Shown: one piece after another, positions 1 to 64,000 of the stretch
How the letters are laid out: each line of letters opens with the position of its first letter
How positions within the stretch are numbered: position 1 is the first letter of the stretch
From: Edaphobacter flagellatus
Lineage (GTDB): Bacteria > Acidobacteriota > Terriglobia > Terriglobales > Acidobacteriaceae
Direction: 5' to 3'
DNA: 64,000 nucleotides
NCBI RefSeq assembly: GCF_025264665.1
Contig: NZ_CP073697.1
Coordinates: 2,604,001-2,668,000, forward strand
Notes under the pieces: generated by a model
The model's database searches: none
Told to the model about the DNA's origin: nothing
The model's input: only the letters and a program-made list of their open reading frames with translations
Translations under genes and position numbers: made by a program

Positions 1-64
1 GCAGATCAGTAAATTAGCTGATTTTTTATCGTGACTTTAGGGTGGGCTCCGGTACGATTTCGGC

Positions 65-3000
65 ATGTTCCCATACAACTTTGGTGGTACGCGGTTGATG
101 TGCTTGGCCTTTGCCCTTCTAGGGATCGGTCTTCTTCCGAGCGCGGCACAGACTCCAACCCACGTCGTGATCTCGCAGGTTTACGGCGGTGGCGGCAACT
201 CAGGCGCAACCTATAAGAACGACTTCATCGAGTTGTTCAACCCGACGACGACTCCCCAGACGCTGAACGGCTACAGCGTGCAATATGCCAGTTCCACCGG
301 CAGCACCTATTCGGTGACGGCGCTTCCGGCGTCGGTCACGCTCCAGCCTGGGCAATACTTTCTGATTCAGGAGTCGGCCGGTTCTGCTGGCACGACGAAC
401 CTGCCCACGCCTGACGTGACTGGCACACTCAACCTGAGCGCGACGGCGGGCAAGGTCGCGCTGGTCAGTTCGACCAACGCGCTGACCGGTTCTGCAGGAT
501 GCCCGACTGCCGCGAACGGTGTGGTCGACTATCTCGGCTTTGGTGGCGCAAGCGGCCCGAGCTGCTACTTCGGCACGCCGGGGCCTCTGTTGTCGAACAC
601 AACGGCAGCGGTTCGTACGAATGCGTGTGTCGATAACCAGAACAACGGGACGGATTTTTCCGCTGCAGCTCCTGTACCGCACAATACGGCCTCGATGCTG
701 GCGCCGTGCAATCCGATCGGCTCTGGTCCGATCAAGGCTGCCGGACTGGCGACGCCTTCGACGGTGAACCAGGGCAGTCCAACGCTCCTGACGGTCACGG
801 TGACTCCGGGAACGAATCCTGCGAGCACGGGCATTGTGGTGAAGGCCGATCTGAGCGCCATCGGCGGCTCCTCGACGCAGCCTCTGGTCGATGACGGTAC
901 CAATGGCGATGTGACAGCGGGCGATAATATCTACTCCTATTCGGCGACGCCGACGGTGACGGGAACCTTCTCGCTGCCGATCACAGCGACGGACTCCGAG
1001 CTGCGCACAGCATCGACGAGCATCGCGCTCACGGTTGTAACACCGCCGCAGACGGTTTCGATCCAGCAGATCCAGTCGGCGAAGCCTTCACCCTATGCCG
1101 GGCAATCGGTGACAACCAGCGGCATCGTGGTCGGTGTGAAGTCGAACGGCTTCTATATCGAGGCGAAGGACGCGAGTACGACGGCGTCGACGCCGCAGGG
1201 CATCTTGATCTATACGGGATCGACGGCGAAGCCCTCCTATATCGCCATCGGCAATGAGGTGCAGGTCTCGGGTAAGGTGTCGACGTATCCGACGACTTCG
1301 CTGACTCCCGGAACGGAGATCGATGGACCGCAGACCTTTGCTCTGCTCTCGAATGGCAATGCGCTTCCTCCTGCGGTGACAATTACGCAGGCGATGGATT
1401 CGCCCTCGGGCGGCATCTATCAGTTCGCGAAGTTCGAAGGCATGCGCGTCGCGATTGATTCGCTGACGACGACCAGCGGAACAGATGCTTCGCTCACCGA
1501 ATCGACCGAGACGAACATCTCGAACGGGCGCTTCTACGGCGTAGTGACGGGCGTTCCTCGTCCCTTCCGCGAGCCTGGCGTCGCCATCACGGACACGGCC
1601 TACGGCCCGCTGCCCGCCGGCGTTCCCATCTGGGACTCGAACCCCGAGCTGCTTTATATCGATTCGAAGACCTTCGGTGGATCTGCGATCAACCTGACGA
1701 GCAATACTCAGCTAACGGGACTGTCGGGCGTCATGGACTTCTCCTTCGGTTATCCGGAGATCATCCTCGATGCGACGAACCATCCGACAATCACCGGCGG
1801 TATGGCACCGGCACCGATCCCGGTTCAGGCTGGCAACGAGTTCACCGTTGCCAGCTTTAACATGGAGCGCTTCTACAACGACGTCTCCGACCAGGACAAT
1901 CCGGGAAGCTCGGCTGTTGTGGTGACGACCGAGGCTTATCAGCGCAGGCTGAACAAGGCGTCGCTTGCTATCCGTAACATCCTCAACACGCCGGACGTGA
2001 TCGGCATGCAGGAAATTGAAAACCTGGCGGTGCTGACCGATCTTGCCAACAAGATCAGTACAGATGCCGTTGCAGCGGGCCAGACTGATCCGCATTATGT
2101 TCCATACCTTTTCCTCGGCAACGACATCAGTGCCATCAACACCGGCGCCTTGGTGAAATCGACGCGCGTGAGCACGGTCCGGGCAGAGCAGTTTGGCTTG
2201 ACAACGACGTTCACCAACTCGACCGGCAGCCAGGCAATCCTCAACGACCGCACACCACTGGTACTGCACCTCGGTGTGAAACGTGGAGGCACGGCACCTG
2301 ATTATCCGATCACGGTGATCGATGTGCATCAGCGCTCGCTGATCAACGTCGATGATCCGACTTCTACCGGCGCAACGGTTCGCCTGAAGCGCGAGGCGCA
2401 GGCCGAGTATCTGGCCAAGCTGATTCAGGGTTATCAGGCGGCGGGCGAACACGTGATCACTGTCGGCGACTACAACGGCTTCGAGTTCTCCGACGGCTTC
2501 GTCGATGTGCTTGGTGTCACCAAGGGCAATCCGGTTCCGGCATCGCAGGTGGTGACGCCTCCGGTGGCTGGGCTGGCGAATCCCGCTCTGGTTGATCTAG
2601 TCACGCTGCTTCCGGCAGATCAGCGTCAGAGCTACGTGGAGACCGGCAGCGCGCAGGTGCTTGACCACGTTGTGGTCACCAGCGATCTGGTGCCGAGCAA
2701 CACACGGCTTGTCTATGCGCACATCGATGCGGACTTTCCACTGGTGAACCTGAACGATGCTTCGCTTCCGTCGCGCATCAGCGACCACGATCCGGCGGTG
2801 GCCTACTTCACGGTTCCTCCGGTGGCAGGCACAGTACAACTGGCAACGTCGGCCGTGTTGAGCAAGATTGACGGCGGATATCAGGCGACGGTGACGGTGA
2901 AGAACACAGGCACCGGCACAGCACAATCGGTCTCGTTGACGACAGCAACGCTGGGTTCGGCAACTGCTTCTCCGCTGCCTGTTGCGTTGGGAGATGTGCA

Positions 3001-3136
3001 GCCCGGGGCTTCAACGACCGTGACCGTCCTTTTCCCCGCATCGGCCGGCAACTCTGGCGCAGCCGCAGTTGAGAAGCTCGGGGGAACCTATGCAGGCGGC
3101 ACCTTCAGCGGCACCTTCCGCGTAGTTCTGCCCTAA
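65..3136 (+). CDS. Secreted LTD / OB-fold / endonuclease-exonuclease-phosphatase protein (ExeM/NucH-like nuclease)
   Basis: Probable extracellular nuclease of about 1020 residues. A hydrophobic signal peptide comes first; initiation could be at 65 or at the in-frame ATG at 98, which gives a cleaner signal peptide. Next is a lamin-tail-like domain (VVISQVYGGGGNSG, FIELFNP), then an OB-like segment (TTSGIVVGVKSNGFYIE) near residues 340-400. An endonuclease/exonuclease/phosphatase domain begins at ASFNMERFYND and carries MQEIEN, the GDYN motif and a SDHDP motif expected of the metal-dependent fold. The C-terminus is a CARDB-like beta domain. This order is typical of ExeM/NucH secreted DNases. 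No PEP-CTERM anchor is present in this protein, but the next gene, 38 bases downstream, has one, so the two may be co-transcribed. Function as a nuclease is inferred from the family; substrate is not shown. Confidence 0.88.
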   Translation: MFPYNFGGTRLMCLAFALLGIGLLPSAAQTPTHVVISQVYGGGGNSGATYKNDFIELFNPTTTPQTLNGYSVQYASSTGSTYSVTALPASVTLQPGQYFLIQESAGSAGTTNLPTPDVTGTLNLSATAGKVALVSSTNALTGSAGCPTAANGVVDYLGFGGASGPSCYFGTPGPLLSNTTAAVRTNACVDNQNNGTDFSAAAPVPHNTASMLAPCNPIGSGPIKAAGLATPSTVNQGSPTLLTVTVTPGTNPASTGIVVKADLSAIGGSSTQPLVDDGTNGDVTAGDNIYSYSATPTVTGTFSLPITATDSELRTASTSIALTVVTPPQTVSIQQIQSAKPSPYAGQSVTTSGIVVGVKSNGFYIEAKDASTTASTPQGILIYTGSTAKPSYIAIGNEVQVSGKVSTYPTTSLTPGTEIDGPQTFALLSNGNALPPAVTITQAMDSPSGGIYQFAKFEGMRVAIDSLTTTSGTDASLTESTETNISNGRFYGVVTGVPRPFREPGVAITDTAYGPLPAGVPIWDSNPELLYIDSKTFGGSAINLTSNTQLTGLSGVMDFSFGYPEIILDATNHPTITGGMAPAPIPVQAGNEFTVASFNMERFYNDVSDQDNPGSSAVVVTTEAYQRRLNKASLAIRNILNTPDVIGMQEIENLAVLTDLANKISTDAVAAGQTDPHYVPYLFLGNDISAINTGALVKSTRVSTVRAEQFGLTTTFTNSTGSQAILNDRTPLVLHLGVKRGGTAPDYPITVIDVHQRSLINVDDPTSTGATVRLKREAQAEYLAKLIQGYQAAGEHVITVGDYNGFEFSDGFVDVLGVTKGNPVPASQVVTPPVAGLANPALVDLVTLLPADQRQSYVETGSAQVLDHVVVTSDLVPSNTRLVYAHIDADFPLVNLNDASLPSRISDHDPAVAYFTVPPVAGTVQLATSAVLSKIDGGYQATVTVKNTGTGTAQSVSLTTATLGSATASPLPVALGDVQPGASTTVTVLFPASAGNSGAAAVEKLGGTYAGGTFSGTFRVVLP

Positions 3137-3174
3137 CGAAACAAAGAAATTTATTAGAGAAAAGGAAGAAACTC

Positions 3175-3711
3175 ATGATGAAGAAAACGGCCCTTTCGAT
3201 TTGGATGTTTGTTGTGGCGGCGTTCCTGTTCGTGCCGCTGGCCTCGGCAGATACGATCAACCTGACCCTGAGCAACCCGGTGCAGAGCGGGGTGGCTGGC
3301 AGCACGCTGACGTTCGATGCGACGGCGGTTGCAATCAGCGACAAGCTGGGTGCTGTGTATCTGAACGGCGATAACGTGAATCACCTGGATGTTCCGCTGA
3401 CGCTCGACGACACGGACTTCCTGATCAACTTCCCGCTGTCGATGTCAGGCGGCGACAGCTTTACGGGATCGCTTTTCACCGTGACGCTGCCGACGGTAAT
3501 CGCTCCCGGTGTTTATACGGGAACGTTCTCGATCCTGGGCGGACTCGACCCTTCGTCCTTCGACACGCTGGCGACAGTGAACTTCACAATCAACGCGACG
3601 AGCCCTGTCCCGGAGCCGGGAACCTACGTACTGCTCGGTACAGGTCTTGCGGCATTGGTGCTGGTCGGTTTCTCGCGGCGGCAGCAGGCCGCGTTCGGCA
3701 ATGCAGCGTAG
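3175..3711 (+). CDS. PEP-CTERM sorting-domain protein
   Basis: Exported protein of 178 residues. It has an N-terminal signal peptide ending near LASADT and a C-terminal PEP-CTERM tripartite signal: SPVPEPGTYVLLG, a hydrophobic helix, then the basic tail FSRRQQ. In known systems this tail directs processing by exosortase and attachment to or release from the envelope along with exopolysaccharide. The body is a beta-rich domain of about 120 residues with no motif I recognise. A purine-rich ribosome site (aaaggaagaaac) sits just before the double ATG at 3175. It follows the nuclease gene by 38 bases and ends at a strong terminator, so the pair is a plausible operon. Confidence 0.85.
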   Translation: MMKKTALSIWMFVVAAFLFVPLASADTINLTLSNPVQSGVAGSTLTFDATAVAISDKLGAVYLNGDNVNHLDVPLTLDDTDFLINFPLSMSGGDSFTGSLFTVTLPTVIAPGVYTGTFSILGGLDPSSFDTLATVNFTINATSPVPEPGTYVLLGTGLAALVLVGFSRRQQAAFGNAA

Positions 3712-3725
3712 TCGGTATTCATGCA

Positions 3726-3763
3726 GCAAAAAGAGCGGAGGCCGAAGCCTCCGCTCTTTTTGC
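3726..3763. terminator. Bidirectional rho-independent terminator
   Basis: A perfect 17-bp inverted repeat with loop cgaa whose arms begin with an A-run and end with a T-run, so it can work in both directions. It separates the plus-strand PEP-CTERM gene from the convergent minus-strand cupin gene. Confidence 0.9.
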
Positions 3764-3774
3764 AATGCATCATA

Positions 3775-4170
3775 TTAGCCGCGATACTGTGCGTCGGTGA
3801 CATGCTCCATCCAGTCAACGACCTTGCCTTCGAGCGCTTCCTGTACGGCAATGTGCGTCATGGCAGTGGTTGGCGATGCTCCGTGCCAGTGTTTTTCGCC
3901 GGGCGAGAACCAGACGACGTCGCCAGGCCGGATCTCTTCGACGTGTCCTCCCCATCGCTGCACACGGCCTGCGCCGGAGAGAACGATGAGCGTCTGGCCA
4001 AGCGGATGCGTGTGCCATGCTGTGCGTGCGCCAGGTTCGAAGGTAACGCTGGCTCCCTGAGCGCGTGCAGGATCAGAGGTCTGAAAAAGTGGATCGATGC
4101 GCACTGTTCCCGTGAACCAGTCCGCTGGCCCTTTGGCTGAAGCCTGCGAGCCATTGCGTTTGATCTCCAT
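3775..4170 (-). CDS. Cupin, Mn-dependent hydroxynitrile-lyase (GtHNL) family
   Basis: Small single-domain cupin of 131 residues. It closely resembles, from memory, the manganese-dependent hydroxynitrile lyase of Granulicella tundricola (GtHNL): the same start [40 protein letters not shown] and [10 protein letters not shown]. Counting from this start, the metal ligands His53, His55, Gln59 and His94 and the pocket residue His106 fall at the same numbers as in that enzyme. The family cleaves or forms cyanohydrins in vitro; the natural role is unknown. The frame stays open far upstream, but that part lies opposite the glycosyltransferase gene; the ATG at 4170 preceded by aggagagg is the likely start. 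Confidence 0.9.
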
Positions 4171-4246
4171 GAAGAGTCCTCTCCTTAATTCCTGGTTTCC
4201 TGTTTTTTGAGATGCGAATTTCTGCGGGGTGCGAGGGATTGCTGCT

Positions 4247-5371
4247 TCAAAGGGTGGAAATAATCTCAGCCATCCGTCCCGCAACCGCAGGCCAGGTATA
4301 GCGGTTGAGCACGGTTTCGCGCGCGTTACGGCCCATCGTTGCGAGGCGGTCGGGCTGAGAGAGCAGCATGGTGATTTTTTCGGCGAGATCTTCGATGGAG
4401 TCTTTGGCAACCAGTTCGCCGTTGACGCCGGGAGTAACAAATTCCTTGAGCGCCCAGTCGTTGGTGAGGACGCAGGGAAGTTGATAGAGCATGGCTTCGA
4501 GCGGGGCGATGCCGAAGGGCTCGTAGAGGGACGGCAGCGTAAAAATACTGGCGGAGCGGAAGAGTTGTTCGAGCTTCTGCTTCTGTGTGGGATCGGATTT
4601 GGAGAGATGTCCGTGCAGCGTCGCGCCCGCTGGTAGATTGTCGACGTGTGTGGGGCCTGCGATATGCAGCTCCGCTGCGGGAATCTGTTCGCGGACGATG
4701 CGGAAGGCTTCAAGAAGCTGCTGGCCGCCTTTGCGGAGAAACTCGGTGCCGATAAAAAGAATACGCGGTGCCGTGTAGGTCTTCGCGGGGTCGGGTGCGG
4801 GTGGGTCGTCGAGATTGATGCCACCACCGACATTGAAGACACGATTCTCAGGTACGCCATAGGCATGGATGAAAGATTGCCGCAGGTACTCGCTGAAGGT
4901 GAAGACGGCAGTCATGGAGCGCGCCGCTTCGTGCTCGTACTCGAGGGCTTGCTCGATGCGCATATTCGAAACGCCGTCGATGCCGAAGCCGCTCGAGATC
5001 ATCTCGGCCAGGTTGCCATCGTGATAGGAGATGCATTTGTGTGTAGGAAAGGCCTTCGGCAGCGAGAACATGTGGCCGATCTGCATCAGCACGGGACTCT
5101 CGACGGGAATTCTGGCCGCAGCTTCGGTAAGAGCTCGACGATAGGATGGATCGAAGTAAAAGTGCTTCCGCCAGACACTGCGATTTGTGTTGAAGTTTTT
5201 GGCCAGGGTTGCGTAGTGGCTCAACTTCGGCAGGTGGATGCCGACAGCTGCGTGGAGCAGCTCAGCCTTGGCCATCGCCTTCAGTAGATGGACCGAGGAG
5301 CCGGACCATGTTCGAGGAGAGTATGGGTCAGAGCCGATCGAGCCGCCGACGAAGACAGTGACCTCGCGCAT
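4247..5371 (-). CDS. Glycosyltransferase family 4 (GT-B fold)
   Basis: Cytoplasmic glycosyltransferase of about 374 residues. The C-terminal half has the GT-B donor-binding pattern: [21 protein letters not shown], then [19 protein letters not shown] with the E-x7-E arrangement of family GT4, and a closing [12 protein letters not shown]. The N-terminal half carries no signal peptide. An upstream in-frame codon at 5407 is possible, but [11 protein letters not shown] at 5371 begins directly with the first beta strand and is preferred. Family GT4 uses nucleotide-sugar donors and retains anomeric configuration; the acceptor cannot be told from sequence. It stands alone between the cupin and the FecR-like gene, both on the same strand. 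Confidence 0.85.
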
Positions 5372-5404
5372 GGGTCTCAGGCTAGCACAGCGCAATTGAA
5401 TCTT

Positions 5405-5445
5405 CACGACATGCGGAGGCTGCTATTCTGCCTCCGCATGTCGTG
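5405..5445 (-). terminator. Long hairpin between FecR-like gene and glycosyltransferase
   Basis: A perfect 16-bp stem (cacgacatgcggaggc and its complement) with a 9-base loop lies just after the stop codon of the minus-strand FecR-like gene. On that strand no U-run follows the stem, so it may pause or process transcript rather than fully terminate; on the plus strand a T-run does follow. Confidence 0.6.
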
Positions 5446-5448
5446 TTT

Positions 5449-7431
5449 TTAGCGATGCGGTTCCCGTGCAGGAGGAGCCGAGCGTTCGGGAGCCGCGTGT
5501 GGTTGTGCATGCCCGATAACTTCGGGCTGCTGCGCAGGACCGGCGGGGCGTCCGTTGCGAATGTTCTCAACCTGATGCGGGCCGAGAGGACGTCCGGGGT
5601 CGTTGCGCTCGATGGCCTGCCGCTGCTGCTCAAAGTTGGGTTGTGGAGCCGGTGGCTCGCTGCGGTTTACAAGTGGGCGTGCCTGTTCCGCAGGCCGCTG
5701 TTGCGGGGCAGGACGTTGGGCAGCTACTGGAGCGGGTGCAGGACGTTGCTGTTCGGGACGTTGCTGTTGTTGTGCGGGATGAGGAATCTCGCGTGCCGGT
5801 TGCTGCTGCACTTCTGGACGAGGCTGCTGCACCTCAGGTGTCTGCGTGCGGTTCTCAACCTGCTGTCGTGCCTGCTGCGGGACCTGCGCGGTTGGCCGTG
5901 CAGGCTCGTGCTGTTGCTGCGGCGTTAGCGGATGCACCGGGACGGGCGTTGCGTGCGCTCCCGGCACGGCCTGCGCTAATCCGCTGCGCGTCTGCAACAT
6001 GGGCCTCTGCACGTTGACTGGTACAGCGCGTGCGGGAGCCGGCGCCATGATAGCTTTGGCAGGCGTGACCATCGGATGCTGGATGATCTGTGCCTGCGCA
6101 AGCTGACGCTGGTCGACACGAACGGCGGATTGCGCAACAGGGCGTCCTGCGGCGAAGGCGTGTTGCGGAACGGCCGTGGTCGCCACGTTGCGGTTCACGT
6201 AAGTGATGTTGTTGATTGTGGTCTTGTTGACGTAGATGTTTGTCGTCTTATTGATATAGACGTTGCGCACCTCGGTGACATTGCGGTTGTAGATATTGGT
6301 GACATTGACCCGGTTTACGTAGGCCGTGCTGGCGTGATACCAGGGGATGTAGGGTTCACGTGGGCCGAGCGGGAACCATGCAGCGATGCCTCCGCCTCCA
6401 CCGATGTTGACGCTGATTGAAAAGCCCGATCCACCGACGAACGCAACAAGCGCAGGCGAGTAGACGGGGCGCACGATGGGTGGTCCGGGAATCCAGCCCC
6501 AGCGTCCGTTGAAGACGGCCCAGCGGCCATAGTGGAAGGGAGCGAAGCCCCAGGGCTCGGACTCAACCCATGTCCATCCCCAGGGAGCGATCCACGCCCA
6601 GTGGCCGTAGTGATACGGAGTCCAACCGGCAACGACACCGCGCGGATACCAGACAGCTCCATATTCGGGTTCGGGAGCCCACTCGCCATATTGGTTGAGG
6701 TCGCTGTAGCCGATCATGTCGGGGTTGACGTACTGCTGTTGCGCAGATCGGGCGGCCTGCTCAATCTGGTCGCGCTGACGGTCGAAGCTGTCGAAGTCAT
6801 CCGGCGGATAGAGCTGGACCGGTTGCGCGTAGATCGGGTTCGATCCCGTAAGCTTCAGCGCCTGTCCGCTGGAGACGTACTCGGAGAGGCTTGGACCGGT
6901 GACCTCGACCTGGCCGGAGTTGACGGTGACGAGCGTGGTATCGTCCTGCGGGTAGCTGTCGATGCGGATGTCGCCGGGTTGGGTCACGGTGATCGTGCCG
7001 TTCGGGGTGTCGATCTCAACACCGCCGCCAGAGGGTAGGCTCCACGAGCGGACGTGGATGCTGCCCTGAGCGAGGCCAAGCTGGGCAAACTGATCGGTGA
7101 GCGAGGTCAGAGTGAGGTCGGCGCCATCGGCCATGCGAACCGCGAGTCCGGCGCTCTGCAGCTCGGCGCGGCTGGTGTTATCGACGTAGATGCGGTCGCC
7201 GTTGGTGAGCGGATAGTTGGCCTCGGCCTGGCTGAAGTCGGACACGCCCGCAGGCTCAAGCGAAACGTTGCCTGCGAGATAGCTAAGACGCGCGACGCGC
7301 TCCGGCGGATCGCCTTCCTCCTGCGCGTGAGCGGCGGTGGCGACGAAAAGCGCAAGGGTTGCGAGGGTCAGCGTGCGGACGAAAGTTCTGCATAGGAAGC
7401 TTGGGGAAGTCGTTGCTTGGTGGGTGCTCAT
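5449..7431 (-). CDS. FecR-domain, tryptophan-rich (DUF6600-like) secreted protein with Pro/Gln-rich tail
   Basis: Exported protein of about 660 residues. After a signal peptide (LALFVATAAHAQ) comes a FecR-like beta domain of roughly 150 residues (VARLSYLAGNVSLEP, IDTPNGTITVTQPG). A middle region very rich in Trp, Tyr and Gly follows (YGHWAWIAPWGWTWVESEP, FHYGRWAVFNGRWGW), the pattern of DUF6600-type proteins. Next is an Asn/Val/Tyr repeat stretch (NVTNIYNRNVTEVRNVYI), then a low-complexity Pro/Gln/Ala tail of about 180 residues. The start at 7431 is chosen because aaagga lies just upstream; 7455 is the longer alternative. FecR domains elsewhere bind sugars or sense periplasmic signals, but the role here is not known. 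Confidence 0.82.
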   Translation of the reverse strand: MSTHQATTSPSFLCRTFVRTLTLATLALFVATAAHAQEEGDPPERVARLSYLAGNVSLEPAGVSDFSQAEANYPLTNGDRIYVDNTSRAELQSAGLAVRMADGADLTLTSLTDQFAQLGLAQGSIHVRSWSLPSGGGVEIDTPNGTITVTQPGDIRIDSYPQDDTTLVTVNSGQVEVTGPSLSEYVSSGQALKLTGSNPIYAQPVQLYPPDDFDSFDRQRDQIEQAARSAQQQYVNPDMIGYSDLNQYGEWAPEPEYGAVWYPRGVVAGWTPYHYGHWAWIAPWGWTWVESEPWGFAPFHYGRWAVFNGRWGWIPGPPIVRPVYSPALVAFVGGSGFSISVNIGGGGGIAAWFPLGPREPYIPWYHASTAYVNRVNVTNIYNRNVTEVRNVYINKTTNIYVNKTTINNITYVNRNVATTAVPQHAFAAGRPVAQSAVRVDQRQLAQAQIIQHPMVTPAKAIMAPAPARAVPVNVQRPMLQTRSGLAQAVPGAHATPVPVHPLTPQQQHEPARPTAQVPQQARQQVENRTQTPEVQQPRPEVQQQPAREIPHPAQQQQRPEQQRPAPAPVAAQRPAPQQRPAEQARPLVNRSEPPAPQPNFEQQRQAIERNDPGRPLGPHQVENIRNGRPAGPAQQPEVIGHAQPHAAPERSAPPAREPHR

Positions 7432-7655
7432 ACGTTCCTTTGTGAGTAGTTCCATAAACGCCTGAGTTTGCTAACCCGAGATTCTACGGGATGGCATCGC
7501 GAAAGGCGCGTTTACTTTTATGTCGTTCTCTGAAGAAGAAATTTATTGCCGACCAGGCAACCCGAAAGGGTATCCGTCGGTAGCTGGTATGACGAAAAAG
7601 TGGTCTGTGCGATCTAATGAAATGAGGGCATTCAGTGCGTCATGGAGGGTTTTTG

Positions 7656-8765
7656 ATGAGGGGATGGGCTGGGATCTGCTTTGTGCTGACTTTGGCCAGC
7701 GGTGTTGCCGGTGCACAGACGAAGCAGGACTGGGTGATCGGTCCATGGATGCGGGCCTCGGACGCGCCGGTAATCACTCCGCGAAAGGAGTCGGTGTTCA
7801 ACGATCCGGTCAACGGAATGCCTGTCCACTGGGAGGCACTGCATACGTTCAACCCTGCGGCCGTCGTGCGCGACGGCAAGGTGCACGTGCTCTACCGCGC
7901 CGAAGATGACTCCGGCGAGATGCAGATCGGCATGCACGTCTCGCGGCTGGGCTTGGCCGTCAGCGAGGACGGCGTCCATTTCGAGCGCCGCGCCACGCCG
8001 GTCTTTTATCCCGCGAACGATGCACAGGCTGACCGCGAGCAGCCGGGTGGAGTCGAAGACCCCCGCATCGTCGAAGGTGAGGACGGCATCTACGTGATGA
8101 CCTACACGCAGTGGTCACGCAAGCGGAACGCCTACACCGTTGGCATTGCAAGATCAAGAGACCTCATCCACTGGACTAAATACGGTCCGGCGTTCGCAGG
8201 CGTGAAGGATGGCAAGTACGATTCGCTGCTCTATAAGTCTGCAGGGATTGTGACCCGCCACGTAGGCGAGCGGCTGGTCGCAGCAAAGATTAACGGCAGC
8301 TACTGGATGTACTGGGGCGAGATCAAAGTCGGGCTTGCGACGTCAAAGGACCTGGTCCACTGGACTCCAGTGGAAGATGAGAGCGGCAAGCCGGTTGTCC
8401 TGCTGGAGGCACGACCGGGCCTGCCGGATAGCGGCTTTCCCGAGACTGGGCCGCCTCCTGTCCTGACGGAACACGGCATTGTGATGCTGTATAACGCGAA
8501 GAACGCAACCGACGAGACACGCGATAAATCGCTGGCCGCTGGTGCGTACAGTGTGGAGGAGGCAGTGTTCAGCACGGCCGATCCTACGAAGTTGCTGGGA
8601 CGCACTGAGCAGCCGGTCTTCAAGCCCGAGCGCCCCTTCGAGCAAAGTGGCCAGTACGCAGCGGGCACAACCTTCGCCGAAGGACTGGTGCGCTTCAAGG
8701 GCAAATGGTGGCTTTACTACGGCTGTGCGGATTCGTTTGTAGGCGCAGCTGCGACGAGCCATTGA
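7656..8765 (+). CDS. Secreted GH130/GH43-like five-bladed propeller glycosidase or phosphorylase
   Basis: Exported enzyme of 369 residues with signal peptide ending VAGAQT. The fold is a five-bladed beta-propeller as judged from repeated strands such as VRDGKVHVLYRAEDDSG, LGLAVSEDGVHFERR and IVMLYNAKNATDE. The motif GGVEDPRI matches the catalytic-Asp region of family GH130, whose members phosphorolyse or hydrolyse beta-mannosides. GH130 phosphorylases are normally cytoplasmic, so an exported member is more likely a hydrolase; this is inference. Start at 7656 is set by ggaggg six bases upstream; a GTG at 7635 in frame is less likely. It is divergent from the FecR-like gene. Confidence 0.82.
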   Translation: MRGWAGICFVLTLASGVAGAQTKQDWVIGPWMRASDAPVITPRKESVFNDPVNGMPVHWEALHTFNPAAVVRDGKVHVLYRAEDDSGEMQIGMHVSRLGLAVSEDGVHFERRATPVFYPANDAQADREQPGGVEDPRIVEGEDGIYVMTYTQWSRKRNAYTVGIARSRDLIHWTKYGPAFAGVKDGKYDSLLYKSAGIVTRHVGERLVAAKINGSYWMYWGEIKVGLATSKDLVHWTPVEDESGKPVVLLEARPGLPDSGFPETGPPPVLTEHGIVMLYNAKNATDETRDKSLAAGAYSVEEAVFSTADPTKLLGRTEQPVFKPERPFEQSGQYAAGTTFAEGLVRFKGKWWLYYGCADSFVGAAATSH

Positions 8766-8799
8766 AAAGACTTCACTCTCTGCGTGGATAATGGTTTGC

Positions 8800-10056
8800 A
8801 TGCAGACACGACGCAGATTTCTGATGAATGGCGCGGCTTCGCTGATAGCGCTTGATGGCTGGAGAAACTCCTCCCTGCTGGCTGAAGGTAAAGGCGATGT
8901 GCTGTCGCCGTGGAAGCCGGGGATGTTGGACATCCATCACATTTCGACCGGACGTGGAAACTCAGCGTTGATGGTGATGCCGGACGGCACGACCATGCTG
9001 ATCGACGCAGGCGCGTTGAACAGAAATACGCCGTATGTGATCGATCCGAAACCGGATGGCTCACGGCGTCCGGGCGAGTGGATCGGCCGTTACATCCAGC
9101 GACAGTTGAAAGCGGCGGGACTCAATGGCGTGGATGCGTTTATGAACACGCATCTGCATGACGATCATTTGGGAGAACTGACGCCAGAGTGCCCCGACGC
9201 TCCGGGTGGCGGCTACAAGCTGACGGGAATCACCGATGTGGCGGCACTGGTGCCTATACGCCGGTTTGTCGATCGTGGCTGGCCGGACTACAACTATCCC
9301 GCTCCTGTTGATGCTCCGTTTGTGAAGAACTACCGCGCATTTCTTGCTGCGCAGGTAAAGGCAGGTCGCACGGTAGAGCGATTCAAGCCGGGATCGAATA
9401 CGCAGTTCGGACTGATGCAACGTGCCGGAAGTTACAAGAACTTCGAGATACGCAATCTGATTGCGAACGGCGAAATATGGACGGGAGAAGGCTCGTCGAC
9501 GAAGAAGCTGTTTCCTGACGTTGCTGGAATGAAGGCTGCAGACCTGCCCTCGGAGAACTGCTGCTCCTGCGCGATCCGGGTGCGTTACGGCAAATTCGCC
9601 TACTACACCGGTGGCGACCTGCCTTCAGGTACGAACTACGGCAGTGATCCGTGGCGTGATGTGGAGACGCCAACAGCACAAATGTGCGGACCGGTAAGTG
9701 TGGCGGTGATGAACCATCATGGCTACTTCGATGCGGACGGCCCGGGCTATCTGCGCACGCTGCGGCCGAGAGCCCTGGTGATCATGGCGTGGGATTCCGC
9801 GCATCCAACGGTGAATACGCTGGCCGGTGTCTATAGCAAGTCGATTTATCCCGGCGAGCGCGATGTGTTCGCAACGGCTCTGAAGCCGGAGCTGAAGATT
9901 ACGAACAAACGTACAGCGGATTTCAAAAGCTCAAACGGTCATGTAGTGGTGCGTGTCGAAGAAGGCGGCGAGCGCTTCAGAATCGCCGTAGTGAGCAATG
10001 CCGACGAGTCCAACCGCGTGATGAGCAGCTTTGGGCCATATGTGAGTATGGGTTGA
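8800..10056 (+). CDS. Tat-exported metallo-beta-lactamase-fold hydrolase (ComEC-like domain)
   Basis: About 418 residues. The N-terminus MQTRRRFLMNG looks like a twin-arginine signal. The metallo-beta-lactamase core shows LMVMPDGTTMLIDAG, the metal motif THLHDDHLGEL (HxHxDH), VAVMNHHGYFD and MAWDSAHPTV. These are the usual positions of zinc ligands in this superfamily. The arrangement resembles the competence ComEC hydrolase domain and related secreted proteins, but no ComEC membrane core is present. An insertion of about 100 residues (Pro/Tyr/Lys-rich) separates the first motifs. An ATG three codons upstream (8791) is possible. Substrate is unknown; phosphodiester or lactone hydrolysis is typical for the fold. 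Confidence 0.8.
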   Translation: MQTRRRFLMNGAASLIALDGWRNSSLLAEGKGDVLSPWKPGMLDIHHISTGRGNSALMVMPDGTTMLIDAGALNRNTPYVIDPKPDGSRRPGEWIGRYIQRQLKAAGLNGVDAFMNTHLHDDHLGELTPECPDAPGGGYKLTGITDVAALVPIRRFVDRGWPDYNYPAPVDAPFVKNYRAFLAAQVKAGRTVERFKPGSNTQFGLMQRAGSYKNFEIRNLIANGEIWTGEGSSTKKLFPDVAGMKAADLPSENCCSCAIRVRYGKFAYYTGGDLPSGTNYGSDPWRDVETPTAQMCGPVSVAVMNHHGYFDADGPGYLRTLRPRALVIMAWDSAHPTVNTLAGVYSKSIYPGERDVFATALKPELKITNKRTADFKSSNGHVVVRVEEGGERFRIAVVSNADESNRVMSSFGPYVSMG

Positions 10057-10176
10057 ATTCGTAAGTGCCAGCGGTTGCAACTGGACTATATACTTGTCTG
10101 ACCAATCGCAGGTGTCTCCGATTCAGGCGCTGGCGTTTCAGAAAGTTTTCAGGCAAAGGGGCTGACGATACCGGGA

Positions 10177-11034
10177 ATGTCGAAGACTCCAGCGATTCTG
10201 CTGTCGGCAGCAAGCCTTCTCTGTGCCACGATCGTCTCGCTTGGCGTTCATGCGAAGCCGGTCTCGGCCCATATGCAGGAGCCTAACCTGCAACGCGATA
10301 CGCAAGCCCCGTCGACCAACCGTTCGCATGTCTTTCTTGGTCTGGGCCGCGAGCCGGACGCGGCGGCGGCCAAACGCGGCGGCCCTCTGTACAAGCAGAA
10401 CTGCTCGGCCTGCCATGGTGAAAGTGCACGCGGCGGAATAGGTCCAAATCTGGTGCGCTCGGTGTTGGTGCTGCACGACGATTCAGACGAAGAGATCAGC
10501 CGCGTTATTGAAAAAGGGCGAGCGGGAACCAGCATGCCACCCTTCCCCAGTCTGTCGGCGACAGATCGCCGCGACATTGCCGAGTATCTGCATTGGGAGA
10601 TCGAGCAGGCGGCGAACCGCGGCCTCTATAAAAATGCCGATACGATGTCGAGCGGCGATGCGGAGAAGGGCAAGTCGTTCTTCGCGGCCAACTGCGCGAA
10701 CTGCCATTCGACGACGGGCGACCTCGCACACATTGCGACAAAGTATCCGCAGCCCGCGGCGATGCTGGCGCGCATCGCATGGCCCACAAGCCGCATGGCT
10801 CCTCGTCAGGCGACGGTAACGACGCCCGATGGCCAAAAATTAACAGGAACGCTCGCGCACTACGACGACTTTGAGACGACGCTGAAGGCAGGCGACGGTA
10901 AAACAACCACCTGGGCGACCGATACCGTCAATGTGGATATCTCCGACAAGCTTGCCGGTCATCGCGCTCTCCTGCCGAAGTATTCCGACGACGATCTGCA
11001 CAACCTTACCCGTTATCTGCTGACACTGAAATGA
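10177..11034 (+). CDS. Periplasmic c-type cytochrome with two CXXCH sites and inserted beta domain
   Basis: Exported cytochrome of 285 residues. Heme site 1 is CSACHGES near residue 74, with a likely axial Met in MPPFPSLS; heme site 2 is CANCHSTTGDLAH. Between the second heme site and the last helix lies a segment of about 60 residues (TVTTPDGQKLTGTLAHYDDF) that looks like a small beta barrel, and the chain ends YSDDDLHNLTRYLLTLK, the closing cytochrome helix. The stop overlaps the start of the quinoprotein gene (ATGA), strong evidence of translational coupling. The likely role is to take electrons from the quinoprotein in the periplasm; this is inferred from context. Confidence 0.88.
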   Translation: MSKTPAILLSAASLLCATIVSLGVHAKPVSAHMQEPNLQRDTQAPSTNRSHVFLGLGREPDAAAAKRGGPLYKQNCSACHGESARGGIGPNLVRSVLVLHDDSDEEISRVIEKGRAGTSMPPFPSLSATDRRDIAEYLHWEIEQAANRGLYKNADTMSSGDAEKGKSFFAANCANCHSTTGDLAHIATKYPQPAAMLARIAWPTSRMAPRQATVTTPDGQKLTGTLAHYDDFETTLKAGDGKTTTWATDTVNVDISDKLAGHRALLPKYSDDDLHNLTRYLLTLK

Positions 11035-12668
11035 AGCTGACTCGACTTCGATCGCTTGCACTTGCCGCCCTGCTCTCGGCCCCAGCACTGGCCGTGCAGA
11101 GTCTGGCCGCGCAGACCTTAGACCCGAAGACGCTGACACTCTTTCATCAGCCTGCCGATGTGTGGCCGACGTATCACGGCGATTATTCGGGCCGTCGGTT
11201 CAGCGAGATCACGCAGATCAACCAGAAGAACATCGCGCAGTTGAAGACGAAGTGGAAATACAAGATCACCGGTATCCCTCCGCTGCGTGGTTCGGGCCCG
11301 CTGGTCATCAAATCGACGCCACTGATGGTGGATGGCGTGCTTTACTTCACGATTCCCGATCACGTCTTCGCCGTCGACGCGCGCACTGGCAAGGAGAAGT
11401 GGCGGTTCGATTTTGAGGATCACGGTGGACACGTGCTGGGTCAGCGCGGCGTAGGCATGTACGGCAAGTGGATCTACTTCCTTACGCCCGACGGCTGGTT
11501 CATCTCGCTCGACTCAGCAACCGGCAAGGAGCGCTGGCGCAAGAAGGTCGCCGACGAGAAGTTGCAGTACTTCACGACGATGGCCGCGGTGATTGTGAAG
11601 AACCACGTCATTATCGGCATCGGCGGCGATGCGATGGACGTGCGCGGCTATCTCGAATCGCGCGACCCCGAGACGGGCGAGCTGCAGTGGCAGTGGTGGG
11701 CGGAGCCGCTGAAGATGGGCGATCCCGGTTCGGAGACCTGGCCGAATCAGGCGGCAATGGATCATGGCGGCGGTATGACATGGTTGCCTGGCACATATGA
11801 TCCTGAGCTGAATTTAATCTACTGGGGCACCGGTAACACGAATCCGGTCTTCGCCGGACAGGGACGCAAGGGCGCGAATCTTTATACCGACTCGATCGTT
11901 GCGTTGAACCCCGACACCGGCAAGCTGGCATGGTACTTCCAGGCTTCGCCACACGACACGCACGACTGGGACAATGTCGAGACGCCCGTGCTCTTTGACA
12001 TGGAGATCGACGGCAAGCCGCGCAAACTCCTTGCTCAAGCCGCGCGTTGCGGATACTTTTTCGTGCTCGACCGCACCAATGGCAAGTACCTGGTCTCGAA
12101 GCCGTTTACGAAGACAGCCAACTGGGCGAAGGGTATCGACGAGCGTGGCCAGCCGATTCCGGATCCCGGCAAAGAACCTCACGTAGACGGCTCGATGGTA
12201 GACATCGCAACAGGAGGCGCGACGAACTGGCCTCCGCCAAGCTACAGTCCGCAGACACAACTTTTCTACGTGAATGCAAGCGAAGGCTACAGCGTTGCGT
12301 ATCTCTACGACACCTCGTCCGATCCGCAGGGGTACGGCGGAGGCAGCTCCGGCTGGTTCGATCCTGCGTCGTCGTTGATTGCGCTCGATGTGAAGACCGG
12401 CGACGTAAAGTGGAAGCATACGGCGAAGGGTCTCGGCGGGGAAGGCGGTATGTCGGGCGGCATTCTGACAACGGGTGGCGGTCTGCTGTTTACCGGCGAC
12501 TCGCGACGTCTGGCTGCCTTCGATTCCGCGAATGGAAAGATTCTCTGGTCAGAGAAGCTGGACTCCAGCATGAGCAATGGGCCTTCAACCTGGGTGCTCG
12601 ACGGCAAACAAAATGTAATCGTTGGTGCGGGCGATACGTTGTACGCGCTGACATTGGATGGAAAATAA
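11031..12668 (+). CDS. PQQ-dehydrogenase-family quinoprotein 1, altered active site
   Basis: Exported eight-bladed propeller protein of 545 residues related to PQQ-dependent alcohol dehydrogenases (VWPTYHGDYSGRRFSEIT, GTYDPELNLIYWGTGN, SPHDTHDWD, W-docking repeats such as DARTGKEKWRF). It lacks a fused cytochrome c domain; its partner is the overlapping upstream gene. Key residues differ from methanol dehydrogenase: the RPGDN catalytic-Asp motif reads RKGAN (Ala282), the Ca2+-ligand Glu in GAELGVRG is Ala in GDAMDVRG, and the vicinal Cys-Cys before NRGV is missing (HVLGQRGV). I recall such acidobacterial proteins being called 'acido-empty' quinoproteins because many hosts lack PQQ synthesis. 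Redox activity with PQQ is therefore uncertain. Confidence 0.87.
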   Translation: MKLTRLRSLALAALLSAPALAVQSLAAQTLDPKTLTLFHQPADVWPTYHGDYSGRRFSEITQINQKNIAQLKTKWKYKITGIPPLRGSGPLVIKSTPLMVDGVLYFTIPDHVFAVDARTGKEKWRFDFEDHGGHVLGQRGVGMYGKWIYFLTPDGWFISLDSATGKERWRKKVADEKLQYFTTMAAVIVKNHVIIGIGGDAMDVRGYLESRDPETGELQWQWWAEPLKMGDPGSETWPNQAAMDHGGGMTWLPGTYDPELNLIYWGTGNTNPVFAGQGRKGANLYTDSIVALNPDTGKLAWYFQASPHDTHDWDNVETPVLFDMEIDGKPRKLLAQAARCGYFFVLDRTNGKYLVSKPFTKTANWAKGIDERGQPIPDPGKEPHVDGSMVDIATGGATNWPPPSYSPQTQLFYVNASEGYSVAYLYDTSSDPQGYGGGSSGWFDPASSLIALDVKTGDVKWKHTAKGLGGEGGMSGGILTTGGGLLFTGDSRRLAAFDSANGKILWSEKLDSSMSNGPSTWVLDGKQNVIVGAGDTLYALTLDGK

Positions 12669-12684
12669 AGGGAGCACGACGACG

Positions 12685-13491
12685 ATGCGGAGAGTGATGC
12701 TGTTGTGCGGTGGTCTGGCTGTAGCCGCTGCGGCTGCGTGGATAGGTGAGAGTGTCTCTTCGCCGCGCGCCGAGGTTCACGCGGCGCAGGCTGCGCCTGC
12801 TGCAACGCCGGAGATGTTGGCAAAGATTGCCGAGGGTAGTTCGCAGTTTCAGCAGAAGTGTTCTTTCTGCCACGGACGCGATGCCGGCGGCGGCGAAACC
12901 GGCCCGGACCTTACACGATCGAAGCTCGTACTTGAAGATGTGAATGGCAACAAGATCGGTGAGGTCGTGCGAACAGGCCGTGCGGGCAAGATGCCTCCAT
13001 TCGATCTTTCCAGCGCAGAGATGGACGCCATTGCGGCCTTCATTCACGCGCAGCAGGCCAAGGCGAAGGCCGAGGGCGGACGCCGTGGCGTCAACGTCGA
13101 AGATCTGCAAACGGGCAATGTAGCTGAAGGCAAGGCGTACTTCGAAGGCGCAGGCACCTGCGCGAAGTGCCACTCGGCCACCGGTGATCTCGCGCACATT
13201 GCGACGAAGTACCAGGGCCTGCAGCTTGAGCAGCACATGCTCTATCCGCGCGATGCGAAGAGCAAGGCGACGGTAACGCTGCCCTCAGGCCAGGTGGTTA
13301 GTGGAACCGTCCAGTTGCATGACGAGTTCTTTCTCGGCATTGTGTTGGCCGACGGGACCTATCGTTCGTGGCCGGTGGACAAGATCAAGTACACCATCGA
13401 CGCTCCGCACGAGGCACACGCCAAGCTGTTTCCTCATTACACCGATGCGGACATCCACAACCTGATGGCATACCTGCAGACGCTGCGCTAA
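12685..13491 (+). CDS. Periplasmic c-type cytochrome 2 with two CXXCH sites and inserted beta domain
   Basis: Second cytochrome of the cluster, about 268 residues with signal peptide. Heme sites are CSFCHGRDAGGG and CAKCHSATGDLAH; a likely axial Met is in KMPPFDLSS. As in the first copy, a beta segment (TVTLPSGQVVSGTVQLHDEF, TYRSWPVDKIKYTID) is placed between the second heme site and the final helix (YTDADIHNLMAYLQTLR), so the two cytochromes are paralogues. The frame is open from an ATG at 12658 that overlaps the quinoprotein stop, but the ATG at 12685 gives a normal signal peptide and is preceded by aaaggga. It lies between the two quinoprotein genes. Confidence 0.87.
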   Translation: MRRVMLLCGGLAVAAAAAWIGESVSSPRAEVHAAQAAPAATPEMLAKIAEGSSQFQQKCSFCHGRDAGGGETGPDLTRSKLVLEDVNGNKIGEVVRTGRAGKMPPFDLSSAEMDAIAAFIHAQQAKAKAEGGRRGVNVEDLQTGNVAEGKAYFEGAGTCAKCHSATGDLAHIATKYQGLQLEQHMLYPRDAKSKATVTLPSGQVVSGTVQLHDEFFLGIVLADGTYRSWPVDKIKYTIDAPHEAHAKLFPHYTDADIHNLMAYLQTLR

Positions 13492-13508
13492 CGAGCGAGA
13501 GAGAACAC

Positions 13509-15044
13509 ATGATGAACACATGGAAGAGCAAAGTTTGTGTTTGGACGCTGGCATTCGGCTCTGCTTCGGCTGCTGTTGCACAGTTACCGGACCAGGCAAC
13601 GCTGCTGCATCCCGGTGCTGACAGCTGGCCGACCTATCACGGTGACTACACCGGCCAACGGCACAGCAAGTTGACGCAGATCACGCCGAAGAATGTCGGC
13701 TCGCTGACGCTCGCATGGGCGTTTCAGACTCGCTCGCAAATGGAACTGAAGTCCTCGCCGTTGCTCGTCGACGGTATCCTTTATTTCTCTGTGCCCGATA
13801 GTGTCTTTGCTGTCGATGCGCGCTCGGGCCATCTGGTTTGGCACTACACGTATCCGCCGAACAAGGGATCGCACATCGGGCAGCGTGGTGTGGCGGCGTA
13901 CAAAGGATCGATCTACTTCCTCTCGCCCGATTGCCATCTGGTCGCGCTCGATGCCAAGACCGGCAAGGAGCGCTGGCGCGTCGAGATCGGCGATGTGGCG
14001 AAGGGATACTGGACATCGATGGCTCCGCTCGTCGTCGGCAATCATGTGATGGTTGGCGTTTCGGGCGACTTCGACAATCTGCGCGGCTACATGAAGTCCT
14101 TCGATGCCGAGACAGGCAAGGAGCAGTGGACTTGGTATTCGACTCCCGCCGACCGCACCGGCGGCATGACGTGGATGACCGGGACCTATGATCCCGACCT
14201 GAACCTTGTCTACTGGGGTACTGGCAACCCGACGCCTGTGCTGACCGCCGTAACGCGCCCCGGCGATGGGGCAAACACATGTAGCATCGTCGCGCTGAAC
14301 CCAGACACGGGCCAGCTTGCGTGGTCGTTCTCCGTCTCGCCGCACGACACACACGATTGGGATGCCACCGAGGTTCCGGTACTGATCGACGGGCCGTTCC
14401 AGGGACAGCAAAAAAAGATGCTGATCCAGGCCTCGCGCAACGGCTATTTCGTCGTGCTTGATCGCACGAACGGCAAGTCGCTGCTGACAACTCCCTATAG
14501 TCCGGTGAACTGGTCGCTCGGTCTCGACAAGGATGGCCGGCCGATTCCGAATCCCGCGAAAGATCCTGCTCCCGACGGACGTCTCATTGCGCCTGACGAG
14601 GGCGGAGCCACCAACTTCCGCTCGCCCAGCTTCGACCCCAAGACCGGCTTGCTCATCGTTCCCGCGCGCGAGGCGTACAGCATCTACTTTTCGAAGCCCG
14701 CCGATGGCACCTACGGCTGGTCCGGAGCCGACTATGGCGTGTGGGAGAAAGGCGTCCTCAAGGCGATCGACTATCGCACTGGCAAGATTCGTTGGGAGCA
14801 TGAGACAGGCGTCAGCACGACCTCTGGTATTTTGACGACCGACTCGGGCATCACTTTTACCGGCGATTTTCACGACAACGCGTTGGCTCTGAACACTGCC
14901 GACGGCAAGACGCTGTGGCATGCCAACACCGGCGCGATGATCTCAACCTCGCCGACAACCTACGAGCTCGACGGCAGACAGTATGTACTGACCGGCAGTG
15001 GTGGGGTGCTCTTCGCCTGGACGCTGCCCGAAGGTACGAAGTAG
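13509..15044 (+). CDS. PQQ-dehydrogenase-family quinoprotein 2
   Basis: Second quinoprotein, 511 residues, with signal peptide (FGSASAAVAQ). Shared family patterns: SWPTYHGDYTGQRHSKLTQI, GMTWMTGTYDPDLNLVYWG, SPHDTHDWD. Here the catalytic-Asp motif is kept as RPGDG (Asp253), unlike quinoprotein 1. The Ca2+-ligand Glu position is Phe (SGDFDNLRG), and the vicinal Cys pair is also missing (SHIGQRGV). The frame runs open upstream to 13368 inside the cytochrome gene; the start at 13509 follows gagagaac and gives a proper signal peptide. Its presence next to its own cytochrome suggests the four genes arose by duplication of a two-gene unit. Confidence 0.87.
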   Translation: MMNTWKSKVCVWTLAFGSASAAVAQLPDQATLLHPGADSWPTYHGDYTGQRHSKLTQITPKNVGSLTLAWAFQTRSQMELKSSPLLVDGILYFSVPDSVFAVDARSGHLVWHYTYPPNKGSHIGQRGVAAYKGSIYFLSPDCHLVALDAKTGKERWRVEIGDVAKGYWTSMAPLVVGNHVMVGVSGDFDNLRGYMKSFDAETGKEQWTWYSTPADRTGGMTWMTGTYDPDLNLVYWGTGNPTPVLTAVTRPGDGANTCSIVALNPDTGQLAWSFSVSPHDTHDWDATEVPVLIDGPFQGQQKKMLIQASRNGYFVVLDRTNGKSLLTTPYSPVNWSLGLDKDGRPIPNPAKDPAPDGRLIAPDEGGATNFRSPSFDPKTGLLIVPAREAYSIYFSKPADGTYGWSGADYGVWEKGVLKAIDYRTGKIRWEHETGVSTTSGILTTDSGITFTGDFHDNALALNTADGKTLWHANTGAMISTSPTTYELDGRQYVLTGSGGVLFAWTLPEGTK

Positions 15045-15069
15045 CACCCCGAAATTGAAGTATCGAAGT

Positions 15070-15951
15070 TCACTTTTCCGGCCGATCGAGGAAGTCCTCG
15101 GCGGCAGTAATGGTGAAGTTTCCTTTGCAGGCAAGTACTACATGGCCGCAGCCAGGAATGATTGCCAGCTCTCCTTTGGGCAATAGCTGGAATAGCTCTA
15201 CGATCTTCGTGATCTGGTTGTATGGGTCGTGATCGCCTGCGACGATCAGGGTTGGAGCCTGGATCGACTGAATCTGCGCATCGGTCACGTAAACGGGGCC
15301 CGACTCCATAGTGTTCACACGATCGACGAACTCCAGCCATCGCTCTGGCTGAGGCATCAGCTTCTTCCGGGCAGAGACAAAATCAGGTGAATCCCTTTCC
15401 ACGTCGGAGGCCTTGGCATCTTTGAACTCCTTCTGCGCGCCGGGAGTCCAATCGGCAAACTTTCGAGGCCCACCGATGGCCACCAGTCGCCGTATCAGCT
15501 CCGGATGCCCACTGGCGAGCTCGTAGGATGTTACGGCGCCATCGCTGAATCCCAGCACATCTACCTTGCCATTTGTCTCATGGCGGATAACAGCGAAGGC
15601 ATCCCTGGCAAGCAGCGCGTAGGAGAAGGGTTCTGCTCCTATCTCCGATCGGCCATGACCGCGCGTAGCGATCGCAATCACGCGACGATGCTTGCTCAAT
15701 TCGCCGATCAGCTCATTGAACTCTTCGATGTATCCATACAATCCGCCATGCAGCAGCACGAGCGGAGTTCCACCGTTCCCATAAGTCTCGTAGTAGATAT
15801 TGACGTCATCCGCGTGCAGATAATGTCCTGCTGCCGGATTCGCTCCATACGGAACCGCGCCTGCCTTGGTTTGTGCGTGCGCACAGCACGAGATCACGGC
15901 GGCAATAATCGCTGTGCACATGCTTATTTTTACGTTTCGATATTGGCTCAC
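15070..15951 (-). CDS. Exported alpha/beta hydrolase
   Basis: Alpha/beta-hydrolase of 293 residues with an N-terminal signal peptide (AIIAAVISCCAHAQT). It shows the oxyanion-hole HGG in LVLLHGGLYGY, the nucleophile elbow GFSDGA, an acid in AGDHDPYNQ and the catalytic His in IPGCGHVVL. A GTG start at 15951 is chosen because a perfect aggagg lies six bases upstream; the ATG at 15921 would remove the basic n-region of the signal peptide and has no such site. Substrate unknown; esterase, lipase or proline-iminopeptidase-like activities occur in the family. It converges on the quinoprotein cluster, 25 bases from its stop. Confidence 0.85.
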   Translation of the reverse strand: MSQYRNVKISMCTAIIAAVISCCAHAQTKAGAVPYGANPAAGHYLHADDVNIYYETYGNGGTPLVLLHGGLYGYIEEFNELIGELSKHRRVIAIATRGHGRSEIGAEPFSYALLARDAFAVIRHETNGKVDVLGFSDGAVTSYELASGHPELIRRLVAIGGPRKFADWTPGAQKEFKDAKASDVERDSPDFVSARKKLMPQPERWLEFVDRVNTMESGPVYVTDAQIQSIQAPTLIVAGDHDPYNQITKIVELFQLLPKGELAIIPGCGHVVLACKGNFTITAAEDFLDRPEK

Positions 15952-16037
15952 AAACTTCCTCCTCGGACGGCCATCGTCCAATGAAATCTCAACGTTCGGG
16001 AAGGTCGAGTCAGCTTCGCAAGAAGGAGCCTTCGTCG

Positions 16038-17981
16038 CTAAGGGCGCTGACCGTGATTGGTGGGCTTGATGGGAGTTGCGACGGGAGTTGCTGCGCCAAC
16101 CAGCTCCGTGACGGAATTGTAGGTGAAGTTCGAGACCCACACATTGCCGGAGGGGTCAATGGCGATGCCGCGCGGGCCGCTGATACCGACGTTGACTCCC
16201 TGTGCCGTATAGCTGTCGGTTCCCAAGCCGATGGAGGGCGAGAGCGCTGTGCCGTCCGAGGCGAACTCCGAGATGGAGTTGCCATCGCGATTGACGACCC
16301 AGACGCGATTGGCCCCATCGATGGCGATGCCTGCCGGCCCTTTGAGCCCACCGCCGGTGTAGCCGGATGCAGGCGAAAGCAACGAGCCGTTGGGATCGGC
16401 TTTGCCGAGCGTGCTGTTGCGGGCAGAGGCGAACCAGACGTTGTCGGAAGAATCGATAGCGACGGGAGTGAGGTCGTTTCCGCTGGCAGCCGTGAGTGAC
16501 TGCGTGAATTTCGCGGGTGCCGAAGAGGGCGTCAGATGGTACAGCGAGCCGCCATGGCCCAGCGTCCATGCCGAACCATTCGATGCGATGGCAATGCCGG
16601 AAGTATAGGCGTCCGTAGCGAAGCTGGAGGTCTGGGAGCCCGAGGAGCTAAAGACGTTGGTGTGGTCCGTGCCGGAGACCCACAGATTGCCTGCCGTGTC
16701 GAAGGCCGGGAAGAAGCACGTCGCCGCGCAGGCAAAAGCCGTGGAGCTAAGAGGCGTGCCGTTGTTGTCATAGCGCGAGACGGTCGCCGCATTCGGAATG
16801 AAGTTGACGACCCAGGGATCGTCCTGGGAATCGATGGCGACGGCGAAGGGCTGTTTGATACCGCCACCGTTCCATGCATAGACGACGTTGCCAAGCGGGT
16901 CGAACTTGGTGATATTGTCCGAAGCATAGCCAGGGACCCAGAGATTGCCTTGCGAGTCTACGGCCGGGAAGTAAGGTCCGGGCATGTTGTCGGAGAAGAA
17001 GGTGATCGACAGCGTCCAGTCGTTGGGTGCTGCACTGAGCGTCGGTTGATACGGCGAGGTCGCCGAAGCAAGCGTAAAGAGCGCCGGCACGTTGAGCGCG
17101 GGGTTATGCGCCATGTTCAGCACGGCCTGCGCCGTGTTGGACGGAGCCGGAACCGAGGTGGAGGGCCGTGTGTTCGAGAAGAGACTGACGCAGGCCGCAT
17201 TGCTGCCGGTGGAGTTGACGCAGGGCACGAGAAGGTTGGCGATGGCGTTGATCTTGGCCTGCGGGATAAATCCGTTGCCGGAGTCGTTATTGGCTTTTGC
17301 TACGCCGCTTTCGAGATCGACAAGATTGTTATAGGCGGCGAAGGCGTTGGCCAGCCCGCGCTTCGCGTTGGCCGAAGGACCAGAGGCGACATGCGTCGGA
17401 TCTGACATGAATCCGGCCAGCGCATAGGCTGTGGAGACCGTGGTGACCTCATTAATCGTGAAGGCCGAGATCGCACCGGCAAAGTTCCCCGAAGCCGGGC
17501 AGGTGCCGAAGACGGCAAACATGCCGATAACCGGGTTATTGGCTCCGCTGCCGGGGTTTCCATTCGAGGCGTAAACGTAGACCTGGTCTCCGGGCGTGCA
17601 GCTGTAAAGTCCGGTGAAGCTAAAGGCCCCGGTGCTGGAGCTGGTGACATAGGCCCCGGTAGCGTCCACGGAGACACCAGAGCCCGCGGGGTTCAGCAGC
17701 GAGATACTGCTCCCGCCCCAGGCGGAGGTATTCGCCGCGAAGAGATAGATGTGGGCGCCGACAATATATTGCTTGCCGCCAAGTGATGTTCCGTCCGTGC
17801 TTTGAGCGGTGGTAAACAGTGTGCCGACGGTGGTCGTGGAGTTCGAACCGCCAGGAGCCGTGGGTGTGGTGACAGGGGCACTCGCCGCAGGTCGCGTAGG
17901 CGGATTGCCGCAGCCGATGAAGGCAACGGCGACCAGTGCAGGCATTAGGGTCCGGCGCAGAAATTGGAAGGAGAGAACCAA
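16038..17981 (-). CDS. NHL/virginiamycin-lyase-like beta-propeller lipoprotein
   Basis: About 647 residues. The N-terminus has a lipoprotein signal (VAVAFIGCGNP, lipobox FIGC), so it is probably anchored in the outer membrane. The first 330 residues are a Ser/Thr/Ala-rich domain without known motifs. The C-terminal half has propeller repeats each carrying a pattern like AVDSQGNLWVPGYASDNIT, AIDSSDNVWFASAR and AIDPSGNVWVSNF, typical of NHL or Vgb-like propellers. Initiation is uncertain: the long frame begins with TTG at 17981; an ATG at 17945 would shorten it by 12 residues and still leave the signal. Similar large propeller lipoproteins are common in soil Acidobacteriota. No function can be assigned. 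Confidence 0.78.
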   Translation of the reverse strand: MVLSFQFLRRTLMPALVAVAFIGCGNPPTRPAASAPVTTPTAPGGSNSTTTVGTLFTTAQSTDGTSLGGKQYIVGAHIYLFAANTSAWGGSSISLLNPAGSGVSVDATGAYVTSSSTGAFSFTGLYSCTPGDQVYVYASNGNPGSGANNPVIGMFAVFGTCPASGNFAGAISAFTINEVTTVSTAYALAGFMSDPTHVASGPSANAKRGLANAFAAYNNLVDLESGVAKANNDSGNGFIPQAKINAIANLLVPCVNSTGSNAACVSLFSNTRPSTSVPAPSNTAQAVLNMAHNPALNVPALFTLASATSPYQPTLSAAPNDWTLSITFFSDNMPGPYFPAVDSQGNLWVPGYASDNITKFDPLGNVVYAWNGGGIKQPFAVAIDSQDDPWVVNFIPNAATVSRYDNNGTPLSSTAFACAATCFFPAFDTAGNLWVSGTDHTNVFSSSGSQTSSFATDAYTSGIAIASNGSAWTLGHGGSLYHLTPSSAPAKFTQSLTAASGNDLTPVAIDSSDNVWFASARNSTLGKADPNGSLLSPASGYTGGGLKGPAGIAIDGANRVWVVNRDGNSISEFASDGTALSPSIGLGTDSYTAQGVNVGISGPRGIAIDPSGNVWVSNFTYNSVTELVGAATPVATPIKPTNHGQRP

Positions 17982-18459
17982 GTCAGTCTGTGGCTGATTA
18001 TCTAAGCCATTGAAAAAAATAGTGTTAATCCGGTCGATCTTTTGGTCGGGGCTTCTGGCCGGCAGCTGGGCCGGTATCGATCCGGTCGATCAGGGTTCGA
18101 TTCGTGAATAGGATAGCCCGGATCGAACTCGGGTGTAATTGACCATTCGTGTTACACAGTTAACCGGATAGTAATATGAGTGTATCAGTATAAGATTATT
18201 TGCAACTTTTATATAACATTACGCGTCTTATGACTGTAGCCAAAATTGGTAAAGGCTGGCCAACTATCTGAATTCAATGATCTACAAGACTTGCACTCGC
18301 CGTGGTGCGGAATGATGTCGTGGCGGGAGACGAACCCTGTCTCCCGCTTTTGGCACATGAGCTAATAATCGCGAGCTTCAAGCGGTGGTTCTGGATTTTC
18401 AAGAGGAATAGGATTCTGGAGATGGCGGGTCTCCAAATTAGAGGTTTTGGGGGAATTGC
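17982..18459. other. 478-bp intergenic region upstream of clpB
   Basis: No credible gene. The left part has clustered gatccggtcgatc-like repeats near 18030-18120. Bases 18160-18240 are clearly AT-rich (tataagattatttgcaac) and could hold a promoter. A terminator-shaped hairpin lies at 18323-18351, about 110 bases before clpB. I looked for a CIRCE element (TTAGCACTC-N9-GAGTGCTAA) and found only a poor half site near 18293, so HrcA control is not supported. Confidence 0.5.
18323..18351 (+). terminator. Terminator-like hairpin in the clpB leader region
   Basis: Perfect 9-bp stem gcgggagac/gtctcccgc with a 7-base loop followed by tttt. No plus-strand gene lies upstream, so it may end a small transcript starting in the AT-rich segment or act as an attenuator for clpB. 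Confidence 0.6.
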
Positions 18460-21126
<2,667 letters not shown>

Positions 21127-21146
21127 GCACGCCGATTGCAAAGAAG

Positions 21147-21181
21147 CAAAGCCGGATGTCTCGAAAGGGACTCCGGCTTTG
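21147..21181 (+). terminator. Rho-independent terminator after clpB
   Basis: Stem of 10 bp (caaagccgga/tccggctttg) continued after one bulged base by gtctc/gggac around a gaaa loop, 20 bases downstream of the clpB stop. Confidence 0.85.
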
Positions 21182-21252
21182 TTCGTGTCCTCCAAGAGCG
21201 TTTCATCCATTGTTTGTCCATCACGATAACGCAGAGACGATATGCTCGACGT

Positions 21253-22371
21253 ATGCCTTCTCTGAGCAGTCCGGCAAAGCCTAACAATCAGAGTTCACGG
21301 TCAGGATGGACCCTGAGGATCACCGAGCTGGATTCCTTGCGCGGTGTGGCTGCGCTGACGGTCGTTTTCTATCACGGTCGATGCGCTTTCAACCCCCATG
21401 AGCCTGCCTGGTACCTGCGCCCCTTCTTTGCAGGGCATGAAGCAGTCATTCTTTTCTTCGTGCTGAGCGGCTATGTGCTTTCGCTCCCTGCATGGACGCA
21501 GCGTACCTCAGCGTATCCCGAGTATCTTATCCGCCGGTTCTCACGAATCTATCTGCCGTATCTGGCGGCAGCAGCGCTCTCCGCGCTTGGTTGCTGGGTC
21601 TTTCTGGGCTCCAGGCTGCCGTTGACTCCCTGGTTCTATAAAACGTGGCAGACGCCTTTCAGTACGCATCTGGTCATCCAGCAGATATTGATGTCGACGG
21701 AGCCAGTGTGGAATACGGCCTTCTGGTCGCTCCGGTATGAGATGGAGATGTCGATTGTCTTTCCGTTTCTCTGCTGGCTGATTTCGAGGACAGGCCGTCA
21801 TTCCGGTGTGCTGCTGACGTGTCTGCTCATCGGGATTGCAGGCTTCACCAATAAAGGAAACCTGTCCGGCAACTCGGTGGCATTAGGTTTCTACTACGCG
21901 ATATTTTTCGTTGCTGGTGCGGCGTTGGCTCGTGAACGCGGAGCATTGGAGAACCTGTTGAACCGTCTCCCGGGCTGGGCGCTGTGGTGTGCTCTATGGC
22001 TTTCCCTTGCTGTGTATTGGGAGGCAGCTGCAGTTCCGCGCCTGTCGCAGCGTGAGATCGACCTGTCGATCATGCTGGGGGCTTGCGGCCTGATCCAGCT
22101 TGTCCAGCAGCCGCGTCTGCGGCTTGGCTTGCGTGCGGCGCCTGCCGAATATCTGGGCAAGATCTCCTACAGCCTCTACCTGGTTCATGGAACGGTGTTG
22201 TTTACTGAGCTCAATCTACTCTATGGCCGAGTACCTTTGCCTGTGCTCATCCTGATCTATATCGGAAGCGCATTGGTTGTCGCCGACCTGTTCCATCGTC
22301 TGGTAGAAGATCCGTCTCTGCACCTTGGCAAGCGAATCGCACGTCTGATGCAGAAGAAAAAAGCAGCCTGA
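21253..22371 (+). CDS. Membrane acyltransferase, acyltransferase-3 family
   Basis: Integral membrane protein of about 372 residues of the OafA/acyltransferase-3 type, which transfers acyl groups to cell-surface sugars. Seen: the N-terminal signature ITELDSLRGVAALTVVFYH with the catalytic-type His, then RRFSRIYLPY and around ten hydrophobic segments, ending with a basic tail (ARLMQKKKAA). The frame stays open upstream to 21136 through the clpB terminator, which argues for the internal ATG at 21253. No sugar-synthesis genes lie beside it, although the next gene has a UDP-galactopyranose-mutase-like fold. Confidence 0.84.
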   Translation: MPSLSSPAKPNNQSSRSGWTLRITELDSLRGVAALTVVFYHGRCAFNPHEPAWYLRPFFAGHEAVILFFVLSGYVLSLPAWTQRTSAYPEYLIRRFSRIYLPYLAAAALSALGCWVFLGSRLPLTPWFYKTWQTPFSTHLVIQQILMSTEPVWNTAFWSLRYEMEMSIVFPFLCWLISRTGRHSGVLLTCLLIGIAGFTNKGNLSGNSVALGFYYAIFFVAGAALARERGALENLLNRLPGWALWCALWLSLAVYWEAAAVPRLSQREIDLSIMLGACGLIQLVQQPRLRLGLRAAPAEYLGKISYSLYLVHGTVLFTELNLLYGRVPLPVLILIYIGSALVVADLFHRLVEDPSLHLGKRIARLMQKKKAA

Positions 22372-22535
22372 TCATCGGGCTAAAAAGAAGGAACTTCAGC
22401 AGACTCTCGATACGGAGGGTCTTTTGAGGTTCTATGCCCGTCCATGTCTTCAGAGAGATATAAAGAAAGGCTTGTTACGATGAATCTGCGACATGGGTGT
22501 CCCTGTCGACCGGGAGGCCATTCGTTCTGGATTTG

Positions 22536-24212
22536 ATGGATAACAAGCCGATGCGGACCGCAGTGATTATTGGAGCCGGTCCTGCAGGCCTGACTGCAGC
22601 GTTGGAGTTGCTGCGCAGGACCGATATCCGGCCGATTGTGTTGGAAGCCAGCAACGAGATCGGCGGCATCTCGCGCACGATCCGCTACAAAGGCTACCGC
22701 ATGGATATCGGCGGACACCGCTTCTTCTCCAAGAGCGACCGTGTGATGCAGTGGTGGATCGACCTGATGCCTCCTGAGACTGCAGAAGATGCAGTCATCA
22801 GCTATCAGGGCAAGCAGCGCGTCGTCGAAGTCCCCATCGATCAGCCGGAGCACCCACCGCTACGCGGTATGGGACCGCTGACGCATGATGAGGCTCAGGC
22901 GGGTGAAGAAGCATCTCCTGGCCGCACGGAGACTGTGGTGACGCATGAGCCCGTGAACCCCGATCTCGTTATGCTGATCCGGCCACGCAAGAGCCGCATT
23001 TACTACCTGCGTAAATTCTTCGACTATCCCATTACGCTGACGGGCACAACGCTGGGTAATCTCGGCGCGGTGCGTACGGCGAAGGTAGGCGTCAGCTATC
23101 TGCTATCGCAGGTCAGAAAGATCACGCCGGAGAAGAGCCTCGAAGACTTCCTGATCAATCGCTTCGGCCGTCAGCTTTATCTGACGTTCTTCAAGAGCTA
23201 CACGGAGAAGGTGTGGGGTACGCCATGTGACAAGATCTCGGCGGAATGGGGAGCGCAACGCATCAAGGGCCTGAGCCTGACGACGGCGGTAAAGCACTTC
23301 ATAAAAAAAACATTTGCCGGCGGCAACAAAGGCGATATCGCGCAAAAGGGCACGGACACAAGCCTGATCGAACGGTTCATGTATCCGAAGTTCGGCCCTG
23401 GTCAGCTGTGGGAGCATGTGGCCGATCAGGTGATTGCTAAAGGCGGCGAGATCCACATGAGCTGGAAGGTGGATAAGCTGCATTGTGAGGGCAATAGCGT
23501 CGTCTCGATTGAAGCGGTGAATGATACGGGCGAGCGCAGAACGTTTGCGGGTGACTATTTCTTTTCGACGATGCCGATGCGCGATCTCGTGCGTGCGATG
23601 GACGCTCCCACACCTGCGAATGTGCGTGAGGTGAGTGAGGGGCTGGAGTATCGCGACTTTATCACGGTCGGTCTGCTGGTCGATAGGCTCAAGGTGCAGG
23701 AGCCGGATGGCGACTTGTTGAAAGACACGTGGATTTATGTCCAGGAGCCGGACGTGCTCCTGGGGCGGTTACAAATCTTCAACAACTGGAGCCCGTATCT
23801 TGTCGCCGATCCTTCGAAGGTATGGATCGGGCTGGAGTATTTCTGCTACGAGACGGACGACCTATGGAAGATGCCGGACGACGATCTAAAGAAGTTCGCC
23901 ATTGCTGAGGTGGCAAAGATCGGCATCGTGAATGCTGGCGACGTCAGCGATGCGCACGTGGTTCGTGTGCCGAAGACATACCCGGCATACTTCGGCACGT
24001 ATTCGCGGTTCGATGAGCTCCGCGCTTTCACCGATAGCTTCCAGAACCTGTTTCTCATTGGCCGCAACGGCATGCACAAGTACAACAACCAGGACCATAG
24101 TATGCTGACGGCGATGAGCGTTGTCGATGGTCTGGCTACAGGCAAGGTAGACAAGGCCGCGCTGTGGGAGATCAACACCGAGCAGGAGTATCACGAGGAG
24201 AAGAAGTCGTGA
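22536..24212 (+). CDS. NAD(P)/FAD-dependent oxidoreductase, UDP-galactopyranose-mutase/amine-oxidase-like
   Basis: About 558 residues. The dinucleotide-binding motif [19 protein letters not shown] is followed by [14 protein letters not shown] and [12 protein letters not shown], typical of the flavin amine-oxidase / UDP-galactopyranose-mutase superfamily. The closing FAD motif is [19 protein letters not shown] segment around residues 110-140 ([17 protein letters not shown]) appears as an acidic insertion. Similar proteins are annotated as NAD(P)/FAD-dependent oxidoreductases near cell-wall glycan genes; the actual reaction is unknown. Starts at 22497 (GTG), 22536 and 22551 are all in frame with no decisive ribosome site. 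Its stop overlaps the start of the next small ORF. Confidence 0.82.
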
Positions 24213-24343
24213 GCGACGGACGAGAAGAACGCGAAGAACAGGAGCAGCGCCGTCGGTGGCATGAGAAGGACGACCGGAGCGATGAAGTCGATCGTCCGTA
24301 CCGGGAGCGCGAGTGGGAGCGGCGGGACTACGAGCCTTCGTAG
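24209..24343 (+). CDS. Small highly charged ORF (44 residues), translationally coupled
   Basis: A GTG at 24209 overlaps the oxidoreductase stop (GTGA) and opens a 44-codon frame ending TAG at 24341-24343. The peptide is almost entirely charged: [20 protein letters not shown] at the start and [13 protein letters not shown] at the end, with no hydrophobic segment. The stop falls five bases before the convergent DUF4440-like gene, so the ORF fills the gap exactly. The overlap favours real translation by coupling; the biased composition could also come from chance in GC-rich purine-rich sequence. No function known. Confidence 0.5.
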
Positions 24344-24347
24344 AACC

Positions 24348-24698
24348 TCAGGCTGCGATCGTCCCCTGGTGGAAAAGCATCTGCCATTGATTGCCGCGCA
24401 GCACCCAGATGCTGGAGTGGTGCGAGGTCGAGTTATCCGTGGTGATGTGATAGGTGGCCAGGGCAGCCGTATCGCCGAGCACGGTGACGTAGAAGTGGCT
24501 CATCGTGGCGGCACGCGGAGAACTGTCGATCAAGGCCTGCTGCAACTGATTGACATTGAAGATGCGTCCCGTCGTACAGAACTCCTTGAACTCCGGCGCG
24601 AGTAGATTCGACAAGTCGTTGCGGTTCGTCTCGCGATCCGGGTGCAGCAGACGTTCTTCAAGAGAATGGAGATGCTCTTGTAGTTGAGCCTTAGTCAT
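24348..24698 (-). CDS. DUF4440 / NTF2-like protein
   Basis: Cytoplasmic protein of 116 residues with the SnoaL/NTF2-like cone fold pattern of DUF4440: N-terminal helix (LQEHLHSLEERLLHPDRETN), then LLAPEFKEFCTTGRIFN, a central strand pair (SHFYVTVLGDTAALATYHITT) and the closing SSIWVLRGNQWQMLFHQGT. Members include small enzymes and binding proteins; nothing here shows catalytic residues. It is the last gene on the minus strand before the terminator at 24747 belonging to the TonB-receptor gene, so it has its own promoter. Confidence 0.82.
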   Translation of the reverse strand: MTKAQLQEHLHSLEERLLHPDRETNRNDLSNLLAPEFKEFCTTGRIFNVNQLQQALIDSSPRAATMSHFYVTVLGDTAALATYHITTDNSTSHHSSIWVLRGNQWQMLFHQGTIAA

Positions 24699-24746
24699 CG
24701 TGTCCTGTTTGACGCAGACACAGGGTAGTTTAGTTTCAAGAAAACG

Positions 24747-24784
24747 AAAAGGCGGCTGTCTCTTCCGGGAGATAGCCGTCTTTT
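24747..24784 (-). terminator. Terminator after TonB-dependent receptor gene
   Basis: 16-bp stem with two G-U pairs (aaaaggcggctgtctc against gagatagccgtctttt), loop ttccgg; on the minus strand the stem ends in a T-run. It lies 22 bases after the receptor stop. Confidence 0.85.
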
Positions 24785-24806
24785 CCTTTCAGCGAGTTAC
24801 AGCAAG

Positions 24807-27800
24807 CTAGAAGGTGAACTTTCCAGCCAATTGGAAGATGCGTGGGTCGGCGGCGCCAGTGGCGTTACCGAACGAACTGCTGTTCAGCGCGGTGCTGAAC
24901 GCATTGAGGTTGGGATGGTTCAGGACATTGAATGCTTCCATGCGAAGCTGGAAGTTAAGCCGCTCATGCACCGGGAAGATGCGGCTTACCGACATATCGA
25001 CGTTATAGTAGTTCGGTTGACGGAAAGCGTTACGCGAGAGATTGCCATACGTTCCGGTAGCGTTCTGACTGAACGCTGCCTTGTTGAGATAGCCGAGGTT
25101 GGCTTTCTGCTGAATCTTGTTTCCGGTATAAACAACTGCTCCCGAAACCAGATTCGGCCGGTCGAGCCCAATGCCGGTGCGCGAGTTGTCAGTGCCCGAG
25201 GTGACATTGAGCACTGCACCCGAGAGGATACGGATCAGAGGAGCGACTTGCCAGTTGTTGACCAGCGCTCCCTTCCAGCCCTGCATCGAATGGAAGTGGC
25301 TGGAGGCGACCACCGAGGTGTTGAAGATGTGACGCACGTCGAAGCCGCAGGGGCCGCGATCGAGCCGTGGGTTCAGGGTGTGCTCGAAGGCGGGTCCGGC
25401 AATATCGCCCGGGTTATCGGCGACGGCCATGCACTTCGACCAGGTGTAGTTGGCCAGGAAGCTGAAGTTGTTGCTCATACGGTGCTGGATGGCGGTGAGC
25501 AGACCGTGATAGCTGGTAGTTCCGCCGTCAGTGATCAGCGTCATGGTTGGGCTGTAACCCTGTCCTTGAGTGCTGTTGGTCAGTGTTAGAGGCGTACGAG
25601 CATTGGGATTGCTGGTGGAAGAGCAGGGATCGCCAACCTTTGCTGGATAGAGGGCATTAGGATTCGACGCGGTTGGAACGACGATTTGCGGCATTCCCTG
25701 ACATGAACCCGGCCCACTCCAATTGCCAGGAATGTAGATAGCGGCATTGACGCCATTGCCAAGCCACTGATGCGCCTGCTGGTTGCCGAGGTAGTTGATG
25801 GAGAACATCCAGCCGCGGCCAAGGTCCTGCTGCACGCTGGCGTTCCACTGGTAGATGACCGGTGTCTTCATCTTTTTCTGCAGCAACACCCACAGTGTAT
25901 TGGTGGGGAATGTGGAGCTGGCGTTAGGTGGGAAGACTCCGGGGAATGGATCGCCGCCGGGATAGCCGCGCCACGGCTCGTCGAACGGGGTCTGGCCCGT
26001 GAGATCGATCTCGTTGACGAATGGCGGATTGGATGCGACGCGCTGCGAGGTATAGAGCGATGGCGTGTCATACATCAGAGCTCCTCCGGCGCGGAAGACC
26101 GTTTTGCCATTTCCGAACGGATCAAGCGTCATCGCCACACGAGGCGAAACGTTCGCCCACTGGTTGCTGGTGAATGACTTGGGAACACCGGAGTCGCCGT
26201 AATAGAACGCGCCAGCTGGAGCGTTGGGGAATCGCGTGGAGTGTTGATTGGCGTTGAATGCAGCCTGATTGAAGGTAGCGCCGCGTCCAAATTTATCGAC
26301 CTGGTAAAGATTGGGTTCCCAACGAACTCCGTAGTTGACAGTAAGGTTTGGCATCATATGCCAGGTGTCCTGTGCATACATGCCGAAAACATTCTGACGG
26401 TACGTGGTGTCTTGTGTACGGCTCTGGCTGAAGGCGAAAGATGTTCCGTAAGTGGTCATCTGCCCGGCAAGGAAGTCAGCCAGGACCTCACCAGAAGCCG
26501 CACCGCCGAAGGAGTAGCTGCCATTGAAGAGATAGCCTGTACGTGTATTGTCGCCCGTGCGAATAAACTCGCCGCCGATTGCGATCTGGTGTTTGCCGAT
26601 TAGCCAGTCGATGTCGTCGGCGAAATGCTCCGTGTTGACATTGAAATAGCCAGGCGCGCAGGTTCCGCAGCCTGTGTTGAATCCACCATTCATCTGAATG
26701 CGCAGATCGATTGGCGTATAGAGGAAGATCTTAATGCCAAGTGTGTTGGCATTAATGCCGCCTGCCGTCGGTCCGCGGTTATTGCGGCGGCGGGAGTAGG
26801 TTCCGTGGAAAGTATTAACCATGCGTGGGTTGATGATGAAGGTATCGCCCAGTGTGAAACTCTGCACGCGCTCATTGTTGCCGGCTGTAGTGGTTAGCAG
26901 AATATTGGTGGGCGAATAGTAGTTTGGCGCATAGTAGTTGGTCAGGTAGTAGCGACCAAACATGTTGTGCCGCTGGCTCCAGGTATAGTCGACACGGCCG
27001 ATGTACTGGTCTTCGGTGTTGTTGCCGGGCAGTGCGATGTTGACCCGGCCATTGGCGTCCGCCTGCGAAAGAGGAAGCATTTTGATGAGGTTCTGTGCTG
27101 CCGGGCTGAACTCTGAGACGGGAATTTTGCGGCTAGGTGTAGCGACACCGGTGATGGGATCCTTGAAGGCTGCCGTGGATTGCGCACAAGGTACGCCACT
27201 GGAGCTTGAGGGCATCTGGCTGAAGTCGCCTTGCAGCATCGCCGCAGTGGGGACGCAGTAACCAGTGGAGCTGGAGGTCTTGTGCTCTCGTGTTCCCTGA
27301 TAGCCGCCGAAAAAGAACAGCTTGTCGGTAATGATCTTTCCACCGAGCGTTCCGCCGAACTGGTTGCGTTTGACGGTGTCCTTCGAAGTGGAGAAGAAGT
27401 TGGTTGCGTTGATGATGTTGTTACGCAGGAAGTCGAAGACTGTGCCGTGCCACTGATTCGTGCCGGTGTTGGTGACGACGTTGACCAGCGCGCCAGGATG
27501 GACGCCGCTGCGGGCGGGCAGTGAGTTCGATTCGACGGAAAACTCACGCAGTGCGTCCGGGAAGGGATAGGGCAGGTTTACGTTGGTGAAGTTGTCTGTG
27601 TGGTAGCCGCCGTCGAGCACGTAGTTGTTGTAGTTACCCTGGCTACCGGCGACAGCGATGACGACAGAGCTGGCATAGTTCTTCGAACCGACCATATCGC
27701 CTGAGGGAGCCGTAACCGCTCCGCCGGAGACAAGCACAAGCTGTGTGGCCTGGCGTCCGTTGAGGGGCATCTCGGTGATGCGTTTGGAATCGATGACCTG

Positions 27801-28229
27801 CTTGAAGGTGCTGGTCTCGGTCTCAAGCGCGACGCCCGAGGCCTGGACTTCAACATGCTCGCTGGCGCTGCCGACCTTCAGGTGCGGGTCGATGGAGATG
27901 TTGTTACCGACCTCAAGGACACCGGTCTGCGTAAACGACTGAAAGCCCGATGCAGTGACCGAGAGCGAATAGGGGCCGACGGGGAAGTTCGGTACTGCGT
28001 AGACGCCCTGTCCGTCGCTGGTCGTGGTGCGGGCTGTGCCGGTGGCTGTCTGGGTCAGTGTTACCGTCGCGTTGGCCACGGCTGCGCCAGTGGAGTCGGT
28101 GACGGTTCCCTGGATGCTGGCGGTGCCTGCGGCCTGCGCCAGGAGGCGGCCTGTGGTTGATGTCAGAAGTAACAATAAGAGCGGGAGGAAAAGCTTATTG
28201 GACTGTCCAATTACTCTCTTTGAAAACAT
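24807..28229 (-). CDS. Oar-type TonB-dependent receptor with carboxypeptidase-regulatory-like N-domain
   Basis: Outer-membrane protein of 1140 residues. A signal peptide (LFLPLLLLLLTSTTGRLLAQ) precedes a carboxypeptidase-regulatory-like beta domain (ASIQGTVTDSTGAAVANATV). A plug domain follows (ITEMPLNGRQATQLVLVSGG, YVLDGGYHTDNF) and then a very long beta-barrel ending in LAGKFTF with terminal Phe. This is the acidobacterial Oar/CarboxypepD_reg TonB family, often expanded in these genomes and linked to uptake of plant or microbial polysaccharide fragments. No SusD partner or glycosidase lies beside it, so its ligand cannot be inferred. The 245-bp region upstream holds its promoter. Confidence 0.92.
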   Translation of the reverse strand: MFSKRVIGQSNKLFLPLLLLLLTSTTGRLLAQAAGTASIQGTVTDSTGAAVANATVTLTQTATGTARTTTSDGQGVYAVPNFPVGPYSLSVTASGFQSFTQTGVLEVGNNISIDPHLKVGSASEHVEVQASGVALETETSTFKQVIDSKRITEMPLNGRQATQLVLVSGGAVTAPSGDMVGSKNYASSVVIAVAGSQGNYNNYVLDGGYHTDNFTNVNLPYPFPDALREFSVESNSLPARSGVHPGALVNVVTNTGTNQWHGTVFDFLRNNIINATNFFSTSKDTVKRNQFGGTLGGKIITDKLFFFGGYQGTREHKTSSSTGYCVPTAAMLQGDFSQMPSSSSGVPCAQSTAAFKDPITGVATPSRKIPVSEFSPAAQNLIKMLPLSQADANGRVNIALPGNNTEDQYIGRVDYTWSQRHNMFGRYYLTNYYAPNYYSPTNILLTTTAGNNERVQSFTLGDTFIINPRMVNTFHGTYSRRRNNRGPTAGGINANTLGIKIFLYTPIDLRIQMNGGFNTGCGTCAPGYFNVNTEHFADDIDWLIGKHQIAIGGEFIRTGDNTRTGYLFNGSYSFGGAASGEVLADFLAGQMTTYGTSFAFSQSRTQDTTYRQNVFGMYAQDTWHMMPNLTVNYGVRWEPNLYQVDKFGRGATFNQAAFNANQHSTRFPNAPAGAFYYGDSGVPKSFTSNQWANVSPRVAMTLDPFGNGKTVFRAGGALMYDTPSLYTSQRVASNPPFVNEIDLTGQTPFDEPWRGYPGGDPFPGVFPPNASSTFPTNTLWVLLQKKMKTPVIYQWNASVQQDLGRGWMFSINYLGNQQAHQWLGNGVNAAIYIPGNWSGPGSCQGMPQIVVPTASNPNALYPAKVGDPCSSTSNPNARTPLTLTNSTQGQGYSPTMTLITDGGTTSYHGLLTAIQHRMSNNFSFLANYTWSKCMAVADNPGDIAGPAFEHTLNPRLDRGPCGFDVRHIFNTSVVASSHFHSMQGWKGALVNNWQVAPLIRILSGAVLNVTSGTDNSRTGIGLDRPNLVSGAVVYTGNKIQQKANLGYLNKAAFSQNATGTYGNLSRNAFRQPNYYNVDMSVSRIFPVHERLNFQLRMEAFNVLNHPNLNAFSTALNSSSFGNATGAADPRIFQLAGKFTF

Positions 28230-28474
28230 GGGTCTGGCCTCAGAAGTAAGTTGCTGGTTGGTTGTTCTGCACGATAGATTGCATGAAAAACCGACTCTTT
28301 AGCTGCGTCTGGACTATAGGGAGATGATTGCAGCGCTGTCAACGAAAATGCGCTCTGAATAGATATGAAAAAGATACAGATTCATCTGATAGGTCAGACC
28401 AATAAACAACAAATCTTGGAAGCCAAACGAAGGCAATATGGAAAACAGACTTCCTCAACGTTAGCTAGGAATTG

Positions 28475-29329
28475 TTACCTGATGGCCAGAACGACACGCG
28501 GAATGCCTTGCAGATCATCGAGGAAGCAAACGTTTTTCCACGGCGAAAGCAGGATGGTGAGTGCGTCGCGCTGGCCGTGGCCGATCTCCATCGCGAGCAG
28601 GCCGCCGGATTTGAGAGCGGCGTGAGCCTGCGGGATCAGGCGGCGGTAGATATCCAGGCCGTCTGGACCGGCGAAGAGCGCCTGGGTGGGTTCGTGTTCG
28701 CGTACCTGAGGATGGAGCTGCGGGGCGTCGAAGCTGGGGACGTAAGGCGGATTGCTGACGATGGCGTCGAGGTGTCCGTAAGTTGGCTCCGAGGAGAGGG
28801 CGTTGAGCAGATCGGAGAGGACGAAGCGGATGCGTGCGTCGAGGCCGTGCGTTCGTGTATTGCTGCGAGCGACGTCGAGCGCGGCTGGTGAGAGATCGAC
28901 GGCGGTGATGTTCGCCTGCGGCAGGTGGACGGCGAGCGCGATGGCGATGGCTCCGGAACCGGTGCCGACATCGACTATATGGGTTGGTCGATCGTGCGGC
29001 AGGCGTTCGAGCACTGTCTCGATGAGGTGTTCGGTTTCAGGGCGCGGGATGAGGACAGCGGGCGTGACGGTGAATGTGAGGCCGAAGAACTCCTGCGTGC
29101 CAGTGATGTATTGGATGGGTTCGTGGCGCAGGCGACGTGTGATGGCGGTTTCGTAGGCGGAGACTTGTTCGGCGGCAAGTTCGCGTGCGGGATCGGCGAT
29201 GAGGGCTGCTTTCGAGATGTTTGCGACGTGCAGCAGGAGTAGCTCAGCGTCGCGTCGCGCAGTGTCGCTGAGGTGAGGATCTGCGGCAAGTCGCTGCGCC
29301 GCGGATTGGATGGCTTCTGCAACCGTCAT
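28475..29329 (-). CDS. prmC: Release factor glutamine methyltransferase
   Basis: Cytoplasmic SAM-dependent methyltransferase of 284 residues that methylates the Gln of the GGQ motif in release factors. Seen: N-terminal helical domain for release-factor recognition (LSDTARRDAELLLLHVA), PIQYITGTQEFFGLTF, the SAM motif VDVGTGSGAIAIALA, and the catalytic VSNPPYVPSF (NPPY). ATG at 29329 is 14 bases after the VOC gene, so the two are probably co-transcribed. prfA, its substrate gene, is on the same strand but about 10 kb away, not adjacent as in many bacteria. Confidence 0.95.
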   Translation of the reverse strand: MTVAEAIQSAAQRLAADPHLSDTARRDAELLLLHVANISKAALIADPARELAAEQVSAYETAITRRLRHEPIQYITGTQEFFGLTFTVTPAVLIPRPETEHLIETVLERLPHDRPTHIVDVGTGSGAIAIALAVHLPQANITAVDLSPAALDVARSNTRTHGLDARIRFVLSDLLNALSSEPTYGHLDAIVSNPPYVPSFDAPQLHPQVREHEPTQALFAGPDGLDIYRRLIPQAHAALKSGGLLAMEIGHGQRDALTILLSPWKNVCFLDDLQGIPRVVLAIR

Positions 29330-29343
29330 GTCTGTTTCCGCGA

Positions 29344-30165
29344 TTATTGACGGATCATGATCTGGTTGCCGTCGGGATCAGAGACGGTCAGTGTGTCGTT
29401 GGACTTGAGCGCCTTCATCTCGTGTTTATGAAGGATGCGCGCGGATTTGCTGAGGCTGGAGGTTCGCAGGATGAAGCGAGCCTTGGCTCCGAGCGATGCT
29501 GCGGTCGTGATCTCGACTTCCTGACCGGAGTTGCCGGGCATGTGGAGGAACATTGGGTCGCCGGCGATGGATTTGAAGGAGAGCTGGTTGAGGTAGAAGT
29601 CGCGCGCGGTGTCGGGATCGCGCATGGCGAGGGCAACCGAGAAGATGGTGTCGCCGACACGATCTTCTGCAACGTGTTTGCCCTGATCGTTGGAGTGCAG
29701 CGAGCCAGGCTGATACTGCGTGTACTCGATATTCTGCGCCGCCCCGTTGGCGTCGATGGGACCGGCGAGAGTGAAGAGCAGGTTGCCGGCTCCGGCCTTG
29801 CGAACGCTGGTGGGCGTGAGGCCGTGCGCGACGTAATCGTCGTGGATGGCTTCGAGGTCGATACCTTCGAAGCAGACGTGGAGGAAACCGACGGAAGCCT
29901 GCTTCGGATTATCGGGGTTGGACGGATAGAGCTCGAGGAACTGGTGGTCGTTGATCTTGATGAAGCTCTCGTTGACCTTGCCATCTTTGCCGGTGAGCGA
30001 GAAGGCTTCTTCGAAGCCGAGCTTGTTGTAGAACTCGCGCGCGGCGTCGAGGGAGCGGACGCGAATGGCGATGTGCGCGATGCCGGCGAGCGGAGGTGTC
30101 TGCTGCTGGGCGCGGGAGAAGGAGGCAGTAAGGATGAGGATTGCCAGGGCGAGAATGCGACGCAT
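29344..30165 (-). CDS. Exported VOC-superfamily (glyoxalase/dioxygenase fold) protein
   Basis: 273 residues with an N-terminal signal peptide (LALAILILTASFSRAQ). Two tandem VOC domains can be seen: the first from HIAIRVRSLDAAREFYNKLG, the second from FSVALAMRDPDTARDFYLNQ to LTVSDPDGNQIMIRQ. Metal-ligand positions expected as H/E are only partly present (HIAIRV His; FLELYP Glu). VOC proteins are metalloenzymes or resistance-type binding proteins; export to the periplasm is unusual. A clear aagga ribosome site precedes the ATG at 30165. It heads a two-gene unit with prmC. Confidence 0.82.
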   Translation of the reverse strand: MRRILALAILILTASFSRAQQQTPPLAGIAHIAIRVRSLDAAREFYNKLGFEEAFSLTGKDGKVNESFIKINDHQFLELYPSNPDNPKQASVGFLHVCFEGIDLEAIHDDYVAHGLTPTSVRKAGAGNLLFTLAGPIDANGAAQNIEYTQYQPGSLHSNDQGKHVAEDRVGDTIFSVALAMRDPDTARDFYLNQLSFKSIAGDPMFLHMPGNSGQEVEITTAASLGAKARFILRTSSLSKSARILHKHEMKALKSNDTLTVSDPDGNQIMIRQ

Positions 30166-30798
30166 CGAGAGTCCTTGAGGGAGTTGTCTTAGAGATTCTC
30201 GCAGATGATGCTGTGTGACGCCTGGCTGCCTTGCCCCTCCCCCCCCTATGGATTTGTCTAAAATATTGACAATAAATGGCTTAGGCTAGTGCTTGCCGCG
30301 TAAAATACTGATTCTAGATGGTTTACCATGCAAAATATTGGAAATAAAAGAGATCCATCCGGACTGCATCCTGAGATTCCGTCCGGTATCTTTATTCTTT
30401 TTCTTTGTGCTGTTTTAATTTTAGCGGGTGGAGGGAAACTTATCGGCAACTTTGTCCTGTTCCCTATGTGGTTTGGAATGTGTTGTTTGTGTTGATTTTT
30501 GGGTTTGTGGGGGCTTGACAGGGTTTTCGCTGCAGTGGGCGTGGGTCGTTACTAATCGGGCGGCGGTAAGTGCATGAGCGATTTTCGCTCGTTGATACCA
30601 ACTCACCTGCTGCTGACGGCGAGTGGATGCACTCCTGCGAAAGGCTGGAACAGTTTGTGTCCCGATATCAGAACGGCTGCAGGAGGTCAGGTCGCGAGAC
30701 ATATAGCATTTGCACTGGACAGGTTTCTGCACTTCGCTCCGGACGAGCCTAAACCCCTACCCTATGAGGGGATTGTTTCCGATGACCCGTCAGATGCG
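30166..30798. other. 633-bp intergenic region with dispersed element
   Basis: No credible gene. Most of it is taken by the dispersed intergenic element described at 30233-30540. The rest (30541-30798) has only short ORFs; one of 107 codons (30574-30897) runs into the opposite strand of the TetR gene and has no recognisable features. Base composition is lower in GC than the flanking genes. Confidence 0.6.
30233..30540 (+). repeat. Dispersed intergenic element, copy 1
   Basis: Related to the element at 55141-55410. Shared parts in order: a C-run ending ctat, aaaatatt boxes (30260, 30302 variant, 30332; the last two 30 bases apart), a hairpin with T-rich tail, the block tttagcg...gaaact-atcggca, then tttggaatg and a conserved gggcttgacagg-gttttcgct. 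From box 30332 to ttgaca is 183 bases against 181 in copy 2. Confidence 0.75.
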
Positions 30799-31404
30799 CT
30801 ACGGCAGGAGCACCAAGTCGGTCGCATCTTCAGCATCTTTGAGCAGCGTCTTGCGTGGCGTTCCTATTTGAGCGCGCATGGTCAGCCCACGCGCTAGATC
30901 GGTGACCTGGATCGCGCGCGCAGCTACGGGAAAGTCAGATGGGATCTCTCCCGCGCTGATCGCATCGCGAAAACGGCGCTCGAGCAGCGCCGCCCCGCCC
31001 GTAGCTGCGCTTTGCAAGAAACGTTGAACCTCAGCATCGTTCACAAGCGGCGCGACGCAAATCAGAAGGCAGCCGCGGGCGGACCCTTTCTCGGTCGCAC
31101 TCTCGACGTTGTACCTGAGGAAGCTCGCGATTGAGTCGCGAAGCGTCTGTGGCGAGAGGAGTGCCTTCGCGGCGAGTGCGCCCTTCCTTTCTGCGTACGC
31201 CCTGAGGACGCGCAAGAAGATCGCGCGTTTGTCCCCAAAGACGGCATACAGGCTGGGCCGTCCCACGCCCATCCCGGCGACGAGATCGTCAATGGTCACT
31301 CCGTCATAGCCCTTCGACCAGAAGACCTGGGTCGCCTTTTCGATCGCCGCCGTCTCGTCGAAGCTGCGCGGCCGTCCTCGCGGCCTTGCGACATTTTCAA
31401 CCAT
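30799..31404 (-). CDS. TetR/AcrR-family transcriptional regulator
   Basis: 201-residue repressor. The N-terminal helix-turn-helix domain is clear: RSFDETAAIEKATQVFWSKG then YDGVTIDDLVAGMGVGRPS and LYAVFGDKRAIFLRVL. The C-terminal ligand domain (RGCLLICVAPLVNDAEVQRF) resembles regulators of short-chain dehydrogenases and small-molecule resistance. It is divergent from the SDR gene at 31590 across 185 bases, so it most likely represses that gene and itself. The ligand is unknown. The region around looks accessory. Confidence 0.9.
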   Translation of the reverse strand: MVENVARPRGRPRSFDETAAIEKATQVFWSKGYDGVTIDDLVAGMGVGRPSLYAVFGDKRAIFLRVLRAYAERKGALAAKALLSPQTLRDSIASFLRYNVESATEKGSARGCLLICVAPLVNDAEVQRFLQSAATGGAALLERRFRDAISAGEIPSDFPVAARAIQVTDLARGLTMRAQIGTPRKTLLKDAEDATDLVLLP

Positions 31405-31458
31405 TTAGTTCAAAACTCCTTGACACGTCTCTCTCACCAATATACAACCAAATAGTTC
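31401..31458. promoter_or_regulatory. Divergent promoter/operator between TetR and SDR genes
   Basis: A -35-like ttgaca at 31420-31425 is followed by tatacaac at 31441-31448 on the plus strand. The box ccatttagttc (31401-31411) recurs as ccaaatagttc (31448-31458), flanking this promoter; an agtt-caa-aact palindrome lies at 31407-31417. These are candidate TetR sites; binding is not shown. Confidence 0.4.
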
Positions 31459-31589
31459 GTTAATCGCAAATTGGGTTTGGCCTCGCTCTTCCGAGCCTAC
31501 TGCCCATTGCCGAGGTGGTTTCCGCGTAGGAACGTGCGCTCGACTGCTCGACTTCCGCAAGGAACCAACTACCTAAGAAGGAGAAGAAC

Positions 31590-32516
31590 ATGATCGAAAG
31601 TGTCTTGATCACCGGCGCAAATGCCGGTCTTGGGAAAGAGACTGCCCGACAGTTCGCATGGAAACAAGAGACAAAAAGGGTAATCCTGTTTTGCAGAAAT
31701 CGAGCGAGGGCAGCGGCAGCAATGAAAGAGCTTGAGGAGAACACGGGGAAACGGATCTTTGAAATCGTTATCGGGGATGTCACGGATGCAGATTCCGTAA
31801 GAAGAGCGGTGGAAGACCTCAGGGAACCGGTTGATGCGGTCGTCTTGAATGCAGGTGGAGTGATCGGGAAAACTGCTGCGAACTCTACGCCTTCCGGGAT
31901 GAATCAATTAGCTGCTACGAACATTCTAGGCAATGTGGTCCTAGTGGATGAATTGATCAAACGGGACAAGTTGAGGAAGGCGATTCTAGCGGTCAGTGCC
32001 GAAGCTGTTCCGGGCGTAAAGATGCTCGGAGTAAAACGAGTCTCAATGAGCACTTCGTCTGTCGATGAGTTCGCTGCTGTCCTTGATGGATCATATTTTG
32101 GGAAGACATTCGTGGCACTGAATGCATACTCCTATGTCAAGTACGTAGAGACCATGTGGGCCTTGTCCATGGCAAGAAGGTATCCCAGGCTCAAAGTTGT
32201 TGTTGTGAGCCCAGGAAATACAAAAGGAACTCGGGCGGCAGACAGTCTTCCACTTCCAATGCGGTTCATGTTGAACTACGTGATGATACCTATCGTCTTT
32301 CGCTTGATGGGCGAAATGGTGCATACGCTGGATGTGGGTGCAAAACGCTTCGTAGATGCCATCTCGGAGGACCGCTACAAGAGCGGCGTCTTCTATGCCA
32401 GCAAAGAGGGTAAGCTGTCGGGGGAAATGGTGGACCAGAGCACCTTCTTTACTGATTTGAAAAACACTTCCTTTCAAGACAACGCCAACGAAGCAATTCA
32501 CCGCTTCATACGCTAG
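31590..32516 (+). CDS. Short-chain dehydrogenase/reductase (SDR)
   Basis: 308-residue NAD(P)-dependent oxidoreductase. The cofactor loop TGANAGLGKETARQ, the NAG motif VVLNAGGVIG and the catalytic YSYVK (YxxxK) are present; the Ser of the triad is probably in ILAVSAEAV. A strong ribosome site (aaggagaagaac) sets the ATG at 31590. The sequence resembles light-dependent-protochlorophyllide-reductase-like SDRs with a long C-terminal part. By eye its codon use is less GC-rich than the genes to either side (many aaa, gaa, att codons), suggesting transfer. It is presumably controlled by the divergent TetR regulator. Substrate unknown. Confidence 0.9.
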   Translation: MIESVLITGANAGLGKETARQFAWKQETKRVILFCRNRARAAAAMKELEENTGKRIFEIVIGDVTDADSVRRAVEDLREPVDAVVLNAGGVIGKTAANSTPSGMNQLAATNILGNVVLVDELIKRDKLRKAILAVSAEAVPGVKMLGVKRVSMSTSSVDEFAAVLDGSYFGKTFVALNAYSYVKYVETMWALSMARRYPRLKVVVVSPGNTKGTRAADSLPLPMRFMLNYVMIPIVFRLMGEMVHTLDVGAKRFVDAISEDRYKSGVFYASKEGKLSGEMVDQSTFFTDLKNTSFQDNANEAIHRFIR

Positions 32517-32741
32517 GCGCACCAAACGACTGTCTCACAGGGCAGTTCTTCGCCTCGGCTCAAGGGAAGTTCTCAGGCCTATCGAAGTGCAGCACCACCC
32601 ACAACTCCACGACCGCCGCGCCAGCCTAGGAAGCCGGCTGGCAGGTGACCTTCGCCATTCACGTTGCCCCCTAGGTAATGAGAAACGCCTTCGGCAGAGC
32701 GGTTGCCGCTACCGCGGCGGCTATTTCGAGGACAAAAGAGA

Positions 32742-32761
32742 CCCAAGGCTGAAGCCTTGGG
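32742..32761. repeat. Short palindrome (cccaaggc/gccttggg)
   Basis: Perfect 8-bp stem with tgaa loop, flanked by a and ctacc. This kind of ccaaggctgaagccttgg unit is familiar to me from intergenic DNA of acidobacteria; only one copy is seen in this window. Confidence 0.5.
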
Positions 32762-32856
32762 CTACCTAGATGCGGTTCGCGCTTTCACGCGCATGTTTCC
32801 ACATCTGGCGATGAAGCCCTATGTGGGGCACCCGCCTTAGTGTAAGTTCCCCTTTA

Positions 32857-32876
32857 ACTGCCGACAAGCCGACTTA
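32857..32876 (+). repeat. 20-base block shared with 56365-56384 (inverted)
   Basis: ctgccgacaagccgacttat; the inverted counterpart differs at one position. It lies next to the unknown gene at 32893 and about 490 bases upstream of the recombinase gene. Confidence 0.5.
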
Positions 32877-32892
32877 TGAGGACTAATGAGCG

Positions 32893-33318
32893 CTATCTTT
32901 GCAGACCGAGTCTGACGAGTTGAGCCTCAGTCACAAAATAGGCGTTGAACAAAATGCTAAAAGGCACTTGGAGCGACTTGAACTGTGCCGCTTCTTTCTC
33001 GAAATCCGTTTCTTTGACCAGCGCCTCGAAGGCCTTCGCCACTTCTGAGCAAGACCTTGCTTTGTAGTCTGGCCATGCTTCGTTTGCGCCTCGCTCTCCC
33101 GAGTTGGCTTCGAGCCAGAAAGGCTCATAGAGCGAACCGTCGGAAAGAAGAAACCAAAACTGCCCGCCTAAGCACGCATATCCCAGGTCTGGGGCCTTCT
33201 GAAGCGCTGCCGGAAATGCATTCAAATCCCAAGCGTACTCACCTTGCCTAACAATTGCGCCATGAGAAAGGGTCTGTGGCAGGGCTTCAGACAATGCGTC
33301 GCTCTTTTGGTCGGACAT
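32893..33318 (-). CDS. Hypothetical protein (141 residues)
   Basis: I do not recognise this protein. It is soluble-looking, acidic, without signal peptide or membrane helix. It has a central aromatic block (GYACLGGQFWFLLSDGSLYEP) and a helical C-terminus (FEALVKETDFEKEAAQFKSL). The size, acidity and position next to a recombinase would fit an immunity or SMI1/KNR4-like protein, but no toxin gene is beside it. The ATG at 33318 has no strong ribosome site. It is divergent from the recombinase, with only 50 bases between the starts. Confidence 0.65.
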   Translation of the reverse strand: MSDQKSDALSEALPQTLSHGAIVRQGEYAWDLNAFPAALQKAPDLGYACLGGQFWFLLSDGSLYEPFWLEANSGERGANEAWPDYKARSCSEVAKAFEALVKETDFEKEAAQFKSLQVPFSILFNAYFVTEAQLVRLGLQR

Positions 33319-33368
33319 GAAGAAATTGTACGGTGCGAGCCTACTACGACGGCTAGGAGGCCGTCCGT

Positions 33369-34307
33369 ATGGCGAAAAGCGCGAAGAGACCTAAGAGCGT
33401 TCTCAAACTTCCTGACCTCGATTATTCCAAGTCAGCAGTCCTCAACAGCCTTCCGTCCTTGAACTCGCGACGGTCGTACGAGCACGCCATCCGCGACTTC
33501 ATCGAGTGGTATTGCTCCGAGCCACGGCTCGCGTTCAACAAAACCGTTGTCACCCGCTATCGTATCGCTTTGGAGCAACGTAGCTACGCGCCCTCAACGA
33601 TAAACCTCAGACTCGCAGCAGTTCGCAGGCTTGCATACGAGGCTTCGGATTGTGGACTGCTCAGCCCCGACCTCGCCGCTGGGATTCGTCGGGTCAAAGG
33701 AGCGAAGCGATTAGGAGTTCGTGTTGGGAATTGGCTAACCGCCGAACAGGGCAAGAAGCTCCTCGATGTTAATTCTGGCAAACAACTTAGAGACCTGCGC
33801 AATCATGCCGTCATAGCGATGCTCCTCGGCTGTGGTTTACGCCGAGCGGAGCTTGTGACCGTCAAGATAGAGGACTTCGAGCTTCGAGAAGAGCACTGGG
33901 TGCTTGCAGACCTCATCGGGAAAGGCCGGCACATGCGGACGATCCCTGTGCCTAGGTGGGTGAAGGCGGCGGTCGACGCATGGATAGACGCCGCGCAGCT
34001 CAGAAGCGGTAATCTCTTCCGCGCCATCGGTAAGACCGGAAAGGTTCAAGGTCGTGGGTTCACTGCGAAGGTGATTTGGTCTATTGTTCGCGAAACGGCC
34101 CGAGACTGCGGCATCGGTATGATTGCCCCGCACGATCTCCGGCGCACTTGTGCTCGACTCTGCCACCAAGCTGGAGGGGAGCTGGAGCAGATCCAGTTTC
34201 TCCTAGGCCATGTGTCAGTCCAAACTACCGAACGCTATCTTGGGTGCAAGCAGCGGCTCCAGAACGCCGTAAATGATCAGATCGGCCTAGAACCCGAATA
34301 TTCCTAA
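33369..34307 (+). CDS. Tyrosine recombinase / integrase
   Basis: 312-residue site-specific recombinase. N-terminal SAM-like core-binding domain (SRRSYEHAIRDFIEWY, RSYAPSTINLRLAAVRRLAYEA) and C-terminal catalytic domain with all expected residues: Arg158 in GCGLRRAEL, the beta-hairpin Lys185 in GKGRHMR, His255 and Arg258 in PHDLRRT, His281 in LLGHVSVQTTERY and the nucleophile Tyr290. A perfect aggagg precedes the ATG at 33369. No excisionase, integron attI/attC site or other phage genes are near, so it may be a solitary or remnant integrase. Its stop overlaps by four bases the stop of the convergent gene. Confidence 0.92.
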   Translation: MAKSAKRPKSVLKLPDLDYSKSAVLNSLPSLNSRRSYEHAIRDFIEWYCSEPRLAFNKTVVTRYRIALEQRSYAPSTINLRLAAVRRLAYEASDCGLLSPDLAAGIRRVKGAKRLGVRVGNWLTAEQGKKLLDVNSGKQLRDLRNHAVIAMLLGCGLRRAELVTVKIEDFELREEHWVLADLIGKGRHMRTIPVPRWVKAAVDAWIDAAQLRSGNLFRAIGKTGKVQGRGFTAKVIWSIVRETARDCGIGMIAPHDLRRTCARLCHQAGGELEQIQFLLGHVSVQTTERYLGCKQRLQNAVNDQIGLEPEYS

Positions 34308-34648
34308 AGAGCATCACCCTGCTGTAGCTCAACAGGACGTTCCTCAGGAAAAGCGCCGTATTCGGGGTAGTGTCGCTCCAACGGAAAATCAATGTCGCGT
34401 TGATACTTTGTTCTGAGTTCTCGGTCAGCAACCAGCTTCTCCATCAGACTTCTAATTCGGGAGTAATGTATCGTCTTGCCCGGCGGAAAAATAACCACGC
34501 CGCATTCGCTCTTCTTTTCGTTCCAGAAGAATAGCCGCTGGGCACTTTTCGTTCGATCCGAAGTCCAGACCAAATGCCAGTATGTAAAGTTCCAGCGTTC
34601 GCCATTCTTGCCTTGCCTAGGCTTCTCCTCATTCCATCGGGCGATCAT
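34304..34648 (-). CDS. Hypothetical protein (114 residues)
   Basis: Unknown protein, soluble, rich in Trp, Arg and Glu (RWNFTYWHLVWTSDRTKS, ECGVVIFPPGKTIHYSRIRS). No signal peptide or membrane helix. It converges with and overlaps the recombinase by four bases, the usual sign of compact accessory cargo. The composition looks protein-like rather than a shadow frame (an ordered start, no long low-complexity), but no ribosome site is obvious before the ATG at 34648. Confidence 0.6.
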   Translation of the reverse strand: MIARWNEEKPRQGKNGERWNFTYWHLVWTSDRTKSAQRLFFWNEKKSECGVVIFPPGKTIHYSRIRSLMEKLVADRELRTKYQRDIDFPLERHYPEYGAFPEERPVELQQGDAL

Positions 34649-34801
34649 GTCAGCATGTTCTCACGGCATGATCAAACCTGTCCGAATGTGCGGTATCTAG
34701 GGCAGCCGGATTAGTCCCCATAAACGCCCTTATCGCCTCTGGCCATGTATATACGAAGGCTTTCTATGAAGTGCGTTTCAGGGGTGGGTAAAAGTCTGCG
34801 C

Positions 34802-34829
34802 TTGACATATTCCTAAATAAGAATATATT
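34802..34829 (+). promoter_or_regulatory. Promoter with embedded operator for the ArsR-type regulator
   Basis: ttgaca (34802-34807), 16-base spacer, tatatt (34824-34829). An inverted repeat atattc-N8-gaatat (34807-34826) overlaps the spacer and -10 box, where a repressor would block polymerase. The expected start point, about seven bases after the -10, coincides with the ATG at 34837, so the mRNA should have no leader. Confidence 0.75.
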
Positions 34830-34836
34830 CGGATGC

Positions 34837-35226
34837 ATGACACGAAGGGCTAATCCGTCGGACATCTTCGGAGCGATTGCCGAACCGCGGCGTCGCGAGG
34901 TGATTGCTGTGTTGTCGGACGGGCAGGAGTATGCCGTCAACGAGATCGTCGTTCGCATGCAGATTCCTCAGCCTGCGGTTTCGAAGCATCTGGGGGCGCT
35001 GCGCAAGGCAGGCGCGGTGACGGTGATCAAGCGGGGACAGCATCGTATGTACCGGTTGAACGCCGAGGGTCTGAAGCCGGTGTACGAGTGGGTGAAGGAC
35101 TTTGAGCGTTACTGGACGCACCAGGTCAGCCAGATTAAGCAGCATGCCGAACGCAAGGCGTTGGAGCGCATGATCCGCATGGACGATGGCGGCGGTAACA
35201 AAAAGCAGGGCGATAAGAAAAAGTAA
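34837..35226 (+). CDS. ArsR/SmtB-family HTH regulator
   Basis: 129-residue winged-helix repressor. Seen: DIFGAIAEPRRREVIAVLSD, then the recognition helix PQPAVSKHLGALRKAG and wing VIKRGQHRMYRLNAEGLK, followed by a C-terminal amphipathic helix and a Lys-rich tail (KKQGDKKK). No Cys-based metal site is visible, so it is likely one of the non-metal ArsR regulators commonly found before SRPBCC (AHSA1) genes. It heads a four-gene operon. Its start codon lies eight bases after the -10 box, indicating leaderless translation and probable autoregulation. Confidence 0.92.
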   Translation: MTRRANPSDIFGAIAEPRRREVIAVLSDGQEYAVNEIVVRMQIPQPAVSKHLGALRKAGAVTVIKRGQHRMYRLNAEGLKPVYEWVKDFERYWTHQVSQIKQHAERKALERMIRMDDGGGNKKQGDKKK

Positions 35227-35249
35227 GCGAGAGCAAACGAGGAGGAGTA

Positions 35250-35702
35250 ATGGCAGCCAATGTGATGGAAGGTGTCGTGCAAGCCTTCGAGATTATCAAG
35301 GAAGAGGAGATCGCTGCGCCGATCGAGATTGTGTTCGAAACGATTCTCGAACAGATGGGGCCGTTGAACTCGACGCCGGAGAAGCCGATGCCGATGGTGT
35401 TGGAAGCGTGGCCCGGCGGGCGGTGGTATCGCGATCTGGGCAACAATACGGGCCACTTCTGGGGCACGGTGCAGGCGATCAAGTCGCCGTCGCTGATCGA
35501 GATTTCGGGGCCGCTGTTTATGTCGAACCCCGCGGCGAACAATCTGCAATATCGCCTGACGGAAGAGAACGGCGTGACGCGCATGCGTTTTGTGCATCGC
35601 TCGATGGGATGGATCGGGGAGTATGAGCGCAATGTCGATACAGGCTGGTCGCACTTTATCGAGCGCATTCGTGCGGCGGCTGTGGCACGGGCGAGGAAAT
35701 AG
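35250..35702 (+). CDS. SRPBCC (AHSA1/START-like) ligand-binding protein
   Basis: 150-residue helix-grip protein. Family pattern: IKEEEIAAPIEIVFETILEQ, WPGGRWYRDLGNNTGHFWGTV and the long closing helix WSHFIERIRAAAVARARK. AHSA1/CoxG-like members bind hydrophobic ligands or act with Hsp90; no catalytic residues are known. A strong gaggaggag site precedes the ATG at 35250. The ArsR-SRPBCC pair is a common bacterial arrangement. It is followed two bases later by a small membrane-type ORF. Confidence 0.88.
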   Translation: MAANVMEGVVQAFEIIKEEEIAAPIEIVFETILEQMGPLNSTPEKPMPMVLEAWPGGRWYRDLGNNTGHFWGTVQAIKSPSLIEISGPLFMSNPAANNLQYRLTEENGVTRMRFVHRSMGWIGEYERNVDTGWSHFIERIRAAAVARARK

Positions 35703-35704
35703 CC

Positions 35705-35848
35705 ATGTGCCCCTTCTGCGTGGCGAGCGCGATGTGGGTTGCGGCGGGTGCTGTCTCGACGGGCGGTATCTCGGCACTCGCCGTCACGAAGATCTGGAAC
35801 AGGAAGGCGCGGGAGCGCAAAGAGGGAGGAAAGCATGACGAGCAATGA
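35705..35848 (+). CDS. Small CxxC one-helix membrane protein (47 residues)
   Basis: ATG at 35705 is two bases after the SRPBCC stop; the TGA at 35846-35848 overlaps the start of the DUF899 gene by 14 bases. The peptide begins MCPFCVASAMWVAAGAVSTG, that is a CPFC redox-type motif followed by a single hydrophobic helix, and ends with a basic, soluble tail (WNRKARERKEGGK). Tight packing on both sides supports it as a real gene. CxxC next to a thioredoxin-fold DUF899 gene suggests a redox or membrane-tether partner; this is inference. Confidence 0.7.
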   Translation: MCPFCVASAMWVAAGAVSTGGISALAVTKIWNRKARERKEGGKHDEQ

Positions 35849-36587
35849 GCAGATCGCAGCGATGAAGAAGCCTCCGGTGGTTTCGGCGGAGGCGTGGCAG
35901 AAGGCGTGGCAGGAGATGCTGGTGAAAGAGAAGGCGCACATGCGTGCCCACGATGCGCTGGCGGCGGAGCGGCGCAGGATGCCGTGGCTCGCGGTGGAGA
36001 AAGAGTATGTGTTCGAGGGGCCGCAGGGAAAGGTTTCGCTGCTCGATCTGTTTGAGGGCCGCAGGCAGCTGGTGCTGTATCGCGCTTTCTACGACTCGAA
36101 TGTGTATGGCTGGCCGGATCATGCGTGTGTCGGCTGCTCGCTGGGGGCGGACCAGGTTTCGCATCTTTCGCATCTGCATGCACGGGACACGTCGCTGGCG
36201 TATGCTTCGCGCGGATCGCAGGAGAATATCGCTCGTCTGAAGGAACGCATGGGGTGGCAGAAGATTCCCTGGTACACGATTACGGATGACTTCGATAAGG
36301 ACTTCGGCGTCGACCTGTGGCATGGGCACAATGTCTTCTTCCGCGATGAGAAGGACAGAATCTTCCGCACGTACTTCATCAACAACCGTGGCGATGAGGC
36401 GATGGGAACGGTGTGGAACTATCTGGATGTGACTCCGCTGGGACGTCAGGAGGACTGGGAGGATTCGCCGGAGGGCTATCCGAAGACGGAGCGCTACAAG
36501 TGGTGGCGTTGGCACGATGTCTACGGCAACGAGGATGCTAAGTGGAACAAGGTGGTCGCCGATGCGATGGTGACGCTGAAGCTTTAG
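35835..36587 (+). CDS. DUF899 thioredoxin-fold protein
   Basis: 250-residue protein of the DUF899 (AhpC/thioredoxin-like) family. Typical segments: LVKEKAHMRAHDALAAERRR, LLDLFEGRRQLVLYRAFYD, HACVGCSLGADQVSHL (the CxxC site), and PWYTITDDFDKDFGVDLWHG. The family is predicted to be a redox protein; its reaction is not defined. The frame is open upstream, but gagggagga four bases before 35835 fixes this start. Last gene of the ArsR operon, followed by a terminator. Confidence 0.92.
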   Translation: MTSNEQIAAMKKPPVVSAEAWQKAWQEMLVKEKAHMRAHDALAAERRRMPWLAVEKEYVFEGPQGKVSLLDLFEGRRQLVLYRAFYDSNVYGWPDHACVGCSLGADQVSHLSHLHARDTSLAYASRGSQENIARLKERMGWQKIPWYTITDDFDKDFGVDLWHGHNVFFRDEKDRIFRTYFINNRGDEAMGTVWNYLDVTPLGRQEDWEDSPEGYPKTERYKWWRWHDVYGNEDAKWNKVVADAMVTLKL

Positions 36588-36615
36588 CCTCGCTGTGAGC
36601 TGTCTTTAATCGAGT

Positions 36616-36649
36616 ATGCCCCGCATCCGAGTTTTGCGATGCGGGGCAT
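36616..36649. terminator. Terminator after DUF899 gene
   Basis: Perfect 12-bp stem atgccccgcatc/gatgcggggcat with a 10-base loop, between the convergent DUF899 and alpha-galactosidase genes. The following U-run is weak (attgattgttg). Confidence 0.75.
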
Positions 36650-36682
36650 ATTGATTGTTGCAGAACGTACGTACGAGGAAGG

Positions 36683-37894
36683 CTACTTCGTCAGCTTGAG
36701 GAGGACGGCGCCGTGCTTGGGGATGGTGAAGACGTCGGTGTCCTTGATGAAGCCGAGGTCTTTGTTGGCCCACACGTCGTGAGCATGCGCGCCTTTGGGA
36801 AAGCCGACGTCCTTGAGGTGGAGTGTCATGCCGCGCATGGTGTTGCGGTCGACGGAGACGTTGAAGAACGCGAGCGCGACGGAGCCGTCGGCAAGCGGAC
36901 GTGACCAGATTTCGATCTGGTTGCCGGCATAGACGCGGTCGCCCTGTTTGCCGAGCTTGTCCTGATCGATGGCGATGACGTCGCGGTTGGTGAGGATAGA
37001 GCGCACGTCGTCGCTCATCTGGGTGAGGTTATTGCCGGCGATCAGCGGAGCGGCGAGGATGGCCCACATGGTCATGTGCGTAATGTTTTCGTCGTGCGTC
37101 AGCTTGCCGTTGCCGACTTCGAGCATGTCGGGGTCGTTCCAGTGGCCGGGGCCTGCATACTGTGCGAGACCGGCCTGCGCGAGCGCGATGATCATCATGC
37201 GGTCGTAGCTCTCGTGGATGTCGCCGGTGGTGCGCCAGAGATTGCCGCCAACCTGCGGAGCCCACTGCCATGACTCGTCGGTGCCGTACTGGCAGAGGCT
37301 GTAGACCATGGGCCGACCGGTCTTGAGGATGGCCTGGTGCATTTTTTCGTACGCCTCGCGTGCCATTTTGGCCTGTGCAGCGGGATCGTTGGGGTGCTCC
37401 TGCCGCATGTTGTTGCCGAAGCTGCAGAGATCGTATTTCAGGTAGTCGATGCCCCAGTCGGCGTAGGTTTTTGCGTCCTGGTCCTCGTGGCCGTAGGAGC
37501 CTTCGTATTTCGCGCAGGTGAGCGGGCCGGGCGAGGAGTAGATGCCGATCTTGAGGCCCTTGGAGTGGACATAGTCGGCGAGGGCCTTCATGTCGGGAAA
37601 CTTCTCGTTGGTGGTGATGTTGCCGTTGGCGTCGCGCTTGCCTTCCCAGGTGTCGTCGATGTTGACGTAGACATAGCCGGCGTCGCGCATGCCGCTGGAG
37701 ACGATGAGGTCTGCCGCTTTGCGAATGTCGGCGTCGGTGACCTTGCCCGCGAACCAGTTCCAGCTGTTCCATCCCATGGGAGGCGTAGCGGCCAGTTGCT
37801 CTACCCCTGCGCGCGAGTGCGCCCCTGGTTGCTGTGCGGCGAGTGGAAGCGAGGCGAAGAGAAGGCTGGCAGTAAGGGCAAGATACCGGCGCAT
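36683..37894 (-). CDS. Secreted alpha-galactosidase, GH27
   Basis: 403-residue retaining glycosidase with signal peptide (LLFASLPLAAQQ). GH27 signatures are complete: PPMGWNSWNWF near residue 40, YVNIDDTWEGKRD, the nucleophile Asp155 in YLKYDLCS and the acid/base Asp256 in GHWNDPDMLEVGN. A beta-sandwich C-domain follows (VALAFFNVSVDRNT). It removes terminal alpha-galactose, in soil bacteria mostly from galactomannan or raffinose-type sugars. It stands alone on the minus strand. Length is normal for the family. Confidence 0.95.
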   Translation of the reverse strand: MRRYLALTASLLFASLPLAAQQPGAHSRAGVEQLAATPPMGWNSWNWFAGKVTDADIRKAADLIVSSGMRDAGYVYVNIDDTWEGKRDANGNITTNEKFPDMKALADYVHSKGLKIGIYSSPGPLTCAKYEGSYGHEDQDAKTYADWGIDYLKYDLCSFGNNMRQEHPNDPAAQAKMAREAYEKMHQAILKTGRPMVYSLCQYGTDESWQWAPQVGGNLWRTTGDIHESYDRMMIIALAQAGLAQYAGPGHWNDPDMLEVGNGKLTHDENITHMTMWAILAAPLIAGNNLTQMSDDVRSILTNRDVIAIDQDKLGKQGDRVYAGNQIEIWSRPLADGSVALAFFNVSVDRNTMRGMTLHLKDVGFPKGAHAHDVWANKDLGFIKDTDVFTIPKHGAVLLKLTK

Positions 37895-37989
37895 AGTAGC
37901 GGTGAACCTCTATGGAGTTTTATGGAACGAATCCATGAGACGTGCTGTGCGGCGGCTTGTCAATGCAGACGGCATGAGACGATGTCGGT

Positions 37990-38211
37990 ATGGGCGGAGC
38001 GTATCCGGTACGTGCGTTGCTGGAAGGTGGGGCGCTGGGCTTTGCGATTGCACTGGCGGTCGCGCTGATGGTTGCGGGGACACTGATCCGCCGAGAGAGC
38101 CGGAGACGGTTTCTGCTGTGGTGCGCAGGAATTTACATCACGGGCTGGATGCTGTTTGTTCTCTACAACACGGTTTTACTGACGCGCTATTTTCTGAAGG
38201 TGATGCATTAG
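37990..38211 (+). CDS. Small two-helix membrane protein (73 residues)
   Basis: Unknown protein with two predicted membrane helices: GGALGFAIALAVALMVAGTL and LLWCAGIYITGWMLFVLYNT, joined by a basic loop (RRESRRRF). The end is VLLTRYFLKVMH. No clear ribosome site precedes ATG 37990. It is divergent from the alpha-galactosidase gene. The coherent helix-loop-helix pattern with positive inside residues suggests a real protein. Confidence 0.58.
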   Translation: MGGAYPVRALLEGGALGFAIALAVALMVAGTLIRRESRRRFLLWCAGIYITGWMLFVLYNTVLLTRYFLKVMH

Positions 38212-38248
38212 TCTGCGTGCACGCTTTGAGGCGAGAGCGCACGCAGCA

Positions 38249-39355
38249 TCAGGCCGTCTGGGGGTTGCCGGGCGGCATCTGCCGGGGCTTGCCGGTCTTC
38301 ATACGGAGGAAGGGCTTCTCGTAGAAGCGGTAGGAGAGGTCGGCCAGGAGAATGGCGACGGTGAGGAAGATTGCCATCCGCACGATCTTGGATTCGAAGG
38401 GCAGATGATGCTCACAGAAGTCGAGCAGGCAGGGATGCCACATGTAGAGTCCAAAGGCCAGCTTTCTTCCGCCTGAGGCGATGACTCCGGAGCTGAGGAC
38501 GCGCGCGACGAGGGTGACGGGGTGCATGGCCGCCGTGATAAAGGCGGCGCAGGTGAGCCCGACGAGCTGGTATCCGGCAAGCGAACCGAGAGGCGAGGTG
38601 AAGTCCAGCCCGCGCCACATCCAGATGCCGCAGAGGATGGAGAGCGGCACGAACGCCTTGAGAAGAAACGGGCTGAGCCAGGTGCGATCGCTGCGCTCCA
38701 GTGCAAGCAGGCCGCCGAGGCACATACAGGCGGAGACGGCGGGCAGCGAGCGGATGAGCAGGTCCGTAGGAAGACCTAGAACGACCATCAGAACGCGCGA
38801 GAGGATGGAGCCAGCGATGCCGGCACAGCAGAGCATACGCATCTGCCGGATGGTCTTGCATCTCCACAACAGCAGAGGCCAGAGCAGATAGAACTGGTCC
38901 TGCACGGCGATGGTCCACAGGTGATACATCTCCAGCTTGCTTCCGGTTTGTTCCGCCGCCTGCAGGAAGATGTTCTGCGAGAACAGGGCGTAGGCCCAGA
39001 GGTTTCGCGGAGGCGTCCCGGTGACGGCAAAGGTGATGACGAAAGCCACCAGCAGATAGCCGAAGTAGAGCGGGAAGATGCGCAGGACACGCCGCAGCAT
39101 GAACGTCCGGTAGCGGTTTTCGGTATCCCGCAGGTCGTTGATGACGGTGGTGAGCAGCGCGCCGGAGAGCACGAAAAAGAGAGGCGGTCCCAGTCCGTTA
39201 CCTCGCTGTACCCCAATGAGATGGAGAAAGAACGAGTTTTGCGAGCCGCTGGTGATGTGATGCAGAATCACAAGGCCAACAGCGAGTAGGCGGACACCGT
39301 CAAGAGCAGGCAGATGATTGGGTCGGGCACGCTGCGGTGCCAATAAGCTCGGCAT
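38249..39355 (-). CDS. Membrane acyltransferase, acyltransferase-3 / OafA family
   Basis: About 368 residues with roughly ten membrane helices. The family start LPALDGVRLLAVGLVILHH (His of the active site) and RRVLRIFPLYFGYLLV are clear; QDQFYLLWPLLLW is the second conserved block. Members acylate surface polysaccharide, lipid A or peptidoglycan sugars; the target is unknown. The long frame begins with TTG at 39376; the ATG at 39355 is preferred. A second, distinct acyltransferase of the family is at 21253, with little similarity beyond the signature. Confidence 0.88.
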   Translation of the reverse strand: MPSLLAPQRARPNHLPALDGVRLLAVGLVILHHITSGSQNSFFLHLIGVQRGNGLGPPLFFVLSGALLTTVINDLRDTENRYRTFMLRRVLRIFPLYFGYLLVAFVITFAVTGTPPRNLWAYALFSQNIFLQAAEQTGSKLEMYHLWTIAVQDQFYLLWPLLLWRCKTIRQMRMLCCAGIAGSILSRVLMVVLGLPTDLLIRSLPAVSACMCLGGLLALERSDRTWLSPFLLKAFVPLSILCGIWMWRGLDFTSPLGSLAGYQLVGLTCAAFITAAMHPVTLVARVLSSGVIASGGRKLAFGLYMWHPCLLDFCEHHLPFESKIVRMAIFLTVAILLADLSYRFYEKPFLRMKTGKPRQMPPGNPQTA

Positions 39356-39526
39356 TTCGATCCAAGGCAGAAACAAGAGGCTGATTAGGCCTCGAAAAGT
39401 TTCCCGTTCGTGCTGGGGGGAGGTTCGACCTCCATTATCTCGTTAAGAAAGAGTTAAGTTTAGTACCACTAAAGTGGCAGAGACGGTTGCTATGGCTTTA
39501 AAGTTGCGTGCGCCTGGGTGTGCTAA

Positions 39527-39560
39527 AGACAAAACCGGGCGCCGAGGCCCGGTTTTGTCT
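39527..39560 (-). terminator. Terminator after prfA
   Basis: Perfect 14-bp stem agacaaaaccgggc/gcccggttttgtct with a six-base loop, 24 bases after the prfA stop on the minus strand. Confidence 0.88.
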
Positions 39561-39583
39561 CTGGAATACGAAGGCAAAAGAGA

Positions 39584-40654
39584 TCAGGCGGCGGTTTCGG
39601 CCTTCATCTTTTCGGCGATATCGGCTGCGATCAGCGCGTCGACGGTGGGCTGCAGCATGCCTTCCATCACCATAGCTAACTGATGGTTTGTGAGGCCGAT
39701 GCGGTGATCGGTCAGGCGGTTCTGGGGGAAGTTGTAGGTGCGGATCTTTTCGCTGCGGTCGCCGGAGCCGACCTGCGACTTGCGCTGTGCGGCCTGGGCG
39801 GCGTGCTGCTTTTCCATCTCGACTTCGTAGAGGCGGGCGCGGAGGACGCGCATGGCCTTTTCGCGGTTCTTGATCTGCGACTTCTCGTCCTGGCAGCTGA
39901 CGACGGTGTTGGTCGGGATGTGGGTGATGCGCACGGCGGAGTAGGTGGTGTTGACGGACTGTCCGCCGGGGCCGGAGGAGCAGAAGGTGTCGATGCGCAG
40001 GTCCTTTTGCTCGACCTTGACGTCGACTTCCTCGGCTTCAGGAAGGACGGCGACGGTGATGGCGGAGGTGTGGACGCGGCCCTGGGTTTCGGTGGCGGGG
40101 ACGCGCTGCACGCGGTGCACGCCGGACTCGTACTTCATCTGGGAGTAGACTTTGTCGCCTTCGAAGATGGCGGTGACTTCCTTCAGTCCGCCGACGTCAG
40201 AGGGCGATTCCGAGAGGACTTCGACCTTCCAGCGGTGCTGCTCGGCGAAGCGGACGTACATGCGGAAGACCTCGGCAGCGAAGAGCGAGGCTTCGTCGCC
40301 ACCGGTGCCGGCGCGGACTTCGATGACGATGTTCTTGTCGTCGTTGGGGTCCTTGGGCAGAAGCATGATCTTGAGCTGCTCTTCGATCTCGGCCTGGCGG
40401 GGTTCGAGGGCGAGGAGCTCTTCTTCGGCCATGGCTTTGATGTCGGCGTCCTGCTCGTTGAGCATGGCTTTGGCGTCGGCGACGCCCTGCTTCACCTGGC
40501 GGTACTCGCGGAACTTTTCGACGATGGGCTCCAGGTCGCGATGGGCCTTGGCGGTGGCGGAGAACTTTTTCTGGTCGGAGACGAGCGCGGGGTCGGCAAG
40601 CTGCTGGCCGAGCTCTTCATAGCGCGCTTCCATCTGGTCTAAACGGTCGAACAT
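39584..40654 (-). CDS. prfA: Peptide chain release factor 1
   Basis: 356-residue RF1, which reads stop codons UAA and UAG and triggers peptide release on the ribosome. The stop-recognition tripeptide of RF1 is PAT (residues 186-188, in [14 protein letters not shown]), and the catalytic GGQ is at 230-232 in [10 protein letters not shown]. The N-terminal coiled-coil domain is normal. The frame is open upstream to 40735, but aggag eight bases before the ATG at 40654 sets the start [12 protein letters not shown], standard for RF1. Its GGQ Gln is the expected target of PrmC encoded at 28475. Confidence 0.97.
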
Positions 40655-40700
40655 GGGGGAACTCCTGAGGCTGCTGAGAGCTTGAAGATAAAGGGGATCG

Positions 40701-40753
40701 AGGTGCGGGGGTTGGCGTAGCTTCGGCGTCCCCAACGAGCGTGCTCGCTGGGG
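40701..40753 (+). repeat. Degenerate relative of the tgcgggggtt repeat
   Basis: gtgcgggggttggc followed by tccccaacgagcgtgctcgctgggg; this internal palindrome matches the one in the copy at 63881 (ccccaacgagcaagctcgctgggg). The gctcggaatgac end is missing. It lies just upstream of prfA. Confidence 0.55.
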
Positions 40754-40904
40754 TGGAGCTAGGCGAAGTCGTGGCGGGAGGCCACGCCGGGAAGGCTCAC
40801 CGGGATTTCAGCTGCGAATCGCATCTCTTTATAGATGTTACTCCGGTTGGGGTGGATGCGGGAGGGGGATTTGTGCTCGTGGTTCTTGCCGGAGAACAAT
40901 AAAA

Positions 40905-40934
40905 CGCCCGCTCCACGAGAGTTGCTCGCGGGCG
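40905..40934 (-). terminator. Terminator after PEP-CTERM gene
   Basis: On the minus strand a 7-bp GC stem (cgcccgc/gcgggcg, 16-base loop) is followed by ttttattgtt. It lies about 40 bases after the stop of the PEP-CTERM gene at 40972. Confidence 0.65.
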
Positions 40935-40971
40935 GGCGCATGGACGGATCGGGATGATCGGGCCTAAGACC

Positions 40972-41517
40972 TTAGGCCATCAGTCGCCGGCGGACGGCGC
41001 CAGCAGCTCCGAGCAGCCCGGTACCGATCAGCAGCAGGGTGCCGGGTTCGGGGGTTGGGGCTGCCGAGGTCATGTTGACGGCGAGTTCTCCGCGGCCGAG
41101 GATGCTATCGGGTGAGTAGACGTAGAAGCCGAACTTGTCACCGGCAAGCAGGTTGAGGGTCTTTGTCCCGGAGGTGTCGAGCTGTCCCTGGATATCGGAG
41201 TTCGTGCTCAGCTGGGTGTAGACGCCGTTGAGGACGTAGCCTGCGGGGTCCCATTCGGAGCCGCAGCAGTCATAGGTGGTGTACGCCCAGTTGAAGGTGA
41301 CGGACTCGGCAGCAGAAGCCGTTGTGGTGTAGGTGGTGTAGTTGGTCGGAGCACCGTTGTCGGCGCCGTAGAGCTGGAATGTTGGCGCGGAGCCGACGAT
41401 ATAGCCGTCACCTCCATTGCTGTTCGCCAGCGAGTAGGTGTCGGCGTGCGCAAGTGCTGAGAGGCCAAGACTTAGAGCTCCGGCGAGGCACAGTCGGGGA
41501 ATCATTCGCAAATTCAT
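40972..41517 (-). CDS. PEP-CTERM sorting-domain protein 2
   Basis: 181-residue exported protein. Signal peptide LCLAGALSLGLSALAHADT; the C-terminus has the signal PTPEPGTLLLIGTG, a hydrophobic helix, and RRRLMA. The mature part is beta-rich and polar with one CC pair (YTTYDCCGSEWDP) and phrases such as LLAGDKFGFYVYSPDS that occur in secreted PEP-CTERM beta-sandwich proteins. The ATG at 41517 has aggagag upstream; the longer frame to 41658 is not supported. Exosortase and EPS genes are not in the window. It is the second such protein here, the other being at 3175. Confidence 0.87.
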   Translation of the reverse strand: MNLRMIPRLCLAGALSLGLSALAHADTYSLANSNGGDGYIVGSAPTFQLYGADNGAPTNYTTYTTTASAAESVTFNWAYTTYDCCGSEWDPAGYVLNGVYTQLSTNSDIQGQLDTSGTKTLNLLAGDKFGFYVYSPDSILGRGELAVNMTSAAPTPEPGTLLLIGTGLLGAAGAVRRRLMA

Positions 41518-41685
41518 GAAAGCTCTCCTGATGTTTTTATGAGGGCCCAGGGGATGCGGGATACAGATCATGGAATCTGCATTTAAGGGGCCACGGGAGA
41601 AGCTTGTAAGCGATTGATAGATGGAGGGCAATAAAAGGCGGAATGCAGTTTCTTGCACTCCGCCTGGGTACTGCAGGTTCTATGT

Positions 41686-42744
41686 CTACGCTTGTGCGGG
41701 AGGAAGCCAGGCACTCGGTGTCGAGTGGGAGATGGCGATTTCTTCTTCGTTCATTTCGGGTGTGATCTCGCCGAAGAGTGGCGTTGAGAGATAGCGTTCG
41801 CCGGTGTCGGGCAGCATGGCGAGGATGGAGGAGCCTTTGGGGGCTTTTTCGGCGATGCGCATGGCTCCGGCGAAGGTGGCGCCCGAAGTGATGCCGACGA
41901 AGATGCCTTCTTTGCGCGCGAGCGTGCGGCTCCACTTCATGGCTTCGGCGTTTTCGATCGTCAGTACCTGGTCGATCTTGTTGGCGGTGACGCCGTCTTC
42001 GGCCAGCTTGGCGATGAAATCGGGGCTCCAGCCCTGCTGCGGATGCGGCTTCCAGGAGAGATGACTGCCTGACGGATCGCCGTCGGGGTTGCGCGGCTGC
42101 GGAACGCCGCTTGAGACCATGGGCGCGTCGGCCGGCTCGCAGACGACGATCTTTGTGTCGGGGCTTTCTTTAGCGAGCACGCGGGCGACGCCCTTCAGCG
42201 TGCCTCCGGTGCCGAAGCCGGTGACCCAGTAGTCGAGCCGCTGGCCCTTGAAGTCTTCGAGGATCTCGACGGCGGTGGTTTTGGAGTGGAAGTCGGCGTT
42301 GGCCTCGTTGGTGAACTGACGTGTCAGGAACCAGCCGTGTTTTTCTGCGAGCTCGGCGGCTTTGGCGGCCATGCCGATGCCGCGGCTTGCGGCGGGAGTA
42401 AGGATCACTTTGGCGCCGAGGAAGCGCATCAGTTTTCTGCGCTCGACGGAGAAAGTCTCGGCCATGCAGAGGACGAGCGGATAGCCCTTCTGTGCGCAGA
42501 CCATGGCGAGGCCGATGCCGGTGTTGCCGCTGGTGGCTTCGACGACGGTCTGGCCGGGCTTCAGCTTGCCGGTGCGTTCCGCGTCTTCGATGACGCCGAG
42601 CGCGAGGCGGTCTTTGACGGAGCCGAGCGGATTGAAGGCTTCAACCTTTACGTAGAGATTGACGCCCTCGGGCGCGAGGTGGTTGATGCGAACGACGGGC
42701 GTGTGGCCTACCGTTTCGAGAATGCTTGAATAGAGATGTCCCAC
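41686..42744 (-). CDS. cysK: Cysteine synthase A (O-acetylserine sulfhydrylase)
   Basis: 352-residue PLP enzyme that makes cysteine from O-acetylserine and sulfide. The PLP lysine is Lys44 in NPLGSVKDR; the substrate-binding loop is EATSGNTGIG; the phosphate cradle is GFGTGGTLKG. A GTG start at 42744 is chosen because aggag lies seven bases upstream and it gives the standard N-terminus (MGHLYSSILETVGHTPVVRI). The C-terminus is extended past the usual end by about 25 residues (EMNEEEIAISHSTPSAWLPP) with no known role. It is not next to other sulfur genes. Confidence 0.95.
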   Translation of the reverse strand: MGHLYSSILETVGHTPVVRINHLAPEGVNLYVKVEAFNPLGSVKDRLALGVIEDAERTGKLKPGQTVVEATSGNTGIGLAMVCAQKGYPLVLCMAETFSVERRKLMRFLGAKVILTPAASRGIGMAAKAAELAEKHGWFLTRQFTNEANADFHSKTTAVEILEDFKGQRLDYWVTGFGTGGTLKGVARVLAKESPDTKIVVCEPADAPMVSSGVPQPRNPDGDPSGSHLSWKPHPQQGWSPDFIAKLAEDGVTANKIDQVLTIENAEAMKWSRTLARKEGIFVGITSGATFAGAMRIAEKAPKGSSILAMLPDTGERYLSTPLFGEITPEMNEEEIAISHSTPSAWLPPAQA

Positions 42745-42892
42745 GCAAAGCTCCTTTATTGGAGAGATTGGCTCGCGGCCCACGAGTGCCTGATTGCAGA
42801 TTCTAGATTGTACGCGCGCTTTCCTGCATCCTATTGTGGCGCACATCTTCGGCTGCCGATGAAGCGGAGATGAATTTGCGAGAGGCTAAGGG

Positions 42893-44731
42893 ATGGCACT
42901 CTTTCGAGAACTCGCGGAACTGGCGGAGCGGCTGGCGAGTGAGCCGGGCAAGCTGAAGAAGCGTGCCGCGATTGCAGAGGCGATACGCCGTGTCCATGAA
43001 GCTGCGCCAGAGGACGCCGGTCTGTTTGCGTTGTATCTTGCGGGCACACCGTTTGCTGAGGCCGATCCGCGCAAGCTGAATGCCGGCGGCGCTTTGCTGA
43101 CGAAGGCGCTGCTTGCGGTCAGTGGAGCGGCGCAGGTCGATCTGACGGCCGCGTATAGAAAGCATGGCGATCTTGGTGCGGCGGCCTTCGATCTGCTGTC
43201 GCAGTCGCACGCACATGCAGCGCGTCGGTTTGAACCTGCGTTGATGCTTGCCGATATTGCCGATGCGTTTGCGGCGATGGCTTCGGCAAAGACGACTGCG
43301 GTTCGCGCGGCGCTGGTGGAGGGGTTGCTGGAGCGTGCGTCTCCGCTGGATGCGAAGTATCTGCTGAAGCTGATGGCCGGCGACATGCGCATCGGCGTGA
43401 AGCAGAGCCTGGTGGAGGAGGCGATTGCCGAGGCTGCGCATGCGCCTGTTGCTGACGTTCGCCATGCGGTCATGCTGGAGGCCGATCTTGCCGCGGCTAC
43501 GGCGCGTGCCTTTGCCGGTACGCTGCAGGAGGCGCGCATGCGGCTGTTCCATCCGCTGGGCTTTATGCTCGCTTCGCCGGTGGATTCGCCGGAGGATGCA
43601 GTGAACCGGTTCTCAGAGAGCAAGGGAGAAAGTCAGCAGCCTGGTGAGTCGGCAGCGATTGCTGCTTTCCTAGAAGACAAGTATGACGGCATGCGCGCGC
43701 AGGTGCATTGCGGCGATCCTGCACAGCCGGGGCGTGTGGCGATCTATTCGCGCAACCGCGAGGATGTAACGGAGAGCTATCCCGATCTGGAAGAGGCTTT
43801 CGCGCGTGTACAGGAGACGTCGGCAGGTCCGTTGATCTTCGATGGCGAGATTCTTGGCTGGGACCTGAAGGAGAGCCGTGCGTTGCCGTTTGCTGTGCTT
43901 GGCCAGCGCATTGGACGCAAGCGTGTCTCGAATGCATGGCGCGAACAGGTGCCGGTCATCTTTATGGCGTTCGATCTGATGTACGCGGATGGCGAGCTTC
44001 TGCTGGGTATGCCACTGCGCGAGCGGCGCAATCGTCTTGAGGCTGTCGTCGAGCGATTGGTCGAGGTGGTGCGTTCGCCACTTGCAGTTGACGAACGCAA
44101 GAAGCTGCCGCAGGGCCTGATGTTTGCCGAACCGGATGGTGAGGCGGTGGAGCGGCTGCGGCTTTCGCCGTCGCGCCTGGTGGAAAGCGCTGAGGATATC
44201 GATCGAGCGTATGCGGAGGCACGTGCACGTGCCAATGAAGGCGTGATGCTGAAGGCGGCGGGGTCGTTCTATCAGCCGGGGCGTCGTGGGCTGGCGTGGC
44301 TGAAGCTGAAGCGCGAGCTGGCAACGCTGGATGTGGTCGTCACGGGTGCGGAGTTTGGTCATGGCAAGCGCGCAGGTATCCTGAGCGATTACACGTTTGC
44401 TGTGCGCGGTGCGGATGGCGAGTTGCTGAATGTAGGCAAGGCTTACTCCGGGCTGACGGATGCGGAGATTGCTGAGCTGAGCGGGTGGATGATGGAGCAT
44501 ACGCTGGAAGATCACGGCCACTTCCGTACCGTTGAGCCGCTGATGGTGCTTGAGGTGGCGTTCAACAACATCATGCGCAGCGACCGTCATGCAAGCGGCT
44601 TCGCGCTGCGCTTTCCGCGCATCGTGCGCATCCGCCATGACAAGCCGCTAAGCGAGATCGATACAGTCGAGCGGGTTGAAGAGGTGTATCAGTCGCAGGT
44701 CGATAAACCTGTGGATTCGAAAGAGGAATAG
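42893..44731 (+). CDS. ATP-dependent DNA ligase (archaeal/LigB-type three-domain)
   Basis: 612-residue ligase. The N-terminal helical DNA-binding domain (FRELAELAERLASEPGKLKK, LKLMAGDMRIGVKQSLVEEA) is followed by the adenylation domain with motif I Lys263 in FLEDKYDGMRAQV, motif III-like LIFDGEILGW and motif IV-like NEGVMLKAAGSFY, then an OB domain (TYTFAVRGADGELL, LEVAFNNIMRSDRHASGFAL). It seals nicks after AMP transfer. Such ligases in bacteria usually sit with a helicase, exonuclease and PdeM-type phosphoesterase for damage response; none of these is beside it here. The essential NAD-dependent LigA would be elsewhere. Confidence 0.93.
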   Translation: MALFRELAELAERLASEPGKLKKRAAIAEAIRRVHEAAPEDAGLFALYLAGTPFAEADPRKLNAGGALLTKALLAVSGAAQVDLTAAYRKHGDLGAAAFDLLSQSHAHAARRFEPALMLADIADAFAAMASAKTTAVRAALVEGLLERASPLDAKYLLKLMAGDMRIGVKQSLVEEAIAEAAHAPVADVRHAVMLEADLAAATARAFAGTLQEARMRLFHPLGFMLASPVDSPEDAVNRFSESKGESQQPGESAAIAAFLEDKYDGMRAQVHCGDPAQPGRVAIYSRNREDVTESYPDLEEAFARVQETSAGPLIFDGEILGWDLKESRALPFAVLGQRIGRKRVSNAWREQVPVIFMAFDLMYADGELLLGMPLRERRNRLEAVVERLVEVVRSPLAVDERKKLPQGLMFAEPDGEAVERLRLSPSRLVESAEDIDRAYAEARARANEGVMLKAAGSFYQPGRRGLAWLKLKRELATLDVVVTGAEFGHGKRAGILSDYTFAVRGADGELLNVGKAYSGLTDAEIAELSGWMMEHTLEDHGHFRTVEPLMVLEVAFNNIMRSDRHASGFALRFPRIVRIRHDKPLSEIDTVERVEEVYQSQVDKPVDSKEE

Positions 44732-44792
44732 CCTGACACCATCGTGAATGGAATATGCTTCAGATTGTTCTTTCGTGCGCAAAGGAGGCCCT

Positions 44793-45254
44793 ATGACTCG
44801 TCGTTGTGCCGTTCTTGTTCTGCTGCTATCGCTCAGTCTGTCGACAGCTCTCATGGCGCAATCTGCTCCCTCGACCGACGCTGCGATTCGCGCTTCGTTC
44901 GCTAAGCAGGCTGCCGACTGGAATCGCGGCGATCTCGATACGTTCGCCACGGCCTACAAGAACTCGCCCGATATTCTGTTCATCGGATCGAAGGTCAGCC
45001 GCGGCTATGCGCAGATGCTCGAACGCTATCGCACGGTGTATTCCTCGCGAGAGAAGATGGGCATATTAACCTTCAGCGATATCGAAGTGCAGCCTCTCGA
45101 TGCTCACTTTGCCACAGCGACGGGAAGGTTTCATCTTGAGCGAACTGCAGACGGCGGCGGCAATGCAGACGGCTCGTACATGCTGGTTTTTGAGAGGACG
45201 CCGCAGGGCTGGAAGATCGTGCGCGATGTTACGATTCCGGCACCTAAACCATAG
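44793..45254 (+). CDS. Exported SnoaL/NTF2-like (DUF4440) protein
   Basis: 153 residues with a signal peptide (LLLSLSLSTALMAQS). The fold pattern is NTF2/DUF4440-like: IRASFAKQAADWNRGDLDTF, YKNSPDILFIGSK, then YSSREKMGILTFSDIEVQP and MLVFERTPQGWKIVRDV. Family members bind small ligands or act as isomerases; function unknown. A perfect aggagg five bases before the ATG at 44793 fixes the start. It is exported, unlike the DUF4440-like protein at 24348. Short spacing after the ligase gene (61 bases) leaves co-transcription possible. Confidence 0.85.
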   Translation: MTRRCAVLVLLLSLSLSTALMAQSAPSTDAAIRASFAKQAADWNRGDLDTFATAYKNSPDILFIGSKVSRGYAQMLERYRTVYSSREKMGILTFSDIEVQPLDAHFATATGRFHLERTADGGGNADGSYMLVFERTPQGWKIVRDVTIPAPKP

Positions 45255-45331
45255 GCACGTCTTTTACAGCTTCTTCACCATAGGGCATCCGCCATATTGA
45301 AACGAATATGCAGAGGGAGCATCTTACTAGC

Positions 45332-46366
45332 ATGGAATATAGGCAGCTTGGACGATCAGGACTGAAGGTGCCGGAGCTTTGCTTCGGTGCAGGTACGTTT
45401 GGTGGAAACAACGAGTTCTTCAAGGCGTGGGCGGAGACAACGCAGGCCGAAGCCGACCGCATCGTCGGCATCTGTATGGATGCGGGGCTGAACTTCTTCG
45501 ATACGGCCGATGTCTACTCCAACGGAGCGAGCGAAGAGGTGCTGGGTAAAGCGCTCAAGGCATACAAGCGCGAGGATGTGCTGATCTCGACGAAGACGAC
45601 GTTTCGCTTCGGCGAGGGCGCGAACAATGTTGGTTCCAGTCGCTATCACATCCTCAAGCAGGTTGAGGGCAGCCTGAAGAGGCTGGGCACGGACCACATC
45701 GACGTGTACCACATGCATGCCTTCGATGCGACGACTCCGGTGGAGGAGACGCTGAACACACTCGACAAGCTGGTGCGCGAAGGCAAGGTGCTCTACATTG
45801 CCTGCTCGAATTTTTCGGGCTGGCACCTGATGAAGTCGCTCTCGGTCAGCGAGCGTTATGGATGGGCACGTTATGTTGGCCACCAGGTCTACTACTCGCT
45901 CATCGGCCGCGATTATGAGTGGGAGCTGATGCCCCTCGCGCTCGATCAGGGTGTGGGTGCGCTGGTGTGGTCGCCGCTCGGCTGGGGACGTTTGACCGGA
46001 AAGATTCGTCGAGGCCAACCGTTGCCGAAGGACAGCCGCCTGCAGACGAAGGTTGTGTTGGACAACGGCCCGCGCCCTGACGATGAGTATGTCTACAGGG
46101 TCGTCGATGTGCTGGACGAGGTGGCGAAGGAGACCGGCAAGACAATTCCGCAGATCGCGCTGAACTGGCTGCTGCAGCGTCCCACGGTTTCTACGCTGGT
46201 CATCGGCGCGCGCAATGAAGAGCAGCTGAAGGCGAACCTCGGCGCCGTCGGCTGGAAGTTGTCGGCTGAGCATATAGCGAAGCTCGATGCGGTAAGCGCG
46301 CTTCCGCGGGCGTATCCCTACTGGCACCAGGTGCAGTTCACGGAGAGGAATCCGCTTCCGGTGTAA
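45332..46366 (+). CDS. Aldo/keto reductase
   Basis: 344-residue (beta/alpha)8 NADPH-dependent oxidoreductase. Family patterns: EYRQLGRSGLKVPELCFG, FFDTADVYSNGASEEVLGKA with catalytic Asp and Tyr, the Lys in LISTKTTFRFGEG, and the His in HIDVYHMHAFD. The C-terminal cofactor part is TVSTLVIGARNEEQLKANL. It resembles aldo/keto reductases of the YajO/Tas subgroup acting on sugars or aldehydes. An ATG at 45308 is in frame; 45332 gives the standard start. Ends at a strong terminator. Confidence 0.92.
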   Translation: MEYRQLGRSGLKVPELCFGAGTFGGNNEFFKAWAETTQAEADRIVGICMDAGLNFFDTADVYSNGASEEVLGKALKAYKREDVLISTKTTFRFGEGANNVGSSRYHILKQVEGSLKRLGTDHIDVYHMHAFDATTPVEETLNTLDKLVREGKVLYIACSNFSGWHLMKSLSVSERYGWARYVGHQVYYSLIGRDYEWELMPLALDQGVGALVWSPLGWGRLTGKIRRGQPLPKDSRLQTKVVLDNGPRPDDEYVYRVVDVLDEVAKETGKTIPQIALNWLLQRPTVSTLVIGARNEEQLKANLGAVGWKLSAEHIAKLDAVSALPRAYPYWHQVQFTERNPLPV

Positions 46367-46384
46367 ATGCATTCAGAGATGCTG

Positions 46385-46427
46385 CAAATCGCGGAGCGAT
46401 GGATCGATCGCTCCGCGATTTGTTTTT
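46385..46427 (+). terminator. Terminator after aldo/keto reductase gene
   Basis: Perfect 16-bp stem caaatcgcggagcgat and its complement with loop ggatcg, followed by a T-run (ttttt). Confidence 0.93.
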
Positions 46428-46561
46428 AGCGAAAGCCGATTTAATGGCTTCTTTATAACTTCCTGACGGATTCTTTTCGCTCGGCACGCCTAAGATGTAG
46501 CTGCATCTGCGCATAGCCCTGACGTTACGCGCAATGATCGCCAGGAAGCGAGAAGAAGATC

Positions 46562-48205
46562 ATGAAATATCACGAGAAGCTATCCATGCGGGGCTCCTCC
46601 CCATGGAAATTTGTCGTTCTTGCCGTTGTGCTCTTTTCGACGGCTTTGTGGGGGCAGACCTCGGATTCGGCGGCACCGTCAAATATCGACGAGATTCGTG
46701 CTGCGCAGGATAAGAAGATCGAGGCACTTCAGCAGCAGCTGGAGATGATTCAACAACAGATCGTAGAACTGAAACAATCGAATGCGGCGCTGAAGAATGC
46801 GACGGGAGTCTCGTCGTCGGCCTCGCATGCGGAGGCGTCGCTGCAGCCATCTCATGCCGCCGATGCAGTCAAGGCGCCAGCTTCACTGCCGCCGGCACAG
46901 ACAGAACAGGTGGCATCAGCGAGTACGGATCCAAAGGACCCGCATTCCGAGCCATTTTCGTTTGCAGACTTTACCTGGCTGAACGGCAACGCGCGCACCA
47001 AAGACACGCCATACGCTACGAAGTTCTTTACGCCGGAGATTCGTTCCGATGTGAACTACACGTACGACTTCAATCATCCACAGGACAACACCATCGGCGG
47101 ATCGAGCGAGATCTTTCGTGCGAACGAATTTCAGCTGACGCAGTTCGGCGTTGGTGGAGACTTCCACTACGACAACGTGCGTGCGCGCCTGATGACCCAG
47201 TTCGGCATGTACTCGCAGACGACGCCGCGCAACGATGCCAGCACGGCGCGTGGCCAGTGGAACCTTGCCGATGCGTATCGCTATGTGTCGGAGGCTTACG
47301 GCGGGTACCACTTCAACGTGCAGCATGGCATCAATGTCGATGCCGGCATCTTCATGTCATACGTGGGTCTGTTCTCGTACTACCAGTTCGATAACTGGGC
47401 CTATCAGCCGTCGTATGTCTCGTCGAACACGCCGTGGTTCTTCAACGGACTGCGCGTACAGTGGTTCCCGACAGCGAAGCTGAAGATCGAGCCATGGGTC
47501 ACCAACGGTTGGCAGTCGTATGGCCGGTTCAATAAACGGCCCGGTATCGGCGGACAGATTCTCTATCGTCCCAACGGCAAGTGGTCGATCCTGGGCAACC
47601 AGTATGCGGTGGGACGCGACACGCTGGGCGTAACGGGCCGCACGCGCTTTCACTCGGACGACAGTGTTGAGTACAAGTACTATGATCGTCCTCTAAGCAC
47701 CGTCAGCAAGGCGGCGATGACGCTGACGGGAGATATCGGCTGCGAGAGCGGCGGCGGAGTAAGCTGCTTCGGCAACGGCAAGAACGGCCCGAAGCAGAGC
47801 TTCCTCGGCTTCATGGTCTATAACCGTGTCTGGTTCGACCGCGACCGTTATGCCGTTACGGTGGGCGGAGGACGCATCAACAATCCGGGCCGCTACCTTG
47901 TGCTGCTGCCGCCCATCAATGGAGCGACGGCTGCCTCGGGTACGCCGTACTTCACGCAGAACCCGGGCGACCCGTTCAAGGCATGGGACATGTCAGTGAC
48001 GGGAGATTGGATGCCGAGCCAGTACATCACCTACAGGATGGAATACAACCATCGCGCCGCGAATGTTCCTTACTTCAGCGGAGCTGGAGGAGTAACCCCT
48101 CCTGGGGGAAATACCGGAGCGCCGGGTTCGCTTGTCCCGGGCTGGACTCCCGATCTTCGCAACAGCGAAAATCGTGTGACCGCAGCTATCCTTGTGAAGT
48201 TCTAA
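46562..48205 (+). CDS. Outer-membrane beta-barrel porin, BBP2/OmpL-like
   Basis: 547 residues. After the signal peptide (FVVLAVVLFSTALWGQT) comes a coiled-coil stretch (DKKIEALQQQLEMIQQQIVEL) that resembles the periplasmic or trimer-forming segment of many porins. The C-terminal 400 residues alternate aromatic and polar positions and end TAAILVKF with a terminal Phe, as in outer-membrane barrels. Phrases such as VNYTYDFNHPQDNTIGGSS and WKFDNW-type strands match putative porin-2 (BBP2) proteins. ATG at 46562 has agaag upstream; 46586 is also possible. It precedes a GH35 gene by 66 bases, so uptake of galactosides is possible but unproven. Confidence 0.84.
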   Translation: MKYHEKLSMRGSSPWKFVVLAVVLFSTALWGQTSDSAAPSNIDEIRAAQDKKIEALQQQLEMIQQQIVELKQSNAALKNATGVSSSASHAEASLQPSHAADAVKAPASLPPAQTEQVASASTDPKDPHSEPFSFADFTWLNGNARTKDTPYATKFFTPEIRSDVNYTYDFNHPQDNTIGGSSEIFRANEFQLTQFGVGGDFHYDNVRARLMTQFGMYSQTTPRNDASTARGQWNLADAYRYVSEAYGGYHFNVQHGINVDAGIFMSYVGLFSYYQFDNWAYQPSYVSSNTPWFFNGLRVQWFPTAKLKIEPWVTNGWQSYGRFNKRPGIGGQILYRPNGKWSILGNQYAVGRDTLGVTGRTRFHSDDSVEYKYYDRPLSTVSKAAMTLTGDIGCESGGGVSCFGNGKNGPKQSFLGFMVYNRVWFDRDRYAVTVGGGRINNPGRYLVLLPPINGATAASGTPYFTQNPGDPFKAWDMSVTGDWMPSQYITYRMEYNHRAANVPYFSGAGGVTPPGGNTGAPGSLVPGWTPDLRNSENRVTAAILVKF

Positions 48206-48271
48206 CCTCGATACCCTGTTGTTCCGGTGCGCGCGTCCTCAGGGGCGCGCGCACTGTTGTATAAGGATGCA

Positions 48272-50122
48272 ATGGATTATCGTCGCTTCATTCATCTGTA
48301 TCGCGGAGCGCGCCTGCTTGCACTCTGCCTGCTTGTTTCTCTTGCTATGCGTGCGCATGCACAACGGGCGGCGCACACGTTTGCGGTTGCGAATGGACAG
48401 TTCACGCTCGACGGCAAGCCCTTCCGCGTGATCTCGGGCGAAATGCACTATCAGCGCATTCCGCGCGCTTACTGGCGCGATCGGTTTCGCATGGCGAAGG
48501 CGATGGGGCTGAATGCGGTGACGACGTATGTCTTCTGGAACGTACACGAGCCGCAGCCGGGTGTCTACGACTTCAGCGGTAATAACGATGTTGCAGAGTT
48601 TATCCGCGAAGCTCAGCAGGAGGGGCTCTACGTGATTCTGCGCCCTGGCCCTTATGTCTGTGCCGAGTGGGAGTGGGGCGGCTATCCGGCGTGGCTGTTG
48701 AAGGATCGCGGCATTGTTGTGCGCACGACCGATACGAAATTCATGCAGCCTGCTGCACGCTGGATCAAGCGGCTCGGCCAGGAGCTGGCTCCGCTGCAGA
48801 TCGGCAACGGCGGCCCGATCATTCTGACGCAGGTTGAGAACGAGTACGGCTCCTTCGGCAAGGATCACGAGTACATGCAGCAGATTCACAAGCTGCTGGT
48901 GGATGCGGGCTTTACCAAGTCGCAGCTCTACACGGCTGACGGCCCGGAGCAGGTTCCGGATGGCTCGCTGCCCGATCTACCGGTCGGCATCAACTTTGGC
49001 GCGGGCAAGCCGGGTGATGCGGAAGCAGCATTCGCCACACTCAAGAAGCTGCGTCCCAATGGCCCTTTCTTCAACAGTGAGTATTGGGCCGGCTGGTTCG
49101 ATCACTGGGGAGCGAAGCATGCGCATACGAACACTGACGCGCAGGTTGCGAACCTGCAGTGGATGCTGGAGCAGGGCTACTCGGTCAGCATCTATATGTT
49201 TCATGGCGGCACGAGCTTCGGCTGGATGAACGGCGCGAACTCCAACGGTAAGAACTACGAACCGGATGTGACGAGCTACGACTATGACTCGGCGCTGGAT
49301 GAGAGCGGTCGGCCCACGCCGAAGTACTTTGCCATGCGCGATGCGATTGCGAAGGTCACCGGCGTGACGCCGCCTGCTGTGACTGAAGTGGCGTCTGCCA
49401 TCAGCGTGCCGGCTTTCCCTCTCGCAGAGACGGCATCGCTGTGGGATAACCTGCCGCTCGCCATCAGCTCGGAGCAGGTGCAGAGCATGGAAGATATTGG
49501 CCAGGCTTACGGCTGGATTCTTTATCGCACACATCTGAAGGCTGATGCAGCGGGCGAGCTTGTGCTCGATCAACTGCACAGTTATGCGCAGGTGTATGTG
49601 AACAAGAAGCTGGCTGGCACGATCGATCGCCGGTTGAATCAGAATAGCCTCAAGCTCGAAGCGAAGGCAGGCGCGCAGCTCGACATTCTGGTTGAGAATA
49701 CGGGCCGTGTGAACTTCGGCAAGACTATTGGTGGCGAGCGCGCAGGCATCACCAAGCAGGCCACGCTCAACGGCGCGCCGTTGCTTGGCTGGGAGATTTA
49801 TCCGCTGACGATGGCGCACGTCGACAAGCTGCGCTTTGCGAAGAAGGCGTGCGAAGGGCCCTGCTTTTATCGTGGAGGCTTCGATGTTGCTGCGACTGCC
49901 GACACTTTCCTTGATACGGGTGCCTTCAATAAAGGTCAGCTATGGCTCAACGGCCGTGCGCTTGGACGCATCTGGAACGTTGGGCCGCAGCGTACGCTCT
50001 ATACGCCGGGGCCGTTCCTGAACAAAGGACATAACGAGACGGTGGTCTTCGACGCGCAGGGCAAGATGGGTGGCACGCTGCGTGGCCTCGATAAGCCGGT
50101 TCTCGATGCACCGGTGAAGTAA
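48272..50122 (+). CDS. Secreted beta-galactosidase, GH35
   Basis: 616-residue retaining glycosidase with signal peptide (LALCLLVSLAMRAHAQ). GH35 markers: GKPFRVISGEMHYQRIPR, acid/base Glu191 in LTQVENEYGSFG, nucleophile Glu270 in FFNSEYWAGWFDHWG, and GGTSFGWMNGANSN. C-terminal beta-jelly-roll domains follow (LDTGAFNKGQLWLNGRALGR). It releases galactose from beta-galactosides such as plant galactans. aagga six bases before the ATG at 48272 sets the start. It may be co-transcribed with the porin gene and ends at a bidirectional terminator. Confidence 0.95.
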   Translation: MDYRRFIHLYRGARLLALCLLVSLAMRAHAQRAAHTFAVANGQFTLDGKPFRVISGEMHYQRIPRAYWRDRFRMAKAMGLNAVTTYVFWNVHEPQPGVYDFSGNNDVAEFIREAQQEGLYVILRPGPYVCAEWEWGGYPAWLLKDRGIVVRTTDTKFMQPAARWIKRLGQELAPLQIGNGGPIILTQVENEYGSFGKDHEYMQQIHKLLVDAGFTKSQLYTADGPEQVPDGSLPDLPVGINFGAGKPGDAEAAFATLKKLRPNGPFFNSEYWAGWFDHWGAKHAHTNTDAQVANLQWMLEQGYSVSIYMFHGGTSFGWMNGANSNGKNYEPDVTSYDYDSALDESGRPTPKYFAMRDAIAKVTGVTPPAVTEVASAISVPAFPLAETASLWDNLPLAISSEQVQSMEDIGQAYGWILYRTHLKADAAGELVLDQLHSYAQVYVNKKLAGTIDRRLNQNSLKLEAKAGAQLDILVENTGRVNFGKTIGGERAGITKQATLNGAPLLGWEIYPLTMAHVDKLRFAKKACEGPCFYRGGFDVAATADTFLDTGAFNKGQLWLNGRALGRIWNVGPQRTLYTPGPFLNKGHNETVVFDAQGKMGGTLRGLDKPVLDAPVK

Positions 50123-50130
50123 TACGAATG

Positions 50131-50166
50131 CAAAAGAGGGAGCGGCTTAGCCGGTCCCTCTTTTTG
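50131..50166. terminator. Bidirectional terminator between GH35 and DHA2 genes
   Basis: Stem caaaagaggga...tccctcttttt with an inner cggc/ccgg part; A-run on one side and T-run on the other, serving both convergent genes. Confidence 0.88.
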
Positions 50167-50177
50167 TTGACCTGAAT

Positions 50178-51842
50178 TTAGTGGCCTGCAGATGGGCTGG
50201 CGTTCTTCGGTGGCTTCGGAATGAAGAACAACAGCGGAAGCATGCACGCGCAGAAGATGCACATGTATTGGATGATGTCGAGATAGGCCAGCATCCCGGC
50301 CTGGCGATGCATCTGGTTGTAGATCCACGCCTGTGCAGTGTGCGCCGCGTCGCCCAGCATCGGGTTGCCGCCGCCGTGTCCGCCGAAGGCTTCCTTGAGC
50401 TGCTTCACCTGATTCACAAAGGCAGGATTGCCCGGTGTGAGGTTACGGATCATGTTGGTCTCATGCGCAGCCGTTCGTCGCGTCAGCATCGTGGCGACAA
50501 ACGCTGTGCCGCACGATCCGCCGATGTTGCGTGCGAGGTTCGTCAGGCCGGAGACGTCGTTGCTCTCCGACTGCTTCACGCCGATGTACGCGATCATGTT
50601 GATCGGAATGAAGAGGAAGGCCAGTCCCGAGGCCTGGAAGATGCGCAGGAAGACCAGGCGTCCGTAGCTGATCTGCAGGTCCATCGTGCTCATCAGCAAC
50701 AACGCCAGCGTCAGCATGGTGAAGCCGTAACCCATCAGCTTGCGCGGATCGACCTTGCTCGAAAGGAAGCCGACGACCGGCATCATCGCCATCATCATCA
50801 GTCCGGCAGGGGAGAGCACCATACCCGCGAGCTGGGCGGTGTAACCCAGCAATGTCTGTACAAACTGCGGGATCAGCACCGTCGTGCCATAGAGCGAGAA
50901 GCCGAGCACGAACATCAGGATGAAGCCAATGGCGAAGTTGCGCCGTTTGAACAACGTGAGATTCACGATCGGACGATGCCCGACACGAAGCTGCCGCAGC
51001 TCCCACCAGATCATGATGACGAACGCGATGATCATGGCAAAGAAGAAGAACGTGATCAGCGGAGAGGAGAACCAGTCGTCCTCCTGGCCCTTGTCGAGGA
51101 TGAACTCGAGCGAGCCGAAGGTGAGACCCAGCAGACCGAAGCCGAGAAAGTCGAGCTTGATGCCGCCCTTCTGCGATTCCTTCACCTGATCGGCGACCCA
51201 CGGTGGATCTTCGACGATGCGCGATGTCAGAAAGAGTGACAGGAGGCAGATCGGCACGTTCAGGAAGAAGATCCAGCGCCAGTCGTAGTTGTCGGTGATC
51301 CATCCGCCCAGCGTGGGACCGATCGCGGGAGCGACGACGACGGCGAGTCCATACATCGCAAAGGCCTGTCCGCGTTTTTCCGGCGGGAAGGTGTCGGCAA
51401 GGATCGCCTGTTCTGACGGAGCGAGTCCGCCTCCGCCGATGCCCTGCAGGATGCGGAAGAAGACCAGCAGCGGAAGCGACGGAGCGAGTCCGCACAGCGC
51501 CGAGCTGATGCCGAACAGCAGGACGCAGATCATGTAGAACTTCTTGCGTCCGATAAATGTCGTCATGTACGCGCCGGCCGGAAGGATCACGGCGTTGGCG
51601 ACGAGGTATGCGGTCAGGACCCAGGTGGCTTCGTCCTGGCTTGCGCCGAGTCCACCAGCGATGTGCGGCAGAGCCACATTGGCGATCGACGAATCGAGCA
51701 CCTCCATGAAGGTCGCAAGCGTGACGGTCATTGCGACGATCCACGGATTGATCTTCGGCTTCCACGCAACGTGATGCGTGGCCGTTTCCTGTTTCGGTTC
51801 CGGCAGGTCTGTTCCGGGGAGATCTAAAGTTGTCGTCGCCAT
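50178..51842 (-). CDS. DHA2-family MFS multidrug efflux pump (EmrB-like)
   Basis: 554-residue inner-membrane proton antiporter with about 14 predicted helices. DHA2 features: N-terminal VTLATFMEVLDSSIANVALPHI (motif with Asp in helix 1), LTAYLVANAVILPAGAYMTTFIGRKKFY (motif A region) and LQGIGGGGLAPSEQAILADTFP with motif C-like GPTLGGWITDNYDWRW. Such pumps usually work with an EmrA-type membrane-fusion protein and an outer-membrane factor; neither is next to it. It exports toxic organic compounds. The start ATG at 51842 is clear. Confidence 0.93.
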   Translation of the reverse strand: MATTTLDLPGTDLPEPKQETATHHVAWKPKINPWIVAMTVTLATFMEVLDSSIANVALPHIAGGLGASQDEATWVLTAYLVANAVILPAGAYMTTFIGRKKFYMICVLLFGISSALCGLAPSLPLLVFFRILQGIGGGGLAPSEQAILADTFPPEKRGQAFAMYGLAVVVAPAIGPTLGGWITDNYDWRWIFFLNVPICLLSLFLTSRIVEDPPWVADQVKESQKGGIKLDFLGFGLLGLTFGSLEFILDKGQEDDWFSSPLITFFFFAMIIAFVIMIWWELRQLRVGHRPIVNLTLFKRRNFAIGFILMFVLGFSLYGTTVLIPQFVQTLLGYTAQLAGMVLSPAGLMMMAMMPVVGFLSSKVDPRKLMGYGFTMLTLALLLMSTMDLQISYGRLVFLRIFQASGLAFLFIPINMIAYIGVKQSESNDVSGLTNLARNIGGSCGTAFVATMLTRRTAAHETNMIRNLTPGNPAFVNQVKQLKEAFGGHGGGNPMLGDAAHTAQAWIYNQMHRQAGMLAYLDIIQYMCIFCACMLPLLFFIPKPPKNASPSAGH

Positions 51843-51999
51843 GAGAAAGGAAGTTTGACTAGAAGTTTCGATTCGCTGGAAATTTCACCGGATTCAATTT
51901 CTTCCGGAGTTTCTTCGCGTGATGCACTTAAAAAGGTGCAGGCCGCACATAGATTTACAACATGTACGGCCTGAGGGTTCGGTCGAAGAGCGCATTAAT

Positions 52000-53556
52000 T
52001 TAATGCGAGTAGTTCTGTGCGTAGATATCGCGCGGAAGTCCCTGATTGCGTGCCTGCTGTTTGAAGGCTTCGGCCTGCTCACGCGTCATCGGTCCGCCAA
52101 CTGTAACCAAATAGGGAGCGTGTCCGGTCGGCGAAAAGACTTCTGCGTTCAGCGACGGATGTTGCTTTGCAAGGGTCTCTGCTTTGTGCTGTGCCTGATC
52201 TTCATGGTTATAAGTGAAGGCCACAACGCGCCACTGCGTCTTTCCGCCTGCTGCCTGATTGTTGACTGCTGCAGCAATGGGTGAAGCAGGAACTGCCGCT
52301 ACGCGATTGTTGGCAGAGGTTTTTGCTGAAAGCGGCTTGGTTGCGGAAGGCTTGGTCGCTGCTGGCGCAGTTGCAGTTGCATCGGGTGTGCTCGATGTGG
52401 CTGCCGGTTTTATCGCCGGAGTGTTCGTGCTGGTGCCCGGCTCGCTGCGCACCATGCGCCAGCCGATCAGAAGGGCCAGCAGGACCAGCGCAGCGATACC
52501 GGCGACGATCATGCGGTTCCGTTTCTGGTCGGCTTCGTCGACTGACTTTACGATACGGTGCCGCACATCGGGTGTTTGTGTGATCGCGGGCTTCTCTGCA
52601 GGCAGACTCTCGGCAACTGCTTTGGGTGATGTCGCTGTTGCCGGAGCAGGTGCTGTGGCAGGCGGCTTCGCAACGGGAGTTGAAGAACCTGGTACAGCGG
52701 TCTGCTTCTCGAAAAGGTTCTCCTGCACGGCTGTTGATGCCGGAGCGTTCGCCTCCGTGGATGCGACAGGCTCAGCCTTGGCTGCAGGCTCGACCGGCCT
52801 TACCGGAGTTTGAGGAGCCGCGGATGGTTTGGCTGGTTGCGCTACAGCTTCCGCCACCTGTATGGGAGAGACTGGCCCGAGTGCGGCGGTCATCTCCGTC
52901 AGTCCCCAGCGGCCACTTAATCCGTTGCGAATGATGCCGTCGAATGGGCTGGGCAGCAGTGTTGCAGAGCCTTGCAGGCTGGTGCGTCCGGTAAGAGCCT
53001 GCAGCAGAACGACGGAGACGGCATGCACGTCTGCGGCTTTTTGCTCTGCGATGTTCGGGCCGATGCCGTCGGGATCGTCGACAGCGAGCTTCACGCAGTC
53101 GCTGCGCAGTTTTACGGTCTCGCCGGCAGCCAGAATATTTGCGGGCTCAACCTGGCCATGCACAAATCCGCGCTCATGCAGGGCCTTCAGCGCAGAGAGC
53201 AGGCTGGCTGCAAGTTGCTTGGCTTCGTCTGTGGTGAGCGTGCGGTTCTCCAGCAGCTCAGCCAGTGAAATTTCGGTCGGTTCCATCACGGCGTAGACCA
53301 GCGGTGTACCGTCGAGCACGGTCTCGCCGAACTTGCGCATCGTGATCAGGTTTTCCTGCTTGATCTCCGAGATGGTCCGCCAGCGATCGAGAATCTCCGA
53401 TTCATCGAAGTGGGCCTCGATGACGCGGACAAGCGAGGCGGTTCCTGTTCCATTTGTTGTGACAAAGAAGGCGCTCCGGCCCTCAGGGCGCAGCAGCTTC
53501 TTCAGTGGATACACCTCGGCGATCGTTCTTCCTTCGTAATCGCTCCACAGCTTCAT
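52000..53556 (-). CDS. Membrane pseudokinase with C-terminal SPOR domain
   Basis: 518 residues in three parts. Residues 1-230 follow a Ser/Thr-kinase fold (LLSALKALHERGFVHGQVEPANIL, ADVHAVSVVLLQALTG) but the catalytic residues are altered: HRDLKPxN reads HGQVEPAN at 133-140 (catalytic Asp to Gln, Lys to Glu), DFG is DCV, and the ATP-binding VAIK position reads SLVRVI. Then comes a Pro/Ala-rich linker, one membrane helix at about 349-368 (MIVAGIAALVLLALLIGW), a second linker, and a SPOR domain (441-515, QWRVVAFTYNHEDQAQHKAE). SPOR domains bind septal peptidoglycan in the periplasm. ATG at 53556 is the likely start; a TTG at 53568 is in frame. Confidence 0.85.
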   Translation of the reverse strand: MKLWSDYEGRTIAEVYPLKKLLRPEGRSAFFVTTNGTGTASLVRVIEAHFDESEILDRWRTISEIKQENLITMRKFGETVLDGTPLVYAVMEPTEISLAELLENRTLTTDEAKQLAASLLSALKALHERGFVHGQVEPANILAAGETVKLRSDCVKLAVDDPDGIGPNIAEQKAADVHAVSVVLLQALTGRTSLQGSATLLPSPFDGIIRNGLSGRWGLTEMTAALGPVSPIQVAEAVAQPAKPSAAPQTPVRPVEPAAKAEPVASTEANAPASTAVQENLFEKQTAVPGSSTPVAKPPATAPAPATATSPKAVAESLPAEKPAITQTPDVRHRIVKSVDEADQKRNRMIVAGIAALVLLALLIGWRMVRSEPGTSTNTPAIKPAATSSTPDATATAPAATKPSATKPLSAKTSANNRVAAVPASPIAAAVNNQAAGGKTQWRVVAFTYNHEDQAQHKAETLAKQHPSLNAEVFSPTGHAPYLVTVGGPMTREQAEAFKQQARNQGLPRDIYAQNYSH

Positions 53557-53830
53557 AACACACACCAATCCTTGGGAATGGAATCAAGGGAGAATGCCCC
53601 AAAGGGCAAGCCGAGCAAAAAGGCGCTAAACGTCGCGGGCCGTACACGCGCGCAAGCGCTATGCAATGCTGCCATTATCGTTCATTGGATGCAGGTTTCT
53701 CAACGCGCGGCCACGGCGGGCGGTTCCAGAATTGGTTCGTCTCGTGCGGCCGTGCTAGACTTCGGTCTTCGCCGCAGCTTTCTGTTGCGGTACCGCCTTC
53801 ACAGGCCAATCTAAAAAGCAAAGGTCCCCG

Positions 53831-54616
53831 ATGCACCCGGATCTGGAAAAGATGATTGTGCTGCAGAGCCTCGATATTGAGGCGCGGCGGCTGAACGATG
53901 AGATCGCCGAGCTTCCCAGGCGCGTGCAGAAGCTGGCTGCTGAAGGTGAGGCTGCGAAAAAGCATCTGGCTGCCATTGTCGAAGGCATGGCGAAGGAAGA
54001 CGCGCTGCGCCGCCGTCAGGAACTGGACATCAAGGACCATCAACAGAAGGCTGCTCGGCTGCAGAAGCAGATGGACGTGGTCACCACGACGGCACAGGCT
54101 GCGGCACTTGAGCACGAAATCGCTTTTGCGCAGAACGAGGTCAGTCGGCTTGAGGACGAAGAACTGGCCAGCATGGAGCGCACCGAGACGCTGGAGCTGG
54201 AAAAGGCTTCGGCTGAAGAGACCGTCGCGAACCTGACGCGCAGGCACGGCGAGGAGAGCGCGAAGACGGCTGAGGCGCTGGAACGCGATCGTGCGTTGCT
54301 GGCCGAGGTGGAGGCGAAGCGCGCGGATTTGCGTCCGCAGATTGGTGAGAATTCGCTTTCGATGTACGACCGCATTGCGAAGAGCCGCGGAACGGCGCTG
54401 TCGGAAGGTGTCGACCAGAAGTGCTCGGCTTGCCAGATGCTGGTTCGTCCGCAGCGTTGGAACGATCTGCGCGATCGCTCGAACGATGAGCTGATGCTGA
54501 CCTGCGAGACCTGCGGGCGCATTCTTTATTGGGACCCCGCACGCGATGCTCCGCAGAAGAAGCCAGCGGAGCGTCAGGAGAGTATTGCGGCCTCCATCGT
54601 GCGAGCTTCGCTATGA
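53831..54616 (+). CDS. Coiled-coil C4 zinc-ribbon protein (DUF164/zf-RING_7 type)
   Basis: 261 residues. About 190 residues of coiled coil (LNDEIAELPRRVQKLAAEGE to LERDRALLAEVEAKRADL) are followed by a C-terminal zinc ribbon with two Cys pairs: KCSACQMLVRP and LTCETCGRILYW. The pattern matches CdsZ/CT398-type bacterial proteins, which bind other proteins or nucleic acid. Its stop overlaps the next gene's start (ATGA), so the pair is co-translated. The basic C-terminal tail suggests nucleic-acid contact. Confidence 0.88.
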   Translation: MHPDLEKMIVLQSLDIEARRLNDEIAELPRRVQKLAAEGEAAKKHLAAIVEGMAKEDALRRRQELDIKDHQQKAARLQKQMDVVTTTAQAAALEHEIAFAQNEVSRLEDEELASMERTETLELEKASAEETVANLTRRHGEESAKTAEALERDRALLAEVEAKRADLRPQIGENSLSMYDRIAKSRGTALSEGVDQKCSACQMLVRPQRWNDLRDRSNDELMLTCETCGRILYWDPARDAPQKKPAERQESIAASIVRASL

Positions 54617-55140
54617 AACGAATTGCCATCGATATGGACGAGGTGATGGCAGATGCTCTTGGGGAGCATCTGCTGCGTTATAACCGCGATCATGAAGATC
54701 AGCTGACGTTGGCCGACCTGCAGGGCAAGAAGCTTTGGGAGGTGGTTTCGGCCGACCGTCATGAGACGCTGTATGGCTATCTGCAGTCGGAGGATTTTTT
54801 TGAGAACCTGGCGGTGATGCCGGAGTCGCAACGTGTGATCAAGCGGCTGCAGCAGAACTACGAGGTTTTTATCGCCACGGCAGCGATGGAGGTTCCGGCT
54901 TCGTTTGCGCAGAAGTTTCGGTGGCTGGCGAAGTACTTCCCTACGATCTCGCCGGCGAATATTGTGTATTGCGGCGATAAGAGCATCCTGAACGCCGATT
55001 TTCTGATCGACGACAATCCGCGTCAGCTGCGCCGCTTTAAGGGCGAAGGCATCCTGTTTACTTCGCCGCATAACATTGACGTAAAGGGGTACAGGCGCGT
55101 GAACGACTGGCTGGATGTGGAGAAGCTCTTCCTGGGGTGA
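54613..55140 (+). CDS. 5'(3')-deoxyribonucleotidase-like HAD phosphatase
   Basis: 175-residue HAD-superfamily enzyme of the NT5C type, which removes phosphate from deoxyribonucleoside monophosphates. The nucleophile motif is IAIDMDEVMAD (DxDxV), and the acidic motif near the end is DFLIDDNPRQL. A GYLQSEDFFENLAVMP block fits the cap domain. The start ATG at 54613 overlaps the zinc-ribbon gene stop. The preceding frame also stays open from 54529 but those codons are the end of the upstream gene in another frame. Confidence 0.9.
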   Translation: MKRIAIDMDEVMADALGEHLLRYNRDHEDQLTLADLQGKKLWEVVSADRHETLYGYLQSEDFFENLAVMPESQRVIKRLQQNYEVFIATAAMEVPASFAQKFRWLAKYFPTISPANIVYCGDKSILNADFLIDDNPRQLRRFKGEGILFTSPHNIDVKGYRRVNDWLDVEKLFLG

Positions 55141-55410
55141 CCCCCCTCCTATACGACTTTGTAAAGCCCTTGTTTTGTTTGGCTTGTGCGATTTGCACAG
55201 GGCAAAATATTCAAAACAGAAGAGTTGAGCCTAAAAATATTGATTTATAACGAGTTAGCCCCGGTCCTTTTGGACCGGGGCTTTTTTGTTTGCTGATTTA
55301 AGTTTAGCGAAGTGAAGGAAACTCATCGGCAGATTTTTGTGTGTTTATTTGCTTTGGAATGAGGGAGTTGTGATTTTGGGGGGCTTGACAGGCGTTTTCG
55401 CTCCAGTTGG
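55141..55410 (+). repeat. Dispersed intergenic element, copy 2
   Basis: Same order of parts as copy 1 at 30233-30540: C-run and ctatac, aaaatatt boxes at 55204 and 55234 (30 apart), hairpin with T-tail at 55258, tttagcg-aagtgaaggaaact, ctttggaatg, and ggggggcttgacaggcgttttcgct. It starts right after the stop of the nucleotidase gene. Confidence 0.75.
55258..55287 (+). terminator. Rho-independent terminator in intergenic element
   Basis: Perfect 10-bp stem gccccggtcc-tttt-ggaccggggc followed by six T. It lies 117 bases after the nucleotidase stop and inside the dispersed element. Confidence 0.92.
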
Positions 55411-55698
55411 CAGGGCGTTGCGCGCTTCGGGCTTCCCTCCGATATATCTCCTATATCTCCCAACGAGCTCGTCGGGGCCGAGCCTTTGATAGAGCGGTGG
55501 CCGCTTCGCGGCGGCTGGATTCTGACACTCATTCGACTGCGCTCAAGGCAGGCTCAAAAAAGCTGTGCTCTTCCGAAGTGCGGTTCGGGGTTTTGCCGTA
55601 AATGAACTCTCATGGAAGAAGCTGCACGTAAGCATTCGGCGTGAGAAGGGCGTTTATGAGGACTTATCAAATTGCTATGAGTGAGGTAGAAAGGAACA

Positions 55699-56340
55699 GT
55701 GCTACATCTACTCATATTCGCGACAGGCTTGTTCCTATCTCCTACGCACAACGCATGTAGGGGTGGGGTCACAACTGCGCATTTTCCGCAACTTGGCATC
55801 GTCTACGGTCAGATTGATGACGAATCCGGAGCGCCGATTCCAAGAGCTGATGTCGTGTTGAAGGCCTCCTCAGGCAAACGGCAATATAAAGTCGCCGACG
55901 AAAACGGATGCTATATGTTCACCGCAGAAGCCGGCGACTATACAGTCCTTGCTCGATATCCGGCCTTCCGAATCGCTTCGGCTAGCTTGCACATCGAACC
56001 CGAACAGGCCCAAGTCAAGGACATACGTTTAGATGTAGCCAGTTGCACAAATTGCGTGGAGGTTCAGGGAGCGGCAACGTTCGCCGCATGCATACGGGAC
56101 GCCGGAGGCTACGTAGCTTCCTCGACTGTCACGCTGACACCACGAAACAAACCGCAGAACAGCACGCCGATCACAGTACACCTCGATGAATGGGGTTGTG
56201 GACGCCTACAGCCCCCAGAGGGCGTTTACCAACTGGATGTCGTGACGCCCGGCTTCCTTTCGTTGCGGAAAGTACTCTACCTAAAATCTGGCCCGGAATC
56301 GCCTAGGGAGACTCTGATCATCCGGCCACTGAAGCATTAG
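55699..56340 (+). CDS. Exported carboxypeptidase-regulatory-like domain protein
   Basis: 213 residues with a likely signal peptide (LLIFATGLFLSPTHNAC). A carboxypeptidase-regulatory-like beta domain is seen (GIVYGQIDDESGAPIPRADV, YKVADENGCYMFTAEAGDYT), followed by a second beta domain with four Cys (VASCTNCVEVQ, CIRDAGG, WGCGRLQPPEG). GTG at 55699 follows aaggaac and is the only good start. Codon use is less GC-rich by eye than neighbours. It might be a surface adhesin or a decayed receptor N-domain; no function is known. Confidence 0.78.
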   Translation: MLHLLIFATGLFLSPTHNACRGGVTTAHFPQLGIVYGQIDDESGAPIPRADVVLKASSGKRQYKVADENGCYMFTAEAGDYTVLARYPAFRIASASLHIEPEQAQVKDIRLDVASCTNCVEVQGAATFAACIRDAGGYVASSTVTLTPRNKPQNSTPITVHLDEWGCGRLQPPEGVYQLDVVTPGFLSLRKVLYLKSGPESPRETLIIRPLKH

Positions 56341-56364
56341 ATCGCACCCATCTGCTCAAATCCC

Positions 56365-56384
56365 TATATGTCGGCTTGTCGGCA
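56365..56384 (-). repeat. 20-base block shared with 32857-32876 (inverted)
   Basis: atatgtcggcttgtcggcag; reverse complement of the block next to the recombinase region with one mismatch. Confidence 0.5.
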
Positions 56385-56528
56385 GTAGCGAACAACCAGG
56401 TGCGGCCGGTGGTTCTGCGAGCTTCTTCTCTTTTCCTGGGTTCTGTCTTTGTTTAGGGGCAACTGTTTGCCGGTTCGAGATTAACTTCGCAATTTATTGA
56501 AAATCTGGTCGAGGTACGGAGTGCGCTC

Positions 56529-57074
56529 ATGAAGCTCTCGGTTTTTTGTGGGGTGAGTGTGGATGGGTTTCTTGCTCGTCCGGACGGTGCGCTGGATTTT
56601 CTGGAGGCGGGTGGGCAGGAGCCGCACGGTTTTGAGGAGTTCTTTGCAAGTGTGGATGTGGTGGTGCTTGGGCGGAAGACGTATGAGATCGTCCAGGGAT
56701 TCGGCAAGTGGTTTTATGGCAGCAAGCAGGTTGTTGTTTTGAGCAGCAGCGGGCCGCTGGATTTCTCTGTCGCCAAGGATGGGGTTATTGAGCAGATGGC
56801 GGGGGAGCCGGCGGAGATTGCGGCGCGGCTCAGGGCGCGCGGCTTCAAGCATGCGTATATCGATGGCGGCATCACGATTCAGCGATTTCTGGCCGCGGGG
56901 TTGATCGACCGGTTGGTGATTACGCGTGTGCCGGTTTTGATTGGAGCGGGGATTCCGCTGTTTGGTGCGGTGCCTCGCGATATTCCTCTTCGCCATGTGG
57001 AGACGCGGAGCTATGAGGGTGGCCTGGTGCAGAGTGAATATGAGATAGATGCTGCGGGGTCTGCGAAGGATTGA
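56529..57074 (+). CDS. DHFR/RibD-C-terminal-like reductase 1
   Basis: 181-residue protein of the dihydrofolate-reductase fold group that includes the RibD reductase domain. Pattern: KLSVFCGVSVDGFLARPDGA, DVVVLGRKTYEIVQGFG, KHAYIDGGITIQRFLAAGLI and VLIGAGIPLFG. These proteins reduce pyrimidine or pteridine substrates with NAD(P)H; the exact substrate is unknown. It has no deaminase domain, so it is not bifunctional RibD. A second paralogue is at 59433. Ribosome site cggag precedes ATG 56529. Confidence 0.9.
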   Translation: MKLSVFCGVSVDGFLARPDGALDFLEAGGQEPHGFEEFFASVDVVVLGRKTYEIVQGFGKWFYGSKQVVVLSSSGPLDFSVAKDGVIEQMAGEPAEIAARLRARGFKHAYIDGGITIQRFLAAGLIDRLVITRVPVLIGAGIPLFGAVPRDIPLRHVETRSYEGGLVQSEYEIDAAGSAKD

Positions 57075-57102
57075 GAACGATTCCACGTGGATTGCGGTGA
57101 CC

Positions 57103-57129
57103 CCCAGGTCTGGAGTCGAGACCTGGGGT
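57103..57129. terminator. Hairpin between convergent genes
   Basis: Perfect 10-bp stem ccccaggtct/agacctgggg with loop ggagtcg; no U-run on either strand, so termination is uncertain. Confidence 0.45.
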
Positions 57130-57157
57130 TGAGTCGGCAGTTGCGGCGCTGCGAACG

Positions 57158-57195
57158 AATGCGGGGGTTCTTCGCTTCGCTCGGAATGACCCTTC
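57158..57195 (+). repeat. tgcgggggtt...gctcggaatgac repeat, copy A (intergenic)
   Basis: aatgcgggggttcttcgc then gcttcgctcggaatgac and ccttcg. Compact 38-base form in the gap between the reductase gene and the secretin-N gene. Confidence 0.8.
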
Positions 57196-57211
57196 GTATA
57201 TTCATCCACCC

Positions 57212-58000
57212 TTAGTTCGTGATGGGTTCGACGGTGGCCTGGATTTCGGTGCGGCGCGTGGTGCCGGCGGTGTCAAGCGAGCCGATGGTAAGGGGTTTGC
57301 CAGGGGTGAGAGTGGAAATGCCCTCGTAGACGGCCTGGCGGAGGACGGGGTCTTGTGCAGTAGCTGAGGCTTCGACGACGCTGGATTGTTCGACCTTGGC
57401 TCTGAGACGGATGTTATTCGGCGATGCGTCATCGAGAGTGGCGTCGAAGCTCATGCCTACGTCGATGTACGCGACTTGCGATTGCGGATTGGTGGAATTT
57501 TTGAGATCAATCCCGGTGACGACAGGTACCTTGTTGCCCTGCTTAAGGGTGGTTCGCTGGCCGGGGAAGAGGACCATGCTGTAGTGCTGGTCGCCGATGC
57601 GTTTGGTTCCGTCGAAGTCGATGAGGGTGTAGGTGAGGCGATAGGTCTGGTGGCGGCGGTCGAGATCGTTGAGGATTTTTTCGACCTTCTCTATCTGGTC
57701 GGCTGTGGTGTCGATGACGATGGCACTTTGAGAGGGAACCAGGGTGATTTTGGCGCGCGGATCGAGAATGTTGCGCAATGCGGTGAGGACTTCATTCTGG
57801 TCGGCCTGGGAGCTGCTCTTGAGAAAGAAGGTGCGCAGGATGGTGGGGCCGCTGGGGAGCTGCGATTTGCAGGGCGCTGATTGAGGGGCGAGCCTGGGGG
57901 GCTCGGTAGGTGCCTGGGCTGCGGCGGTGAGTGGGAGAGCCGAGGTGAGCGCGAAGGCGATGGCGAGTCTGCTCGAGTGCGAGGTGCGTGGGAATGTCAT
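57212..58000 (-). CDS. Exported secretin-N-like protein (no secretin barrel)
   Basis: 262 residues with signal peptide (LAIAFALTSALPLTAAAQA). The segment FFLKSSSQADQNEVLTALRNI...DTTADQIEKVEKILNDLDR is a typical secretin N1/N-domain (NolW-like). The following part (YRLTYTLIDFDGTKR, GQRTTLKQGNKVPVV) resembles the beta region preceding secretin barrels, but the long barrel is missing. It is the third gene of a coupled operon: its start overlaps the stop of the membrane protein gene (ATGA). It could be a periplasmic adaptor to a secretin elsewhere or an independent signal protein. Confidence 0.78.
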   Translation of the reverse strand: MTFPRTSHSSRLAIAFALTSALPLTAAAQAPTEPPRLAPQSAPCKSQLPSGPTILRTFFLKSSSQADQNEVLTALRNILDPRAKITLVPSQSAIVIDTTADQIEKVEKILNDLDRRHQTYRLTYTLIDFDGTKRIGDQHYSMVLFPGQRTTLKQGNKVPVVTGIDLKNSTNPQSQVAYIDVGMSFDATLDDASPNNIRLRAKVEQSSVVEASATAQDPVLRQAVYEGISTLTPGKPLTIGSLDTAGTTRRTEIQATVEPITN

Positions 58001-58686
58001 TCACTTTCTCCAATGGTTGGGGGTGGCGGGGGCGGGGCAAAGAATGCGGTGAAATCGGCGGCTTCCTGCTGCTCGCGGGCGGCTTTGCGCTCGGCGGTAA
58101 TCTCGACGAGGTCGTTCGGATTGCCGTGGCGGGCGAAGCGGATCAGGAGCTTTTCCTGCTCGGTGAGCGGGAGAGGGGGCGCGGGGTGGCTGATGAGAGC
58201 GGTGGCTTCAGGCTGCGAGTCTGCGATGCGATTTGTCTGCGTGAGACGCGGTGGTGGTGCTGTGTGCGGTTGCAGCATAGGCGTGTGGGTGGTGATGGTT
58301 GCTGCTGCGATGCGGGGTTGCGATGTGTCGTTCGTAAGCGGGGTTGGAGGCGCTTGCACCGTGGGTGTTGTTGTGGGTTGGTGGCGGCGAGTCGCAATGA
58401 TGGGGATCACGAGGGCGAGGGCGACGGCGCAGGTGAGCGGTATCCAGCGCCAGCGAGGTGTGGCTGAGCTGGCAGTGTGAAATGCGGGGGTTCTTCTTCG
58501 CCCAGCGAACCAGTTCGCCGGGGACGCGGTTCCTCGGCGAGCGTCCGACTCGCTCGGAACGACGCCTTCGGTTGCAGCATCGAGAGTGTTGAGGATGCGC
58601 CGCTCCAGGCCGTAGGGAGGCGCGGCCTGGGTGAGGGCGTGGAGGACACGGTCGATCGTGTGATCTGGATTGCGATCCTGAGTCAT
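57997..58686 (-). CDS. Single-pass membrane protein, putative anti-sigma factor, with in-frame repeat insertion
   Basis: 229 residues. N-terminal cytoplasmic part of about 80 residues (IDRVLHALTQAAPPYGLERR), one membrane helix (WIPLTCAVALALVIPIIATR), a Pro/Thr-rich periplasmic linker and a C-terminal helical part (LIRFARHGNPNDLVEITAER) ending in a run of Pro. It lies between an ECF sigma gene and a secretin-N gene with 4-base overlaps on both sides, which makes an anti-sigma role likely; no zinc anti-sigma His-Cys motif is seen. Residues about 40-69 (VVPSESDARRGTASPANWF part) are encoded by copy B of the dispersed repeat, which has inserted without breaking the frame. Confidence 0.8.
   Translation of the reverse strand: MTQDRNPDHTIDRVLHALTQAAPPYGLERRILNTLDAATEGVVPSESDARRGTASPANWFAGRRRTPAFHTASSATPRWRWIPLTCAVALALVIPIIATRRHQPTTTPTVQAPPTPLTNDTSQPRIAAATITTHTPMLQPHTAPPPRLTQTNRIADSQPEATALISHPAPPLPLTEQEKLLIRFARHGNPNDLVEITAERKAAREQQEAADFTAFFAPPPPPPTIGESE
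58481..58570 (+). repeat. tgcgggggtt repeat, copy B (inside the membrane-protein gene)
   Basis: aatgcgggggttcttcttcg, then a nested block (cgcccagcgaaccagttcgc, ggttcctcgg) and the end gactcgctcggaacgacgcc. Length 90, a multiple of three, inside an open frame. Confidence 0.75.
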
Positions 58687-59237
58687 CGGTAGCCTGCTTT
58701 CTCGAGTCGGGCGCGCAGGCGGGTGCGTGCGCGGAAGAGGAGTCCGCGGACAGCGGCTGGGGAACGGCCGGTGATGGCGGCGATCTCTGCTGTGTCGAGC
58801 TCGTCGATGGAGGAGAGGAGGAGGGTCTGGCGTTCGAGTTTTGGGAGGCGTTCGATCTCGTCGAGTGCGGCGAGCATGTGGCGGCGCTCGTCGAGGGAGC
58901 GGTCGGCGGGAAGACCGGGGGCGATGAGGGAGTCGATGAATACGGAGTCGGTGGGGCGTGACTTGCGGCGGCGCAGGCGGTCGAGGGCGAGATTCCAGGT
59001 GATGCGGACGAGCCAGACGCGGGTGTCGCGGATGGCGGGCAGAGCGGAGGGGCGCTGGAGGACGCGGAGGAAGGTGTCCTGGACGACGTCTTCGGCTTCG
59101 GCGGGGGAGCGGAGGAGGGAGTGGGCGACGCGGAAGAGGAGGGCAGAGTGGGTCTCGACGAGAGCGGTGAGGTCAGCTTCCGACTCGGCGCTCTTGATGG
59201 ACGACAGCAATGCCAGGCTTTCCTCGAACGATGCCAT
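58683..59237 (-). CDS. ECF-type RNA polymerase sigma factor
   Basis: 184-residue sigma-70-family protein with regions 2 and 4 only. Region 2: FRVAHSLLRSPAEAEDVVQD and TFLRVLQRPSALPAIRDTRV; region 4: LDTAEIAAITGRSPAAVRGL followed by LFRARTRLRARLEKAG. Region 3 and 1.1 are missing, typical of ECF sigma factors. The start is the ATG at 59237 (MASFEESLALL); the open frame continues upstream to 59873 but that is the opposite strand of a reductase gene. The stop overlaps the start of the membrane protein gene. It probably controls its own operon; target promoters are unknown. Confidence 0.92.
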   Translation of the reverse strand: MASFEESLALLSSIKSAESEADLTALVETHSALLFRVAHSLLRSPAEAEDVVQDTFLRVLQRPSALPAIRDTRVWLVRITWNLALDRLRRRKSRPTDSVFIDSLIAPGLPADRSLDERRHMLAALDEIERLPKLERQTLLLSSIDELDTAEIAAITGRSPAAVRGLLFRARTRLRARLEKAGYR

Positions 59238-59432
59238 AGAGAGTGTTCTACAGCACAGACGCGTGGGGTCGCGTTGCGTTCGGAGATTTTGTGATTTGGG
59301 GTAGATGGTTGCTGGCTCTGTGGTTGTCTGGGGGGAATAGGGGCTCGACTGCGTCGCTTGGAGTGCTGTGCTCGGCATGACAGTTTGGCTGCCAAAGTTG
59401 TTCGTCGATCGCAACGGCGGTAGTCTTGCGGC

Positions 59433-59981
<549 letters not shown>

Positions 59982-60033
59982 CGATGAGCTTGTTCGTTGC
60001 GTCGAATGCATCCGCCAGGTTGTCTCTGCGGGG

Positions 60034-61254
60034 CTAGTTGGGTCTCGCGGCTCCAGGATTCGATGCAGGAGCAGCTGTGCGGACTTTTACAGACATGGTA
60101 TGTCTGGGGACGCCGTTGACGCTCGGTGAAGCCTTCAGGAAGGTTCCGGCCTGAGTATCGTGCTTCAGGTAGAAGTCGAGGAAGGCCTGCGTGTATTGCA
60201 TGACCCAGGAGAAGGCGACTACGCCGTCGGCATAGTCGTAGTCTGCGACCTGCAGGTTGGTGAGTTCCTTCTCCCAAAGCTCTTCGTTGCGATAGGCGTT
60301 GGAGTAGAACTCGGGATGGAAGAGGCCCAGCATGTGCACGGTGATCAGGTCGCCGTGAAGCCACTGATTGAGAACGTTTGGCCCTTCGGCGTGAAAGCGG
60401 CTGTTGAGCTTGTCCTGATCTTCGAGGGATTGATCGCCTTCCTCGAAGTAGATCAGGGGAATTGTCATCTGGTCCGGGTGGACGGTTCCGGAGGCTTGAA
60501 CCAGGCCGGGGAAATAGCGCTCGCTGCCGTCGAGTGAGACGAGTGCCTTGATGCGCGGATCGCGGGAAGCGGCGAAGAGATTGGCGAGTCCTCCCCAGCT
60601 GAAGCCTATGGCGGCTACCTTCGTCCTATCGGTGTCCGGAAGCGTGGCTGCGTAGTTGATCAGGAAGATGATGTCTTTAGCCTGAGCATCGACGCCTTGA
60701 AGATCGTGAGTGGATTCACGTGAGTTCGCTCCCATGGCCGGACTTGAGATCACAACATAACCGTGGCTTGCGAGGTATTCGCACAGGTCGGCATTCTGCC
60801 ATGTCCCAGAGCTGAAGCTAGGAGAGTAGATGACGACGGGAAAGTGGCCATCTTCAAAATGCGCGTCACGGACGGCTGACATGACTTGTCCTGAGGCCTT
60901 TTGAAACCATTCCTGCAGGCGTTCCGTGTCTTTTGTTCGTGTGGGTTTGCCGAAGGTGGTTTCGGTTTCGATCATTGCGAGATAGTCCCGCATGGTCATC
61001 GTGGGTTGATCGCTTTTCTGCGCGGGATACCAGATAACCGTCTGCACAGGGCGAGGGTGTTCTGCCTGAGCTTGATCTGTGCCGAAGTTGCGTGTGCGGT
61101 CGTACTGCTCGACGAGCTTCACGCCGACGGCGTGTGGGCCGGGCTTTACCTGGAACTTTACAGCGGCGTAGTTTTGGGCGAGAACGGGTGAGATCGCTCC
61201 CAGAAGAATGCAATAAAGAGCTGCCAGGCGGCATAACGGCATGAGGTGCCTCAT
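60034..61254 (-). CDS. Exported dienelactone-hydrolase/PAF-acetylhydrolase-like alpha/beta hydrolase
   Basis: About 406 residues with signal peptide (LAALYCILLGAISPVLAQ). Core motifs: FPVVIYSPSFSSGTWQN, YVVISSPAMGANSR, and the nucleophile elbow AAIGFSWGGLANLF (GFSWG). It resembles platelet-activating-factor acetylhydrolase and poly-ester hydrolases more than classical lipases. The catalytic His is probably in LGLFHPEFY. Initiation is uncertain between 61254 and in-frame sites up to 61323, where repeat copy C lies; 61254 is preferred because it starts the signal peptide. Substrate unknown. Confidence 0.83.
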   Translation of the reverse strand: MRHLMPLCRLAALYCILLGAISPVLAQNYAAVKFQVKPGPHAVGVKLVEQYDRTRNFGTDQAQAEHPRPVQTVIWYPAQKSDQPTMTMRDYLAMIETETTFGKPTRTKDTERLQEWFQKASGQVMSAVRDAHFEDGHFPVVIYSPSFSSGTWQNADLCEYLASHGYVVISSPAMGANSRESTHDLQGVDAQAKDIIFLINYAATLPDTDRTKVAAIGFSWGGLANLFAASRDPRIKALVSLDGSERYFPGLVQASGTVHPDQMTIPLIYFEEGDQSLEDQDKLNSRFHAEGPNVLNQWLHGDLITVHMLGLFHPEFYSNAYRNEELWEKELTNLQVADYDYADGVVAFSWVMQYTQAFLDFYLKHDTQAGTFLKASPSVNGVPRHTMSVKVRTAAPASNPGAARPN

Positions 61255-61337
61255 GTTTGGAATTACAGTCTTTGTACCTTTACGTCGTAGGGGAAGCATC
61301 CGTTCCATTCGCCGGATCCCCATGGCGGTGCGGGCGA

Positions 61338-61376
61338 AATGCGGGGGTTCCTCGCTTGGCTCGGAATGACACCTTC
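61338..61376 (+). repeat. tgcgggggtt repeat, copy C (intergenic)
   Basis: aatgcgggggttcctcgctt followed by ggctcggaatgacaccttc; compact form, between two minus-strand genes. Confidence 0.8.
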
Positions 61377-61403
61377 AAAACGCAGACAACCTGCAACTGA
61401 CAA

Positions 61404-62669
61404 CTAATCCACGGTGGCGATCATGGCTGCGAGCAGCGCGGTGCGTGGAGCGAGGTGCTGGATTTCGATGTGCTCGTGGGCGGCGTGGGCTCCGGTGCCT
61501 ACGGCTCCCATGCCGTCGAGGGTGGGGATGCCGAGGGCGGCGGTGAAGTTGCCGTCGGAACCTCCGCCGGTTCCGGCCTCTTCGAGGGGGAAGCCGAGCT
61601 CGGCGGCTAGTTTTTTGGCCTGCTTGAAGAGGGCGACGGTGCCGGGCTTGCGCTCCATGGGCGGGCGGTTGATGCCTCCGGTGACGGTGAGCTTGCAGGC
61701 TTTGTCGAAGGGCTTGAGGGACGAGAAGAAGCGGTCGACTTTTTGTGCGTCGGAGGCGCGAGCGATACGGACGTCGATTTCGACGTAGGCTTCGGCGGCG
61801 ATGACGTTGGAGCGGGTGCCTCCGGCGATGACGCCGGGGTTGACGGTGAGTCCGCGGCGGAGGTCGGTGAAGGCGGCGATCTTTTCGATCTGGCGGGCGA
61901 GCTCGAGGACGGCGGAGTGGCCGCGCTGGAAATCGACGCCGGAGTGTGCGCCGATGCCGGTGACGTGGACGCGATAGTTGCCGATGCCTTTGCGCGAGGT
62001 CTTGAGGGCGGCGGTTTTGCTATCGAGAATTTGGGCGGGTTCGAGGACGAAGACGGCGGAGGATTCGCGCGCGAGTTTTTCGGTGATGGGACGCGAGATG
62101 GGCGAGCCGACCTCTTCTTCGGAGTTGATGAGCAGGGTGACGGGGCGGCGGAGGAGGGAGAGTTTCTGGAGGACGGAGATGGCGGTGAGGGCCATGACGA
62201 CTCCGGCCTTCATGTCGAGTGTGCCGGGGCCGTAGATTTTGCCGGCGTCTTCGCGCCAGGGCATGGAGCGGAGGGTGCCGTGGGGCCAGACGGTGTCAAG
62301 GTGCGAGAGCAGAAGGATGGGTTTCTGTCTGGATCGCTGCGGGCCGAAGCGGAGTTCGTAGACGTCGCCGAAGGGAGCGTCTGTGGTGGCATGGGCAGAA
62401 TGCGGGGGTTCCTCGGCTTTGCTGCGCTTCGCTCGGAATGACACTTCTTCGTTGCCTTTTTGGCTCGCTCGGAATGACACTCTCCCTTTCTGCCGGTGGC
62501 GTTTGACGCGGGCTCCGAGGGCTTCGGCCCAGGTTGCGGTGAGCTGTTGGGCGGCGTTGACGGCGGCGGGGTCTTCGCTGGGGCTTTCGACGAGGACGAG
62601 CTCGCGGAGGTGTTCGAGGAGCCAGGGGGTTTCCTGCTGGGTACGGGCGAGGAGTTGGGCGAAGTCCAT
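61404..62669 (-). CDS. M20-family metallopeptidase with in-frame repeat insertion
   Basis: 421-residue zinc peptidase or deacylase of the M20/carboxypeptidase-G2 type. Metal and catalytic motifs: LLLSHLDTVWPHG (His, Asp), GPGTLDMKAGVV (bridging Asp), INSEEEVGS (catalytic Glu-Glu), and HAAHEHIEI near the end; the dimerisation domain contains TGIGAHSGVD. Residues about 62-91 (GRVSFRASQKGNEEVSFRA and KRSKAEEPPHS) are encoded by repeat copy D and interrupt the normal link between the first helix and the catalytic domain. The start ATG at 62669 precedes MDFAQLLARTQQ. It probably still folds because the frame and all active-site residues are kept. Confidence 0.88.
   Translation of the reverse strand: MDFAQLLARTQQETPWLLEHLRELVLVESPSEDPAAVNAAQQLTATWAEALGARVKRHRQKGRVSFRASQKGNEEVSFRAKRSKAEEPPHSAHATTDAPFGDVYELRFGPQRSRQKPILLLSHLDTVWPHGTLRSMPWREDAGKIYGPGTLDMKAGVVMALTAISVLQKLSLLRRPVTLLINSEEEVGSPISRPITEKLARESSAVFVLEPAQILDSKTAALKTSRKGIGNYRVHVTGIGAHSGVDFQRGHSAVLELARQIEKIAAFTDLRRGLTVNPGVIAGGTRSNVIAAEAYVEIDVRIARASDAQKVDRFFSSLKPFDKACKLTVTGGINRPPMERKPGTVALFKQAKKLAAELGFPLEEAGTGGGSDGNFTAALGIPTLDGMGAVGTGAHAAHEHIEIQHLAPRTALLAAMIATVD
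62399..62486 (+). repeat. tgcgggggtt repeat, copy D (inside M20 peptidase gene)
   Basis: aatgcgggggttcctcggc then cttcgctcggaatgacac, and a second, partial tail (ggctcgctcggaatgacac) 36 bases later. All inside an open frame. Confidence 0.8.
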
Positions 62670-62865
62670 GCTAAGTCTCACTAGATGCCTGATTTGTCGT
62701 GGTTTACAGGACGAATGAAAGACGAAAGTGTGTCTAAATTGCAACACAAAAAAGAGTTGACCCGTCTGTAACCTAGTAGCTGGAATTTTAGAGCAGTTCC
62801 GCTATGGTGTTGTGAGCTTTTGGAGTTGCTTTGACGGAGACCCTTGGTTCGGAGAGTTTAGCTTC

Positions 62866-63786
62866 GTGAGATCGCAGGTGCACCTGGAATGCACAATCCG
62901 GTCGGCGATTGAGTTCAGTGGAGTAGGGCTGCACTCGGGGGCTCCGGTGTCGATGCGGTTGGTTCCGGCTCCGGCTGGTTCGGGCATCGTCTTTCGCAGG
63001 ACCGATCTGGACAACTTCGAGATTACGGCGACGGGGCGGAACGTGGCGAAGGTGAGTTACGCGACGAGCCTGATGCGCGGGTCGGTGCTGATCTCGACGA
63101 CGGAGCATCTGTTGAGCGCGCTGATTGGCTATGGGGTCGATAACGTCATCGTCGAAATCAACAACCTTGAAGTGCCAATTCTGGATGGCAGTGCGCTGCC
63201 GTATATTCGCGCGTTTGAAGAAACAGGGCTGAAGCAGCAGCGGCGTCGGCGTGAGTACATGCGCATCCTCAAAGATGTTGAGGTGCGCGACGGTGCGAAG
63301 TTTATCGGCGTGTATCCGGGCAAGGGCTACCAGATCGACTACATGATTGATTTTCCGGAGCCGATTGGCGTGGAGGGATTTCGCGGCGACCTGGCGACGG
63401 GCGATTATGCGCGGCTGATTGCTCCGGCGCGTACGTTTGGGTTTAAGGAAGACGAGGCGATGTTGCGGAACATGGGATTGATCCGCGGCGTTTCGGACGA
63501 CAGCGCAATTATTCTTTCGCGCAAGGGCGTGGAGAATGGTCCGCTGCGCTTTGACGATGAATTTGTGCGGCACAAGGTGCTGGACCTGATCGGCGATCTT
63601 GCCCTGGCGGGACGCAGGATCGAAGGCCGCGTGGTGGCGGAGCGCGCGGGACATGCGATGCATACGGCCCTGGTGCAGCGATTGCTGAAGGATCGCAGCG
63701 CGTGGGAGCTGGCGCATGTGCATGATGAAGTGCATGAGCCGGAGACGGCGCGGGCTTCGGTGAGTATGCAGCCCGTTACGGTTTAG
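62866..63786 (+). CDS. lpxC: UDP-3-O-acyl-N-acetylglucosamine deacetylase
   Basis: 306-residue zinc deacetylase, the committed step of lipid A synthesis, cytoplasmic. Conserved parts: TIRSAIEFSGVGLHSGAPVS, zinc-ligand region STTEHLLSAL, LDGSALPYI, HKVLDLIGDLALAG (His and Asp) and RAGHAMHTALV (His). A GTG at 62866 after cggagag gives the standard N-terminus; GTG at 62812 is the longer alternative. It is alone here, not in a lpxC-fabZ-lpxA operon. Length is normal. Confidence 0.95.
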   Translation: MRSQVHLECTIRSAIEFSGVGLHSGAPVSMRLVPAPAGSGIVFRRTDLDNFEITATGRNVAKVSYATSLMRGSVLISTTEHLLSALIGYGVDNVIVEINNLEVPILDGSALPYIRAFEETGLKQQRRRREYMRILKDVEVRDGAKFIGVYPGKGYQIDYMIDFPEPIGVEGFRGDLATGDYARLIAPARTFGFKEDEAMLRNMGLIRGVSDDSAIILSRKGVENGPLRFDDEFVRHKVLDLIGDLALAGRRIEGRVVAERAGHAMHTALVQRLLKDRSAWELAHVHDEVHEPETARASVSMQPVTV

Positions 63787-63880
63787 GGTTTCCTGAGACA
63801 TTCTGCGAAGCGCACATCCGGCAAATGAAGGTGCCAGATATGGGGCACCTGATCCTGATGATGCTGTGGCTGGGATGAGA

Positions 63881-63960
63881 AATGCGGGGGTTGCTTTCAC
63901 CCCAACGAGCAAGCTCGCTGGGGACCCCGGTCCTCGGCTCCGCTCGGAATGACACCTTCT
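63881..63960 (+). repeat. tgcgggggtt repeat, copy E (intergenic)
   Basis: aatgcgggggttgctttcac, an inner palindrome (ccccaacgagcaagctcgct and gggg), then ggtcctcggctccgctcgg and aatgacacc. Longest form; the inner palindrome also occurs at 40701-40753. Confidence 0.8.
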
Positions 63961-64000
63961 TTGGTTGCGTACGGGCTCCGGTGCGCATTGGTTTTCTTTA

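Follow-up and report, generated by a model that had tools for sequence, protein, structure and literature searches.

A short, probably mobile palindromic repeat of Edaphobacter flagellatus lies between and within genes without disrupting them

Is the short palindromic sequence that recurs between and within genes of the soil bacterium Edaphobacter flagellatus a mobile element, and does it belong to a known kind? In the 64-kb window (the whole stretch of DNA analyzed), the original prediction placed five copies, at 57158, 58481, 61338, 62399 and 63881, and we find all five at these positions with an identical reading direction. The outer ends that they were said to share, AATGCGGGGGTT and GCTCGGAATGAC, are both enriched over shuffles: with at most one mismatch, the window holds 5 matches to the former (shuffle mean 0.35) and 7 to the latter (shuffle mean 0.49), numbers reached in 0/100 shuffles. 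The copy at 58481 carries an imperfect version of the second end (GGAACGAC). All window features described here lie on the minus strand, which for the repeat is the strand reading GTCATT. Two copies are 33 nt long, one in a convergent gene gap and with one stem mismatch (TTCC/AGAA; 57158..57190), the other ~33 nt past the stop of an M20 peptidase gene and sense to that gene (61338..61370). Inner palindromes, noted originally for some copies, take the form of an additional nested hairpin, CCCCAGCGAGC..GCTCGTTGGGG or near, in an 83-nt composite copy (58481..58563) and in a 73-nt composite copy downstream of lpxC (63881..63953). The two copies expected inside genes are indeed intragenic: the 83-nt composite lies in frame in a predicted gene (VVPSE...; 57997..58686) that adjoins a sigma-70-family gene, has no Pfam match and is anti-sigma-like by position alone, and the copy at 62399 lies in the M20 peptidase gene (PF01546; 61404..62669). 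A degenerate copy proposed near 40701 has a related nested hairpin (40704..40753) plus AACCCCCGCA but lacks the GTCA tag. Rfam gave 0 matches in the window at gathering threshold.

The M20 copy is a genuine insertion into a coding gene. Here 115 nt (62373..62487) replace 4 nt of the empty site, a net 111 nt or 37 residues, and comprise a 44-nt full copy in the SFRA frame (62399..62442) and a diverged second copy arranged head-to-tail in tandem with it (62443..62478). This in-frame insert of 111 nt is seen in 0/54 relatives spanning the site, in 45 of which 36 or 37 residues are missing at the insert, and the site is empty in both same-genus genomes searched. The empty orthologous site to which the original prediction had looked therefore exists, and at least one copy is a true insertion. 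No clear target-site duplication was found at this insert, the one site dissected.

Copies are dispersed throughout the genome, and the similarity is not confined to the window. Genome-wide searches recovered many copies with conserved ends: 32 strict copies with the outer-end pattern (reversed-pattern control, 0), and 82 copies by covariance model at E<0.01, which the strict copies match by construction. Covariance-model scoring took in 150 of 2720 first-look candidates, so this total is a lower bound and further copies are possible. The strict copies divide 17 and 15 between the strands; the single orientation noted originally, although true of all five window copies, is therefore local to the window. 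Searching for a further hairpin pattern (D) yielded 0 matches.

Insertion into proteins extends to other genes. Among 90 copies, 7 lie within predicted genes, in frame. In-frame copies occur in lysS, metG, mutS2 and other genes, and so in two essential genes encoding tRNA-charging enzymes (lysS and metG). Judged against solved structures and relatives, the lysS and metG copies are in-frame inserts; in related species, members with different stems occupy the same site. All three sense frames are open in 65/90 copies and all three antisense frames in 4/90, compared with a mean of 16 and a maximum of 26 in mononucleotide shuffles; the copies themselves are non-independent.

On its GTCA strand the element runs from YGTCA through a 4-bp stem, GA, a variable apical hairpin, GA and the returning stem to a tail. 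The YGTCA tag is present in 25/26 rows of our alignment A3 and in 37/41 structure-selected relatives. In A3 the second stem pair is U-A in 26/26 rows, while the first is A-U in 16 and unpaired in 10, the main E. flagellatus type having A.C. Stem geometry is either 4–5 bp, GA/GA, 2 bp and a 3-nt loop, or longer nested hairpins. The 32 strict copies, having been selected for it, carry CCCCCGCATT as their tail; A3 tails are non-CCA in most rows and TCCA in a few. Watson-Crick stem pairs are kept through compensatory changes across sub-types, with conserved GA dinucleotides flanking them: 92.9% of stem cells are paired (85.0% in shuffles), two-sided stem changes number 22 (7.5 in shuffles), the covariation score is equaled in 0/500 shuffles, and slid versions of the stem are at most 55% paired. 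A second pairing test gave 163/200 cells vs. a maximum of 157 among 2000 shuffles. Likewise, GTCA-N4-GA..GA-N4' has 52 matches in 0.87 Mb of relatives vs. 6–12 for five permuted tags, and 1 match in 0.28 Mb of an actinobacterial control. The GTCA strand is probably the active strand, folding as single-stranded DNA in which the GA dinucleotides would form tandem G.A pairs. In 22/34 copies (23 counting the 58481 composite) the lowest-energy RNA fold is the predicted stem-GA-hairpin. The idea that folding energy would prove which strand is active was dropped: the stability of two copies is no better than that of shuffles (z −0.5 to −0.75 for DNA; −1.1 to −1.4 for RNA), and the opposite strand reaches a lower RNA energy, through other folds, in 31/34 copies.

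A structure-based model matches 112/120 genomes of the bacterial family, in 77/79 genera, and copy number is strongly unequal between related genomes. Y1 (RAYT-type) transposase genes occur in 105/120 family genomes. Cross-tabulated, 101 genomes have both repeat and Y1, 11 the repeat without Y1, 4 Y1 without the repeat and 4 neither. One copy lies ~1.2 kb from a Y1 gene among 20 such genes examined.

We think it fairly probable that the repeat is a short nonautonomous mobile element that belongs with the TGTC/CGTC-tagged palindromes and works as REPs and Rickettsia palindromic elements do. Its mobility, present or former, would depend on an enzyme that acts in trans or has since been lost and that recognizes the tag plus hairpin and copies the repeat. 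Copies would then survive where they are harmless, behind genes and in protein linkers, and may be aided in this by stops being mostly absent from all three frames of the GTCA strand. A bolder proposal is that the repeat belongs to a family-wide superfamily of palindromes, defined by tandem G.A pairs on one DNA strand and spreading without a Y1 transposase, and that the same linkers of essential aminoacyl-tRNA synthetases were colonized repeatedly, or that compensatory change or conversion replaced one stem type by another at the occupied site, such that the hairpin is maintained within a coding gene; we hold this only tentatively and regard it as doubtful.

The strongest competing explanation, which we judge somewhat unlikely, is a conventional REP whose mobility came from a RAYT/Y1 (HUH) transposase since lost from the lineage. 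A tetranucleotide 5′ of the hairpin recalls REPs, Y1 is widespread in the family, and repeat-less genomes more often lack it (4/8 vs. 11/112 repeat-bearing genomes, a weak association, P = 0.008). Against this explanation, Y1 was undetected in nine of the 39 genomes with most copies, including E. flagellatus itself and G034, with five of the nine being assemblies at most 85% complete; repeat and Y1 counts are uncorrelated (rho 0.15, P = 0.10); and 0/20 Y1 genes, a subset of those found, are flanked by copies in a strict structural scan of ~1.5 kb on each side. CGTC repeats, too, were reported without an adjoining transposase gene (PMC3733652, 2013). Replication gives a divided answer: the GTCA strand is opposite the leading strand for 57/82 copies in E. 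flagellatus and 55/85 in genome G119 (85 of its 87 copies covered), as this explanation would favor, but genome G047 shows no bias (35/65), and a general replication-strand bias was dropped. We also rejected an ordinary RAYT-driven REP, as Y1 was not detected in E. flagellatus and none of the 20 Y1 genes scanned is flanked by copies; given the weak association of Y1 presence with the repeat, Y1 may still have a role.

Alternatively, the repeat could be a selected RNA element of transcript 3′ ends, acting in stability or termination, and not chiefly a mobile parasite. In E. flagellatus, where the final gene prediction has 85% coverage, copies in tandem gaps are 30 sense vs. 8 antisense, the median distance past the stop of a sense upstream gene is 38 nt, and GTCA-strand RNA is predicted to be able to fold with GA/GA loops. 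Convergent gaps exceed divergent ones in E. flagellatus (32 vs. 11), in G119 (15 vs. 4; of 87 copies, 55 were examined, with both neighbors placed for 46 and 5 left unresolved) and in G047 (10 vs. 2; 35 of 65 copies examined, 32 with both neighbors), but promoter avoidance alone could yield this excess. The sense bias is absent in G119 (14 vs. 13) and G047 (8 vs. 12), where gene calls cover 77% and 69%, and transcription-linked insertion as a family-wide rule was dropped. Together with the in-frame copies within proteins and the empty orthologous site, this makes a selected RNA element quite unlikely. Highly improbable is a polar chromosome-architecture motif whose G-rich strand lies on the leading strand, which would fit the strand bias of E. 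flagellatus and G119 but not its absence in G047, the covarying hairpin, the insertion history or the strong differences in copy number between related genomes.

The repeat can be compared with described systems. Among the open-access papers listed in text searches for its sequence or for palindromes in Acidobacteria, none presents this family in its title or the opening lines of its abstract. GTAG REPs and REPINs with RAYT (TnpA-REP) share a 5′ tetranucleotide at the hairpin foot, dispersal and a frequent position 3′ of genes. Their tag is GT[AG]G (GTAG or GTGG) where ours is YGTCA, and their Y1 gene is flanked by the repeat. Intragenic copies had been thought to set the present repeat apart from ordinary REPs, a contrast that fails, as REPs are also reported within genes (PMC3733652, section 15). 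The proposed resemblance to Rickettsia palindromic elements (RPEs), which belong to a different host phylum, fits by behavior, in-frame insertion being tolerated in proteins in both, with RPEs compared by description only; RPE-4 and RPE-6 are themselves counted among CGTC-tagged repeats, as CGTC-4 and CGTC-1 (PMC3733652).

CGTC-tagged REPs (CGTC-1 to CGTC-4; Di Nocera et al. 2013, PMC3733652), reported from five phyla that do not include Acidobacteria, share with the E. flagellatus repeat an unpaired YGTC tag at one end, a T-A second stem pair (their A-T first pair is matched in many but not all members here), small size, both intergenic and intragenic copies, and the absence of a transposase gene beside copies (here by our Y1 search). 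They differ in having 8–9 bp stems with 4–5 nt loops instead of a GA/GA-interrupted stem with 3-nt loops and nested variable hairpins, a CCA-type tail instead of mostly other tails, and predominant head-to-head dimers instead of mostly single copies (of 90 copies, only those at 2524072 and 2524169 oppose each other within 200 nt). Several near-complete genomes that hold many copies and no detected Y1 narrow the search for the mover. The lysS and metG insertions extend the REP insertions listed in tRNA synthetase and repair genes of other bacteria (PMC3733652) to a case in which stem types differ between related species at the same site. The repeat provides a close analogue of CGTC-type palindromes that is found across most of a bacterial family's genomes and whose defined structure lends itself to assay.

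The five copies of a short hairpin repeat that the original prediction placed at 57158, 58481, 61338, 62399 and 63881 were recovered at these positions, in a number above chance, and belong to a family dispersed through the Edaphobacter flagellatus genome. The window covers positions 2,604,001–2,668,000 of one 4.45-Mb contig. Searching the whole genome with a strict two-end pattern yields 32 copies, split 17 to 15 between the strands; the reversed pattern, used as a control, yields none. A covariance model built from these 32 detects at least 82 copies at E < 0.01 and at least 102 at E ≤ 1, with 150 of 2720 first-look candidates scored and the 32 strict copies matching by construction. By the M20 peptidase gene, which hosts the 62399 copy, relatives are Edaphobacter, Granulicella and other Acidobacteriaceae.

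Strict copies read on the GTCA strand as GTCA-TTCC-GA-...-GA-GGAA-CCCCCGCATT, mostly preceded by T and followed by a weaker common 3′ extension; the constancy of their ends is a product of how the set was selected. Tandem G·A pairs can be stabilizing, and T and C occupy the GA positions on the opposite strand. The apical loop of longer copies, usually 3 nt long, is closed by arms that differ in sequence. The shortest copies have GCGAAGC at the apex, a DNA mini-hairpin reported as extraordinarily thermostable in the passage found (PMC10527192, citing Yoshizawa 1994). The RNA energy minimum coincides with the expected fold in 22 of 34 copies (23 counting the 83-nt composite at 58481), and RNA energy is lower on the strand opposite GTCA in 31 of them. 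Two copies were also folded together with 2 nt of flanking sequence: with RNA parameters both adopt the expected structure, with DNA parameters one of them takes a related fold, and under neither set was either copy clearly more stable than its own shuffles. The energies therefore do not identify the active strand, and we accordingly hold the overall reading of a mobile repeat slightly less firmly, as fairly probable.

Stem sequences vary while pairing is kept. The structure GTCA-N4-GA-loop-GA-N4′ has 52 matches in 0.87 Mb of relatives' DNA originally fetched for another gene, against 6–12 for five permuted tags; 0.28 Mb of actinobacterial DNA has one. Of the 52, 43 have one of five stems, TCCT (16), TTCT (16), TCTC (8), TTTC (2) or TTCC (1), and the remaining nine look like chance. 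In 26 ungapped cores, selected in part by pairing, 92.9% of cells are paired (85.0% shuffled), two-sided changes occupy 22 cells (7.5 shuffled), none of 500 shuffles reached the covariation score and pairing does not exceed 55% once the partner is slid; three pairs show a two-sided change, an unremarkable number (255/500 shuffles). A set of 40 sequences picked by tag, GA dinucleotides and loop rather than pairing, some rows misframed by longer hairpins, has 163/200 cells paired, where 2000 shuffles reached at most 157. Both sets of shuffles leave kinship among sequences in place.

The M20 peptidase gene (61404..62669, minus strand) carries a 37-residue insert; none of the 54 genes from relatives that cover this position shows it, and it is also absent from two genomes of the same genus. 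In 45 of the 54 the alignment has a gap, 36 or 37 residues long; alignment is less clean for the other nine, two of which (L098 and L109) place other residues under part of the insert. At the nucleotide level 115 nt, comprising two head-to-tail elements, replace 4 nt, and a search for a target duplication at the site gave no clear one.

Seven of 90 copies lie within called genes, all in the sense orientation (calls from our own script, 85% coverage of 364 kb). The hosts are lysS, metG, mutS2 and M20, whose identities have database support, recQ and an anti-sigma-like gene, named from our reading of sequence and position, and a gene whose membrane segment was judged by eye. LysRS gains about 47 residues between its OB-fold and catalytic domains relative to E. 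coli LysU; in MetRS the gain is about 45. The lysS linker stem is TTCC/GGAA in E. flagellatus, TCCT/AGGA in G034 (same genus) and TTCT/AGAA in G064 (same family), and that of metG is TTCC/GGAA, TCCT/AGGA in G034 and TTCT/AGAA in G098 (same genus). The lysS loop, readable at 30 of 37 loci including that of E. flagellatus, has 6 residues in 19 and 16–86 in 11, three of the latter with a GTCAT element; lysS of G098 and of another relative, G031, contains a different hairpin-forming sequence. Because metG tails are alike in E. flagellatus and G098 despite different stems, sequence comparison favors a single old insertion that would have been followed by compensatory change or conversion; separate insertions are possible.

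Outside genes, placement is biased. Among 81 intergenic copies with both neighbors called, 32 occupy convergent and 11 divergent gaps (controls 31 and 48; P = 0.0003), and those in tandem gaps are sense in 30 cases and antisense in 8 (P = 0.0005). For these sense copies, replication meets the upstream gene head-on in 24/30 cases, compared with 84/182 at control 3′ ends (P = 0.0006). Relative to the leading strand, GTCA is on the opposite strand in 57/82 copies, with the origin set by dnaA in agreement with GC skew and the terminus assumed opposite. In related genomes G119 and G047, where gene-call coverage is poorer (77% and 69%), convergent gaps again exceed divergent ones (15:4 and 10:2) and the sense bias is missing (14:13 and 8:12). 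Strand bias recurs in G119 (55/85, P = 0.009; origin from GC skew), the 55 becoming between 43 and 55 when the origin is shifted by up to 600 kb, and is absent from G047 (35/65), where GC skew is noisy. Between 1.43 and 2.10 Mb of the E. flagellatus contig, 10 of 11 copies are on the minus strand, contrary to that replichore's trend, and GC skew is also reversed in a single bin (3 loci); an inversion is possible.

Several further elements accompany the family. Positions 59340–59382 probably hold an eroded extra copy, read on the minus strand as TGTCATGCCGAGC...GTCGAGCCCC; the pattern search flagged just its GCTCGGCATGAC end. A second sub-type starting GTCATCCTG lies head-to-tail 3′ of four E. 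flagellatus copies (L003, L004, L012 and L017). The nested hairpin CCCCAGCGAGC..GCTCGTTGGGG occurs seven times in the 592 kb of E. flagellatus DNA sampled, a large share of which was fetched for copies of the family; six of these sites are within or overlap model-detected copies, pointing to one composite unit copied repeatedly. Close to the 57158 copy, at a distance of about 30 nt, positions 57102–57128 hold a different hairpin, CCCCAGGTCTGGAGTCGAGACCTGGGG; a related pattern has no match in the 592 kb, and G098 and G031 have hairpins resembling it in their lysS and metG linkers.

Across 120 genomes of the bacterial family, a model from E. flagellatus copies (R1) matches in 37 and a structure-aware model (R2) in 112, spanning 77/79 genera; R2 copy counts, with 56 candidates scored per genome, are lower bounds. 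The Y1 transposase domain PF01797 occurs in 105/120 genomes and was not found in E. flagellatus or G034. Repeat and Y1 tend weakly to occur together (both 101, repeat only 11, Y1 only 4, neither 4; n = 120, P = 0.008), and their counts are uncorrelated (rho 0.15, P = 0.10). Of the 39 genomes holding 40 copies or more, nine lack Y1, five of these nine being incomplete, and when 20 Y1 genes, some of them close to the end of a contig, were scanned strictly, none was flanked by a copy. A degenerate 25-nt core matches 104 stretches of IMG/VR contigs, and plasmids from Granulicella and Calothrix contain a relative (4 records); a phage collection gave no match. These counts do not separate vectors from host DNA.

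Published repeats offer partial parallels. REPs have been counted in one Granulicella, in passages that do not mention a GTCA-tagged family (PMC12306157), and TnpA-REP has been described together with REP insertions that sit in frame within the gene encoding it (PMC6006769). The passages found on CGTC/TGTC-tagged repeats, RPE-4 and RPE-6 included, describe stems starting with AT and no transposase, and name five phyla, Acidobacteria not among them (PMC3733652). As far as those passages go, the E. flagellatus family has the same tag and likewise no transposase found with it (Y1 being the family sought here), and differs in its stem, loop, tail and dimer features.
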